Below, in pieces: positions 1-45,146 of a stretch of 45,146 bases of DNA. Both the position numbers and the translations under genes were made by a program. The stretch is from Chloroflexota bacterium (GTDB taxonomy: Bacteria > Chloroflexota > Dehalococcoidia > UBA2247 > RBG-13-53-26), in the NCBI GenBank assembly GCA_026389585.1, contig JAPLHP010000083.1:1-45146 (forward strand), given 5' to 3'. The notes beneath the pieces are model-generated. The model saw only the letters and a program-made list of their open reading frames with translations, did no database searches and was not told the DNA's origin. Position 1 is the stretch's first letter, and every line of letters starts with the position of its first letter.

Positions 1-348
1 AAGTAAAAGCAACTCTGCTTGCAATGTCTCCTTTTCGAGGTTTCCACCGTTTGCTGATATCTGAGTGATTCGTTTCAACAAATCGCTCACTTCTCCAGAT
101 TTGTGTTCGTATAGAGGCGGAACATTGAAAGCTGGGAAAGAGACCCCGTTCTCACCCTTGAAGTACTTGAGTGATTTCCTGAGGCGTTCTCGGTCTGTTT
201 CCGGTTCAAGCCTCGATATGCATCCCGTATGATCAAGGAACACACGAACTGTAGATCCGCTCGTCCTACACTCCACAAGATATCTGTTCGGTACCTGAGT
301 CTCAATGCCTCTCAGACTCTGCGACAGCTCGAAAAGTTCATTCAACAT
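1..348 (-). CDS. Candidate CRISPR type I large subunit (Cas8-like), 5' part, cut by window edge
   Basis: An open frame of 116 codons starts at ATG 348 and is still open at position 1, so only the N-terminus is visible. It begins MLNELFELSQSLRG and contains the stretch NGVSFPAFNVPPLY at about residues 74-87. The start lies inside the 3' end of cas5 with an 11-base overlap, which implies translational coupling. In type I-C loci the order is cas3-cas5-cas8-cas7, so position argues for the Cascade large subunit. I recognise no diagnostic Cas8c motif in this short piece, so the name rests mainly on context and on a vague resemblance to uncharacterised cas5-linked proteins. That the frame is real is fairly sure; the function is inferred. 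Confidence 0.55.
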   Translation of the reverse strand, partial: MLNELFELSQSLRGIETQVPNRYLVECRTSGSTVRVFLDHTGCISRLEPETDRERLRKSLKYFKGENGVSFPAFNVPPLYEHKSGEVSDLLKRITQISANGGNLEKETLQAELLLL

Positions 349-982
349 AACTCAGCACCCCCTTCTCAATCTTAACCTGCTGATCGAACTTCGGTTGCCA
401 CTGAGAACTCTTGCCATTAGGGAAGCAGCTTCGGAGCATGCTGGGAATCACCAGATTGATGTCCTCGCAAACTTGTGTCTCAGGGCGAAAGGGACCAAGA
501 TAGTCTGGGGTGAATTCCTTCCAACCAAGGCAAGGAGTAGAAAAGAACTGGCCGCGCTTGAGGCGGCGCTCAAAGACCTCCACATAGGCGTGAGCGCCAT
601 TTGTTGTCCCAACAGGCTGCAACCCTTGGCGGCCGTGCTTGCCATACTCCTTTGCGTCTGGCTTGACTGTTGCATGAAGCCGGTAACAGACGTCAACTAA
701 GACGGTTGCGATTAGCTGATAACTATTGCCCTTCTTCATTATTTTGCTTTTCCTGAGAGGTCCACCATAGTTCGTAGAGTAATCGTGGTACACAATCGGC
801 TTGCATATCTCCACTTTTGTCGGCACCACTTCCGCCCAGTCGCTCATAAGGATGCATTCGAAGATGCCTTTGGCAGCTCCAAAGGTCGGAGCGGGATAGC
901 TCACAGGTGTGTCCCCTGTATCCGGCCTAGTCCACATGGCTGTGGGGCCGGAGATTTGCAGTGAAATGGCGTAGTTGTCCAT
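338..982 (-). CDS. cas5: CRISPR-associated protein Cas5, type I-C-like
   Basis: A 214-residue protein. Cas5 is a RAMP subunit of the type I crRNA complex; in type I-C it also cuts the pre-crRNA and caps its 5' handle. The N-terminus reads ISGPTAMWTRPDTGDTPVSY followed by PAPTFGAAKGIFECIL at about residues 28-43, the typical Cas5 beta-strand and G/A-rich 'PT..AAKGI.E.I' helix. Length fits the 200-240 residues usual for I-C Cas5. I chose the start at 982 because AAAGGAGGT lies 6 bases upstream; an in-frame extension to 1009 has no such site. The reading frame is intact, unlike the cas3 stub just upstream, and it overlaps the next gene. No CRISPR repeats were seen in the window, so whether the system is functional depends on sequence to the left. 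Confidence 0.8.
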   Translation of the reverse strand: MDNYAISLQISGPTAMWTRPDTGDTPVSYPAPTFGAAKGIFECILMSDWAEVVPTKVEICKPIVYHDYSTNYGGPLRKSKIMKKGNSYQLIATVLVDVCYRLHATVKPDAKEYGKHGRQGLQPVGTTNGAHAYVEVFERRLKRGQFFSTPCLGWKEFTPDYLGPFRPETQVCEDINLVIPSMLRSCFPNGKSSQWQPKFDQQVKIEKGVLSYVE

Positions 983-1005
983 GTAACCTCCTTTCATCCT
1001 GTTTT

Positions 1006-1173
1006 TCAATCAGTGACCTCAACTGTGCCCTCCCCGCACCCGAACGCGTCGGCGAACTCAGGGGCTCTCGCGGCGGTTCCCTCAAGATGATCGCGGAGCA
1101 GATAACACCGGCCATCCTTAGAGGACTGTGCAAGAAGCTCAAGAAGTCTATCATGCTTGTCTTCTACGCTGTC
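1006..1173 (-). pseudogene. cas3 5'-end remnant (HD-domain N-terminus only)
   Basis: Reading the minus strand from a stop at 1174-1176 gives about 55 codons ending in TGA at 1006-1008. The core, LLRDHLEGTAARAPEFADAF followed by GCGE, matches the N-terminus of type I Cas3 HD nucleases, where a histidine-bearing 'L.DHL..TA..A..FA..FG' helix precedes the HD metal site. The match stops abruptly after GCGE: the HD motif, helicase motifs and C-terminus (some 700 residues) are absent, and no in-frame ATG/GTG/TTG start remains. The stub ends 24 bases before the cas5 start, where cas3 would be expected to end. The simplest reading is an internal deletion that removed nearly all of cas3 and spared the cas5 ribosome-binding site. 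Confidence 0.6.
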
Positions 1174-1960
1174 CTATCCCCGCGTCTGTCAGCTTTGACT
1201 CGTCCACTTCAGACGGTGAATCGAGGTCTGGCCTAAGTAGTTGCTCATACGACAATCAGCAAGCCGAAGTGTAACAGGCCACGGTGTGGTAATCAAGGTG
1301 GCGAGGCCAATATCGGAAATGGCCGTTCATTCGGAAGGATTCTTCCCTCAGCGCATCTCTGTTCAGATACCGTTCCATTCAGCCGACGTATGCGCTTGAG
1401 AGCAAGTGATCAGTTAAATTCGGCGATAGACCCTGGCGAGGGAAGGGGCTCCATTTCGGAGCAGGAGGCGAATCAGTAGGCCTGATCCCTGAAGATGACG
1501 GTGCATCTTTGCAGGCAGCGCTACAACTCTATTGAATGAAAGTCCATATTGTTTGGCTATGCACCTAAGAGCCTGATAAGGCCGAGCTTGGGGAAAAGAA
1601 GCTGGTGGCTCACCTTCTCGCAGTTCGGGCACAAATGACCGTCCATCATAGAGACAAGCCCGATTATGGGAAACTCCTTCAGCCTCAAAGAATCGATAGT
1701 GCGACTCTCGCCGAGATGCCTGAGTCATACCACCTCAATGGACGACTAGAAACATACGGATAGAGCCCCACTGCAAATATTGAAGATGTGATTTCGACTC
1801 TGCTTCATCACCCCACCATCGCCTTGTAGAACTTCAGGGTGTCTCAGTTCTTATCCCTGCTACCTCACCAGATGCTATATAAGAAACGATGCGCTGCGTT
1901 GCATAGGGAAGTTGAACCTAAACCCAAATGCCTTGTGCTGAGTAACACAAATCTATCCGC
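1174..1960. other. Region without a recognisable gene
   Basis: I see no convincing gene, RNA or direct-repeat array here. The longest frame is on the minus strand at 1414-1728 (104 codons, starting MTQASRRESHYRFFEAEG). It contains RPYQAL, faintly like the RPHQAL motif near the C-terminus of IS3/IS481-type integrases, but the rest does not support that and a one-frame overlap reads differently. It may be a scrambled mobile-element remnant. The stretch lies between decayed cas3 and a GNAT gene, consistent with an eroding accessory island. Confidence 0.4.
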
Positions 1961-2605
1961 TCACAGATCGCGCACGAACTGCACCATGCCCGGGCAGCCG
2001 ATCAGGGCCTCGAAGGCGGGATGCCGCTTCTCGTCGAGGTACTTGAACCCTGCCTTCTGATAGGCACTCTCGGCGGGGGTGTTGCCAATGTAGTAACCCA
2101 CCTGCGCCTTGTGAAAACCCTGCTTCCGTCCCTTGTCCAGGATTGCCTCGAGCAGCTTGCTGATCGCCCCCGCGCGGCGGTACTCGGGGCGGGTGGCCAC
2201 GTGCTCCACCACCCAGGCACCCTCAGTTGACTCAGGATGGCATGTCATGAAGGCTGCCAGGTTCTGCTGCCCCGGTGCCATGTCTTCTGGCGTCAATCCC
2301 ATCCTCTGGATGACTGCGACCATGGGCGCGGTGACCGTGTCTTCCCCGTTATTCACCGGATCGAAGCCTTCGAGAGCCGCTGCTGGATGGCCATCGACAT
2401 CGGCCACCAGGAACTCGGTGTAGTAACACATGTGGCGTGGCCGCTGCAAAGTCAGCAGTTCCAGGAACTCCAGACACCTGTCCTCCGGCTGAGAGATGAT
2501 GAGGTCCCAGATGCCTATTTTCATGTGTGACCGGCCTGCCATGAGCATGGTCCAGGCGAGCAACTTCGCATCTTCGGGGCGTGCCTGTCGGATCTTGGTG
2601 TTCAC
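1961..2605 (-). CDS. GNAT family N-acetyltransferase
   Basis: A 214-residue protein of the Gcn5-related acetyltransferase fold, which moves the acetyl group of acetyl-CoA to an amine. The C-terminal half carries the acetyl-CoA loop in VVEHVATRPEYRRAGAISKL (RRAGA in place of Q/RxxGxG/A) followed by the C-terminal NTPAESAYQKAGFK motif. The first 120 residues are not distinctive, so the substrate is unknown. The start is GTG at 2605, with AAGGAGAAGG upstream. The coding sequence is visibly richer in G+C than the genes around it, and it stands alone between gene fragments, which suggests horizontal acquisition. The family call is safe; the role is not known. Confidence 0.8.
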   Translation of the reverse strand: MNTKIRQARPEDAKLLAWTMLMAGRSHMKIGIWDLIISQPEDRCLEFLELLTLQRPRHMCYYTEFLVADVDGHPAAALEGFDPVNNGEDTVTAPMVAVIQRMGLTPEDMAPGQQNLAAFMTCHPESTEGAWVVEHVATRPEYRRAGAISKLLEAILDKGRKQGFHKAQVGYYIGNTPAESAYQKAGFKYLDEKRHPAFEALIGCPGMVQFVRDL

Positions 2606-2740
2606 TGTTCCTTCTCCTTCCTTAGTCTGGTGGTCTGCTCTTCAGCAAGGTGCCTGCGGGAATGGGCCCGGTGAAGTCTGATAATCATATCTCTCTGACG
2701 AAAAGGCAGATGAGAGAGGAAGTCTCACTCTCTTCTGTAG

Positions 2741-3055
2741 ATTCTCAATGTCGGCATTGATCATGATACCGCTGCTTTTGCAGTAGAGAGCATCCGCCGC
2801 TGGTGGCAGTTGATGGGACAGGAGCGATACTTGCAGGCAAAACAATTGCCTATTACCGCTGATAGTGGGGGCAGCAATGGCTACCGGATAAAACTCTGGA
2901 AACTGGAACTACAGAAACTGGCGAACGAAATGGGCCTTTCCATCTCGGTCTCTCACTTGCCACCAGGAACCAGCAAGTGGAACAAGATTGAACACCGTTT
3001 GTTTTCATTCATCAGCCAGAATTGGCAGGGAAAGCCCCTGGTGAGTCATGAGGTC
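2741..3055 (+). pseudogene. ISAzo13-family transposase fragment
   Basis: The plus strand reads VGIDHDTAAFAVESIRRWW from 2750, then ITADSGGSNGYRIKLWKLEL and PPGTSKWNKIEHRLFSFISQ, ending at SHEV (3055). These are hallmark blocks of the DDE domain of ISAzo13 (Rhodopirellula-type) transposases: TADxGGSNG holds the second catalytic Asp and KIEHRLFSF the Glu. A stop at 2738-2740 closes the frame on the left and similarity ends abruptly at 3055, so about the first 250 residues and the last ~60 are missing. An in-frame ATG at 2810 could open a 261-codon frame, but its second half is antisense to the lipoprotein-like fragment and to glmS. No terminal inverted repeats were found. Non-functional relic. 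Confidence 0.8.
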
Positions 3056-3283
3056 TTCTTTGGATCCTCTGTCTTGCCAACCAGAATGGCATCCTCCTGC
3101 AAAGCCATTGGGTTATTCTCACCCCCGCCCTGTGGGGTCCACATGCCTATTCTTCTATACCTGGTCTCTTCATATCCCTTGACTACTAAATGCCTCTCTA
3201 GATCTTTGACATTAAAGTCACCACCGAGCACTGTCACTGATCCATCAGAACCAGAAGCTGATGTCCGTAGTTGTTCAGCCAAT
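3046..3283 (-). pseudogene. Fragment of a lipoprotein-like gene
   Basis: The minus-strand frame just past the glmS stop reads VTVLGGDFNVKDLERHLVVK, then GYEETRYRRIGMW and NNPMALQEDAILVGKTEDPK. This recalls secreted lipoprotein-like proteins with a 'GDF....R..L...GYE...Y.G.E.W......A.LED..I.VG' pattern, found in several Chloroflexota. There is no start codon outside glmS and no signal peptide; similarity ends at about 3056, exactly where the transposase fragment on the other strand ends. This suggests a gene interrupted by the element, followed by loss of both ends. The family match is from memory and tentative. Confidence 0.4.
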
Positions 3284-5053
3284 CTATTTGACAGTAACCG
3301 ATTTGGCGAGATTGCGAGGCTTGTCGGGATCCTTACCATGAGCCAGTGCCGAATAATAAGCCAGAAGCTGAAGCGGTACGACAGTTACCAAGGGCTGGAA
3401 AATCTCTTCCACCTGGGGAATCTCGAGCCAATCATCAAAAATCAGGTTGTTCTCCTCGGAAACCCCAATAACGAAAGCCCCGCGTGCTTTTGTTTCGTGC
3501 GCATTAGCAATGGTTTCATCGAACGTGTAATCCCTGGGGCAGATGACCACAACCGGTGTTCCCTTATCGATAAGGGCCAATGTGCCATGCTTTAACTCTC
3601 CGGCTGGCATGCCTTCAGCATGAACATAAGAGATCTCCTTCATTTTGAGCGCTCCCTCGGCAGCTATAGCGAAATTGATCCCTCTGGCTATGTAGTAGTA
3701 ATCACCCTTATCCTTTGTTTGCTGCGCCAATCCCCGTATCTTCTTACTGTTCTTGCTGAAACACTTCTCAATCTTGGGACATATATCCACTATCTTCCCC
3801 AAGCCTTCTTCCAACCTGTTAGCCATCGTGAAAGCCAACAGGTAAAAGATGGTTAGCTGGCTCATGAAGGTCTTGGTAGCAGCCACACCAACTTCAGGCC
3901 CGCAGTTGAGATAGAGGACTCTATCGCTCATCCTCGCCAGAGTAGACCCCACAGTATTAACCAGCGAATAGATAGTAGCCCCATTTTCCCTAGCCCTCTT
4001 CACACCTTGGATGACATCGGCGGTCTCGCCACTCTGAGAGATAGCTATCACCAGACTATTCTTGTCAATCGAATCGGAGAAGTACTGAAATTCGGAGGCC
4101 ATAATCACATCGCAGAACTTGCCACCCAGTTTGGAAAAGAGGTACCTCCCGACAAGGGCCGCATGTCTAGATGTACCACAAGCAGTTATGACCACCTGCC
4201 TTGATCTCAGAATGCCTATGGCCATCTCAAGAAGCTGCTTCTTATCCTGCATGGTAGCGCAGCGTATTGCATGGGGCTCTTCCATTATCTCTTTCATCAT
4301 AAAAAAGTCATAGTCTTGCTTGGTCGCCTCATCGCACTTCCAGTCGATCTCCTTAAACTCCTTCTGAATCCGCTGCCCCTCCGCATCGAGAAATGTAACA
4401 TCCTTGCTCAAGACCACGGTTTCCCCATCTTCCATAAAAGCAACCCGATTGGTCTCCTCCAGGAAAGCAAGTACATCACTGGCAATGAAGTTCCTTCCGC
4501 CACTCACTCCAACCACCAGAGGACTGTCTTTACGGCTGGCCACTATCTTCCCCGGTTCTTTTATTGAAATTGCAGCTAATGCATATGAACCTTTAAGCTT
4601 CTTTGTTGCCTTCAAGACAGCCTGTTCAAGAGAAACTCCCTCATCCATATACTCCTCAATGAGATGGGGGATTACTTCGGTATCAGTCTGAGATACAAAA
4701 AGATGGTTCGGCTCAAGCCAGCTACGAAGCTCTTGATAGTTCTCTATGATTCCATTGTGAACCACTGCAATCTCTCTTTTGCAGTCGAAGTGAGGGTGAG
4801 CATTTATGGCTGTGACCTCGCCGTGTGTAGCCCAGCGAACGTGCCCAATCCCCGTACTCCCCGGGAGATCATCCAGGTGGCGTTTTTCTCGTACCTGATC
4901 TAGATTGCCCACGTCTTTTTCAGCACAAATCTTGCCGTTGGCAATTGTGGCAATGCCCGCAGAATCATAACCCCTATACTCCAGATTCTTCAGCGCCTTG
5001 ACCAGGAAGGGAGCGGCAGGGCTATCTCCGACACAGCCGATTATTCCACACAT
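3284..5053 (-). CDS. glmS: Glutamine--fructose-6-phosphate aminotransferase (isomerizing)
   Basis: A 589-residue protein making glucosamine-6-phosphate from fructose-6-phosphate and glutamine, the first step to UDP-GlcNAc. The N-terminal glutaminase domain starts MCGIIGCVG with Cys2 as nucleophile (after Met removal Cys1) and has GHVRWATHG and HNGIIENY. Two SIS sugar-isomerase domains follow, with ACGTSRHAA and SQSGETADV in the first and the C-terminal signature DPDKPRNLAKSVTV. The length is normal (about 600). The ATG directly follows the stop of the GlmU-like gene with no spacer, so the three glm genes form one transcription unit. Downstream sequence is degraded. Confident call. Confidence 0.97.
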   Translation of the reverse strand: MCGIIGCVGDSPAAPFLVKALKNLEYRGYDSAGIATIANGKICAEKDVGNLDQVREKRHLDDLPGSTGIGHVRWATHGEVTAINAHPHFDCKREIAVVHNGIIENYQELRSWLEPNHLFVSQTDTEVIPHLIEEYMDEGVSLEQAVLKATKKLKGSYALAAISIKEPGKIVASRKDSPLVVGVSGGRNFIASDVLAFLEETNRVAFMEDGETVVLSKDVTFLDAEGQRIQKEFKEIDWKCDEATKQDYDFFMMKEIMEEPHAIRCATMQDKKQLLEMAIGILRSRQVVITACGTSRHAALVGRYLFSKLGGKFCDVIMASEFQYFSDSIDKNSLVIAISQSGETADVIQGVKRARENGATIYSLVNTVGSTLARMSDRVLYLNCGPEVGVAATKTFMSQLTIFYLLAFTMANRLEEGLGKIVDICPKIEKCFSKNSKKIRGLAQQTKDKGDYYYIARGINFAIAAEGALKMKEISYVHAEGMPAGELKHGTLALIDKGTPVVVICPRDYTFDETIANAHETKARGAFVIGVSEENNLIFDDWLEIPQVEEIFQPLVTVVPLQLLAYYSALAHGKDPDKPRNLAKSVTVK

Positions 5054-6376
5054 CTACAGTGTCTCCAGTTTCTTCATAAGCTCTCTTTTCTTCTCATCAC
5101 CTAGATTGATATCCTTATCCATCACCCTGTAACGCGACTCCGCTATAGCCAACTTGTTCGGCCCAAGATCCTTCGTCAAACAAACATGAGGACCAACAAA
5201 CGAATTGGGGCCAATCTTGATCCCCGGCAAAATGCTCGCGTTAATACCTGTCTTTGACCCCGCTCCTATTATAGCACCAAACTTGTCAAGTCCAGTGTCT
5301 ATCATTCCATCTCCAACTCCGACCTTGACATCCTTTTCATCGAAGCGAAAATTAGCAAGCACAGTGCCAGCACCAAAAGAACAGTCATCGGCTATGACAG
5401 AATCGCCAACATAGTTTGAATGAAACCAGCATCTATCACCAATATAGGAGTTCTTTACTTCAGTACAGTATCCTACGACACAATTAGCACCAATGTGGCT
5501 ATAGTCACGCACCAAGGCGTTATTGCCAATTATCGACCCTGCGCCGATATACGCCGGTCCTCGTATCACAGCGTTCTCCAAAACCCTGACATTATCTTCG
5601 ATGACCACCTTCCCTTCAATAGTAGCCTTGGAGGAGATACGCGCTGATGGGGAAATACTCGGCTTACTCCTATCAAGGAAATATCTCACCGCTGTAAAGA
5701 TATGCCAAGGGTACTTGATAGCCGCCCAATAATCGCGGTAGGGGACTATCTTGATCTTGTCCCCCTCTCTGACCATGCAATCCAGGGCACATTCATATAC
5801 GTCGTCCCGGCTTGTTTGAACACTTTCAACACATTTCAAAAGTCTCTTTATATCAGTGTGCAAATGTACAAGTATGTTTACAAGATTGCTTGGCTCCTCC
5901 CCCTTCTGAGGCTTCTCCACAATCTTTCTTAACATATTCCCCCCATCAACCACCAAGTAACCGCCGGGGAAATAGTCCTTCACCTCGTAGCCAACCAGAT
6001 AGGAAACAGCACCACCATCACGGCCCCCACGAACAAGACTGGTATAGGCCGAGCTGTCAAATATATCGTTCGGATTTACCACCACTACCTCGCCACTCAA
6101 GAACCGGCTAGCACTCTCCAGTGCATTGGCAATTCCCAGAGGATTCTCCTGTACAACAACCTCAAACTGCACTCCAGAAACATCCTTCGCTATTTGCTCT
6201 ATCCTCTCGACATTCTGCGGATTTGCCACTATTATCAGCTCGTTCAGACCGGCCTCGCTTGCCTTCTCCATCTGGTGTTTAAGCAGTGGCTTGCCCAAGA
6301 ACTTAAGCAGCAGTTTATCCTCCGTGATAGGAAACATTCTCTTTCCAACGCCACCGCAGAGTAATACCGCCTTCAT
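5054..6376 (-). CDS. Bifunctional sugar-1-phosphate nucleotidylyltransferase/acetyltransferase, archaeal GlmU-like
   Basis: A 440-residue two-domain protein. Residues 1-230 are a nucleotidyltransferase domain starting MKAVLLCGGVGKRMFPIT, a variant of the G-x-G-T/K-R-M loop; residues about 240-410 are left-handed beta-helix hexapeptide repeats (for example SISPSARISSKATIEG and GANCVVGYCTEV). This arrangement matches archaeal GlmU-like enzymes that acetylate glucosamine-1-phosphate and attach UDP (or dTDP). Lying between glmS and the mutase, it most likely makes UDP-GlcNAc. It overlaps the mutase stop by four bases (ATGA) and abuts glmS. The pyrophosphorylase loop lacks the canonical PK after the glycine motif (EDKLLLKF instead), so nucleotide preference is uncertain. 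Confidence 0.85.
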   Translation of the reverse strand: MKAVLLCGGVGKRMFPITEDKLLLKFLGKPLLKHQMEKASEAGLNELIIVANPQNVERIEQIAKDVSGVQFEVVVQENPLGIANALESASRFLSGEVVVVNPNDIFDSSAYTSLVRGGRDGGAVSYLVGYEVKDYFPGGYLVVDGGNMLRKIVEKPQKGEEPSNLVNILVHLHTDIKRLLKCVESVQTSRDDVYECALDCMVREGDKIKIVPYRDYWAAIKYPWHIFTAVRYFLDRSKPSISPSARISSKATIEGKVVIEDNVRVLENAVIRGPAYIGAGSIIGNNALVRDYSHIGANCVVGYCTEVKNSYIGDRCWFHSNYVGDSVIADDCSFGAGTVLANFRFDEKDVKVGVGDGMIDTGLDKFGAIIGAGSKTGINASILPGIKIGPNSFVGPHVCLTKDLGPNKLAIAESRYRVMDKDINLGDEKKRELMKKLETL

Positions 6377-7728
6377 AGCATCACCTCCGACATGAAGCGC
6401 CGAACTACCTTAACACCTCTATCAACAAGATCACGATTCTTCGTTGCCGATGGCGACTCAGCTAGTACCCGAATAACTGGTTCGGTTCCACTGGCCCTGA
6501 TGAGCATCCATGAATCTCCAAACTCCAGCCTCACACCATCCAGGGCATTCAAACTGTCAGCCCCAAAACAATTAGCCTCCTCTCCAACCTTCCTCATAAC
6601 AGCTTCCTTCAACTTGTTGGGACATGAGACCTTACTCTTGTCAAAGAAAAGCTTTGGCATCCTTTTGAAAAATTCCCTAACCTCGCCCACCTCACTCATG
6701 CGGCTGAGCAAGATCAGCGTGGCAAAAATGCTGTCAGGATAGTAGCCCGCCTCAGGGATTATATACACACCTACCTGTTCTACTCCGATAGCAGCATCAT
6801 TCTCCCGGGCAAGATATGCTACATTGACATCACCAACCTCACCCCTAACTACCCTCACTCCCAGGTCTTCCACAGCTAAGTCCAGCAACCTGCCTGCCTC
6901 TACTGTCGAAGCAATCGTCTTCTTTCCACTTTCCTGAACAACCAGCCTGGAGATAAAGGCAATCGGCTCGTTGAATCCCAGGAAACCCTCGCGGTCACAA
7001 AAGACAACCCGATCAGCATCACCATCAAAGCAAACAGCAAGATCTGCCTTGACCTCCCTCAGAAACTGAACAGTGTTATGTAAAGTATCTTCTTTTGGTT
7101 CCGGATTCCTGCCTGGGAACAGGCCGTCAGGAACATCATTCAAAGGAACAACATCAAGACCCATCTCAGTAAAAATCTTGCTGACTACTCCGGAAGCAGC
7201 GCCATTTCCTGGGTCCACCACGATTTTTGGCTTGCCATCGAAGGTCTTTGAAATAAACCTCCCCTGAATGAAGTGAAGGTAAGCCCCACTCATCCCCTGC
7301 CCATGGTACAACCTACCCTGGCTCTCCCTCCTGAACCTCTTCTTAAGATAGACATCCTCTATTTGCCGCTCTTGAATCTTGTTATATCCCAATGAGTCTC
7401 TATTGAACAACTTCATACCGTTGAACTCGGGGGGATTGTGAGAGGCTGTAACCATAACACCAGTGTCAAAACCCCATTCTCTAGTAAGGAGGGCCAAAAC
7501 TGGAGTAGGTAGAATACCCAGATCAGTCGTCTCTATTCCACAGGATTGTAAACCTGAAAGGATGGCGTCCTTGAGAATCTCCCTGCTGAGCCTGGTATCG
7601 GTAGCCACGCAAACCCTGGACCCCAAGGGTAGTATGGTGCCCAGCGCTTGGGCCACTTCCTGACATAGCTCTACGGTCAGGTCCTGATTGACCACACCCC
7701 TGATACCGCTCGTTCCAAAAAGGGACAT
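6373..7728 (-). CDS. glmM: Phosphoglucosamine mutase (GlmM-like phosphohexomutase)
   Basis: A 451-residue alpha-D-phosphohexomutase. The sequence opens MSLFGTSGIRG; the phosphoserine loop is VTASHNPP with Ser96; the Mg2+ loop is CFDGDADRVVFCD; the phosphate-binding loop near the C-terminus is RASGTEPVIRV. Together with glmS and the GlmU-like gene it supplies the glucosamine-6-P to glucosamine-1-P step. The sequence is closer in style to archaeal phosphoglucosamine/phosphomannomutases than to E. coli GlmM, so activity on other hexose phosphates is possible. GGAAGG lies about 10 bases upstream of the ATG. It is the first gene of its group, 83 bases after the fumarase-beta gene, so it could also be read through from the upstream cluster. 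Confidence 0.9.
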   Translation of the reverse strand: MSLFGTSGIRGVVNQDLTVELCQEVAQALGTILPLGSRVCVATDTRLSREILKDAILSGLQSCGIETTDLGILPTPVLALLTREWGFDTGVMVTASHNPPEFNGMKLFNRDSLGYNKIQERQIEDVYLKKRFRRESQGRLYHGQGMSGAYLHFIQGRFISKTFDGKPKIVVDPGNGAASGVVSKIFTEMGLDVVPLNDVPDGLFPGRNPEPKEDTLHNTVQFLREVKADLAVCFDGDADRVVFCDREGFLGFNEPIAFISRLVVQESGKKTIASTVEAGRLLDLAVEDLGVRVVRGEVGDVNVAYLARENDAAIGVEQVGVYIIPEAGYYPDSIFATLILLSRMSEVGEVREFFKRMPKLFFDKSKVSCPNKLKEAVMRKVGEEANCFGADSLNALDGVRLEFGDSWMLIRASGTEPVIRVLAESPSATKNRDLVDRGVKVVRRFMSEVML

Positions 7729-7811
7729 CTTGGCTGTCCTTCCAGCGCCTACTTACTTGTCTGCACAGATAAAGGGTAAAATCGACACTCGCCATACCCC
7801 TCTTGAGTAGA

Positions 7812-8369
7812 TCATCCTCCTACCATCTGGTATCTGGCTTTCCCCTCCTCGTAGAGGTCTCTGGCATGGATATCATTGATCACAACAGCAGGGAAATCCT
7901 TTACTTCTATCCGCAGAACCGCCTCAGCCCCAAGCTCCTCATAGGCTACTATTTCTGATTTCTTGATTGTCTTGGATATGAGCGCACCAGCACCCCCTAT
8001 GGCAGCAAAATACACTGCCTTGTATTTCCTCATAGCCTCTTTTACCGCTGGCGAACGCATACCCTTGCCTATCATTCCCTTGAGGCCCTCGGCCATTAAG
8101 CGGGGGGAGTAGACGTCCATGCGACCACTTGTAGTAGGACCAGCAGATCCAATTACCTGGGCCGGTCTGGCAGGCGAGGGACCCATATAGTATATTGTTT
8201 GTCCCCTTACATCAAACGGCAGAGGCTCCCCTCGATCCAATGCCTCAATCATTCTCTTGTGAGCAGCATCTCGAGCCACATACATAACGCCGGTGAGTAA
8301 GACATTATCTCCAGCCTTGAGATCACTTAAGGTTTCATCACTCAAAGGCAGTGTAATCCTCTTGGCCAT
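7812..8369 (-). CDS. fumB: Fumarate hydratase class I, beta (C-terminal) subunit
   Basis: A 185-residue protein of the FumA C-terminal/tartrate dehydratase beta family, which with a separate 4Fe-4S alpha subunit interconverts fumarate and malate. Motifs include LTGVMYVARDAAHKRM, the glycine-rich IGSAGPTTSGRMD, and FAAIGGAGAL. The length is right for the stand-alone beta subunit. The matching alpha subunit, usually directly upstream, is not in this window: the neighbour 9 bases upstream is an acyl-CoA dehydrogenase. So the alpha gene is elsewhere, or this subunit serves another hydro-lyase. The context with succinate/fumarate genes favours fumarase. (The symbol denotes the beta subunit, not E. 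coli FumB.). Confidence 0.88.
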   Translation of the reverse strand: MAKRITLPLSDETLSDLKAGDNVLLTGVMYVARDAAHKRMIEALDRGEPLPFDVRGQTIYYMGPSPARPAQVIGSAGPTTSGRMDVYSPRLMAEGLKGMIGKGMRSPAVKEAMRKYKAVYFAAIGGAGALISKTIKKSEIVAYEELGAEAVLRIEVKDFPAVVINDIHARDLYEEGKARYQMVGG

Positions 8370-8378
8370 TTGCCCTCC

Positions 8379-9563
8379 TCACACTTTCAACCCTTTTAGG
8401 ACATCCCTGGCAATAATACTCCTCTGGAGTTCCAAGGCAAATTCGGTAGCACTTGTTGCTAGCGCATCGCGGCAGAGCCTTTCCATAGGTAAACCTGCTA
8501 CATAAGAGGGCCCGTTAAATATGTGAGCTACTCTATCCGCAACCTTGTAAATCATTTCAGTAGCAAATAGCTTCACCATGGCTGCTTCGCGCTTTATCAC
8601 CACTCCCTTATCGGCCTTCCACGCAGCCTCATGAACCATGAGCCTGCAGGCATGAATGCTCATCGCAATATCTGCTAGCGCCGATTGCACATTCAACTGT
8701 CCAGAAATCAATTGACCAAAGGACTCCCAGGACTGGGCTCGAGTGGTTGATTCTTCCAGCAGTCTCTGCGCCACCCCCACACACCTAGCACCTCTCACCA
8801 AACGTCTTGAGGGAAGCCATTTCTTGCCTAGATTGAAAGCCTTCCCAGGCTCTCCTAATACGTTCTGGGTCGGTACTTTACAACCTTCAAATACTAAGGA
8901 AAAAGGTTCCCTCACTTGAGACCTCCATGCCGTCTTTTCACCACCACCTTCCACACTAAAACCAGGAGTATCTTTGTCTATCAGAAGGCATGTTACCCCT
9001 TCTCTTGCTCCTTTATTATCAGAGGTGGCCGCAAAGACTATAGCAAAATAATCCTCGCCAGCCTTCGAAAAAGACAGTTTCCTACCGCTGAGAATATATT
9101 CACCGTTTGTCCTTTCTGCCTTAGTTTCCATACTGAAAGGACTAGATGCTTTACCCGGTTCCATCAGTGCAATATAAGCCTGTCTTTGCCCATGGAATAA
9201 TGGCAGAAAATATCTTACCTTCTGCTGGGCATTGCAATCGAAAAGAATAGGAGTGACATTACCAAAATCGAAAGGGATAACTGTCTGAGCCAATTCCTCC
9301 TCAACCAAACAGTTACCCAGAGTGCTCAAACCAACGCCACCAAGCTCCTCGGGCACATTTAATCCCCATAACCCCAGTTCTTTGGCCATTTTGATTAACT
9401 TCTCGTTCATCTCTGGTGGCAGAGACATTCTGGCATCGCTCAGATCAGCCGCACGCCCCAGGATATCTCTCTCCAAAGGCCTCAATTGATCACTAACAAA
9501 GCTTCTGACCAGACTCTGGATCATTTTCGGTTCTTCAGGTATGTCAAAGTCCACTGAAAACAC
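8379..9563 (-). CDS. Acyl-CoA dehydrogenase family protein
   Basis: A 394-residue flavoprotein of the acyl-CoA dehydrogenase fold: N-terminal helical domain (ELGLWGLNVPEELGGVGLST), middle beta-barrel with AYIALMEPGKASSPFS, and a C-terminal four-helix domain. Aligning the C-terminus with medium-chain enzymes, the catalytic base region IYEGTSEIQR corresponds to ATEFALELQR here, so the glutamate is kept but the following Gly-Thr are Phe-Ala. This could change the substrate pocket. It sits in the fumarate reductase cluster, between the dicluster ferredoxin (9 bases upstream) and fumarase beta, so its electrons may pass to that ferredoxin rather than to ETF, which is not encoded here. Substrate unknown. 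Confidence 0.88.
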   Translation of the reverse strand: MFSVDFDIPEEPKMIQSLVRSFVSDQLRPLERDILGRAADLSDARMSLPPEMNEKLIKMAKELGLWGLNVPEELGGVGLSTLGNCLVEEELAQTVIPFDFGNVTPILFDCNAQQKVRYFLPLFHGQRQAYIALMEPGKASSPFSMETKAERTNGEYILSGRKLSFSKAGEDYFAIVFAATSDNKGAREGVTCLLIDKDTPGFSVEGGGEKTAWRSQVREPFSLVFEGCKVPTQNVLGEPGKAFNLGKKWLPSRRLVRGARCVGVAQRLLEESTTRAQSWESFGQLISGQLNVQSALADIAMSIHACRLMVHEAAWKADKGVVIKREAAMVKLFATEMIYKVADRVAHIFNGPSYVAGLPMERLCRDALATSATEFALELQRSIIARDVLKGLKV

Positions 9564-9571
9564 CTTTCCTG

Positions 9572-10021
9572 CTACATCTGGATAGCTTCTTCCAGGAATA
9601 AGTCTAGATCAAGATCTTCATCATCCCCAATCCGCTGATCCAGGCGAGACATGACCTCCACCAGACGCCGGTTGATGACATAGTGTTTGATGGTGGTATC
9701 TACCTGAGGGCAAACCAAGACACACGCATAACACTGGTCACAATCCCCACCAACCGTACTTTCCAGGGCCATAGATGTACGCTGCTCCGTCTTATCACGA
9801 CGATATGGTTCACGAAACAAAAAGGGGCAAATGTCTATGCAGTTGCCACAGCCAATACACTCCTTGTGTCCCGTGATATCCTCAGTTATGTTAAGTGCAT
9901 GACCAGGATTGAAACCACTGGAAAGAAGTCGACACCGGGCTACTGGAGGACTCTTCGTGTTCAGAATTTCATTCAGAATAGACTCTATTTCCTTGACATT
10001 TACCTGAATACGCTGAGGCAT
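9572..10021 (-). CDS. Dicluster 4Fe-4S ferredoxin-like protein
   Basis: A 149-residue cytoplasmic protein with two 4Fe-4S motifs: Cys55, 58, 61 and 65 (CIGCGNCIDICP) and Cys94, 97, 100 and 104 (CDQCYACVLVCP). The ~50 residues before and ~40 after, ending in an acidic tail (DDEDLDLDLFLEE), are not recognisable. I took the ATG at 10021 with GGGGTG just upstream; a TTG at 10033 would add four residues. It lies 15 bases after the fumarate-reductase-like flavoprotein and 9 before the acyl-CoA dehydrogenase, so it probably shuttles electrons between them or docks to the complex. Confidence 0.82.
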   Translation of the reverse strand: MPQRIQVNVKEIESILNEILNTKSPPVARCRLLSSGFNPGHALNITEDITGHKECIGCGNCIDICPFLFREPYRRDKTEQRTSMALESTVGGDCDQCYACVLVCPQVDTTIKHYVINRRLVEVMSRLDQRIGDDEDLDLDLFLEEAIQM

Positions 10022-10036
10022 GCTACACCCCAAATC

Positions 10037-11698
10037 CTAAGTCAGCTTTATCCGATGAGCAGTTAATGCCTGTGCACTGTAGTCGGGCAGATAATCAGGT
10101 ATTGGCCTGGCATAATCAGGTAACAACAATGGGGATACCGGCCGTAACTTGGACAAGCCAGCCCGTTCAAGATCCTTCTGCCAGCAGCGAACGTGCTCCA
10201 GTGTCAGTGAGCCTGACTTCACCTCTTTGCTCCAGTTAGCCGCTGCCCTGCCTGCCCTTCTTCCAAAGACAAAGATATCCAGTGTTGAGTTGCCTATGAG
10301 CCGATTACTGCCATGCACCCCACCTTCACATTCGCCAGCGGCAAACAGCCCCGGTACAGTGGTTGCCCCCTCAGTGTTAATCTTAATCCCACCATTCTGA
10401 TAATGCAGCGTAGGATATATCAGCATCGGCTCCCTGGCTATGTCAATGTTGAAGCGGCCAAACTGCCGCACCATAGCCGGTAATTCCCGTGCGACCGTTC
10501 CCTCACCACGTAACATGTCAATCATCGGTGAATCCAGCCAAACACCAACCTGCCCTGCTGGCGTTTTTACACCCTTTTGACGTTCCTGGCATTCCCGAAT
10601 GATCGCTGCAGCTACCACATCCCTCGGCTCCAAAGGCATGATGAACTGTTCTCCATCAACGTTAACTAACTGCGCCCCCAAGCTTCTCACTTTTTCAGTA
10701 ACCAACTGTCCCAGAATCTGCATCGGATAGGCTGCGCCAGTGGGATGATACTGCATAGTATCCATGAAAATCAGTTGAGCACCTACTCGATAAGCCAGTA
10801 CCAGTCCGTCGGCAGTGGCTCCATAGTGATTAGTGGTCGGGAAACCCTGGATATGAAGACGCCCCATACCACCGGTAGCCATGACTACAGATTTGGCCCG
10901 GACCATGGTCAATTCGTTGGTCTCCAGATTCACCAATACCGCTCCACATACCTGCCCCTTATCATCCATCAACAACTCTACTGCAGGTGAAAATTCCAGA
11001 TAATCAATTTTCCTATTCCTTATTTCGTCGCGTAGAACACGCATTTCCTCCAAGCCAGTGTAGTCTCTTGCTGAGTGCAATCTTAATCTTGATGCACCGC
11101 CACCAGACAGCTCATGCATGGTGCCATCCGCCATCTTATCCCAGTTGACACCCAACGTTCCCAGCCACTTGATTACCATCGGTGCATCTTTTACCAGGGC
11201 CTCCACCAATTCAGGCACGTTGGCAAAGTGCCCCCCACCCATGGTATCCAGGTAGTGAATAGCCAGGGAGTCATTGGGCCTGTCGGCCGCCTGTGTGCCT
11301 GCCTGAGCTCCTACAGTATTGCAGTCACCCAGCCGCAGCTTAGTTGTCAATAAGACTTTAGCACCGTTTTCTTGAGCCAGAAGCGCTGCCGTTGCTCCAG
11401 CACCCCCACCACCAATCACCAGTACATCCACATCATAGTCAACCCTACCGAGGTCAATCTTATCAGGATCAAGACAGCTATTACCTTCCAGCAGATCAGC
11501 CACTTCGTCCGGGGTATAGTCTCCCTTGTTCGGGCCTAGTGCCAGTTGGCGCATCTTTCCCGCCACATAATCAGGATGATACCTCTGCAGCAAAGGAGTC
11601 TTCTGCTCGTCGCCGAGGCGAAGAAGGCTCTCTTTCAGCCGCCTCTCCCGAGTAGCCTCTACCTTGCGGATACTCTCTTCCATATGAGCAGGATACAT
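10037..11698 (-). CDS. Fumarate reductase/succinate dehydrogenase flavoprotein-type subunit
   Basis: A 553-residue FAD protein of the FrdA/SdhA/L-aspartate oxidase family. About 90 residues precede the dinucleotide-binding motif VLVIGGGGAGATAALLAQEN. Typical FrdA/SdhA elements follow: MQYHPTGAAYPM, and GLFAAGECEGGVHGSNRLIG (FAD and active-site region). The N-terminal extension (including YHPDYVAGKMRQLALGPNKG) is not part of classical SdhA and has no cysteines; similar extensions occur in uncharacterised anaerobe homologues. The FeS subunit gene lies 22 bases upstream; no cytochrome b anchor is nearby, so the complex looks soluble or uses the CCG protein for quinone contact. Succinate/fumarate is favoured by context but not proven. 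Confidence 0.87.
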   Translation of the reverse strand: MYPAHMEESIRKVEATRERRLKESLLRLGDEQKTPLLQRYHPDYVAGKMRQLALGPNKGDYTPDEVADLLEGNSCLDPDKIDLGRVDYDVDVLVIGGGGAGATAALLAQENGAKVLLTTKLRLGDCNTVGAQAGTQAADRPNDSLAIHYLDTMGGGHFANVPELVEALVKDAPMVIKWLGTLGVNWDKMADGTMHELSGGGASRLRLHSARDYTGLEEMRVLRDEIRNRKIDYLEFSPAVELLMDDKGQVCGAVLVNLETNELTMVRAKSVVMATGGMGRLHIQGFPTTNHYGATADGLVLAYRVGAQLIFMDTMQYHPTGAAYPMQILGQLVTEKVRSLGAQLVNVDGEQFIMPLEPRDVVAAAIIRECQERQKGVKTPAGQVGVWLDSPMIDMLRGEGTVARELPAMVRQFGRFNIDIAREPMLIYPTLHYQNGGIKINTEGATTVPGLFAAGECEGGVHGSNRLIGNSTLDIFVFGRRAGRAAANWSKEVKSGSLTLEHVRCWQKDLERAGLSKLRPVSPLLLPDYARPIPDYLPDYSAQALTAHRIKLT

Positions 11699-11720
11699 CT
11701 CGACCCCCAGTCCAATACCT

Positions 11721-12410
11721 TCAGTTAGCCGGTTCTATTTCACGACCCGCATACAAACGGCGCAGCTCACGCACATCCATCTTTTTCAACTTCTCCAGAT
11801 CATCATCAAATCTGCCCGCTTCTATCTCAGCTATCCTGTCTTCCAGGTGCCTCGAAACAGGGGCAAGATACCGACCATATAAGCGCCGGCACAGCAAGGC
11901 TACATTATAGGGTACCAGTCCTTGTGGGCATCTGGCAGCGCACAAGCCACACATCACACAGTCAAAGGACTTGGCAGATACCTGGCGTATATCACCCCTT
12001 AGGGCATCGGACATATACCACATAACTTCAAGTTTCTGGGGGCATGTCTTAGTGCAGGTATTGCAGCCAAAGCACTTAACCAGATCAGGATAAAGAGAGA
12101 GTACCTGTTCACCTGTTGCTTCTATCTCCTCCAGGCTATAGAAGGCCTTGGCAGCAGGAAAGAATGGTATCTGCACCAGGTACATATCCTGCTCAACCGT
12201 CTTCTGGCAGGCAAGATCATACCTCAACTGGTGGTCATTCTTAAAATTGTAGATGGTAGCACAGGCGCCACAAAATCCGGCGCGACACCCACAGCCACGG
12301 ATCAACCTATAGCCACAATATTCGAGTGCCGTCATAATGGTGAGCCCCTCGGGAACCTGGTAGTGCTTCCCCATAACATGTATATCAACCATTCGAGCTG
12401 ACTCTGCCAT
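11721..12410 (-). CDS. Fumarate reductase/succinate dehydrogenase iron-sulfur-type subunit
   Basis: A 229-residue FeS protein. An N-terminal 2Fe-2S ferredoxin domain has Cys40, 42, 47, 50 and 68 (RGCGCRAGFCGAC, then LACQ). The C-terminal domain has Cys113, 116, 119, 123 (CFGCNTCTKTCP) and Cys151, 154, 157, 161 (CVMCGLCAARCP), so two 4Fe-4S clusters rather than the 3Fe-4S/4Fe-4S pair of classical SdhB. This resembles the N-terminal part of TfrB (thiol:fumarate reductase), whose CCG part would here be supplied by the separate protein at 13701-14714. It is paired with the flavoprotein 22 bases downstream. Confidence 0.87.
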   Translation of the reverse strand: MAESARMVDIHVMGKHYQVPEGLTIMTALEYCGYRLIRGCGCRAGFCGACATIYNFKNDHQLRYDLACQKTVEQDMYLVQIPFFPAAKAFYSLEEIEATGEQVLSLYPDLVKCFGCNTCTKTCPQKLEVMWYMSDALRGDIRQVSAKSFDCVMCGLCAARCPQGLVPYNVALLCRRLYGRYLAPVSRHLEDRIAEIEAGRFDDDLEKLKKMDVRELRRLYAGREIEPAN

Positions 12411-12505
12411 TCTTACACCCCAGCCGTAATGAAAGTAAACCCTACCTACATCTCAATAGAGCACATACTGAAGCTGCTTCCTTTGGAAGGCCCAAGACCT
12501 CCTGG

Positions 12506-13696
12506 CTAGTTACCCTCTATCAGGAATCTCCTGAGCTCGATTATCATCTCAGGTGTGTCAATCTTCATGGGACACCTGTTCTTACACCTGCCACACGTCA
12601 GGCAGGTGTAAGCCACCGCAGCCCCCTTCTCTACATCTCCGCTCAACATTGCCGCCCAAACAGCTCCCATACCGGCAAAATACTTGTCCCCAAAATGACC
12701 TGCTGTTACTGCAAAGACAGGACATTCATAGAGACAACCTCCACATCTTAAACAATAGAGTGCTTGCCGCAATATCGGGTTTTTGGCAAGGCTGGTTCTT
12801 CCGGCATCCATGAAAATAACGTGAAACTCTTTTGGCCCGTGGGCTCCATAGGTAGTCACCTTCTCAATATCACCAGTCTTACTGGGCCCGGATATCAAGC
12901 TCACGTAGGAGGGTACAGTGTAATTGGCGTATCTCCAGGTTACCTCTGCAACTTTGTAAGCATCACCCAGTGTGGGAACCAGTTTTTCCATACCAATGAG
13001 CGCAATATGAACCGGAGGGGCACCTGTGGCCAGGCGAATATTTCCTTCGTTCTCAATAATGAATAGTGTTCCCGTGTCTGCCGCAACTACATTAGCACCG
13101 CTGATACCAACATCTGCCTTAAAGTACTTCTCCCTCAGCAGATTCCGAGCAGTTGCCACTAGAGTACCGATATCAGGCGGCAATTCTTGTCCTGTAATCT
13201 TAGAGAAGAGTTTGGCAACATCTTCCTTAGGCACGTGAATTGCCGGCGACAGGATGTGCATCGGTCTCGAGCCCAACTTCTGAATGATAAACTCTCCCAG
13301 GTCAGTCTCGTAAACCTCATTACCATGTTCTTCCAGGTGCTCCCGCAAGCCAATTTCCTCTCCAGTCATGCTTTTGCCTTTGACGATCAGTTTATGTTGG
13401 CCCACAAGCTTATCTATAATGCCCAGCGCATCCTCAGCAGTTCTGGCTATGTAAGCTTTCCCCTTGTTACTCTCGATGGCTTTAGACGCCTGCTCGGCAA
13501 GCTCCTCCATTTCCCCAATAGCTTTTTCCTTTATCCCCCTTACCTCTTCCGCCATCTTGACAGTATGGGGAAACTTCTTCAGAGCATCATTAGTATTCGC
13601 TCTGTAGCTCTTAATAGCTCGAGACAAAGCGACCCTTATCCTGTCGTTATGGGCCGCATCCATTATTTCTTTCTTGTAATCTGTGAAAACTGACAT
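12506..13696 (-). CDS. LutB-like LUD-domain iron-sulfur protein
   Basis: A 396-residue protein. Residues about 65-290 form a LUD domain as in LutB/LldF (SMTGEEIGLREHLEEHG, and ADTGTLFIIENEGN). The C-terminus holds two 4Fe-4S motifs, CLRCGGCLYECP and CLTCGRCKNRCP. In lactate utilisation LutB works with LutA (CCG domain) and LutC; here a CCG protein lies 4 bases upstream but there is no LutC, and the neighbours are succinate/fumarate genes. LdhH/LutB-type subunits also appear in electron-transfer complexes with flavoproteins, so it may carry electrons between the CCG protein and the fumarate reductase module. A 95-base gap with no clear promoter separates it from the next gene. Confidence 0.82.
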   Translation of the reverse strand: MSVFTDYKKEIMDAAHNDRIRVALSRAIKSYRANTNDALKKFPHTVKMAEEVRGIKEKAIGEMEELAEQASKAIESNKGKAYIARTAEDALGIIDKLVGQHKLIVKGKSMTGEEIGLREHLEEHGNEVYETDLGEFIIQKLGSRPMHILSPAIHVPKEDVAKLFSKITGQELPPDIGTLVATARNLLREKYFKADVGISGANVVAADTGTLFIIENEGNIRLATGAPPVHIALIGMEKLVPTLGDAYKVAEVTWRYANYTVPSYVSLISGPSKTGDIEKVTTYGAHGPKEFHVIFMDAGRTSLAKNPILRQALYCLRCGGCLYECPVFAVTAGHFGDKYFAGMGAVWAAMLSGDVEKGAAVAYTCLTCGRCKNRCPMKIDTPEMIIELRRFLIEGN

Positions 13697-13700
13697 CTGC

Positions 13701-14714
13701 TTACGCTCCTATAGCCATAGCCACAACCTGGGCCAGGTCCAGGACTTCCACATTATCTTTCTTCAGATCTTTGAGTCCGGCATTCAACTGCATAATGCAC
13801 CCCGGGCAGTGAGTAACAATGATCTGAGCCCCAGTTTCAACCAACTCGCTGGCCCTGTTCACCGCCAGAATATGGCTCAACTCAGGGAAGACTGCTTCGA
13901 ATCCTCCTCCACCTCCACAGCACGTTGCCCATTCCCCTTTAGTCCACTCAGTTTCTACAAGGTCAATACCTTTGATAGCCTTCAAAACCTGGCGCGGCGC
14001 ATCCGTCAAACCCAGATAACGCACCATCTGACACGGATCATGATAGGTAACCTTGACCTCCTTAGGAAATCGCAATTCCTTTGACCCGATATTCTCCAGG
14101 ACAACCTCCGAGAAATGTTTGACTTCAAGGTCATATCCCTCTACACAAGCAGGAATCAAGTTGCGCAGAGCATATGTGCAAGAAGGAACAATACCGATGA
14201 TCCGTTTCACCCCATGGGACTTCAGCTTTCTATATACCTCCTGAGCATTCTTGGCGAAATCGTCTTGCAGTCCAATATAGTGCAAGAGGCCCCCACAGCA
14301 CGGTTCCTCATCAGCAAGATAGCCAAAATCGACGCCAAGACTCCGCAGCACTTTGACAGCATCCCTCAACGGTTGAGCCTCGGTGTCATCACCTCTTGAT
14401 AACAATTTGCCATAAACGCCAGCAAGATCAACACCCAGCTTCTTCTGAAAAATGGCGATGCTCATTGGCAGCTCAGCACCAACTACACTCTTGTCCATCC
14501 CTCGCACAAGGGACATTAAGGATTCCAGCTTCCTAGTATATTGATATCCACATCCAGCAAAGAATATTGTCTCTGACTCTCGGGGAATATTAAGGTCTTT
14601 GGCCCACTTCGCCCCCGACGTCTTTGACTCACCTAATACATTGTGCTTATTGGTAATGTTATCCGCCAGATAAGCCAGCCCCGGAGGAATCAGATCTCTC
14701 GATTTCTTACCCAT
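13701..14714 (-). CDS. CCG-domain (HdrB/LutA/GlpC-like) iron-sulfur protein
   Basis: A 337-residue protein with two cysteine-rich CCG domains, as in heterodisulfide reductase HdrB/HdrD, LutA and SdhE. First domain: FFAGCGYQYTRKLES, then DEEPCCGGLLHYIG. Second domain: TYHDPCQMVRYLGL, then ATCCGGGGGFE and THCPGCIMQLNAGL. Such domains bind non-cubane 4Fe-4S clusters that reduce disulfides or pass electrons to quinones. No N-terminal 4Fe-4S domain is present. It is 4 bases upstream of the LutB-like gene and 18 bases after sucD, so it is within the propionate/succinate cluster and is the best candidate for the terminal acceptor or donor of the fumarate reductase-like proteins. Confidence 0.83.
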   Translation of the reverse strand: MGKKSRDLIPPGLAYLADNITNKHNVLGESKTSGAKWAKDLNIPRESETIFFAGCGYQYTRKLESLMSLVRGMDKSVVGAELPMSIAIFQKKLGVDLAGVYGKLLSRGDDTEAQPLRDAVKVLRSLGVDFGYLADEEPCCGGLLHYIGLQDDFAKNAQEVYRKLKSHGVKRIIGIVPSCTYALRNLIPACVEGYDLEVKHFSEVVLENIGSKELRFPKEVKVTYHDPCQMVRYLGLTDAPRQVLKAIKGIDLVETEWTKGEWATCCGGGGGFEAVFPELSHILAVNRASELVETGAQIIVTHCPGCIMQLNAGLKDLKKDNVEVLDLAQVVAMAIGA

Positions 14715-14732
14715 TTTGCATTCTCATCTCCA

Positions 14733-15617
14733 CTAAATACTCACAGTTTCTAGCAACTTTACTATATCGCTCGGTTTGTCAGCTACAGCCACCCCAGCAG
14801 CAATGAAGGCATCAATCTTGGATTGCGCCGTTCCCATATTCCCCATCACTATTGCCCCGGCGTGTCCCATACGTTTCTCCGGTGGTGCTGATCTCCCTGC
14901 AATGTAGGCAACTACCGGTTTAGGATACTTCGTCTCGCTAATGTATCGGGCTGCTGTTTCCTCCGCTGTACCTCCCACCTCACCTATGAGAACCACGCTC
15001 CTCGTCTCCTCATCCTCTCTAAACATTTCAAGTACCTTGATAAAATCCAATCCGACTATGGCATCACCACCTATACCTAAACATGCACTTTGACCCAGGC
15101 CGGCGTTACTAATGTGCAAAGCAATTTCATAAGTCAGAGTCCCACTTCTGGAAACGACTCCAACGACACCCGGCTTGAAAAACTGACTCGGCATTATCCC
15201 AACTTTCATTTTCTTGGGGGGCACTATTATTCCGGGTGTATTCGGGCCAATAATCACTGTACCCCGCTTGTCCGCCATGGCGATGAACTCAATGGAGTCT
15301 TTCTGGGGGATCATTTCGGTGATGACCACGATCATTCTTAAGCCAGCTTCAATGGCTTCAATAGCAGCACCCCGGGCAAAACGTGCCGGAACAAAGACGA
15401 TAGAAGTATCGACACCATGATAGCTCACTGCCTCAGCAACAGTGTTATAGACAGGTATACCACAAACCTGCTCCCCTCCCTTGCCCGGAGTCACTCCAGC
15501 GACTATCTTGGTCCCATATTGTAGCATCGCCTCAGTATGAAATCTCCCCTCGTTCCCCGTTATGCCCTGAACCATCACCTTTGAGCTTTCATCTACTATG
15601 CTTTTCAAAGACATCAT
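14733..15617 (-). CDS. sucD: Succinyl-CoA synthetase alpha subunit (ADP/GDP-forming)
   Basis: A 294-residue protein. Residues 1-140 are the CoA-binding Rossmann domain (VMVQGITGNEGRFHTEAM); the ligase domain carries the phosphorylated histidine His252 in RMGHAGAIVMGN. With SucC it converts succinyl-CoA plus phosphate and NDP to succinate, CoA and NTP. The start overlaps the sucC stop (ATGA), and normal length and motifs indicate an active enzyme. In this cluster it links methylmalonyl-CoA mutase to the succinate/fumarate genes and would give substrate-level phosphorylation during propionate oxidation. Confidence 0.95.
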   Translation of the reverse strand: MMSLKSIVDESSKVMVQGITGNEGRFHTEAMLQYGTKIVAGVTPGKGGEQVCGIPVYNTVAEAVSYHGVDTSIVFVPARFARGAAIEAIEAGLRMIVVITEMIPQKDSIEFIAMADKRGTVIIGPNTPGIIVPPKKMKVGIMPSQFFKPGVVGVVSRSGTLTYEIALHISNAGLGQSACLGIGGDAIVGLDFIKVLEMFREDEETRSVVLIGEVGGTAEETAARYISETKYPKPVVAYIAGRSAPPEKRMGHAGAIVMGNMGTAQSKIDAFIAAGVAVADKPSDIVKLLETVSI

Positions 15618-16753
15618 CTCTTAACCCATCCTATGACTTTCTTGGTCGCCGTTTCCATATCCGGGTAAACAGGGATTCCCGCCAGACGTAACATCTCTCT
15701 TCCCACCTCATCATTGGTTCCCATCAGTCTTACGGCCACCGGCTTCTCGTCAGCTACCTCACTGAGCCCCCCGATAATTCCCCGAGCCGCCAGATCGCAT
15801 CTTGTTATCCCACCCAGAATATTGATCAACACGGCCTTTACCCCAGGCTTAGACATAACCAACATCAATCCTTTTCTGACGACTTCTGGTTGAGCACCGC
15901 CACCGATGTCGAGGAAGTTGGCCGCTCTGCCGCCAAGAAGATGGACCATGTCCATAGTGGCCATGACCAGGCCAGCTCCATTGCCAATAATGCCTATGTC
16001 TCCTGAGAGGTCTACGTAAGCCAGCTTTTGCCTCCTAGCTTCAGCTTCCCTGGGGTTATCATCCATCCCCGCTGAGCCCTTATCTTCAAACTCAGGGTGT
16101 CTGAAAAGTGCATTATCATCCAATACTATTCTGGCATCAGCAGCTATGAACTCACCCGAGGACGTCTTGGCCAGTGGGTTGATTTCCACCAACTCTGCGT
16201 CATAGTCCATCGCCACCCGATACAGGGTAGCGATGACAGAAGCAAACTCGGTGATATCACGGTCTCCGTTGAAGGAAAACTGGGCCACTGTCGCCCTGGC
16301 AGTCTCTTCATTGAAGCCAGTAGCAGGATCAACCCAATACCTTGATATTCTGTTCGGAGAAGTCAGAGCAGTTTCTTCAACATCAACCCCTCCGTTGGTA
16401 GAAGCGAGGACAACATATCTCCTGGCCTGCCTGTCAATAGTTATCGAAGCGTAGTATTGATCGACAATGCTCAACTTTTCCTCAACTAACAGACTCCTTA
16501 CCACGTTTCCCTTAATGTGACTGCCAATGAGATATATGGCAGATTTCTTCGCCTCGCCAGCATCATCAGCAAACTGTATTCCACCGGATTTGCCTCTGCC
16601 TGACACTAACACTTGAGCCTTCAAAGCTACAGGTTTGCCCAGTCGTTTGGCCACAATTTCAACTTCAACTGGATCCCTGGCGATACTACCGCTGGGAGTC
16701 TGCAAGCCATATTTCCGAAGGATATCTTTAGCCTCAAACTCAAAAAGCTTCAT
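15614..16753 (-). CDS. sucC: Succinyl-CoA synthetase beta subunit
   Basis: A 379-residue protein with an N-terminal ATP-grasp domain (MKLFEFEAKDILRKYG, LKAQVLVSGRGKSGGIQFA) and a C-terminal ligase-CoA domain containing GNGAGLVMATMD and ILGGITRCDLAARGI. It is the nucleotide-binding partner of SucD, which it overlaps by four bases. The length is typical (about 385). A 33-base gap separates it from the upstream epimerase gene in the same cluster. Whether it uses ADP or GDP cannot be told from the sequence alone. Confidence 0.95.
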   Translation of the reverse strand: MKLFEFEAKDILRKYGLQTPSGSIARDPVEVEIVAKRLGKPVALKAQVLVSGRGKSGGIQFADDAGEAKKSAIYLIGSHIKGNVVRSLLVEEKLSIVDQYYASITIDRQARRYVVLASTNGGVDVEETALTSPNRISRYWVDPATGFNEETARATVAQFSFNGDRDITEFASVIATLYRVAMDYDAELVEINPLAKTSSGEFIAADARIVLDDNALFRHPEFEDKGSAGMDDNPREAEARRQKLAYVDLSGDIGIIGNGAGLVMATMDMVHLLGGRAANFLDIGGGAQPEVVRKGLMLVMSKPGVKAVLINILGGITRCDLAARGIIGGLSEVADEKPVAVRLMGTNDEVGREMLRLAGIPVYPDMETATKKVIGWVKR

Positions 16754-16786
16754 TTGCCCCCCATTACCTATACTCCATACACCGAG

Positions 16787-17188
16787 CTAGTCCGCCGGCT
16801 GAACCAGCTCGATCAGCGCCTTCGTACCCTTTGGATGCAGGAAGGCTATTTGGGCACCTCCAGCGCCTATTCTTGGCTTCTTGTCAATGAGGGGAATCCC
16901 ATCCCTTTCCAGCTTTTCCAGGGTCTCCTGAATATTACTTACCTGCAGAGCTAAGTGATGCAATCCCTCGCCCCTCGTTCTAATATGTTTGGCAATTGGT
17001 CCCTCTGGATCAGTCGATTCCAGCAGCTCGATCCTGATATCACCCACGGGTATGATGGCAATCCGCACCTTCTGATCTGTAACAACCTCAACATCTCTGA
17101 CTTTGAGCCCCAGCGCCTCGGTATATAGCTTCACTGCATCTTCAATACTATTCACAGCGATCCCAATATGGCTAACCTTTTCTATCAT
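16787..17188 (-). CDS. mce: Methylmalonyl-CoA epimerase
   Basis: A 133-residue VOC-fold metalloenzyme that interconverts (S)- and (R)-methylmalonyl-CoA. Metal ligands are visible in VSHIGIAV (His8), GEGLHHLALQV (second His) and ALIELVQP (Glu near the C-terminus). Length and motifs match bacterial and archaeal epimerases. The ATG overlaps the stop of the B12-binding mutase subunit by one base (TAATG), a strong sign of coupled translation and common function. Confidence 0.93.
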   Translation of the reverse strand: MIEKVSHIGIAVNSIEDAVKLYTEALGLKVRDVEVVTDQKVRIAIIPVGDIRIELLESTDPEGPIAKHIRTRGEGLHHLALQVSNIQETLEKLERDGIPLIDKKPRIGAGGAQIAFLHPKGTKALIELVQPAD

Positions 17189-17589
17189 TATCCTCGTCCT
17201 CCAATATTGCTTTCGATAAAATTGGCAATCCTCTCCAAAGGCGTGCCTGGCCCAAAAATTTCGGCGATACCGGCTTCCTTCAGTCCAGGGATGTCCTTCT
17301 TCGGTATGATTCCCCCACCTACGACCATAATATCCCTACCACCCTTCTCACGAATCAACTTCACTATCTCAGGGAACAGGGCCATATGAGCACCGGACAA
17401 GCAACTAAGCCCTACCACATCCACATCTTCCTGAATAGCAGATGCAGCAATTTGCTCCGGTGTTAAACGCAAGCCAAGGTAGACTACCTCCAGCCCGGCA
17501 TCTCTTAAGCCCCTGGCCACTACCTTGGCACCCCTATCATGCCCATCAAGTCCTGGTTTGGCTACTAAAACTCGTATTTTCTTATCCAC
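17188..17589 (-). CDS. Methylmalonyl-CoA mutase, small B12-binding subunit
   Basis: A 133-residue cobalamin-binding domain protein. It has the DxHxxG motif as [13 protein letters not shown], with His17 expected to replace the lower ligand of cobalamin, and the later SxL and GG motifs ([17 protein letters not shown]). This is the C-terminal domain of classical mutases encoded separately, as in archaea and several anaerobes. It follows the large subunit by 15 bases and overlaps the epimerase. It cannot act without the large subunit. Confidence 0.93.
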
Positions 17590-17604
17590 AGACGCTCTCC
17601 ATTT

Positions 17605-19227
17605 CTAGAGTATATTTGGCTCTCGGTACTCACCAAATACCTGTCGCAGGGCATCGCTTATCTCACCTACAGTTGCGTATGACTTAACCGCATCGATCAT
17701 CACTGGCATGATATTATCACTACTCCTGGCCACGGTGCGCACACTATCAAGTGTCTGTCCCACCTTCCCATTGTCCCGCACACTTTTTAATCTCCGCAAC
17801 CTTTCTATTTGCTTCCTCTCCACCTCCACACCTATCTCCAGAGTCTTCGGAGTATAGTCTTCATCTGTCACAAACCTGTTGACACCGACTACCACCTGTT
17901 CGCCAGAGTCTACCGCCACCTGATAGTCGTAGGCCGAGTTGGCAATTTCCTGCTGAATATATCCCCTCTCTATCGCTTTCAGAGCCCCACCCATTCTGTC
18001 GATGTCATCAAGATATGCTGTCACCTTACTCTCTATTTGGTTGCTTAACCGCTCTATATACCAAGAGCCTCCAAGCGGATCAACTGTATCTGCCACACCA
18101 CTTTCCTCAGCAATAATTTGCTGGGTCCGTAAGGCAACCTGCACTGCTTGCTCACTGGGTAACGCCAATGCCTCGTCGAAGGAGTTCGTGTGCAGAGATT
18201 GACATCCCCCCAACACAGCAGCAAGTGCCTGTAAGGTCACTCTTACAATATTATTGAGGGGTTGCTGCGCAGTCAGCGTGAAACCGTCAGTCTGGACATG
18301 ATACCTCAACATCATGGATCTCGGGTTCCTGGCATGAAACCTCTCCTTCATTATCTTGGCCCAGATACAGCGCAATGCTCTGTATTTAGCAACCTCCTCG
18401 AAGACGTTAGTATAAGCAGCAAAGAAGAAGGAGAATCGAGGCGCAAATGAGTCGATCTCCATGCCTCTATCCAGCATCGCCTGGACATAGGCAATCCCAT
18501 TAGCAAGAGTGAAAGCAGCTTCCTGGACGGCGGTTGCACCAGCCTCCCGCATATGGTAACCACTGATGCTTATCGAGTTCCATTGTGGCATGGTTTGAGC
18601 ACAGTGGGAGCAGATGTCAGTGACCAACCGCATGGAGGCTGCTGGGCCAAAAATATAGGTATTCCTAGCTATATATTCCTTCAGTATGTCATTCTGAACA
18701 GTCCCATTGAGCCTACCCTTGTCAACCCCCTGCTTCTCAGCAGCAGCAATATACATGGCTAATATGATTGGGGCAGTGGCATTGATTGTCATTGATGTAC
18801 TGACATCAGCTAAAGGAATACCCTCCCATAATCTTTCCATGTCCAACAGCGAATCTATAGCGACCCCACATTTGCCTACCTCTCCTGCAGCCAGGGGATG
18901 GTCTGAATCGTAACCTTCCTGAGTAGGCAAATGAAAGGCAACACTAAAACCGGTTTGCCCCTGTTTATGCAGATACTTGAATCGCTCATTCGTCTCCTCC
19001 ACCGTACCGAATCCGGCGTACTGTCGCATGGTCCATAACCTGCCCCTGTAACCAGTAGGCATTATGTGTCTGGTAAATGGATACTCCCCAGGGAGACCGA
19101 TACCTTCTTTACTCAGCTCCTCCAAGTCCGCTGGAGTATAAACCCTCTTCACACCAATGCCATCAACAGTGGTCTTGAATTCTTTCTTTCTCTCAGCCGT
19201 TTCTTCCGTCTTCTTCTTCTCAGACAT
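17605..19227 (-). CDS. Methylmalonyl-CoA mutase, large (catalytic TIM-barrel) subunit
   Basis: A 540-residue TIM-barrel subunit that with the B12 subunit rearranges methylmalonyl-CoA and succinyl-CoA. The start is ATG 19227 ([10 protein letters not shown]) because AAGGGGG lies just upstream; a frame to 19251 has no site. [10 protein letters not shown] has Tyr70 and [13 protein letters not shown] has Arg188; these are the residues typical of methylmalonyl-CoA mutase, where isobutyryl-CoA mutases have Phe and Gln. Other core motifs are [16 protein letters not shown] and [16 protein letters not shown]. It is the first protein gene of the long cluster, 74 bases downstream of tRNA-Pro with no clear terminator between. 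Confidence 0.94.
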
Positions 19228-19300
19228 TTTCCCCCTTAACTGCAATACCAATACCTAAGAATGATCATCTGGGTTGACTGCCAGACGTTTTAATCGAAAA

Positions 19301-19377
19301 TGGTCGGGGTGAGAGGATTTGAACCTCCGACCTCATGGTCCCAAACCATGCGCGCTAGGCCGCTGCGCTACACCCCG
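19301..19377 (-). tRNA. tRNA-Pro (anticodon TGG)
   Basis: Read on the minus strand, the acceptor stem CGGGGTG at the 5' end (19377) pairs with CACCCCG, followed by discriminator A and an encoded CCA ending at 19301. The anticodon arm is CATGG-TTTGGGA-CCATG, giving anticodon TGG. The T arm contains GGTTCAAATCC. All four arms can be drawn. A near-consensus promoter lies immediately upstream. Confidence 0.95.
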
Positions 19378-19385
19378 CAGCGTGG

Positions 19386-19414
19386 AATATAGCATGCCCC
19401 TGGTTTGAAGTCAA
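19386..19414 (-). promoter_or_regulatory. Promoter of tRNA-Pro
   Basis: On the minus strand TTGACT (19409-19414) is followed by a 17-base spacer and TATATT (19386-19391), with TG one base before the -10. The tRNA begins about 8 bases further on, as expected for a stable RNA promoter. It may also feed the mutase cluster downstream. Confidence 0.75.
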
Positions 19415-19460
19415 AATATCACATCTGCGTCGCGTAGTGCTCTTTATGTCAACATCGGCG

Positions 19461-19489
19461 TTGTGCTGTCGTCTGGCATATTTTATAAT
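19461..19489 (+). promoter_or_regulatory. Promoter of the por-nuo operon, probably leaderless
   Basis: TATAAT at 19484-19489 lies 11 bases before the ATG at 19501, with TTGTGC (19461-19466) 17 bases upstream as a weak -35. Transcription would start at about 19496-19501, leaving almost no leader, and no Shine-Dalgarno sequence precedes the ATG. Confidence 0.55.
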
Positions 19490-19500
19490 ATAATTCAGCT

Positions 19501-20046
19501 ATGATTGAGATAAGATTGCATGGCCGTGGCGGGCAGGGTGCTGTAACTTCAGCAGAAATGCTCGCCCTCGCTGCGATTGGCGAAGGCAAATACGCCCAGG
19601 CATTTCCCAGTTTCGGCCCAGAAAGACGCGGGGCGCCAGTTCAGGCGTTTGTGAGAGTAGATGCTAAACACATCCGCATCAGAGGGGAAATCAGGGAACC
19701 TAATGTCGTTGTAGTGCTTGATCCAGGACTGCTCAACATCATGGATGTCAGTTCCGGGCTGAAAGAAAAGGGCATTATAGTGCTAAACACCAAGAGCACG
19801 GCAATGGAGATAAAGGCCCGTTTCGGGAACAAATGGACAGTGGCAACCGTGGATGCAGCTTCCATCGCTGTTGAGACGATCGGTGTCAACATTGTAAACA
19901 CAACGATGTTGGGAGCAATATTGAGAGCTACCAACATAGTGAAAATAGACTCACTTGCGGAGCCACTCAAACATCGTTTCGGAAATAGGGCAGCAGCCAA
20001 CCTGGAGAGTTGTAAGAAGGCTTACGAGAAAACATCAATGGCCTGA
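19501..20046 (+). CDS. porC: Pyruvate:ferredoxin oxidoreductase gamma subunit
   Basis: A 181-residue subunit opening MIEIRLHGRGGQGAVTSAEM, the hallmark of the gamma subunit of 2-oxoacid:ferredoxin oxidoreductases, followed by FPSFGPERRGAPVQAFVR. It helps close the CoA/TPP site and binds no cluster itself. It is the first gene of a seven-gene operon; the order gamma-delta-alpha-beta is that of four-subunit pyruvate or 2-oxoisovalerate enzymes. No ribosome-binding site precedes the ATG and a -10 element is 11 bases away, so translation may be leaderless. Confidence 0.92.
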   Translation: MIEIRLHGRGGQGAVTSAEMLALAAIGEGKYAQAFPSFGPERRGAPVQAFVRVDAKHIRIRGEIREPNVVVVLDPGLLNIMDVSSGLKEKGIIVLNTKSTAMEIKARFGNKWTVATVDAASIAVETIGVNIVNTTMLGAILRATNIVKIDSLAEPLKHRFGNRAAANLESCKKAYEKTSMA

Positions 20047-20072
20047 AAAGGCATAGTTAGCAGGAGAACAAC

Positions 20073-20369
20073 TTGAGTACGAAGCGGAAAGATACTGATC
20101 TTACCTGGCAGGATATCGAGATCGGGGCAGCGATAAGCACGCCGGGGAATGCTGCCGAATACAAGACCGGCGACTGGAGATCAGAGAGACCGATTTGGAA
20201 CAAGGATAGATGCATCAAGTGCGGCATATGCTATCTCTTTTGCCCTGAGGGCTGTGTCTCCCATGACAAGGAAGGCTATTTCGAGGCTGACCTCTACTAC
20301 TGTAAGGGCTGCGGCATCTGTGCCAGAGAGTGCTGGACTCAGGCCATAAGCATGGTTCCGGAGGGATGA
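20073..20369 (+). CDS. porD: Pyruvate:ferredoxin oxidoreductase delta (ferredoxin) subunit
   Basis: A 98-residue subunit with two 4Fe-4S motifs, CIKCGICYLFCPEGC and CKGCGICARECWT, that carries electrons from the TPP site to external ferredoxin. In the second motif the usual CP is CW, as in many PorD proteins. The start is TTG at 20073 with AGGAGAA 6 bases upstream; no ATG is available in frame near it. The stop overlaps the alpha-subunit start (ATGA). Confidence 0.92.
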   Translation: MSTKRKDTDLTWQDIEIGAAISTPGNAAEYKTGDWRSERPIWNKDRCIKCGICYLFCPEGCVSHDKEGYFEADLYYCKGCGICARECWTQAISMVPEG

Positions 20370-21547
20370 CAGGAATGGAAATGGTAGGAATGGAAGGCTC
20401 CCTGGCAATGGCCGAGGCCGTAAGGCTGGCCAATGTCGATGTGATTGCCGCCTACCCCATTACTCCCCAAACACATATAGTAGAGCGATTGGCTGAAATG
20501 GTGGCCAACGGAGAACTTAATGCGGAGTACATCCCGGTTGAGTCTGAGCATTCGGCGATGAGTGCCTGCCTTGGCTCATCAGCTACCGGAGCCAGGACCT
20601 TCACAGCTACGGCAGGACAGGGACTGGAGCTAATGCACGAGGTCTTGTATGTGGCCTCCGGCCTGAGACTGCCCATAATCATGGGTGTAGCGAACAGAGC
20701 ACTGTCATCCCCATTGAGCGTATGGGGCGACCACTCCGATGTGATGGCGGTGCGGGATTGCGGCTGGATTCAAATCTTCGCCGAGAACGGACAACAGGCT
20801 CTCGATCTCACAGTATGTGCCTTCCGCATCGGTGAACACCCCAATGTTCTCTTCCCAGTGATGATTCACATAGACGGTTTCCACCTGTCCCATGTTGTTG
20901 AACCCCTCTTTCTTCTGGACAAGAGCCAAGTGGAGGAATTTCTGCCTCCATACCATCACCCGTTTGCTCTGGATACTGACAAGCCGGTAACTATAGGGGC
21001 CTTCACTGTTCCCATCCTGTATACCGAAGCCAGAAAATCCATGGAAGCTGCTCTGCGAGCCACCAGGGACATAATCAATGAAGTGTGGAACGAGTTTGCC
21101 AAGGTGAGTGGGCGCCAATACCGGGCTGTTGAGCACTACCGAACGGAGGATGCTGATACCCTACTTCTAACTATGGGTAGTTACAGTGAGATAGCCATGG
21201 AGGCGATAGACCAGTTGAGGGACAGGAACGAGAAGGTAGGCCTTATCAGACTGCGCCTCTGGAGGCCATTCCCCTTCGAGGAACTGCGCAAGGCTACCGA
21301 AAGGTGTCAGACCCTGGTCGTCCTGGATCGCTGCATATCTCCTGGAGGACCCCCTGGGCCGGTCTGCTCTGAAGTAAAAGCGGCACTTTACTCTCAGAAG
21401 AAGAGACCGAAGATAGCGGGGTTTATCGGAGGCTTGGGAGGCCGCGATCTCTCAGTCCCGGAATTCGTAAAAATGATCGAGAGGGGCAAGGAGATTGCAG
21501 AGGCAGGTGGAGAGGAAATAGAGACAATAGGGGTCAGAGGACAGTAA
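20366..21547 (+). CDS. porA: Pyruvate:ferredoxin oxidoreductase alpha subunit
   Basis: A 393-residue subunit starting MTGMEMVGMEGSLAMAEAVR. It contains VIAAYPITPQTHIVERLAEM, VESEHSAMSACLGSSATGAR and TATAGQGLELMHEVLY, the pyrimidine-binding and substrate-loop motifs of PorA/VorA. Later GLIRLRLWRPFPFEELRKA is the transketolase C-terminal-like domain. The start is ATG 20366, overlapping the porD stop; a GTG at 20330 would add 12 residues deep inside porD and is unlikely. It forms the TPP active site with PorB. Pyruvate is the likely substrate, but a branched 2-oxoacid cannot be excluded. Confidence 0.92.
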   Translation: MTGMEMVGMEGSLAMAEAVRLANVDVIAAYPITPQTHIVERLAEMVANGELNAEYIPVESEHSAMSACLGSSATGARTFTATAGQGLELMHEVLYVASGLRLPIIMGVANRALSSPLSVWGDHSDVMAVRDCGWIQIFAENGQQALDLTVCAFRIGEHPNVLFPVMIHIDGFHLSHVVEPLFLLDKSQVEEFLPPYHHPFALDTDKPVTIGAFTVPILYTEARKSMEAALRATRDIINEVWNEFAKVSGRQYRAVEHYRTEDADTLLLTMGSYSEIAMEAIDQLRDRNEKVGLIRLRLWRPFPFEELRKATERCQTLVVLDRCISPGGPPGPVCSEVKAALYSQKKRPKIAGFIGGLGGRDLSVPEFVKMIERGKEIAEAGGEEIETIGVRGQ

Positions 21548-22468
21548 GTGGAAAACTTCGCGATATATGTTCCCAGGCTAGTGCCCCAAAAGGACTACTT
21601 TGCCCCCGGCCATCGTGCTTGCATAGGCTGCGGAGAAGCCCTAGCAGTAAGATTGGTAACCAAGGCACTCGGCAGAGAGGTCATCATATCCAATGCCACC
21701 GGATGCATGGAGATCGTTTCCTCGCCGTTTCCCACTACCTCGTGGCGAGTCCCCTGGATACATACACTTTTCGAGAATGCCTCGGCAGTTGCCTCCGGTA
21801 TTGAAGCCGCCCTGAAGATACTCAATGAGAAAGGCGCCAGAGCCAAGATGCCGAAGGTAGTGGCTATGGGCGGGGACGGGGCAACATTAGACATAGGGAT
21901 TCAATCGCTCTCAGGCGCCTGGGAGAGAGGACACAACTTCCTCTATGTTTGCTTCGACAACGAAGCCTATATGAATACCGGTATACAGAGATCCAGCGGT
22001 ACTCCTTTTGGAGCCGCTACTACTACCTCGCCAGCTGGTAAACTGAGCATTGGCCAGGCCACCTGGAAGAAGAACATGCCAGCTATCGCAATAGCACACG
22101 ACATCCCTTATGTGGCCACAGCATGTCCCAGCTACCCATTCGACTTGATGGAAAAGGTCACCAAGGCAGTGGCAACTCACGGTCCATCATACCTGCATGT
22201 GCTCTCACCTTGTCCTACGGGTTGGCGTTACCCCACCGACCTCAGTATCAGGCTGGGGCGTTTGGCCGTTGAGACAGGCGTTTTCCCACTCTACGAGGTT
22301 GAGAACGGCAAATACAGATTGAACTTCGATTCCTCCAAACTCCGGCCGGTGCGCGACTATCTGACGCCACAAGGCAGATTCCGCCATCTCCCCAAAGAAG
22401 AGATAGAACGAATACAAGAGGGAGTAAATAAGGAATATCAAAAATTGAAGAGGAAGGTGAAGGCTTAG
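21548..22468 (+). CDS. porB: Pyruvate:ferredoxin oxidoreductase beta subunit
   Basis: A 306-residue TPP-binding subunit. HRACIGCGEALAVRLV carries cluster cysteines near the N-terminus; GGDGATLDIGIQSLSGAWER is the TPP diphosphate/Mg motif; YMNTGIQRSSGTPFGAATTT is typical of pyruvate enzymes rather than of 2-oxoglutarate enzymes (KorB). It begins with GTG immediately after the porA stop TAA, with no spacer, and its stop TAG is followed at once by the GTG of the next gene. Confidence 0.93.
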   Translation: MENFAIYVPRLVPQKDYFAPGHRACIGCGEALAVRLVTKALGREVIISNATGCMEIVSSPFPTTSWRVPWIHTLFENASAVASGIEAALKILNEKGARAKMPKVVAMGGDGATLDIGIQSLSGAWERGHNFLYVCFDNEAYMNTGIQRSSGTPFGAATTTSPAGKLSIGQATWKKNMPAIAIAHDIPYVATACPSYPFDLMEKVTKAVATHGPSYLHVLSPCPTGWRYPTDLSIRLGRLAVETGVFPLYEVENGKYRLNFDSSKLRPVRDYLTPQGRFRHLPKEEIERIQEGVNKEYQKLKRKVKA

Positions 22469-22918
22469 GTGGCAACCAAGATACAGGCGATAGTGGACAG
22501 ATATGAAAGTGACAAGGGTCAACTGGTCTCTATTCTGCAAGACATCCAGACCGAGTACTACTACCTCCCAAAGGAATCACTGGAGGAGGTGGTGAAGCTT
22601 CTTAATGTCCCCATGAGTCAAGTATACGGCGTGGCTACATTCTTTAAGGCCTTCAGCCTGACTCCAAGAGGCCGACACTTGATCAAAGTCTGCCTGGGTA
22701 CGGCCTGCTACGTCAGGGGGGCAAATAGAGTTGTGGATAAAATGGAACTCGACCTGGGGATCAAGAGGAAGGAAACAACGAAAGACCTCCGGTTCACCCT
22801 CGAGACGGTCAACTGTGTCGGATGTTGCGCTCTTGGCCCGATGGTAATGATAGACGATAAGTACCATGGACAGATGTCAAGCGATAAAGTCAGCTCGCTG
22901 CTGGCGAAGTATGAATGA
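22469..22918 (+). CDS. NADH dehydrogenase subunit E-like 2Fe-2S protein
   Basis: A 149-residue thioredoxin-like ferredoxin with one 2Fe-2S cluster. The ligands follow the NuoE spacing: Cys75 and Cys80 (KVCLGTACYVRG), then Cys116 and Cys120 (NCVGCCALGPM). It is also the typical first subunit of NAD-linked hydrogenases and formate dehydrogenases (HoxE, HndA). The GTG start directly follows the porB stop and its end overlaps the next start (ATGA), so it is cotranslated with the por genes. No hydrogenase or formate dehydrogenase catalytic subunit is nearby, so por appears to be its partner. Confidence 0.92.
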   Translation: MATKIQAIVDRYESDKGQLVSILQDIQTEYYYLPKESLEEVVKLLNVPMSQVYGVATFFKAFSLTPRGRHLIKVCLGTACYVRGANRVVDKMELDLGIKRKETTKDLRFTLETVNCVGCCALGPMVMIDDKYHGQMSSDKVSSLLAKYE

Positions 22919-24795
22919 AGATGCAAACTAGAGAACAGATGGTCAGATTGAGTTCCCCTCAGCAACTCGAGGGCCTGCGAAAGTCCATTGTCGAGAGGAA
23001 AGACCGCAGCAAACCCTGCATAGCCCTCTGCGTCGGCACCGGCTGCCTTGCGTATGGCTGTACTGACATTCTCACTGCGTTCAAGAATGAGGTCGAGAAG
23101 AACAGACTTCAAGACAAGGTTGACATCAGAGCCACGGGATGCCCTGGCTTCTGCGAAAGAGGAGCGCTTCTCACCATCTATCCACAGGGCATCTTCTATC
23201 AGCGGGTCAAGATGGAGGATGTCCCGGAGATCATCTCAGAGACAATCCTCAAAGGGAACATTATCGAGAGGCTGCTGTACACAGACCCCAACACGGGAGA
23301 GCGGTACACTAAGGAAGCCGATGTTCCATTCTATAAGAGACAGCAGCGCCTCCTTCTCGACAGCAACAACAAGATTGATCCAACCTCTATAGAAGACTAC
23401 CTGGCTATAGGCGGATATGCTGCCTTTGCTAAGGCCCTTTCCCATATGAAGCCCGAACAGATAATCCAGGAGATCAAGCGGTCAGGACTGCGTGGGCGCG
23501 GAGGTGGCGGATTTCCCACCGGCGCCAAGTGGGAATCTACCCGCGAAGCGCACGGCGATATTAAATACGTCATCTGTAACTGCGACGAAGGAGACCCCGG
23601 AGCATACATGGACCGCAGCTTGATGGAGGGCAATCCCCACAGCGTTCTCGAGGGGATGATAATCGGGGCCTATGCTATCGGGGCAAATCTGGGATATGTA
23701 TACATTCGCCATGAATATCCCATGGCCGTGGAGAACGTTACTATAGCTATCAAACAGGCAGAAGAACTTGGCCTTCTCGGGGAGGATATCCTTGGCAGCG
23801 GTTTTGGCTTCAAGGTCAAGGTGAGCAGGGGCGGAGGTGCCTTTGTCTGTGGAGAGTCTACCGCCCTGATGGCATCACTCGAGGGCAAGGTGGGAGAGCC
23901 ACGGGCCAAGTACATTCACACTTCCGAGAAGGGCCTGTACAACCGACCTTCGGATCTGAATAATGTGGAGACTTGGGCAAATATCCCGCACATCATCCTT
24001 AAGGGTGCTGACTGGTTCAACAAGATTGGCACCAAAGGAAGCAAAGGGACAAAAATATTCTCGCTAGTGGGCAAAGTAAAGAACACCGGCCTTGTCGAGG
24101 TCCCGATGGGCATGACCTTGCGAGAAATAGTGTACGACATTGGCGGCGGCATACTGGGTGGCAATAAGTTCAAGGCTGTGCAGACAGGCGGACCCTCTGG
24201 TGGCTTCATACCCGAGAGCTTGCTGGACCTCCCCGTGGACTTCGACGAACTGACCCGCGTTGGTTCCATGATGGGATCAGGCGCCATGATTGTGACGGAT
24301 GAGAACACCTGTATGGTGGACATGGCCAAGTACTTCGTCGGCTTCCTTCAGGAGGAAGCCTGCGGCAAATGCCTGCCGTGTCGCGAAGGCCTGAAGCGGA
24401 TGCTGGAGATACTTACGGACATCACGAGAGGGGATGGCAGAAAAGAAGACATTGAACTATTGGAACGCATAGCTGCTACGCTCAAGGATGCTTCTTTATG
24501 CGCCCTTGGAGGGACGGCTGCCAACCCAGTTATGACCACCATTCGCTACTTCAGGGATGAGTATGAGGCACACATCAACGAGAGACGCTGTCCGGCAGGA
24601 GTATGCAAAGAACTGATTACCTATTCCATTATCGACGAGAAATGCCCTGGCTGTGGCTTGTGCGTCGAACCATGCCCCACAAAAGCAATAACATTCGTGG
24701 CTAAGAAGAAGCCAGTCATTCTGAACCAGAAACTCTGTATCAAGTGTGGAACCTGCTGCGACATCTGCAAGATGAAGGCTGTAGGCGTGAAATGA
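22915..24795 (+). CDS. NADH-binding NuoF/HndC-like subunit with extra FeS domains
   Basis: A 626-residue diaphorase subunit. Residues about 30-125 are a thioredoxin-like 2Fe-2S domain (CVGTGCLAYGC, ATGCPGFCERG). The NuoF core follows with the FMN site GLRGRGGGGFPTGAKW, the NADH site CNCDEGDPGAYMDRSLMEGN, and a 4Fe-4S site EEACGKCLPCREG plus LCALGG. The C-terminus adds two 4Fe-4S motifs, CPGCGLCVEPCP and CIKCGTCCDICK. This layout matches HndC/HydB of NAD(P)-linked and bifurcating enzymes. It would accept electrons from reduced ferredoxin or PorD and reduce NAD+ (or the reverse). It overlaps both neighbours by four bases. Confidence 0.93.
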   Translation: MKMQTREQMVRLSSPQQLEGLRKSIVERKDRSKPCIALCVGTGCLAYGCTDILTAFKNEVEKNRLQDKVDIRATGCPGFCERGALLTIYPQGIFYQRVKMEDVPEIISETILKGNIIERLLYTDPNTGERYTKEADVPFYKRQQRLLLDSNNKIDPTSIEDYLAIGGYAAFAKALSHMKPEQIIQEIKRSGLRGRGGGGFPTGAKWESTREAHGDIKYVICNCDEGDPGAYMDRSLMEGNPHSVLEGMIIGAYAIGANLGYVYIRHEYPMAVENVTIAIKQAEELGLLGEDILGSGFGFKVKVSRGGGAFVCGESTALMASLEGKVGEPRAKYIHTSEKGLYNRPSDLNNVETWANIPHIILKGADWFNKIGTKGSKGTKIFSLVGKVKNTGLVEVPMGMTLREIVYDIGGGILGGNKFKAVQTGGPSGGFIPESLLDLPVDFDELTRVGSMMGSGAMIVTDENTCMVDMAKYFVGFLQEEACGKCLPCREGLKRMLEILTDITRGDGRKEDIELLERIAATLKDASLCALGGTAANPVMTTIRYFRDEYEAHINERRCPAGVCKELITYSIIDEKCPGCGLCVEPCPTKAITFVAKKKPVILNQKLCIKCGTCCDICKMKAVGVK

Positions 24796-25520
24796 AGAAA
24801 CTGATCAACCTGACCATTGATGGCAGGAGTCTCCAAGCAGAAGAGGAGAAGACGATACTAGAGGTGTCCAGGGATAATGGCATCGACATCCCCACGCTCT
24901 GCTACAATGAAGATCTGGAACCATATGGTGCTTGTCGCCTCTGCCTGGTCGAGATCTCTAGGAATAACCGCTCAAGATTGGTAACGTCATGCCTCTATCC
25001 CGTCGAGGAAGGTCTTGTGGTGAAGACCAATTCCGACAGGGTGCTGACCAATCGTAAGATGTTAATGGAGCTGCTGCTGGCCAGGTGTTCAGGGGTAAAG
25101 GTGATAGAAGACATGGCCAGAAAGATGGGGGTGGAAAAACCTTCATTCCGGCCACAATACCTTGATCACAACGAGTGTATCCTCTGCGGCTTGTGTGTTC
25201 GAGCATGTGCGGAGGTAGTAGGCACCAGCGCCCTCAGCCTGGTGAACAGAGGGGTCAATCGAGAGGTAGCTTCGCCATTCCTCGACACGGCTTCAGATTG
25301 CATAGGCTGCGGGTCCTGCGTATACATCTGCCCCACCAAATGCATAAAGATGGAAGATTCGGGTGATACCAGGACAATACGCAACTGGAAAGTAAACTTC
25401 AAGCTGAAGAAATGCCAAAAATGTGGGAACTACTTTGCACCAGAGAAGCAGCTTGAATATATTAGAACCAAGCTAAAACTGCCCGAGGACTTCTTTGACA
25501 CTTGCCCAAACTGCAAATGA
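24792..25520 (+). CDS. HoxU/NuoG N-terminal-like iron-sulfur subunit
   Basis: A 242-residue protein starting MKKLINLTIDGRSL (ATG overlapping the nuoF-like stop). An N-terminal 2Fe-2S domain has LCYNEDLEPYGACRLCLVEI. The His-Cys3 4Fe-4S motif normally next (HxxxCxxCxxxxxC) is absent: the segment reads ELLLARCSGVKVIEDMARKM. Two 4Fe-4S motifs follow, CILCGLCVRACAEV and CIGCGSCVYICPTKC. The C-terminal 40 residues have CQKCGNYF and CPNC, perhaps a zinc ribbon. It wires the diaphorase to its electron partner, here probably PorCDAB. It is the last gene of the operon; its stop is 2 bases from the converging tRNA-Arg. Confidence 0.9.
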   Translation: MKKLINLTIDGRSLQAEEEKTILEVSRDNGIDIPTLCYNEDLEPYGACRLCLVEISRNNRSRLVTSCLYPVEEGLVVKTNSDRVLTNRKMLMELLLARCSGVKVIEDMARKMGVEKPSFRPQYLDHNECILCGLCVRACAEVVGTSALSLVNRGVNREVASPFLDTASDCIGCGSCVYICPTKCIKMEDSGDTRTIRNWKVNFKLKKCQKCGNYFAPEKQLEYIRTKLKLPEDFFDTCPNCK

Positions 25521-25522
25521 TG

Positions 25523-25595
25523 CGCCCCTAGGGCGACTCGAACGCCCGCACCCGGCTCCGGAGGCCGGTGCTCTATCCAACTGAGCTATAGGGGC
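25523..25595 (-). tRNA. tRNA-Arg (anticodon CCG)
   Basis: Minus strand: acceptor GCCCCTA (from 25595) pairs with TAGGGGC, discriminator G at 25523. The D arm is AGCTCAGTTGGATAGAGCA, the anticodon arm CCGGC-CTCCGGA-GCCGG gives CCG, and the T arm has GGCGTTCGAGTCGCC. CCA is not encoded, unlike the tRNA-Pro in this window. It converges on the por-nuo operon with two bases between ends. Confidence 0.95.
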
Positions 25596-25607
25596 ATACC
25601 ACCGTCT

Positions 25608-25637
25608 ATGATACCCCGTTGCAGGACAAATCGACAA
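25608..25637 (-). promoter_or_regulatory. Putative promoter of tRNA-Arg
   Basis: Minus strand TTGTCG (25632-25637), 18-base spacer, TATCAT (25608-25613), 12 bases upstream of the mature tRNA 5' end. Spacing is plausible and the hexamers are moderate matches. Confidence 0.45.
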
Positions 25638-25799
25638 CTTTGGCGCTGTGACAGCCCCTACAGTGCCTTTCACAGTGATGAAACAGGGGGCAAGTTCCCT
25701 CCCAACCCACAAGCCAGGCTCCATACCTTGAGGGGGTTTGGCACAAAGCCGCCTCCGAGTCACTCAAATAGGCATCTGCAAGACAAGAACAAGGGTTGT

Positions 25800-25808
25800 T
25801 GCTATAAT
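25800..25808 (+). promoter_or_regulatory. Extended -10 promoter upstream of pheA
   Basis: TGCTATAAT is a perfect extended -10. No good -35 is seen at 16-18 bases. It lies about 100 bases before pheA in the 25596-25911 gap, which otherwise holds the tRNA-Arg promoter and a short upstream frame; no terminator or riboswitch was recognised there. Confidence 0.55.
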
Positions 25809-25879
25809 GTAACAGGGCCTAATAGAGAGCACAGAAGGTGCGACTCACAATAGCCATAGCCAATCATAATTTAGGAGAA

Positions 25880-25915
25880 GTGCCACACAGAATTCTGGTT
25901 GACAGCCAAGGATGA
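25880..25915 (+). CDS. Possible 11-codon leader peptide coupled to pheA
   Basis: GTG at 25880 follows TTAGGAGAA, a much better ribosome-binding site than anything near the pheA ATG. It reads 11 codons to a TGA at 25913-25915 that overlaps the pheA start as ATGA. Its product would be fMet-Pro-His-Arg-Ile-Leu-Val-Asp-Ser-Gln-Gly. There are no Phe codons, so classical attenuation is not suggested; translational coupling to pheA is the more likely role, if it is real. Confidence 0.3.
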   Translation: MPHRILVDSQG

Positions 25916-26748
25916 GCAAGAGAAACGTCGCCTATCTAGGACCGCCCGGTACCTTCAGCGAAGAAGCCGCTCTCAAATACGATCTGGAAGCACAACTCAT
26001 CCCCTTCCCTAGCATATCCGCCGTCACTTCTGCGGTAGAGACAGGTATAGCAGATGAGGGAGTGGTACCCATAGAGAACAGCCTCGAAGGGTCTGTCAAC
26101 GACACCCTGGACCTCCTCATACATGAGTCAAAGCTGCTCATTCGACAAGAATTGATCCTTGACATTGAGCACCACTTGTTGGTCAAGCCAGGGACTTCAG
26201 CCACAGAGCTGAGTGTGATATTCTCTCATCCGCAGGCGCTGGCACAGTGTCGACGCTTTCTGGAGCGATGCTTCCCAAAAGCCCAGATAGTCGCTGCACT
26301 CAGCACAGCAGCCGCTGTTGAGCAGATGATGGCTTATTCCACTCCGGCAGCGGCTATTGGTAATTCCAGGGCAGCAGAGATCTACGGTGCACAGATCCTT
26401 GCAAAGAATATCCAAGACCGCTCACCCAATGTCACTCGCTTCGTGGTTCTTGCCCCGAAGGATCTTCCGTCTACAGGCAGGGATAAGACCTCTCTCTGCT
26501 TCTCCTTCAATGATGATCGCCCTGGTTTGCTGTACGGCGTGCTGGAAGAATTCTCCAAATACAACATTAATCTGGCAAAGGTGGAATCACGCCCCTCCAA
26601 GGAAGCCCTCGGGAAATACATCTTCCTGGTTGACATAGAAGGACATCGCCAGGACAGGATCATAGGAGAGGTACTAGGTAGGGTGCAGGCCAAGACCTCC
26701 TTCTTTAAGGTCTTGGGCTCCTATCCCAAATACCAATTGAAAAGATGA
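25912..26748 (+). CDS. pheA: Prephenate dehydratase
   Basis: A 278-residue monofunctional enzyme converting prephenate to phenylpyruvate in phenylalanine synthesis. The catalytic domain (about 1-180) has VAYLGPPGTFSEEAAL, VPIENSLEGSVNDTLDLL and the conserved Thr-Arg-Phe in NVTRFVVL. The C-terminal ACT domain (about 195-275) contains RPGLLYGVLEEF and KVESRPSKEALGKYIF, where phenylalanine usually binds for feedback inhibition. No chorismate mutase domain is fused. Only AAGG directly abuts the ATG; the strong site lies 35 bases up, before the short leader frame. The stop overlaps the next gene (ATGA). Confidence 0.95.
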   Translation: MSKRNVAYLGPPGTFSEEAALKYDLEAQLIPFPSISAVTSAVETGIADEGVVPIENSLEGSVNDTLDLLIHESKLLIRQELILDIEHHLLVKPGTSATELSVIFSHPQALAQCRRFLERCFPKAQIVAALSTAAAVEQMMAYSTPAAAIGNSRAAEIYGAQILAKNIQDRSPNVTRFVVLAPKDLPSTGRDKTSLCFSFNDDRPGLLYGVLEEFSKYNINLAKVESRPSKEALGKYIFLVDIEGHRQDRIIGEVLGRVQAKTSFFKVLGSYPKYQLKR

Positions 26749-27575
26749 CCAGCTACATTCCGAATCCGAAAAAGGGCAATGGCAATGCCGAGTTTGATCT
26801 CGATTGGGACGACAAGCACGTAGTGCCTCCGGTCACTTTCCCCGATCTGGATTTCTTCTTCAGCCGGCTGGAGGAAGCCACTCTTAATGCCGTGGACACA
26901 AAGAAGGGTGAAAAAGTATTGGACGTAGGTTGTGGCCGAGCCACCGATGCCATGGCTGTGGCCAGAAGAGGAGGGATTTGCCTGGGGCTGGAGCCATCGG
27001 AGACTATGATAGAGCACGCCAAGGTAGATATCGGCAACGATGGCACGGGAGTCTTTCTGCTCCGGGGGATAGGCGAATACATGCCCATCAAGAACCACTC
27101 CCTTGACAAGATCGTGTGCAAAGGCGCCCTGGATCACTTCCCCACTCCAGAGAGGGCAGTACAAGAGATGGCTAGAGTAGTGAAGCCAACCGGGACAGTG
27201 ATCATTACAGTAGCTAACCTTGATAGCTTGGGCTTCAGAATTGGAAGAACCTTCTTTGTTAGATTCAGGAAGCTACTTCGCCGAGAAGAGTCTATCTACG
27301 AGAAGATTTGGCAAACACCTTTCGATCATACATACAGGTTCGACTACAAGTCCGTGAAGAAGATGGTCGAGCGTCACATGAATGTGGATCAGTCCATTGG
27401 AGTGTCGCTGTTCTTCGCCTCGCCATGGTGGGGCATGATGCTGGCAAAGTTGCCGAGACGTATTTCAATGACCATTTTGAAGGCTTTGGACAAATTGGCG
27501 CAACACATACCATCACTTAGTGATGGTATTGTTCTGAAATGCACCCCAAGAACGAAAGAGAATAGCCCACGCTAG
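26745..27575 (+). CDS. Class I SAM-dependent methyltransferase
   Basis: A 276-residue protein. The Rossmann SAM-binding motif I is KVLDVGCGRATDAMAVARRG at about residues 60-79, with an acidic motif II in LGLEPSE and a later VCKGALDHFPTPERAVQEMA block typical of Methyltransf_11 enzymes. The C-terminal ~90 residues (FVRFRKLLRREESIYEKIWQ onward) are basic and not diagnostic. Its start overlaps the pheA stop, so it is cotranslated, but nothing in the sequence ties it to aromatic metabolism. It ends 25 bases from the end of a converging gene. Substrate unknown. Confidence 0.85.
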   Translation: MTSYIPNPKKGNGNAEFDLDWDDKHVVPPVTFPDLDFFFSRLEEATLNAVDTKKGEKVLDVGCGRATDAMAVARRGGICLGLEPSETMIEHAKVDIGNDGTGVFLLRGIGEYMPIKNHSLDKIVCKGALDHFPTPERAVQEMARVVKPTGTVIITVANLDSLGFRIGRTFFVRFRKLLRREESIYEKIWQTPFDHTYRFDYKSVKKMVERHMNVDQSIGVSLFFASPWWGMMLAKLPRRISMTILKALDKLAQHIPSLSDGIVLKCTPRTKENSPR

Positions 27576-27599
27576 CAGACAAGTCGATACCGTACCCTT

Positions 27600-28196
27600 C
27601 TAACGCTTCACCAAAAGGATAGTAACGACCCCACTCCTGCCTTCGATTTCTTGAATCTCTCTTATCTCACTACTGTGATCAATAACCAGTTTGTCAACAG
27701 CTGGGGTAACCTCTGGCCAATCATCAAATCTGTAGTCGTGAAACCCTATCGCGCCCCCTGGGACAAGGTGGGGCCAGATCACATGAAAATCGTTCTTCAC
27801 ATAGGACACCTGGTGGCAACCATCAACAAATCCAAAGAAGAACCTCTGATCTTTTGGGAATGTCACTTCTTTAGAATTACTCTTGATGGTTATGATATTA
27901 TCGAAACCCCTGATCGTCTCCTCGTAGACTTCCAGCATTGAGCGACCATAGAGGAAAGCCTCGTAGACCTCTCCTGCCGTAACGCCTCCCTTGCCCGTAG
28001 TCTTGTCCAAGCTAGGGTCGAAAATGTCAATGGCATATACCTTCTTGCCGTATTTCTTAGCGAACTTCGCAAGCTTGGCCGTTCCCCCACCCATGTATGT
28101 CCCAATCTCAATAATGTCTCCATCAAGTTTCTGGAGCGCCTTCTCCTCAACAAACCTCAGGAGATTCTCGTAACCCACAAACTCCTCAGCACACAT
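27600..28196 (-). CDS. TylF/macrocin-O-methyltransferase-like SAM methyltransferase
   Basis: A 198-residue class I methyltransferase. DGDIIEIGTYMGGGTAKLAK is the SAM motif, VYAIDIFDP supplies the acidic residue, FFFGFVDGCHQVSYVKND the metal/catalytic region, and GGAIGFHDY is typical of TylF/CmcI-like sugar O-methyltransferases. The start is taken at ATG 28196 (GAAGG six bases upstream); a TTG at 28208 is an alternative. It overlaps the toroid-protein gene and is the last of four genes. It likely methylates a hydroxyl on the sugar or lipid-linked product made by the cluster; not proven. Confidence 0.8.
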   Translation of the reverse strand: MCAEEFVGYENLLRFVEEKALQKLDGDIIEIGTYMGGGTAKLAKFAKKYGKKVYAIDIFDPSLDKTTGKGGVTAGEVYEAFLYGRSMLEVYEETIRGFDNIITIKSNSKEVTFPKDQRFFFGFVDGCHQVSYVKNDFHVIWPHLVPGGAIGFHDYRFDDWPEVTPAVDKLVIDHSSEIREIQEIEGRSGVVTILLVKR

Positions 28197-29187
28197 TGAT
28201 GCCTTCAATACTCACACCCTCAACCTTCGCCCGGGCTGATACAGCCATAATGACCCCAGCCGACGTCCAAGTATTTTTCTCCTCCGGCCAGATCATCTGC
28301 TCCGGCAACTTTATACCAGTCTCGAAGCCGCCATCGTGATCTTTGAGCTGCAGCATCCAACCCAATAGCATATTGGCCCTATCTGTTTCGCCCATCCGAT
28401 ATAGTGTCATAATCAACTCAGAAGTTTCGGCTACCGTCACCCACGGTGTCCCCACAACACACTTGCACCCCCACCTGTCCATCACGAAATCATTCCACCG
28501 CTCGAGAATAATCCTCTGGGCTTCCTTCCCTCGAACGACCCCGGTGAGAACTGGATAGTACCAGTTTATGGCAAAACCTTGACTATCCTCGCCAAACCTG
28601 TCAAAGAGTTCTGGACGTTCCTTCATAGCCCTAATCAACCTATCGTTTGCAGCTTCCCAGCCTGGTTTATGAATCCCGAGCTTATTGGCAATCTTGATGG
28701 CACTCCTTATGCTCTGCCAGATACAGGTCGATGCTGCCAGAATAGCCCCCGGCCACGTCTTGTTATTTCCATTGCAGGCCCAGTGGATCTCCCCTGTAGA
28801 TTGCTGGAGACACAGAGCAAACTCTATAGCCGCCTCGACAGTCTGCCACATATCCCAGAGGAAGCCCTCATCGCCCGTAAGCAAGTAGTGATACCACACT
28901 CCAGTGGCTACATATGTACTCTGGTTAGTATCCCGAGTCAGATCCTTCGGCTTGTCGGCGACGTAGCTCGAGTACCAACTGCCATCAGAGTTCTGTTTTG
29001 CCTTCAACCACATGTAGGCCTTGACAGCCTGATCAAAGCGACCAGTCAAGTCCAGGGCTATGGCACATTCCACATGATCCCAAGGGTCCGTGATGCCGTC
29101 ATCGTACCAAGGGATAGCTCCTGAAGGCAGTTGATGTCTACTGATAAAGTCTGCCTGTTCGTTAATCAGTTTGGAGATGCTGTCCAT
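28186..29187 (-). CDS. Alpha/alpha-toroid protein (prenyltransferase/glycoside hydrolase-like fold)
   Basis: A 333-residue protein with helical repeats typical of (alpha/alpha)6 barrels: HQLPSGAIPWYDDG, WLKAKQNSDGSWYSSYVADK, CLQQSTGEIHWACNGNNKTW and WMLQLKDHDGGFETGI. Such Q/W-rich repeats occur in squalene cyclase/prenyltransferase-like and GH15/GH88-like proteins. The start ATG 29187 has AAAGGAG 5 bases upstream and overlaps the previous methyltransferase gene by 26 bases. No signal peptide, so it is probably cytoplasmic. Similar proteins are often labelled prenyltransferase, but I see no DxDD-type catalytic motif. Its role in the glycan cluster, as hydrolase, epimerase or binding scaffold, is open. 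Confidence 0.7.
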   Translation of the reverse strand: MDSISKLINEQADFISRHQLPSGAIPWYDDGITDPWDHVECAIALDLTGRFDQAVKAYMWLKAKQNSDGSWYSSYVADKPKDLTRDTNQSTYVATGVWYHYLLTGDEGFLWDMWQTVEAAIEFALCLQQSTGEIHWACNGNNKTWPGAILAASTCIWQSIRSAIKIANKLGIHKPGWEAANDRLIRAMKERPELFDRFGEDSQGFAINWYYPVLTGVVRGKEAQRIILERWNDFVMDRWGCKCVVGTPWVTVAETSELIMTLYRMGETDRANMLLGWMLQLKDHDGGFETGIKLPEQMIWPEEKNTWTSAGVIMAVSARAKVEGVSIEGINVC

Positions 29188-29902
29188 CCTCTCCTTTCTT
29201 GGCATAGATAACAATGCTCTTAGGAAAGATGCGATTGCATATATCGTCAAGCAGACGAATCGGCCTGGTTCTGGTCTTGAGATCCCAAATCAGAAACCTA
29301 TGGTACATGGATGGAATTAGGGCCTTCTCGTTGTTTACCCCAAACACACAGCGGAGAAGCCAGTATATCGAATGCAGGGAATGTTTATGTCGAATACTGT
29401 AGATCCGGAGGTTATGCTCGCGCAGCAGGACTACCAGGTCATTGGCCCTGTACTTTCTCACATGTCCACCTGGGTTGTGGCAATATTGCTTCGATATCCT
29501 CCAGTAGATGCTCTCCGTAAGATATGTGGGCACACTGACGGCCAGTATGCCACCATTCTTCAGTACTCTTACCAGTTCTCTCATGCTCTGTTTGTCATCA
29601 CCAACGTGCTCTAGAACTTCAGAGCAGACAACCCTGTCGAATGAAGTATCCCTAAGAGGAAGCCGCATGGCATCGCCCCGAACTGCCAGCCATTTACCAT
29701 TGCGCTGCTGCTCGTTGTCCAGAGTCTGAAGCATATACCTGGTCTTATTCAGACCCTTTTTCTCCATATCCAACGCACAGACGTGGCAATCGAATTTGCT
29801 ATATGCCGCCCAACTGTGCCTCCCTTCACCACAGCCCACATCCAGAATATGCTGGCCTTCCTGTATTTCCAAGAGATTGTAGTCAACGGTGAGCATCGGC
29901 AA
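29162..29902 (-). CDS. Class I SAM-dependent methyltransferase in glycan cluster
   Basis: A 246-residue Methyltransf_11-type enzyme. HILDVGCGEGRHSWAAYSKF is the SAM motif, VCALDMEKKGL motif II, and DRVVCSEVLEHVGDDKQSMR the motif IV/V region. It has a ~90-residue C-terminal tail with aromatic and basic residues (WRISKQYCHNPGGHVRKYRA) as in UbiG/UbiE-like enzymes acting on lipid or glycan substrates. Its start overlaps the glycosyltransferase gene by 20 bases and its end overlaps the toroid-protein gene, so it belongs to one tightly coupled operon. Confidence 0.85.
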   Translation of the reverse strand: MPMLTVDYNLLEIQEGQHILDVGCGEGRHSWAAYSKFDCHVCALDMEKKGLNKTRYMLQTLDNEQQRNGKWLAVRGDAMRLPLRDTSFDRVVCSEVLEHVGDDKQSMRELVRVLKNGGILAVSVPTYLTESIYWRISKQYCHNPGGHVRKYRANDLVVLLREHNLRIYSIRHKHSLHSIYWLLRCVFGVNNEKALIPSMYHRFLIWDLKTRTRPIRLLDDICNRIFPKSIVIYAKKGEDGQHLQTD

Positions 29903-31121
29903 TCAGCTCCTCATACACCGCTACAGTCCTCTTCGCAGCTTCTTCCCAGGTGAAATGCGTCTCTATTCTCCTCCGTGCTGCCGCACCCATTCGTCTGCGA
30001 AGGTCATTATCAGACATAAGACGCCTTATCGCCGAGGCTAGAGCATCAGCATTACCCGGGGGTACTAGAATACCAGCCTCGCCATCTGGACCTACCACCT
30101 CAGGAAGAGCGCCTGCTGTTGTCGAGATAACAGGTACCCCGCAAGACATGGCTTCAGCAGCAGGAAAACCAAAACCCTCATAGAGCGAAGGCACCACCGC
30201 CACTTCGGCTGCCGAATAACATCTGACCAGATCTTCATGGCTTATCCTGCCAGTAAAAGTGACCCTATCTTGAAGTCCATAATCTCTTACCAAGCCCGAG
30301 GAATACTTGCCGTCAGGCGGACCACCAACCACCGTCAGGTTTAATTCCATCTCGTTGCTCAGCAACTTAATAGCCCCCAGCAGATGAGCCAAACCCTTCA
30401 AGGGGCTATATCCCCCGACAACGATGAGGCTGTTGGGCTTCTTGCACGTCGAACCATCACCATCAAAAAGATTGATATCAATCCCGTTGTAGACCACTCT
30501 GAACTTCTCTCGCGGAATCTTAAAGGAGCGCGCTGTGTCCTCGGCTGAGCTTTCAGAGACAGCAACAATCCTGTCCATCCGCCTCGACACAATACGCTGC
30601 ATGGGCAAGAAGGAATACCATCGAATCATTTTGAACTTCTGCCACCAACCCCTGGCATTGCGGACATCTATTTCCCTGTCAACAGTGACAGGATGATGAA
30701 TAGTAGAGACGATGGGGATTCCGAACTGCTTCATCAACAACAAGCCATAACCCAGACACTGGTTGTCATGGATGACATCAAACTTCTTATGTCTTGAGAG
30801 CCACCAGAGTTTTCTATGTGCCCTCATACTGAACGTGAACGGCTCCGGAAACCCTCCCAGGAGAACAGACACTACTTCGTAGAGATTAAGGGGGTAGAGG
30901 ATTCGCAGGGGTTTTGGTGGAAGACGACCTCTCCAACTATATACGTCTAGACTCTCGAGCTTGTGTACCTTGACTGCATCGACAACCACGGGGTGGGGAG
31001 GTCCCGACAAAAGCTCAACCTCGTGACCGAGACTGCAAAGCGCCTTGGTAAGATTGTGAATGTAGATGCCCTGTCCACCGCAAAAAGGATGCCCTCTATA
31101 GGATAGGAGGCATATCTTCAT
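29883..31121 (-). CDS. Glycosyltransferase family 4 protein
   Basis: A 412-residue GT-B glycosyltransferase. The N-terminal acceptor domain starts MKICLLSYRGHPFCGGQGIY with the G-G-x-x-x-x loop; GT4 C-terminal donor motifs are VVYNGIDINLF, VGGYSPLKGLAHLL, and the EX7E motif in YEGFGFPAAEAMSCGVPVI. It retains the anomeric configuration when transferring sugar from a nucleotide-sugar, usually to a lipid or glycan acceptor at the membrane. It leads the four-gene cluster and has its own promoter about 125 bases upstream. The sugar is unknown. Confidence 0.9.
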   Translation of the reverse strand: MKICLLSYRGHPFCGGQGIYIHNLTKALCSLGHEVELLSGPPHPVVVDAVKVHKLESLDVYSWRGRLPPKPLRILYPLNLYEVVSVLLGGFPEPFTFSMRAHRKLWWLSRHKKFDVIHDNQCLGYGLLLMKQFGIPIVSTIHHPVTVDREIDVRNARGWWQKFKMIRWYSFLPMQRIVSRRMDRIVAVSESSAEDTARSFKIPREKFRVVYNGIDINLFDGDGSTCKKPNSLIVVGGYSPLKGLAHLLGAIKLLSNEMELNLTVVGGPPDGKYSSGLVRDYGLQDRVTFTGRISHEDLVRCYSAAEVAVVPSLYEGFGFPAAEAMSCGVPVISTTAGALPEVVGPDGEAGILVPPGNADALASAIRRLMSDNDLRRRMGAAARRRIETHFTWEEAAKRTVAVYEELIADAHR

Positions 31122-31246
31122 CTATACCGCTTATCCTCTTTCACAAGTCAGGATCCACAAGAGGAATAGAGCCCTCTTTGTTGAGGAAACAAAAACAATA
31201 CCCCCCTTAGTGGCACCTGCATTAATGCCATATGCACAAGAGATTA

Positions 31247-31276
31247 AGTATAGCACATGGGCTCAGGCATGGCCAA
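31247..31276 (-). promoter_or_regulatory. Promoter of the glycosyltransferase cluster
   Basis: Minus strand TTGGCC (31271-31276), 18-base spacer, TATACT (31247-31252) preceded by TGC, i.e. an extended -10. The predicted leader is about 120 bases. It diverges from the promoter at 31305-31334 in the same 262-base gap. Confidence 0.5.
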
Positions 31277-31304
31277 ACCACACATAAACAAAGCACACAA
31301 CTCA

Positions 31305-31334
31305 TTAGCACGAGAAGCGTTTAGGTGCTATAAT
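31305..31334 (+). promoter_or_regulatory. Promoter of the dehydratase activator gene
   Basis: TTAGCA (31305-31310), 18-base spacer, TATAAT (31329-31334) preceded by TGC, so an extended -10. The predicted leader is about 43 bases; no clear Shine-Dalgarno sequence precedes the ATG at 31384. Confidence 0.6.
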
Positions 31335-31383
31335 CCCTAATGATTACCCTTGTGTATGTTATGATTCTCGTATTCAATACAGA

Positions 31384-34300
31384 ATGACCCATTCTTTAGG
31401 CATAGATATTGGCTCTGTCAACGTAAAACTGGCGCTTATCGACAGGGACGACAGAGTAGTCTTACTCGATAGTGAAAAGGTGACCTCCAGTTCCCAGGCT
31501 GCGGTCGCATTACTAATTGCAAGGCTAGCCAGAAAATTCAATATCCAAGAGATCAACACAGCTGCTCTATCTGGTTCAGCCGTCACCATGGTATCCAATA
31601 AACTAAACTGGTCTGAATATAGCAGCTCGCTATCAATTGCTTCAGGGCTTCTCCATTTCCATCCAGAGGCAAAAACCATCATACAAATTGGCGGGCAGAG
31701 TTCTTTTGTCATGGAACTCGAGGATGGGCTAAGGAAACCATGGAGGGTTGCCTCAAATCCTCTTTGCGCAGCAGGCACCGGTATGTTCCTGGGGCAGCAG
31801 GCATACAGACTCGGGATAAGCATGGAGGACTTCTCACGTCTTGCGATGGAATTTGAAGGCACTCCACCCAGGATAGCCGCCAGGTGTAGCGTCTTCGCCA
31901 AGACTGACCTTATTCACCTGCAGCAGAAGGGGGTTCCGATAGGGGCAATGCTCTACGCACTCTGTGGCAGCATAGCCCGAATGGTAGCCTCTCTCAAAAA
32001 AGGCGTGTTCGAGGAACCAATCTTCTGCGTTGGTGGTGTTGCTGCCAATGCTGCGATAATCAAAGCCCTCAATGAGGTACTGTCTGCAAGAAACGGGCGT
32101 CCGGCGAACGTTATTGTTCCAGAGAATAATCTATATATTGAGGCTTTGGGGGCAGCCATACTTTCCAGAGAATCTGGAAGAATTTCAAAAGTCACAGTGC
32201 TGTCTGAAGCAGAAGTCAAGCAACAGTATTTTGAAATGCCAAGGCTTGAAAAGAACGGCCAGCAATCTAACTGTTGGGCAACACCAGTAATAGAGAAACC
32301 GTTCACGGGCTATCTTGGGGTTGATGTTGGGTCTACCAGTACAAAGGCAGTCATAATCGACGAATCTGGCCAGAAGATCATAGCAAGGAGTTACCTGATG
32401 ACAGCAGGAAGGCCGTTAGATGCTGTAAAAGAGGTCTTCCATAATCTGCTGCGACATGTGGGAGATACGGCTATGATCGCTGGAGTAGGTGTCACCGGCT
32501 CCGGGAGATATCTGGTAGGCAGCTTTATCGGTGCAGATTTAATAAAGAACGAGATCACTGCACAGACAAGAGCTGCAGCAGAACTAGACCCCGAAGCAGA
32601 TATCATTGAAATAGGGGGGCAGGATTCAAAGCTCGTCATAAAGCGAAACGGTGTCGTTGTTGATTATCAGATGAATAAGGCCTGCGCCGCTGGTACTGGC
32701 AGCTTTATCGATGAACTGGCTGAGCAGCTTGGTATCCATGTTCAAAACGGTGAATTCGCCAACCTGGCATTCAAGGCTACACACACCATCGATTTGGGAA
32801 CAAGGTGCGCTGCCTTTATGGGACAGGCAGTGGCTTCGGCTCAGCAAGGAGGCGTCCCTCTGGAAGTCATCACTGCCAGTCTGGCTAACTCTATTGCCGG
32901 GAACTACCTTTCTAAAGTCGTGGAAACAAGAAAGCTGGGCGACAAAGTTATATTGACTGGAGCAGTATTCTACAACGAGGCTGTTGTTTCTGCTTTTCAA
33001 AATGCACTACAAGGGAAAACCACTATCGTACCTGAGCACAAGGAGGTTAGTGGTGCTATAGGTGCAGCACTTCTCGCCAGGGAAAGCACGGAAGGCGGAA
33101 GCTCAAAGTTCAAAGGATTCCAGAAAGTCATCGACAGTAATCACAACCTCACAACCTTTGTCTGCAAAGTGTGCGACAACAACTGCAACATCAGTCGACT
33201 GGACATACCCAACGAAAAGTCAACGTTCTACGGCAGCAGGTGCGACCTTTTCGACAGCACTATCAGCCATGAAAAAATAGAAACCGCTTTTGATGAACGT
33301 GAGAAGCTGTTATTCAAGCAGTACAAAGAAAAAGAGGGCACACCATCTGTCGGTATTCCCAGGGCGCTCGCAGCATATGATTACGCCCCGTTGCTCATTG
33401 GCTTTCTTAACTCGCTGGGCACAAAGGTGGTCCTTTCAAGCAAAACCACCAAGCAAATCACAGAAGAGGCCGTGGAATTGGGCTATACAGACAGTTGCTT
33501 CCCCCTCAAGTTGCTACATGGCCATGCGGCAAGTCTCAAGCAAGTCGACTACATCCTCTACCCCTCTGCTATCCGACTTGGCCTGAAAGAAGGTGATGAG
33601 GATCAAAAATACTCCTGCCCTCTAGTTCAGGCTTCTCCATTTATTATTCGCCAGGCCCTCAATCTCGAACAACGAATGCTTATACCTGTGATCGATCTTA
33701 GCAGAGGTAACGATGATACGATAAATAATCTGACAGATGTTGCAGTGCGAATGGGATTCACCAAGAAACAAGGAAAGATGGCTGCAATCGCCGGACTTGA
33801 AGCTCAAAGTGAATTCGAAGCGGCCCTGGTGGAGCACGGCAAGAAGCTACTGCAACAGATCCGTCATAATAATCAACTGGGTGTAGTGATATTCTCCCGT
33901 TCATACATGTCTCAAGATTCAGGCGCCAATCTTGGTATCGCCGAAAAGCTCGCCCAACTCGGTGTAGTGCCTATACCACTAGACTACCTATCGCTGTCTT
34001 CGGTGAATGTTAGAGAATACTCAGACCGACCATACTGGTTCTGCGAAAGCAAGCACATAGCCGGGGCGGCAATAGCAGCAAAAGACCCACAACTTTACGG
34101 GCTAATACTAACAAACTTTGGCTGTGGTCCCAACTCATTCGTGCTCAATATTGTTCGAGATATTATGGGCAACAAACCGTTAGGCCAATTGGAAATCGAT
34201 GAACACGCAGCAGAGGCTGGTATCATTACGCGACTCGAAGCTTTTGTGGATACCATAAATGGGTTTGCGCGCTCATCCAAATCATACAGCTTCCCAACCG

Positions 34301-35541
34301 AGGATAAGAATATCCGCCGGGAAGCACCTACGACTGTTAATTCAAATAAGGTTATCCTCATACCAAGGATGTGCACACATGCTGAGGTACTTGGCGCTGC
34401 AATGGAAGCCTTTGGAGTGAAAGCAGTCGTGCTTCCTGAGCCAGACGAAAGAAACCTCCTTTACAGTAACAAGGTCACATCAGGCAAGGAATGCTTGCCA
34501 TACCGCGTGAGCCTCGGTGACTTCATGAGGTTTTTCTACGAAGGCAACAGCTATGGTTTCGGGCCAAAAGATGTCGAAGGCTTCATGGCCAGTGCCTTCG
34601 GTCCTTGCCGCTTTGGGAAATACGCTGTAGAACAAATCAGAATACTGAGAGAAATTGGCTTCAATCTTCAGATACGAACTACCGTGTCAAATAACGCCTA
34701 TCGTGATTTGAATATTGGTACAGGATTCGAGCGCCTGGCTTGGAATGGCATTGTAGCCGTGGATTATCTCGAAAGGCTTCTTTGGCGAACTCGGCCTTAT
34801 GAAAAATCAATCGGAGTGACTGATGCATTATTCAACGAGTGCCTGACTGATCTTGCCAACCATATCCGCAAAAGAGAGAAATTCGACTACTACTTAAGAC
34901 AGGTAACCACAAGATTTAAGGCTCTGATTGACCCTGACAAGCCCAGAAGACCAATCGTAGGGATCAATGGTGAGATATACTTGCGATCTAACAGATTCAG
35001 TAATAGAGACATGGTGAGAGAATGCGAAAAGGCAGGGCTTGAGGTCATAGTCTCCCCGATTGGAGAGTGGCTGAAGTATATTACCCACCGGAACATTGAG
35101 GACGGTATCAGAGAAAGAAGACTGAAGAAGATCGTGATAGGTTATCTGAGGCAGCTTCAGCTAGAAAGAGATGAAAGCTCGGTGATCAGCAATTTCAAAG
35201 AGCTGATTGACAGCCGAGAGCCTTCAATAAAAGAGATACTTTCGTTCTCCAGTCAATACCTTTCTCCAAAATGTGGCAGTGAAGCAGTAGTTAGCATAGG
35301 CGCTGGGATTGAATGGATGGAGAATCCGAACTTTGCCGGTGTGATATCGGTAATGCCACACGGCTGCATGCCCGGAGGAATCGTGGCTGCTATGTCTGAG
35401 AATTTCAGCAGAATGTATGGGAAGCCGTGGATCAACCTGACTTACGATGGATTCCTCGAGTCCAACAATCTAGTTAAGCTGAGCAACTTTGCCGAAGTCA
35501 TTAGATTCTGCAATAAGAAGAATGGTAGTAGCCTTACATGA
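31384..35541 (+). CDS. Fused 2-hydroxyacyl-CoA dehydratase activator with tandem BadF/BcrD domains, DUF2229 and HgdB-like region
   Basis: A 1385-residue multidomain protein. Residues 1-265 and about 305-565 are two ASKHA ATPase domains: LGIDIGSVNVKLALID and YLGVDVGSTSTKAVIID start them, and each has CAAGTG (Cys128, Cys434) plus a second cysteine (Cys168, Cys475) that in HgdC-type activators ligate a 4Fe-4S cluster between two subunits. Tandem copies could form this site within one chain. A linker with VCDNNCNISRLD leads to a DUF2229 region (about 640-880), and residues from about 970 resemble the HgdB-type dehydratase (MPHGCMPGGIVAA near the end). It is transcribed alone. Such fusions are widespread in anaerobes but their reaction is not known; ATP-driven reduction of a dehydratase or corrinoid-like partner is plausible. 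Confidence 0.87.
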   Translation: MTHSLGIDIGSVNVKLALIDRDDRVVLLDSEKVTSSSQAAVALLIARLARKFNIQEINTAALSGSAVTMVSNKLNWSEYSSSLSIASGLLHFHPEAKTIIQIGGQSSFVMELEDGLRKPWRVASNPLCAAGTGMFLGQQAYRLGISMEDFSRLAMEFEGTPPRIAARCSVFAKTDLIHLQQKGVPIGAMLYALCGSIARMVASLKKGVFEEPIFCVGGVAANAAIIKALNEVLSARNGRPANVIVPENNLYIEALGAAILSRESGRISKVTVLSEAEVKQQYFEMPRLEKNGQQSNCWATPVIEKPFTGYLGVDVGSTSTKAVIIDESGQKIIARSYLMTAGRPLDAVKEVFHNLLRHVGDTAMIAGVGVTGSGRYLVGSFIGADLIKNEITAQTRAAAELDPEADIIEIGGQDSKLVIKRNGVVVDYQMNKACAAGTGSFIDELAEQLGIHVQNGEFANLAFKATHTIDLGTRCAAFMGQAVASAQQGGVPLEVITASLANSIAGNYLSKVVETRKLGDKVILTGAVFYNEAVVSAFQNALQGKTTIVPEHKEVSGAIGAALLARESTEGGSSKFKGFQKVIDSNHNLTTFVCKVCDNNCNISRLDIPNEKSTFYGSRCDLFDSTISHEKIETAFDEREKLLFKQYKEKEGTPSVGIPRALAAYDYAPLLIGFLNSLGTKVVLSSKTTKQITEEAVELGYTDSCFPLKLLHGHAASLKQVDYILYPSAIRLGLKEGDEDQKYSCPLVQASPFIIRQALNLEQRMLIPVIDLSRGNDDTINNLTDVAVRMGFTKKQGKMAAIAGLEAQSEFEAALVEHGKKLLQQIRHNNQLGVVIFSRSYMSQDSGANLGIAEKLAQLGVVPIPLDYLSLSSVNVREYSDRPYWFCESKHIAGAAIAAKDPQLYGLILTNFGCGPNSFVLNIVRDIMGNKPLGQLEIDEHAAEAGIITRLEAFVDTINGFARSSKSYSFPTEDKNIRREAPTTVNSNKVILIPRMCTHAEVLGAAMEAFGVKAVVLPEPDERNLLYSNKVTSGKECLPYRVSLGDFMRFFYEGNSYGFGPKDVEGFMASAFGPCRFGKYAVEQIRILREIGFNLQIRTTVSNNAYRDLNIGTGFERLAWNGIVAVDYLERLLWRTRPYEKSIGVTDALFNECLTDLANHIRKREKFDYYLRQVTTRFKALIDPDKPRRPIVGINGEIYLRSNRFSNRDMVRECEKAGLEVIVSPIGEWLKYITHRNIEDGIRERRLKKIVIGYLRQLQLERDESSVISNFKELIDSREPSIKEILSFSSQYLSPKCGSEAVVSIGAGIEWMENPNFAGVISVMPHGCMPGGIVAAMSENFSRMYGKPWINLTYDGFLESNNLVKLSNFAEVIRFCNKKNGSSLT

Positions 35542-35603
35542 AACCCGCCCTTCTTTTGAAATAGACTCGCGCTGCTCACATACATCCACTACTAATAAGC
35601 CCA

Positions 35604-36134
35604 CTAACGCAGGGAAGTACTCAGCAATCCAGCAATGCTCTTGGCATCGCATATTCTACCTGAAGCAATAAGGGCTCGAACCTCTGCAGGAGAGACACGT
35701 ACCACCTCAATACTCTCGGTATCCTCAGCTTGCAAAGGGCTGGGGACAAGCTCGGTGGCAAGGTAAAGATACAAATACTCCGTACAGTATCCCGGGGCAG
35801 AGTAGAATCCCCCCAACCGTACGATCTTCTGGGGTAGATAGCCTGTCTCCTCCCTCAATTCGCGGCACACCGCCTGGTCTGGGGTCTCCCCAGGTTCGAT
35901 ACCACCGGCAGGGATTTCCAGAAGGTCCTTCCCCACCGCATAACGGAACTGACGAACCAGAAGAATACTACCATCAGCATCTACAGCCAAGATGGCTACA
36001 CAATCGCTATGTTCCACGACTTCCCGAGTGGTCTCCCTGCCGCTGGGTTTCTGCACTGTATCTACCTTCAGTTGTACTGCTCGCCCCTGGTATACTCGCT
36101 GGCTATGCAACAACTGCTCAACAGCCTCGCTCAA
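35604..36134 (-). CDS. Nudix hydrolase, ADP-ribose pyrophosphatase type
   Basis: A 176-residue protein with a complete Nudix box, GGIEPGETPDQAVCRELREE followed by TGY. The preceding VRQFRYAVGKDLLEIPAG and following LGGFYSAPGYCTEYLYLYLA are typical of ADP-ribose pyrophosphatases, which split ADP-ribose into AMP and ribose-5-phosphate. I chose TTG at 36134, which has AGGAGG four bases upstream; a TTG at 36155 would place that site inside the gene. It is the last gene of a minus-strand group with a GNAT protein, NAD kinase and a PAC2 protein, consistent with NAD-related upkeep. Confidence 0.88.
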   Translation of the reverse strand: MSEAVEQLLHSQRVYQGRAVQLKVDTVQKPSGRETTREVVEHSDCVAILAVDADGSILLVRQFRYAVGKDLLEIPAGGIEPGETPDQAVCRELREETGYLPQKIVRLGGFYSAPGYCTEYLYLYLATELVPSPLQAEDTESIEVVRVSPAEVRALIASGRICDAKSIAGLLSTSLR

Positions 36135-36179
36135 CACACCTCCTCTGGGAATCAAAGGGGATTCCCCAACCGAACACCA

Positions 36180-36641
36180 TCAAGAAACGTTATATGTCAA
36201 GGCAACTTCGTCGCAGTTAGGAAACTTGGGGCAACGGTAGCACTCAGACCAAATCTTTCGCGGCAGCTCCAGCTTATCTACCTGGCGGAAACCAAGCTTT
36301 TCAAAAAAGGCTGCCTTATAAGTCAAACAAAAGACCTGTTGGATACCCAGTTCCTTCGCTTCCCTCAGACATGCTTCAATAAGCCTCGCCCCAATCCCCT
36401 GGCCCTGGCAGTCTTCGCTCACCGCCACACCTCTGACCTCAGCCAAATCAGACCAGTATATATGGAGGGAGGCACAGCCAATTACCTTGTCTCCATCTCT
36501 GACCACAAAAAAGTCTCTTATGTTCTCATATATTTCGCTTAGGGCCCGCGGCAACATGACCCCCTTCTCAGCAAAGTAGTTGGCCAACTTGTGTATCTGG
36601 GGGCCATCATCAATCCTGGCTTTTTCTACCTTCAAGGTCAT
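36180..36641 (-). CDS. GNAT acetyltransferase, ArgA-like (N-acetylglutamate synthase-like)
   Basis: A 153-residue single-domain GNAT protein: VRGVAVSEDCQGQGIGARLI is the acetyl-CoA motif A and AAFFEKLGFRQVDKLELPRK motif B. The C-terminus has WSECYRCPKFPNCDEVAL, a cysteine-bearing tail seen in short ArgA-type N-acetylglutamate synthases of several bacteria. That suggests arginine biosynthesis, although no other arg gene is present. The start is ambiguous: ATG 36641 or TTG 36650, since GGAGG overlaps the interval. It follows nadK by 16 bases. Confidence 0.8.
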   Translation of the reverse strand: MTLKVEKARIDDGPQIHKLANYFAEKGVMLPRALSEIYENIRDFFVVRDGDKVIGCASLHIYWSDLAEVRGVAVSEDCQGQGIGARLIEACLREAKELGIQQVFCLTYKAAFFEKLGFRQVDKLELPRKIWSECYRCPKFPNCDEVALTYNVS

Positions 36642-36657
36642 CTCCTCCAACCTACAT

Positions 36658-37524
36658 TCAATCTCTTACTTTCACCCTCAGTCTCTGCTCGAGAGCACTA
36701 TAGAAGAAATCGCGAGGATACATCCTCAGAAAACGAGCGCCCTGCTGGCTCCGCTTTGCAGTGATTCTGTCCCCGTCCTGCAGCGCGAGATTTATCTGCC
36801 CATCGACGCTCAGCACAGCCTCATGGTAAGTATGGACTTGCATTTCCACCACGGCCGTGGATGGCAAAACCAAAGCGTAAGACAGGCTCAAATGAGCTGA
36901 GACCGGTGTGACCATGATCTCCTCAGCTTGGGGAAAGAGGATGGGCCCTCCAGCCGCCAAGGAGTAGCCGGTGCTGCCAGTGGCAGTGGCAATGATAACA
37001 CCATCAGCTCTGTAAGTTGTCAGAGGTGCACCGTTTACAGCAGCTGACACCTGAATGATTCTCGGCACTGAACCTCTGCCGATGAGCACATCATTCAGAG
37101 CATGGAATGATCTGGGTAACCCCTTGTCAGTCCTGCCGTTAGTTTCAGAAGACAGGTCTACCTGCAGCATGGTACGTTGATCAATCCAACCCTCTCCACA
37201 GAGCACTGCGGGCAACTTTTCCAACAGGTCATCAGCCGAAAACTCAGTCATGAAGCCAAGATGGCCTAGATTCACCCCAACGATGGGAATATTCTGAAAG
37301 GCTACCGCGCGGGCGACCCGTAGAATAGTACCATCACCACCCACGCTGATGACCAAATCGGTGTCTTGCAACTGGGTTCTCATATCTTCTTCATCCCACG
37401 AGGAACAGGCCCATGCACTGGCCCTCATGGATGGTAACACCTCGGATAATCGTTCCGATAAGGCCTTCGCTGCTGGAATCTTCGGATGGTAGATAACGCC
37501 AACCCTTTTCACAGGACGGTTCAC
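36658..37524 (-). CDS. nadK: NAD kinase
   Basis: A 288-residue enzyme phosphorylating NAD+ to NADP+. The catalytic GGDGT loop is in LVISVGGDGTILRVARAVAF, followed by GVNLGHLGFMTEFS; ALNDVLIGRG and YRADGVIIATATGSTGYSLA are the conserved NAD-binding motifs. The GTG start overlaps the PAC2 stop by four bases (GTGA), with AAGGGGA upstream. Normal length; confident call. Confidence 0.96.
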   Translation of the reverse strand: MNRPVKRVGVIYHPKIPAAKALSERLSEVLPSMRASAWACSSWDEEDMRTQLQDTDLVISVGGDGTILRVARAVAFQNIPIVGVNLGHLGFMTEFSADDLLEKLPAVLCGEGWIDQRTMLQVDLSSETNGRTDKGLPRSFHALNDVLIGRGSVPRIIQVSAAVNGAPLTTYRADGVIIATATGSTGYSLAAGGPILFPQAEEIMVTPVSAHLSLSYALVLPSTAVVEMQVHTYHEAVLSVDGQINLALQDGDRITAKRSQQGARFLRMYPRDFFYSALEQRLRVKVRD

Positions 37525-38405
37525 TGTTTCCCCTTCTTGAAAAAATCTTCGATGTCTCTCATCATTCGCCTGAGCTCTTCGTCACTTATCGTCGCCGTTG
37601 TATTCTCAGGATAGCTAGCTGGCTGTTCACCCATTGGATAGACAACTTCCTTCTTGGCCTCCTCGTATAACTCGTCGTAGATCTTCCTCATTTCCGTTTC
37701 CGTACGCCTGGCGGAGTCTTCAAGCTCGCCAGTATCCACTACAATATCCTCCAGCCCAGCTAACTTCTCTAAAATAGACAGGGATGATCTGGGGTAATTG
37801 CTCCATGGGAATGGGAGTCTGGCAATATAGTGTGGTATCGGTGACCATAAGCCAAGAGCTTCGATATTCCTCACTTTAGCAAACCACATGAACAAAGAAT
37901 GTATAGTGCCAATGCCTCTATACTCAGGATACAGTGCAATGCCACAGCCTTCCACAAGTTGTTTCAAATGGGGCAGATTGACTACCCCCAAAACCGATGG
38001 GCTCTCCAAGTGAGTCACTCCTGTAGCACCAAACGCACCGACTATATAAAGTCTCTGAACCCCAAGACGGCCAGCAACGTCCAGAATCAGGTGAACGTAT
38101 TCATAGATCCTGGCTGTTGGCTGTTCACTTCTGAAAAGAACCAAATCATTCCCGTTTGTGTTGTTCTCCCAGTAATAAAACCCGTTCCTCATCATCTCCA
38201 GATCTTCTATCAGCCCGTCCTTGACTGAAATCCAAGGCACTACGGAGAAATCATAGGGTTCAATTCTACCAAACTCCTCAGCACACAGTTTGTTTCTTAA
38301 GTAGTCAATGATCCTCAAGCCTACATATCCGGTATCTGGCAAAGCCATGATCAACCTGGGGTTCTTTAACTTAGGCTCCTTATATAGCGTAACAGCTCTT
38401 TCCAT
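37521..38405 (-). CDS. PAC2 family protein
   Basis: A 294-residue protein of the PAC2 (proteasome assembly chaperone 2) superfamily, recognised from PRLIMALPDTGYVGLRIIDY, the acidic/aromatic segments that follow, LYIVGAFGATGVTHLESPSV and YRGIGTIHSLFMWFAKVRNI. Archaeal and actinobacterial relatives are linked to proteasomes, but many bacteria carry PAC2 genes without any, and none is visible here. The C-terminal 80 residues form a charged helical tail (KIYDELYEEAKKE, ELRRMMRDIEDFFKKG). ATG 38405 is preferred over TTG 38432; a weak -10 (TATAGT, about 38447-38452) lies upstream. Coupled to nadK by overlap. Function unknown. Confidence 0.82.
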   Translation of the reverse strand: MERAVTLYKEPKLKNPRLIMALPDTGYVGLRIIDYLRNKLCAEEFGRIEPYDFSVVPWISVKDGLIEDLEMMRNGFYYWENNTNGNDLVLFRSEQPTARIYEYVHLILDVAGRLGVQRLYIVGAFGATGVTHLESPSVLGVVNLPHLKQLVEGCGIALYPEYRGIGTIHSLFMWFAKVRNIEALGLWSPIPHYIARLPFPWSNYPRSSLSILEKLAGLEDIVVDTGELEDSARRTETEMRKIYDELYEEAKKEVVYPMGEQPASYPENTTATISDEELRRMMRDIEDFFKKGKQ

Positions 38406-38624
38406 AACGAGATTACCAATTGCCAGAGACAAAACGCCAATATTTACTATAATTACAGAGTGCCACTCAGCCAGAAACGCACAGGGACACCTCTGCCTAA
38501 TCTATCACTTTCCCATTATCTAGTAAAACAGCGCGACCTGCCGGCTAGCGAAACTATGAAAATGAATAGCACTCAAAGTCAGGCGCAGGCAAAAGTGGAA
38601 TTGAACCACGCAGCCTTGAGTTGA

Positions 38625-38654
38625 TTGACGATGAGCGAATAAAGAACCTATACT
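38625..38654 (+). promoter_or_regulatory. Promoter of the SDR gene
   Basis: TTGACG (38625-38630), 18-base spacer, TATACT (38649-38654). The expected transcript starts near 38661, leaving a short leader with GGAGG at 38673-38677 ahead of the ATG at 38685. One of the best sigma-70-type matches in the window. Confidence 0.7.
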
Positions 38655-38684
38655 GGCTAGAACAAACACTGCGGAGGTTTTCCG

Positions 38685-39443
38685 ATGAGACTACTAGAAG
38701 GAAAGGTTGCCTTGGTAACAGGCGGAAGCTCAGGAATCGGCCAGGCCACGGCTGTAGCATTCGCCAGGGAAGGTGCCAAGGTTGTCATTGCCGATGTAAG
38801 GGTGGAGGGGAGCGAGGAGACACTGCAAATGATTAAGGATGTTGGTGGCGAAGCTATTTTCGTCAAAACCGACGTAACAAAGGCAGCTGAGGTAGAAGCA
38901 ATGGCAAACAAAGCTGTCGAAACCTACGGTAGACTTGACTGCGCCTTCAATAACGCCGGCTTTGGGGGAGAGATAGCATTAATCACCAACAGCAAAGAAG
39001 AAACCTGGGACCGTGTAATCGACATCAACCTCAAAGGTGTGTGGCTTTGCATGAAATATGAGGTTCCACATATGCTCAAGCAGGGCAGCGGGGCTATTGT
39101 GAACACAGCGTCGGTGGCAGGACTAGTAGGCACCCCATCCCAGGCTGCTTATGTTGCCAGTAAACATGGCATTGTGGGCCTGACAAAATCAGTAGCACTG
39201 GATTATGCTACGTCTGGCATCCGGGTAAACGCTGTCTGTCCCGGGGTTATTCGGACACCCATGATCGGTCGCCGTATTGAAGCTAAGCCAAAAAGAGAAG
39301 CAGGCTATATAGCTATGGAACCAATGGGGCGACTTGGCAAACCTGAGGAGATCGCTGAAGCCGTGGTTTGGCTATGTTCAGATGCAGCTTCGTTTGTTAC
39401 CGGACATGCCATGGCCGTTGACGGTGGTCTCGTAGCACGATAG
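38685..39443 (+). CDS. Short-chain dehydrogenase/reductase (SDR), FabG-like
   Basis: A 252-residue classical SDR. Residues 8-20 hold the nucleotide motif VTGGSSGIGQATA; the acidic residue at the end of strand 2 (VVIADVRVEG) points to NAD+ rather than NADP+. NNAG is present in CAFNNAGFGG, the catalytic Ser in VNTASVAGL, and YxxxK in AAYVASKHGIVGLT. The C-terminus GHAMAVDGGLVAR is typical of glucose/3-oxoacyl/hydroxyacyl dehydrogenases of this size. It is monocistronic with its own promoter and a good GGAGG site. Substrate cannot be told. Confidence 0.9.
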   Translation: MRLLEGKVALVTGGSSGIGQATAVAFAREGAKVVIADVRVEGSEETLQMIKDVGGEAIFVKTDVTKAAEVEAMANKAVETYGRLDCAFNNAGFGGEIALITNSKEETWDRVIDINLKGVWLCMKYEVPHMLKQGSGAIVNTASVAGLVGTPSQAAYVASKHGIVGLTKSVALDYATSGIRVNAVCPGVIRTPMIGRRIEAKPKREAGYIAMEPMGRLGKPEEIAEAVVWLCSDAASFVTGHAMAVDGGLVAR

Positions 39444-39569
39444 CCGCCTAACTCACAATTTCGGCAGACTAAACGTAAACTTTCTTGGGCATAGCAGACA
39501 CAAAAATAATCCATAGGTCCACAAATCTAAATAGAATTCTTGTCGCTCTCGCGTTTCCCAAAAGTACGA

Positions 39570-41699
39570 CTAGAATCCTTTCCCTCGCTTGAATATTCGA
39601 TCTATTTCCTCAATTGCATCCAATACCTCGGGCATCTGGGAAAGTACTTCAAGGCTGTAACGTGCTTTCCGCCGCCAGTTAGGGTGTTCCTCCTGGATAC
39701 CAGGGATATTCTGAGGCTCTGTCTCCAACCACAGATCCTCCAAGTTGACCAATAAAATCCTGGCATGGCTGCTAGCCAGGAACGCCAAGCAAGCTTTAAG
39801 GACGGAATGTGTATCCCATGAATTGCCCTTGAGCCATCCGTTGCGCTGCAGAAAGTTCACCAGGGCTTGTTTGAGATTCTGTCGAGATCCGCGCTCGACG
39901 TGGGCACCTGTAGTGTCCAAGATCTTCATCGCCAGCCGGTCTTCAATGTCCAAGCCCTGCCAAAAGGCCGAGAATGGGGGCATATCATGCGTGTTAAGGC
40001 TCGCTACGGCATTGGTGGGAATCTCCCGAAGCGTCCCGTTGGAGTCAGGTGTGATTTCGTACTGTGTAACATACATGCATTGTATGTTATGCCTCGTCAT
40101 GGCCTCATTGACATATGGCGGCACGGTTCCTAGGTTCTCACCCACCAGCAGACATTTATGTCTGTGGGACTCGAGGCTTAAGATAGCGTATAGCTCATCG
40201 GCAGCATATCGAACATAGACCCCTTTGCTGGGCTCCATTCCTTCGGGAATCCAAAAGAGACGATGTAGACACATCACATGGTCGATTCGGAGAATGCTTG
40301 CATATTCCAGTTGGTGATTTAGACAAGCAATAAAGTATCGGTGTTCTTGCTCCCTGATCTTTTCAGGATGGAGAGGAGTGAAACCCCAGTCCTGCCCACC
40401 ACTGAACAAGGTATCCGGAGGTGCTCCTACAGATACACCCATGGTAAATAGGCTGTGTTCACGCCACATATCGTAGCCATCGGGATTGACACCAAGAGGA
40501 AAATCAAGATAGAGTCCCGAGCCTTTCTCGCGAGCTTTTTCGGAGAGAGTTTCCAACTGCTGGTGAGCCACCCACTGCACATAGGCATGATACCGTTTAG
40601 TATCCTCACTGTAATCCCCCTCCTTCAAGATACCTGCACACAGCCGCTGCGGCCATTCTGGCCAGGGAACACTCCGCCGTTCGCAGGTAGCCCGGAAACG
40701 AGCATAGTCCTCAACCCGATGATTTGTCTCCATAAAATGACGGAAGGCTGCAAGGTGATCAGCTGGTTTTGTGAAGAAGCACTTTGCTAATTCTTCAAGC
40801 AGCCGGCGTTTTAACGCCATTTGATGCCGATAATCAACCAGAGGTAGAGATTGTAACTTTTCAACTGCTTCCTTAACTTCACCTGACTCGATCATGGCTC
40901 GTGCAGCAGCACAATTTTTCAGCTCAGTAACCTTGGTCACGTCAATATAGAACTCATTCCAGAAGAGGCGACTTACAGGAGCATAGGGACTTGGATCAAA
41001 TGACTCATCTAAGAAAGAGGCTAGAAATGGAAGGGTCGCCACCACACTACCACCTTGACCGGTAAGCCATGTGATGAGGTCTTCAAGATCAGAGAAATCG
41101 CCGCTTCCCCAGCTACGCCGCGAATGTAGCGCATATAATGGAAGGAACACCCCCCAGACCCTGCTCACTGAACTTTCAGGAGACAGATACGCCTTGACCG
41201 GAGCACAGATAATCATAGCCTCAGAAAGCCTTCCCGATGACTCCACTATAAGCCGGTGATATCCCCATGGTAATCTGCCAGGTATGGGCAGTTTCTTGGC
41301 TACATAGCGCGCACCCTCTACTTCAACTGTTTGCGTCGTGGGCAGTCCAGAGATGTCGCAAGCCCAACCTCGCGCCTCTCCATTCTCAAGTTCCATGTGG
41401 CACATTGCAGAACCAACAGCCTGATCTACCAGCAGACGCAGCTCAACTTCAGCAGAGTCTCCATCCCATACCACAACCACTGGCTCCAAACACCGTCTCC
41501 ATACGGCCTGCCGGTGCTCGATGAGCGCAGCAGAGACATCGCCAAAGGTCTCAACTGGAGCACCCAGAGCTCGGAGCACTAATAAAAGAGACTCGGGGGA
41601 TGCTTCCTGCCTGCGCTGGGTAATATCATAATATGCCGTTTCAATACCATAGGCATGAGCCAGTTCCTGAAGCTGTGGCATATTGTAAAAGTCACTCAT
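39570..41699 (-). CDS. malQ: 4-alpha-glucanotransferase
   Basis: A 709-residue GH77 enzyme moving maltodextrin segments between glucans, part of glycogen or maltodextrin metabolism. An N-terminal beta-rich domain (about 1-180) precedes the barrel, as in the long MalQ form. Catalytic region motifs: ASILRIDHVMCLHRLFWIPE (nucleophile Asp), LLVGENLGTVPPYVNEAM (acid/base Glu) and SLNTHDMPPFSAFWQGLD (transition-state Asp). SD-like GAGAGGAT precedes the ATG. A small membrane protein gene on the same strand lies 130 bases upstream. No other glycogen genes are in the window. Confidence 0.94.
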   Translation of the reverse strand: MSDFYNMPQLQELAHAYGIETAYYDITQRRQEASPESLLLVLRALGAPVETFGDVSAALIEHRQAVWRRCLEPVVVVWDGDSAEVELRLLVDQAVGSAMCHMELENGEARGWACDISGLPTTQTVEVEGARYVAKKLPIPGRLPWGYHRLIVESSGRLSEAMIICAPVKAYLSPESSVSRVWGVFLPLYALHSRRSWGSGDFSDLEDLITWLTGQGGSVVATLPFLASFLDESFDPSPYAPVSRLFWNEFYIDVTKVTELKNCAAARAMIESGEVKEAVEKLQSLPLVDYRHQMALKRRLLEELAKCFFTKPADHLAAFRHFMETNHRVEDYARFRATCERRSVPWPEWPQRLCAGILKEGDYSEDTKRYHAYVQWVAHQQLETLSEKAREKGSGLYLDFPLGVNPDGYDMWREHSLFTMGVSVGAPPDTLFSGGQDWGFTPLHPEKIREQEHRYFIACLNHQLEYASILRIDHVMCLHRLFWIPEGMEPSKGVYVRYAADELYAILSLESHRHKCLLVGENLGTVPPYVNEAMTRHNIQCMYVTQYEITPDSNGTLREIPTNAVASLNTHDMPPFSAFWQGLDIEDRLAMKILDTTGAHVERGSRQNLKQALVNFLQRNGWLKGNSWDTHSVLKACLAFLASSHARILLVNLEDLWLETEPQNIPGIQEEHPNWRRKARYSLEVLSQMPEVLDAIEEIDRIFKRGKGF

Positions 41700-41829
41700 T
41701 ATCTATCCTCTCAGCAACAGCGAGATGACTAAAACAGACAGTTACTCTCAGGGATTCTCAAACCCGGCAGGACTCAGTCGAACCGGAGGAGGACTAATAA
41801 ACACAGAGAAGATCCACACTCCGGCATTT

Positions 41830-41979
41830 CTATCTAAGAAAGGCCAACCACACCAATATGATAATGAGGGCCACAAAAACAAAGGACTCAATCAACAAGA
41901 AGAGGATCAGTGTTTTCAAGGGATGGGTGCGCCCCCAAGCTATGAGAGACTTCCCTTTGTCGATTAGCATCCTAAACAT
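41830..41979 (-). CDS. Small single-span membrane protein (49 residues)
   Basis: A short frame from ATG 41979 to TAG at 41830. It starts MFRMLIDKGKSLIAWGRTHP, basic and amphipathic, then a hydrophobic helix of about 25 residues ending VWLAFLR. One transmembrane segment with positive residues on the N-terminal side would put the N-terminus in the cytoplasm. No strong ribosome-binding site precedes either ATG (41979 or 41970). The clean amphipathic-plus-hydrophobic pattern and the stop right after the helix argue for a real gene, below the usual size cut-off. It lies between malQ and the divergent acyl-CoA operon. Function unknown. Confidence 0.5.
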   Translation of the reverse strand: MFRMLIDKGKSLIAWGRTHPLKTLILFLLIESFVFVALIIILVWLAFLR

Positions 41980-42095
41980 GAATATATCTTGCTATTCCAG
42001 CAGTGGCTCCTACACCCAAATCGACTACCGCCCTATTTTAAGCCTTGGTTGCTTTAACAAGCAATGTCCTGTCACCGCCCTTACCCTCTCCATAT

Positions 42096-42125
42096 TTGCC
42101 TTCCAAGACCTATCAGTGCTAGAAT
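42096..42125 (+). promoter_or_regulatory. Promoter of the acyl-CoA operon
   Basis: TTGCCT (42096-42101), 18-base spacer, TAGAAT (42120-42125) preceded by TGC: an extended -10 like those at 25800 and 31329. The transcript would start about 15 bases before the apparent start codon at 42147, just ahead of AGGAGG (42135-42140). Confidence 0.5.
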
Positions 42126-42146
42126 TCTTGCACCAGGAGGTGCGCC

Positions 42147-42539
42147 ACGGCAACACTACCTGAAGAAGCCAAGAGAATCATTGCGGCTGTCCAACCAGTC
42201 TTCGTAGCCACTGCAAGCAAGCACGGCAAACCAAATGTCTCCCCAAAAGGTTCCTTCAAAGTACTAGATGATGAGCATGTTGCCTTTGCAGAGATAGCAT
42301 CGCCCAATACTATTGCCAACATCAAGGAAAACCCACAGGTCGCTGTATTGGTTTTCGATCCAGCTACTTGGGGAGGATGCCGACTTCGGGGGAAAGCAGA
42401 GATTCTAGAATCTGGTGACTTGGTCGAGTCTTTCAAGTCTCAGTTTGCTCCAATGAAGATGAAGGTTCGCAGTGTCGTCAAGATAACAGTTGAAGAGGTA
42501 GTGATTATGCCTCCGATGAAAGCGGGGTCAAAGGGATAA
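42147..42539 (+). CDS. Pyridoxamine 5'-phosphate oxidase-like flavin split-barrel protein with apparent ACG start
   Basis: A 130-residue protein of the PNPOx-like split-barrel superfamily, probably binding FMN or F420. Signature pieces are VFVATASKHGKPNVSPKGSF, SPNTIANIKENPQVAVLVFD and GCRLRGKAEILESGDL. Similarity to the family begins right at ATLPEEAKRI, but the codon there is ACG (42147), six bases after a perfect AGGAGG; no in-frame ATG, GTG or TTG exists at that position, and the next in-frame ATG would remove most of the protein. Either ACG is used as a rare start, or an ATG has mutated. The stop overlaps the next ATG by one base (TAATG), so the frame is still part of the operon. Confidence 0.75.
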   Translation, partial: TATLPEEAKRIIAAVQPVFVATASKHGKPNVSPKGSFKVLDDEHVAFAEIASPNTIANIKENPQVAVLVFDPATWGGCRLRGKAEILESGDLVESFKSQFAPMKMKVRSVVKITVEEVVIMPPMKAGSKG

Positions 42540-43720
42540 TGGATTTCCGATTCTCTGAACAGGAAGAAAAGCTTAGAAAAGAAGTCCGGGAATTCTGCGA
42601 GAAAGAGCCACCGGAAAGTTTTCCATGTGAAATTGAGGACGAGGGTTACAGTTTTGGTGGCTGGTCCCGTGCCTTTACGCAGAGGCTAGGGCAAAAAGGT
42701 TGGTTATCAATAGCCTGGCCCAAAGAGTACGGCGGAATGGGCGGGACTGTCATGGAGCGCTTCGTCGCTGCTGAAGAACTGGCCTACCACAGAGCACCAC
42801 AATACGGGCATTTGTTTGGAGATGCTGCAGCTGCAGGAGTTCTGCGCTACGGCACCGATGAGCAGAAGAAAGAGTTCCTCCCCAAGATGGCAAAGGCCGA
42901 GATACTCTTCTCCACAGGGTTGAGCGAACCGGGGGCAGGCTCTGACCTGCTGAACACAGCAACTCGAGCAGTAAAGAACGGAGACGACTATATTATCAAT
43001 GGGCAGAAGATCTGGCCTACTGGGGCACACCTGGCAGAGTGGTGCTTACTGTTAGCCAGGACAGACCCTGAGGCTCCGAAATCCAAGGGACTGAGTACAT
43101 TTCTGGTGGATGTAAGACTTCCTGGTGTAACAGTAAACCCGATTATCGATATGGCTGGCGCCAAGTCTTTCAATGAGATATTTCTTGAGGATGTTCGTGT
43201 TCATAAGAAGTATCTCCTAGGGCAAGAGAATCGCGGACTCCCTCTCGTTTTTGAAGCCCTGGAGGGAGACAGATTCTGGGGGAGATGCCTGAGGCACGCA
43301 GGGAGCAAGAAAGACCTGGAAGAGCTCGTCGAATATGTCAATGATGCAAGATACGATGGCCACAGATTGAAAGACAATCAGGTGATCCGGGATACACTGG
43401 CTGAACTAGCTATTGAACTTGAAGTGAGCCGCATGATCAACTACAAGGCAGCCTGGCTGCTGAACAAAGGGACCAGCATCAGTTCGGAGTCCTCGGTGGT
43501 CAAAGTCTTCGCCGATGAACTGGGACAGCGCCTGGCCCACGTCGCGTTGCAAATCCTGGGCCCGGAGGTACAGCTTGGCGAAGACTCTAAATGGACCAAA
43601 CTGAGAAAGAGATTCACCTTCCTCTACAAGTTCAACAGAGGTCTGAGCCTCGCCGGAGGCACTTCAGAAATCCAAAGGATGACGATAGCCACCAGAGGCT
43701 TGCGCCTGCCGAGAGGCTAG
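42539..43720 (+). CDS. Acyl-CoA dehydrogenase family protein (first of a pair)
   Basis: A 393-residue acyl-CoA dehydrogenase: N-terminal MDFRFSEQEEKLRKEVREFC, WPKEYGGMGGTVMERFVAAE, the FAD-contact FSTGLSEPGAGSDL and the C-terminal LAGGTSEIQRMTIATRGLRL. The last is aligned with IYEGTSEIQR of canonical enzymes, so the usual catalytic Glu is Gly; another residue such as the Glu in EALEGDRFW may serve, as in isovaleryl-type or steroid FadE enzymes. It starts on the stop of the split-barrel gene and is 18 bases from a second acyl-CoA dehydrogenase, a pattern seen for alpha2beta2 enzymes. Confidence 0.9.
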   Translation: MDFRFSEQEEKLRKEVREFCEKEPPESFPCEIEDEGYSFGGWSRAFTQRLGQKGWLSIAWPKEYGGMGGTVMERFVAAEELAYHRAPQYGHLFGDAAAAGVLRYGTDEQKKEFLPKMAKAEILFSTGLSEPGAGSDLLNTATRAVKNGDDYIINGQKIWPTGAHLAEWCLLLARTDPEAPKSKGLSTFLVDVRLPGVTVNPIIDMAGAKSFNEIFLEDVRVHKKYLLGQENRGLPLVFEALEGDRFWGRCLRHAGSKKDLEELVEYVNDARYDGHRLKDNQVIRDTLAELAIELEVSRMINYKAAWLLNKGTSISSESSVVKVFADELGQRLAHVALQILGPEVQLGEDSKWTKLRKRFTFLYKFNRGLSLAGGTSEIQRMTIATRGLRLPRG

Positions 43721-43738
43721 AGGGAAGAGGATAGAAAG

Positions 43739-44866
43739 ATGGACTTTACCTTCACCGAAGAACAAGAAATGCTGCGCAAGATGGCTCGTGATTTCCTGGC
43801 CGCGGAATGCCCCAGGGATACGGTCAGGAAGCTGATAAAGGACGAGAAGGGATTCACCCCGGAGCTGTGGGCCAAGATGACTGAACTGGGCTGGCCGGGC
43901 CTGATCATTCCGGAGCAGTACGGAGGCGTGGGCGGCAGCTTCATGGACATTGTGGCCCTGGTGGAGGAAATGGGAAGAGGCGCTCTCGTGGGGCCGTTCT
44001 TCTCATCACTAGTGGGCACTCTGGCCGTTTTGGGAATGGCGAGTGACCAGCAGAAGGCTGACTTGCTCCCCAAGATAGCCTCGGGCAAACTGGTTCTCAC
44101 CACGGCTTTCAGCGAGCCGGGCGTGGGCTATGAACTCGACGCCATTCAATGCCAAGCCACCGCAGCGGGAGACGACTGGGTCATCAACGGTACCAAACTC
44201 TTCGTGGAAAACGCTCATCTGGCCGACCTTATACTGGTGGCCGCCAAGACCAAGCATGCCACCAAGCAGGAAGGACTCGATCTGTTTCTGGTGGATGCCA
44301 GGAGTCCCAACGTGACATGCTCCACGATCGAGACCATTTCCGGAGACAAGCAGTCGAAGGTGATCATCAAGGGACTCAAACTTTCCGAGGCCAAGAGGCT
44401 GGGAGAGGCTCACCGCGGCAAAGAGCGCATCACCAGGCTGCTGGAGATGGCCACTGTGCTCAAATGCGCCGAGATGGAGGGCGGAGCCCAGCAGGTACTG
44501 GACATGACGGTTACTTATCTCAAGGAGAGGGTCCAGTTTGACAAGCCTATCGGCACTTTGGCGCCACTCCAACACCATGCCGCCAACATGGCCGTTGACC
44601 TTGAAGGGATGAAGTACATCACCTATCTGGTGGCCTGGAAGGTCAATGAGAATCTGCCTTTTGCCAAAGACGTCGGCATGGCCAAGTCCTGGTGCAGTGA
44701 TGCCTACCGACGAATCTGCGACCTGGCCCATCAATGCCACGGAGCCATCGGCTTCTGCGAGGACCATGACTTGCCGTTGTACTCCAAGCGATCCAAAGTG
44801 TCCGAGTTCGCCTTCGGAGACGGTCAATACCAGAGACGCTTCGTGGCAAAGGAGATAGGGCTCTAG
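43739..44866 (+). CDS. Acyl-CoA dehydrogenase family protein (second of a pair)
   Basis: A 375-residue relative of the preceding gene: MDFTFTEEQEMLRKMARDFL, LIIPEQYGGVGGSFMDIVAL, TTAFSEPGVGYELDAIQ, and RVQFDKPIGTLAPLQHHAAN. The C-terminus reads FAFGDGQYQRRFVAKEIGL, so the canonical Glu is missing here too. Partner-type subunits in heteromeric steroid acyl-CoA dehydrogenases similarly split catalytic and FAD-binding roles. A good GGAAGAGGA site lies ahead of the ATG. It looks somewhat richer in G+C than the genes to the left. Most likely acts with the first dehydrogenase on a bulky or branched acyl-CoA. Confidence 0.88.
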   Translation: MDFTFTEEQEMLRKMARDFLAAECPRDTVRKLIKDEKGFTPELWAKMTELGWPGLIIPEQYGGVGGSFMDIVALVEEMGRGALVGPFFSSLVGTLAVLGMASDQQKADLLPKIASGKLVLTTAFSEPGVGYELDAIQCQATAAGDDWVINGTKLFVENAHLADLILVAAKTKHATKQEGLDLFLVDARSPNVTCSTIETISGDKQSKVIIKGLKLSEAKRLGEAHRGKERITRLLEMATVLKCAEMEGGAQQVLDMTVTYLKERVQFDKPIGTLAPLQHHAANMAVDLEGMKYITYLVAWKVNENLPFAKDVGMAKSWCSDAYRRICDLAHQCHGAIGFCEDHDLPLYSKRSKVSEFAFGDGQYQRRFVAKEIGL

Positions 44867-44939
44867 CCAATGCACCATCACCACGTCCGTTTCCAAAGTT
44901 GATAAAGGGAAGCAACAAACTCAGAAAGGAGAGCAAAAT

Positions 44940-45146
44940 ATGGCTAAGAAGCAAGTCCCGATAATAGAGGGCTTATTCACCTGGCCCGCTGACAAGCCCC
45001 AGCTACTGGCGAGCAAGTGCAAGAAGTGCGGTGCGTACTTCTTCCCGACAGTCCCATTCTGCGGAAATCCTGACTGCGCCAAGGACAAGGCCAACATGGA
45101 GGTCGTGCCTCTGAGCAACAAAGGCACAATGTACACCTATACTATT
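44940..45146 (+). CDS. DUF35 Zn-ribbon/OB-fold protein, cut by window edge
   Basis: ATG 44940 follows AAAGGAGAG by six bases and the frame is open to the end (69 codons seen). Cys27, Cys30, Cys41 and Cys46 form a rubredoxin-like zinc ribbon (KCKKCGAYFFPTVPFCGNPD, then C46), after which the OB-fold begins (GTMYTYTI). DUF35 proteins act with thiolase-like (SCP2) enzymes or acyl-CoA hydratases, channelling acyl-CoA, as ChsH2/Ltp2 do in steroid degradation. Its place after two acyl-CoA dehydrogenases predicts a thiolase gene just outside the window. Confidence 0.85.
   Translation, partial: MAKKQVPIIEGLFTWPADKPQLLASKCKKCGAYFFPTVPFCGNPDCAKDKANMEVVPLSNKGTMYTYTI

Follow-up and report, generated by a model that had tools for sequence, protein, structure and literature searches.

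The window, meaning the whole stretch of 45,146 nucleotides analysed here, is the left end of contig C83 in a Chloroflexota genome (1.93 Mb in 103 contigs, 95% complete) and begins at base 1 of that contig. Read leftwards on the minus strand, it carries mobile-element debris, a Cas3-like frame (1173-1006), cas5 (982-338) and the beginning of a cas8 (116 codons) that is cut by the contig end (Table 1). In agreement with the initial annotation, cas5 is intact, being open throughout and overlapping cas8 by 11 bases (338-348). The perfect ribosome-binding site reported ahead of it is present as AGGAGG. cas5 starts 23 bases past the stop codon of the Cas3-like frame. Its product matches TIGR01876 (E 1.3e-10) with 41.8 bits, below the curated cut-off of 85, PF09704 above the cut-off (E 7.7e-10) and the PADLOC model Cas5c (8.8e-22). 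The start of cas8 matches a sole family, Cas8c PDLC01562 of PADLOC (2.3e-10). Pieces of the debris at 1579-1846 recur at 11 further sites of the genome with 75-95% identity. A fragment of an ISAzo13-type transposase (PF07592, 8e-36; 2810-3058), sharing one frame with unrelated sequence, lies between the cas genes and glmS; glmS itself occupies 3284-5053, and its 3' end (3284) lies approximately 2.1 kb from the Cas3-like frame.

Table 1 Features at the cas locus of the window
Feature	Position	Strand	Basis or remark
Cas3 N-terminal remnant, the scar proper	1030..1134	-	Approximately residues 10-46 of canonical I-C Cas3; HMM built with the window left out
Open frame around the remnant, stop to stop, without in-frame ATG/GTG/TTG	1006..1173	-	Translation
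Junction: tail unrelated to Cas3 (GTVEVTD*), then 23 bases of spacer up to cas5	983..1029	-	Sequence; Cas3 similarity stops at 1030
cas5 ribosome-binding site AGGAGG	987..992	-	Sequence
cas5, intact (Cas5c, cas5-first I-C branch)	338..982	-	TIGR01876, PF09704, PADLOC Cas5c
cas8c N-terminus, 116 aa, running off the contig end	1..348	-	PADLOC PDLC01562; tblastn against branch-locus cas8
Multicopy debris that precedes the stub and marks the outer flank of the locus	1579..1846	.	Repeats within the genome

The Cas3-like frame (1173-1009, stop codon 1006-1008) translates as VEDKHDRLLELLAQSSKDGRCYLLRDHLEGTAARAPEFADAFGCGEGTVEVTD*. It contains no in-frame ATG, GTG or TTG and hence, by the usual rules, is no translatable gene. 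A profile was built from the N-termini of canonical I-C Cas3 proteins together with stubs of other genomes, the window being left out of the build; with it, the minus-strand segment 1030-1134 scores 34.8 bits, as compared to a maximum of 9.5 among 2992 dinucleotide shuffles. The match ends ahead of the HD motif, which concurs with the abruptly ending Cas3 N-terminus described from the letters alone. The Cas3 HMM search proposed for this frame succeeded with the purpose-built profile, whereas curated single-family libraries did not detect the stub at its short length; a search of the PDB gave no significant match. When 393 genomes of the class were queried with the first 110 amino acids of an intact Cas3 (G012, a member of the same order), the window was matched at 1030-1137 on the minus strand (E 2.7e-7, 53% over query residues 6-41 only), most of the other matches falling in frames some 730-840 residues long. 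The failure of the standard libraries might suggest a chance similarity or a fragment of some other HD protein, but this has virtually no probability left, being refuted by the shuffle test and by the class-wide search, which recovers the stub at the expected place and strand. The intact leading cas3 of canonical I-C loci is thus represented in the window by residues 10-46 or so, devoid of a start codon.

Eighty loci encoding relatives of the window Cas5 (47-61% identity) were retrieved. The gene order of this branch is cas5-cas8-cas7-cas3-cas4-cas1-cas2, while canonical I-C loci in the class of the window have cas3 in first place. The succession cas8, cas7, cas3, cas4 is kept in all 50 branch loci in which the four genes occur together. 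A long cas3 (450 residues or more) lies downstream of cas7 in each of the 66 branch loci whose sequence continues for 6 kb or more to the right of cas5, and these include all stub-bearing loci of that extent. Looking only upstream of cas5 makes many branch loci seem to lack cas3; the stub as the sign of a Cas3-less branch was rejected by the neighbourhood survey. The branch proteins of locus L051 mostly score under the NCBIfam I-C cut-offs, and its Cas8 matches PDLC01562 with 1e-136. In the window, a cas8 matching this same family is directly preceded and overlapped by a branch-type cas5, and both genes belong to the cas5-first I-C branch. The window Cas5 and Cas8 form a long branch with an uncertain placement in the tree. 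Literature searches gave no earlier description of the cas5-first I-C order; one may exist.

Scanning upstream of the branch loci with canonical I-C profiles revealed Cas3 N-termini ahead of cas5 in L033, L051, L066, L071, L078, L086, L088, L094, L099, L104 and L105 as well as in the window, and shorter cas3 fragments were recognized by eye in L106, where the scar comprises 19 codons, and in L076. Such stubs occur in a minority of branch loci, most having no detectable remnant, and in L092 and L052 the N-terminus of a canonical cas5 occupies the place usually held by the stub. The window stub is 54-57% identical to the intact canonical Cas3 proteins of L113, L116 and L112. In L033, from the same class (Dehalococcoidia), the stub shares 85% protein identity with the intact cas3 of L113 and, at the DNA level, 82.5% over 194 bp, after which the similarity stops. 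The stub derives from the canonical I-C lineage and not from the cas3 of the branch. An origin of the stubs by copying of the cas3 downstream in the respective locus was rejected, identities reaching at most about 35% with few matches. Descent of every stub from one ancestral scar was likewise rejected, as the tree requires about six changes; most stubs fall in one mainly Nitrospirota group, and L033 was omitted from this tree because its cas5 is interrupted.

Several further observations concern individual loci. L033 is part of a public record of a metagenome-assembled Dehalococcoidia genome, and the same locus is found in a relative from that class (G032, L011). Its cas5 (10001-10640) contains an in-frame TGA that splits it into frames of 109 and 88 residues, possibly a pseudogene or a sequencing error, beside a full cas8-cas7-cas3-cas4-cas1 set and an array. 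L032 has two separate short pieces resembling the Cas3 N-terminus (LAHVRR..DDGSFAIH.LEEHLR) upstream of one cas5, at about -2355 and -130. On contig C57 of genome G037 (22085-22510), a tandem pair of Cas3 N-terminus matches precedes a full-length cas3 frame, apparently a duplicated cas3 5' end. Two short cas3 N-termini from the same class were set aside, one (G016) being clipped by a contig end and the other (G157) a separate truncation; branch cas5 was not found in either genome.

The stub is most likely the left boundary scar of an effector replacement that took place in situ at the window locus. A remnant of the old effector, a Cas3 of canonical lineage, stands directly beside the genes of the new one, and the family relatives of the window, L106 and L107, show how the two parts of such loci differ in affiliation. 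Their cas1 and cas4 are 79-82% and 66-72% identical, respectively, to those of the canonical locus L112, which ranks first or close to first among all comparisons, is about as close to them as L106 is to L107, and is closer than branch loci elsewhere. Their 32-nt repeat is also of the same type as that of L112. In contrast, their cas7 and cas3 share approximately 23-30% identity with canonical counterparts and 43-52% with branch loci elsewhere. Two other loci look like intermediates of the swap. L060 (1-14838) contains a canonical cas3-cas5-cas8-cas7 set, its cas3 being clipped by the contig end so that the C-terminal part is seen, followed directly by a branch cassette and a single shared cas4-cas1-cas2 with array. 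L079 retains the cas3 N-terminus together with residues 409-584 of cas3 and 48-282 of cas7 from the canonical set.

In the proposed route, a canonical locus of the order cas3-cas5-cas8-cas7-cas4-cas1-cas2-array would have received a branch cassette (cas5-cas8-cas7-cas3) between the start of the canonical cas3 and cas4. This probably occurred in two steps, in which the cassette would insert beside cas4, after which a deletion would remove the old effector from inside the old cas3 up to the new cas5, so that the first few dozen codons of cas3 survive. Since scars are of unequal length in the closest relatives, the swaps may represent several separate events. By inference from these relatives, the same history would apply to the window locus, and its downstream cas3 would lie off the contig. 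The new cassette would act as an ordinary I-C system: Cas5, Cas8 and Cas7 bind crRNA and target, as is established for I-C systems, and the Cas3 that the cassette itself encodes, behind cas7, would cut.

Why the scar persists is a separate matter. L099 is a mosaic that resembles L088 to the left of the HD-motif codons (96%) and L105 just to their right (96-100%), the switch lying less than 160 bases from a contig end, so that an assembly error is possible there. L104 resembles L066 across the stub junction and into cas5 for about 20 codons, and L105 from there on. None of 20000 shuffles of the informative sites reached the pattern of either locus, and both mosaics also count in favour of the swap. 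Mosaics of this type, switching in the stub or in the first cas5 codons, are what would be predicted if the cas3 5' stub persisted as a homology arm, a standing docking site instead of a passive relic. Successive cassettes would then be exchanged by recombination between the stub as left arm and cas4-cas1-cas2 as right arm; we put this forward tentatively, as a possibility that is on balance doubtful. Also compatible with the swap is the idea that the stub is a kept element, either a small leader ORF or DNA carrying the promoter and 5' leader of the operon. What survives is mostly the 5' portion of the leading gene, upstream of which a promoter would lie, and the stubs of L051 and L078 differ with dN 0.070 and dS 0.307 while second codon positions are unchanged; this one pair, with only 13 differences, is suggestive of a functional peptide at most. 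As the window stub lacks a start codon, that of L066 has an in-frame stop and those of L088 and L104 bear insertions, a kept element appears unlikely.

The initial annotation had taken the stub for what is left of the cas3 of this system, and accordingly considered that the nuclease-helicase had been deleted and the rest was decaying, or that a nuclease-less Cascade was being kept. The truncation beside an intact cas5 is real, but the truncated gene is not the cas3 that serves this effector type, and with a working cas3 downstream of cas7 in 66 out of 66 branch loci neither reading is supported. For a dying pseudogene cluster speak the lack of a start codon in the stub, the mobile-element debris upstream and, in L033, a cas5 with an in-frame stop. 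In the window, however, cas5 is full length with a strong ribosome-binding site and a retained overlap with cas8, cas8 is open up to the contig end, and elsewhere the same stub layout adjoins complete cas operons and arrays; decay is therefore improbable.

Loss of cas3 with retention of the binding complex, for instance for silencing or inside a CRISPR-associated transposon (CAST), would agree with the intact cas5 and with the search of the window's own genome for a cas3 elsewhere, which gave no Cas3-core match over the cut-off in a 95%-complete assembly and one weak match in a frame of 1118 amino acids. CASTs of subtype I-C are known, glmS is the usual attachment site of Tn7 and Tn7-like elements, and the 3' end of glmS lies about 2 kb away. 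Yet I-C cas7, I-C cas1 and an I-C-type repeat were not found in the assembly either. The cas7 and cas3 of the branch locus L051 match the models used in these searches, so that such genes would probably have been seen; their joint absence with cas1 and the repeats points to a contig break instead of a loss of cas3 alone. Because the window starts at contig base 1, the intact cas3 expected further left cannot be seen, and neither can the cas7, cas4, cas1 and array of the window locus. Transposition genes were not detected either, as no match to TniQ or to the Mu-transposase C-terminal domain of TnsB-type transposases was obtained in this genome, in a search that has no positive control since the control genomes likewise gave none; a CAST is considered improbable. 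Together with the downstream cas3 of the branch loci, this makes a nuclease-less Cascade highly improbable. Most likely, the window locus is an ordinary I-C system with an informative scar, and there is no good evidence for a Cascade without nuclease.

A truncated cas3 beside intact Cascade genes is easily misread as a nuclease-less system. In our case it is most likely the fossil of a replaced effector and tells little about the state of the nuclease. Such a scar provides a searchable mark for effector swaps and for their exact left boundary, and surveys of scars could reveal the frequency of such exchanges and the route by which bacteria swap CRISPR effectors while keeping their spacer memory.

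Canonical I-C systems (cas3-cas5-cas8c-cas7-cas4-cas1-cas2) are the source of the stub, and the window shares with them the order and overlap of cas5 and cas8, with no cas6 seen. Unlike in these systems, the window Cas5 falls under the I-C cut-off, Cas8 matches PDLC01562 only, and the relatives of the window encode cas3 after cas7. With the Cas3-less type I variants, which comprise CASTs and others (PMC12669027), the locus has in common an assembled part without a visible full cas3. It differs from them in that transposition genes were not found in the genome in the control-less search, all relatives with enough flank have cas3, and the stub comes from another cas3 lineage. Replacement of the effector while the adaptation genes stay where they were is documented for other subtypes of type I (Hudaiberdiev et al. 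2017, PMC5704561; Koonin and Makarova 2019, PMC6452270). There, the effector genes change while cas4, cas1 and the repeat type stay, as in the family relatives L106 and L107, and the boundaries can be read at the nucleotide level, as in the present case. The within-subtype analysis excerpted from the former study deals with I-A, I-B, I-D and I-U, whereas here both effector sets are I-C-like, and, unlike the cases in that excerpt, the left boundary is marked here by a truncated canonical cas3 (Hudaiberdiev et al. 2017).
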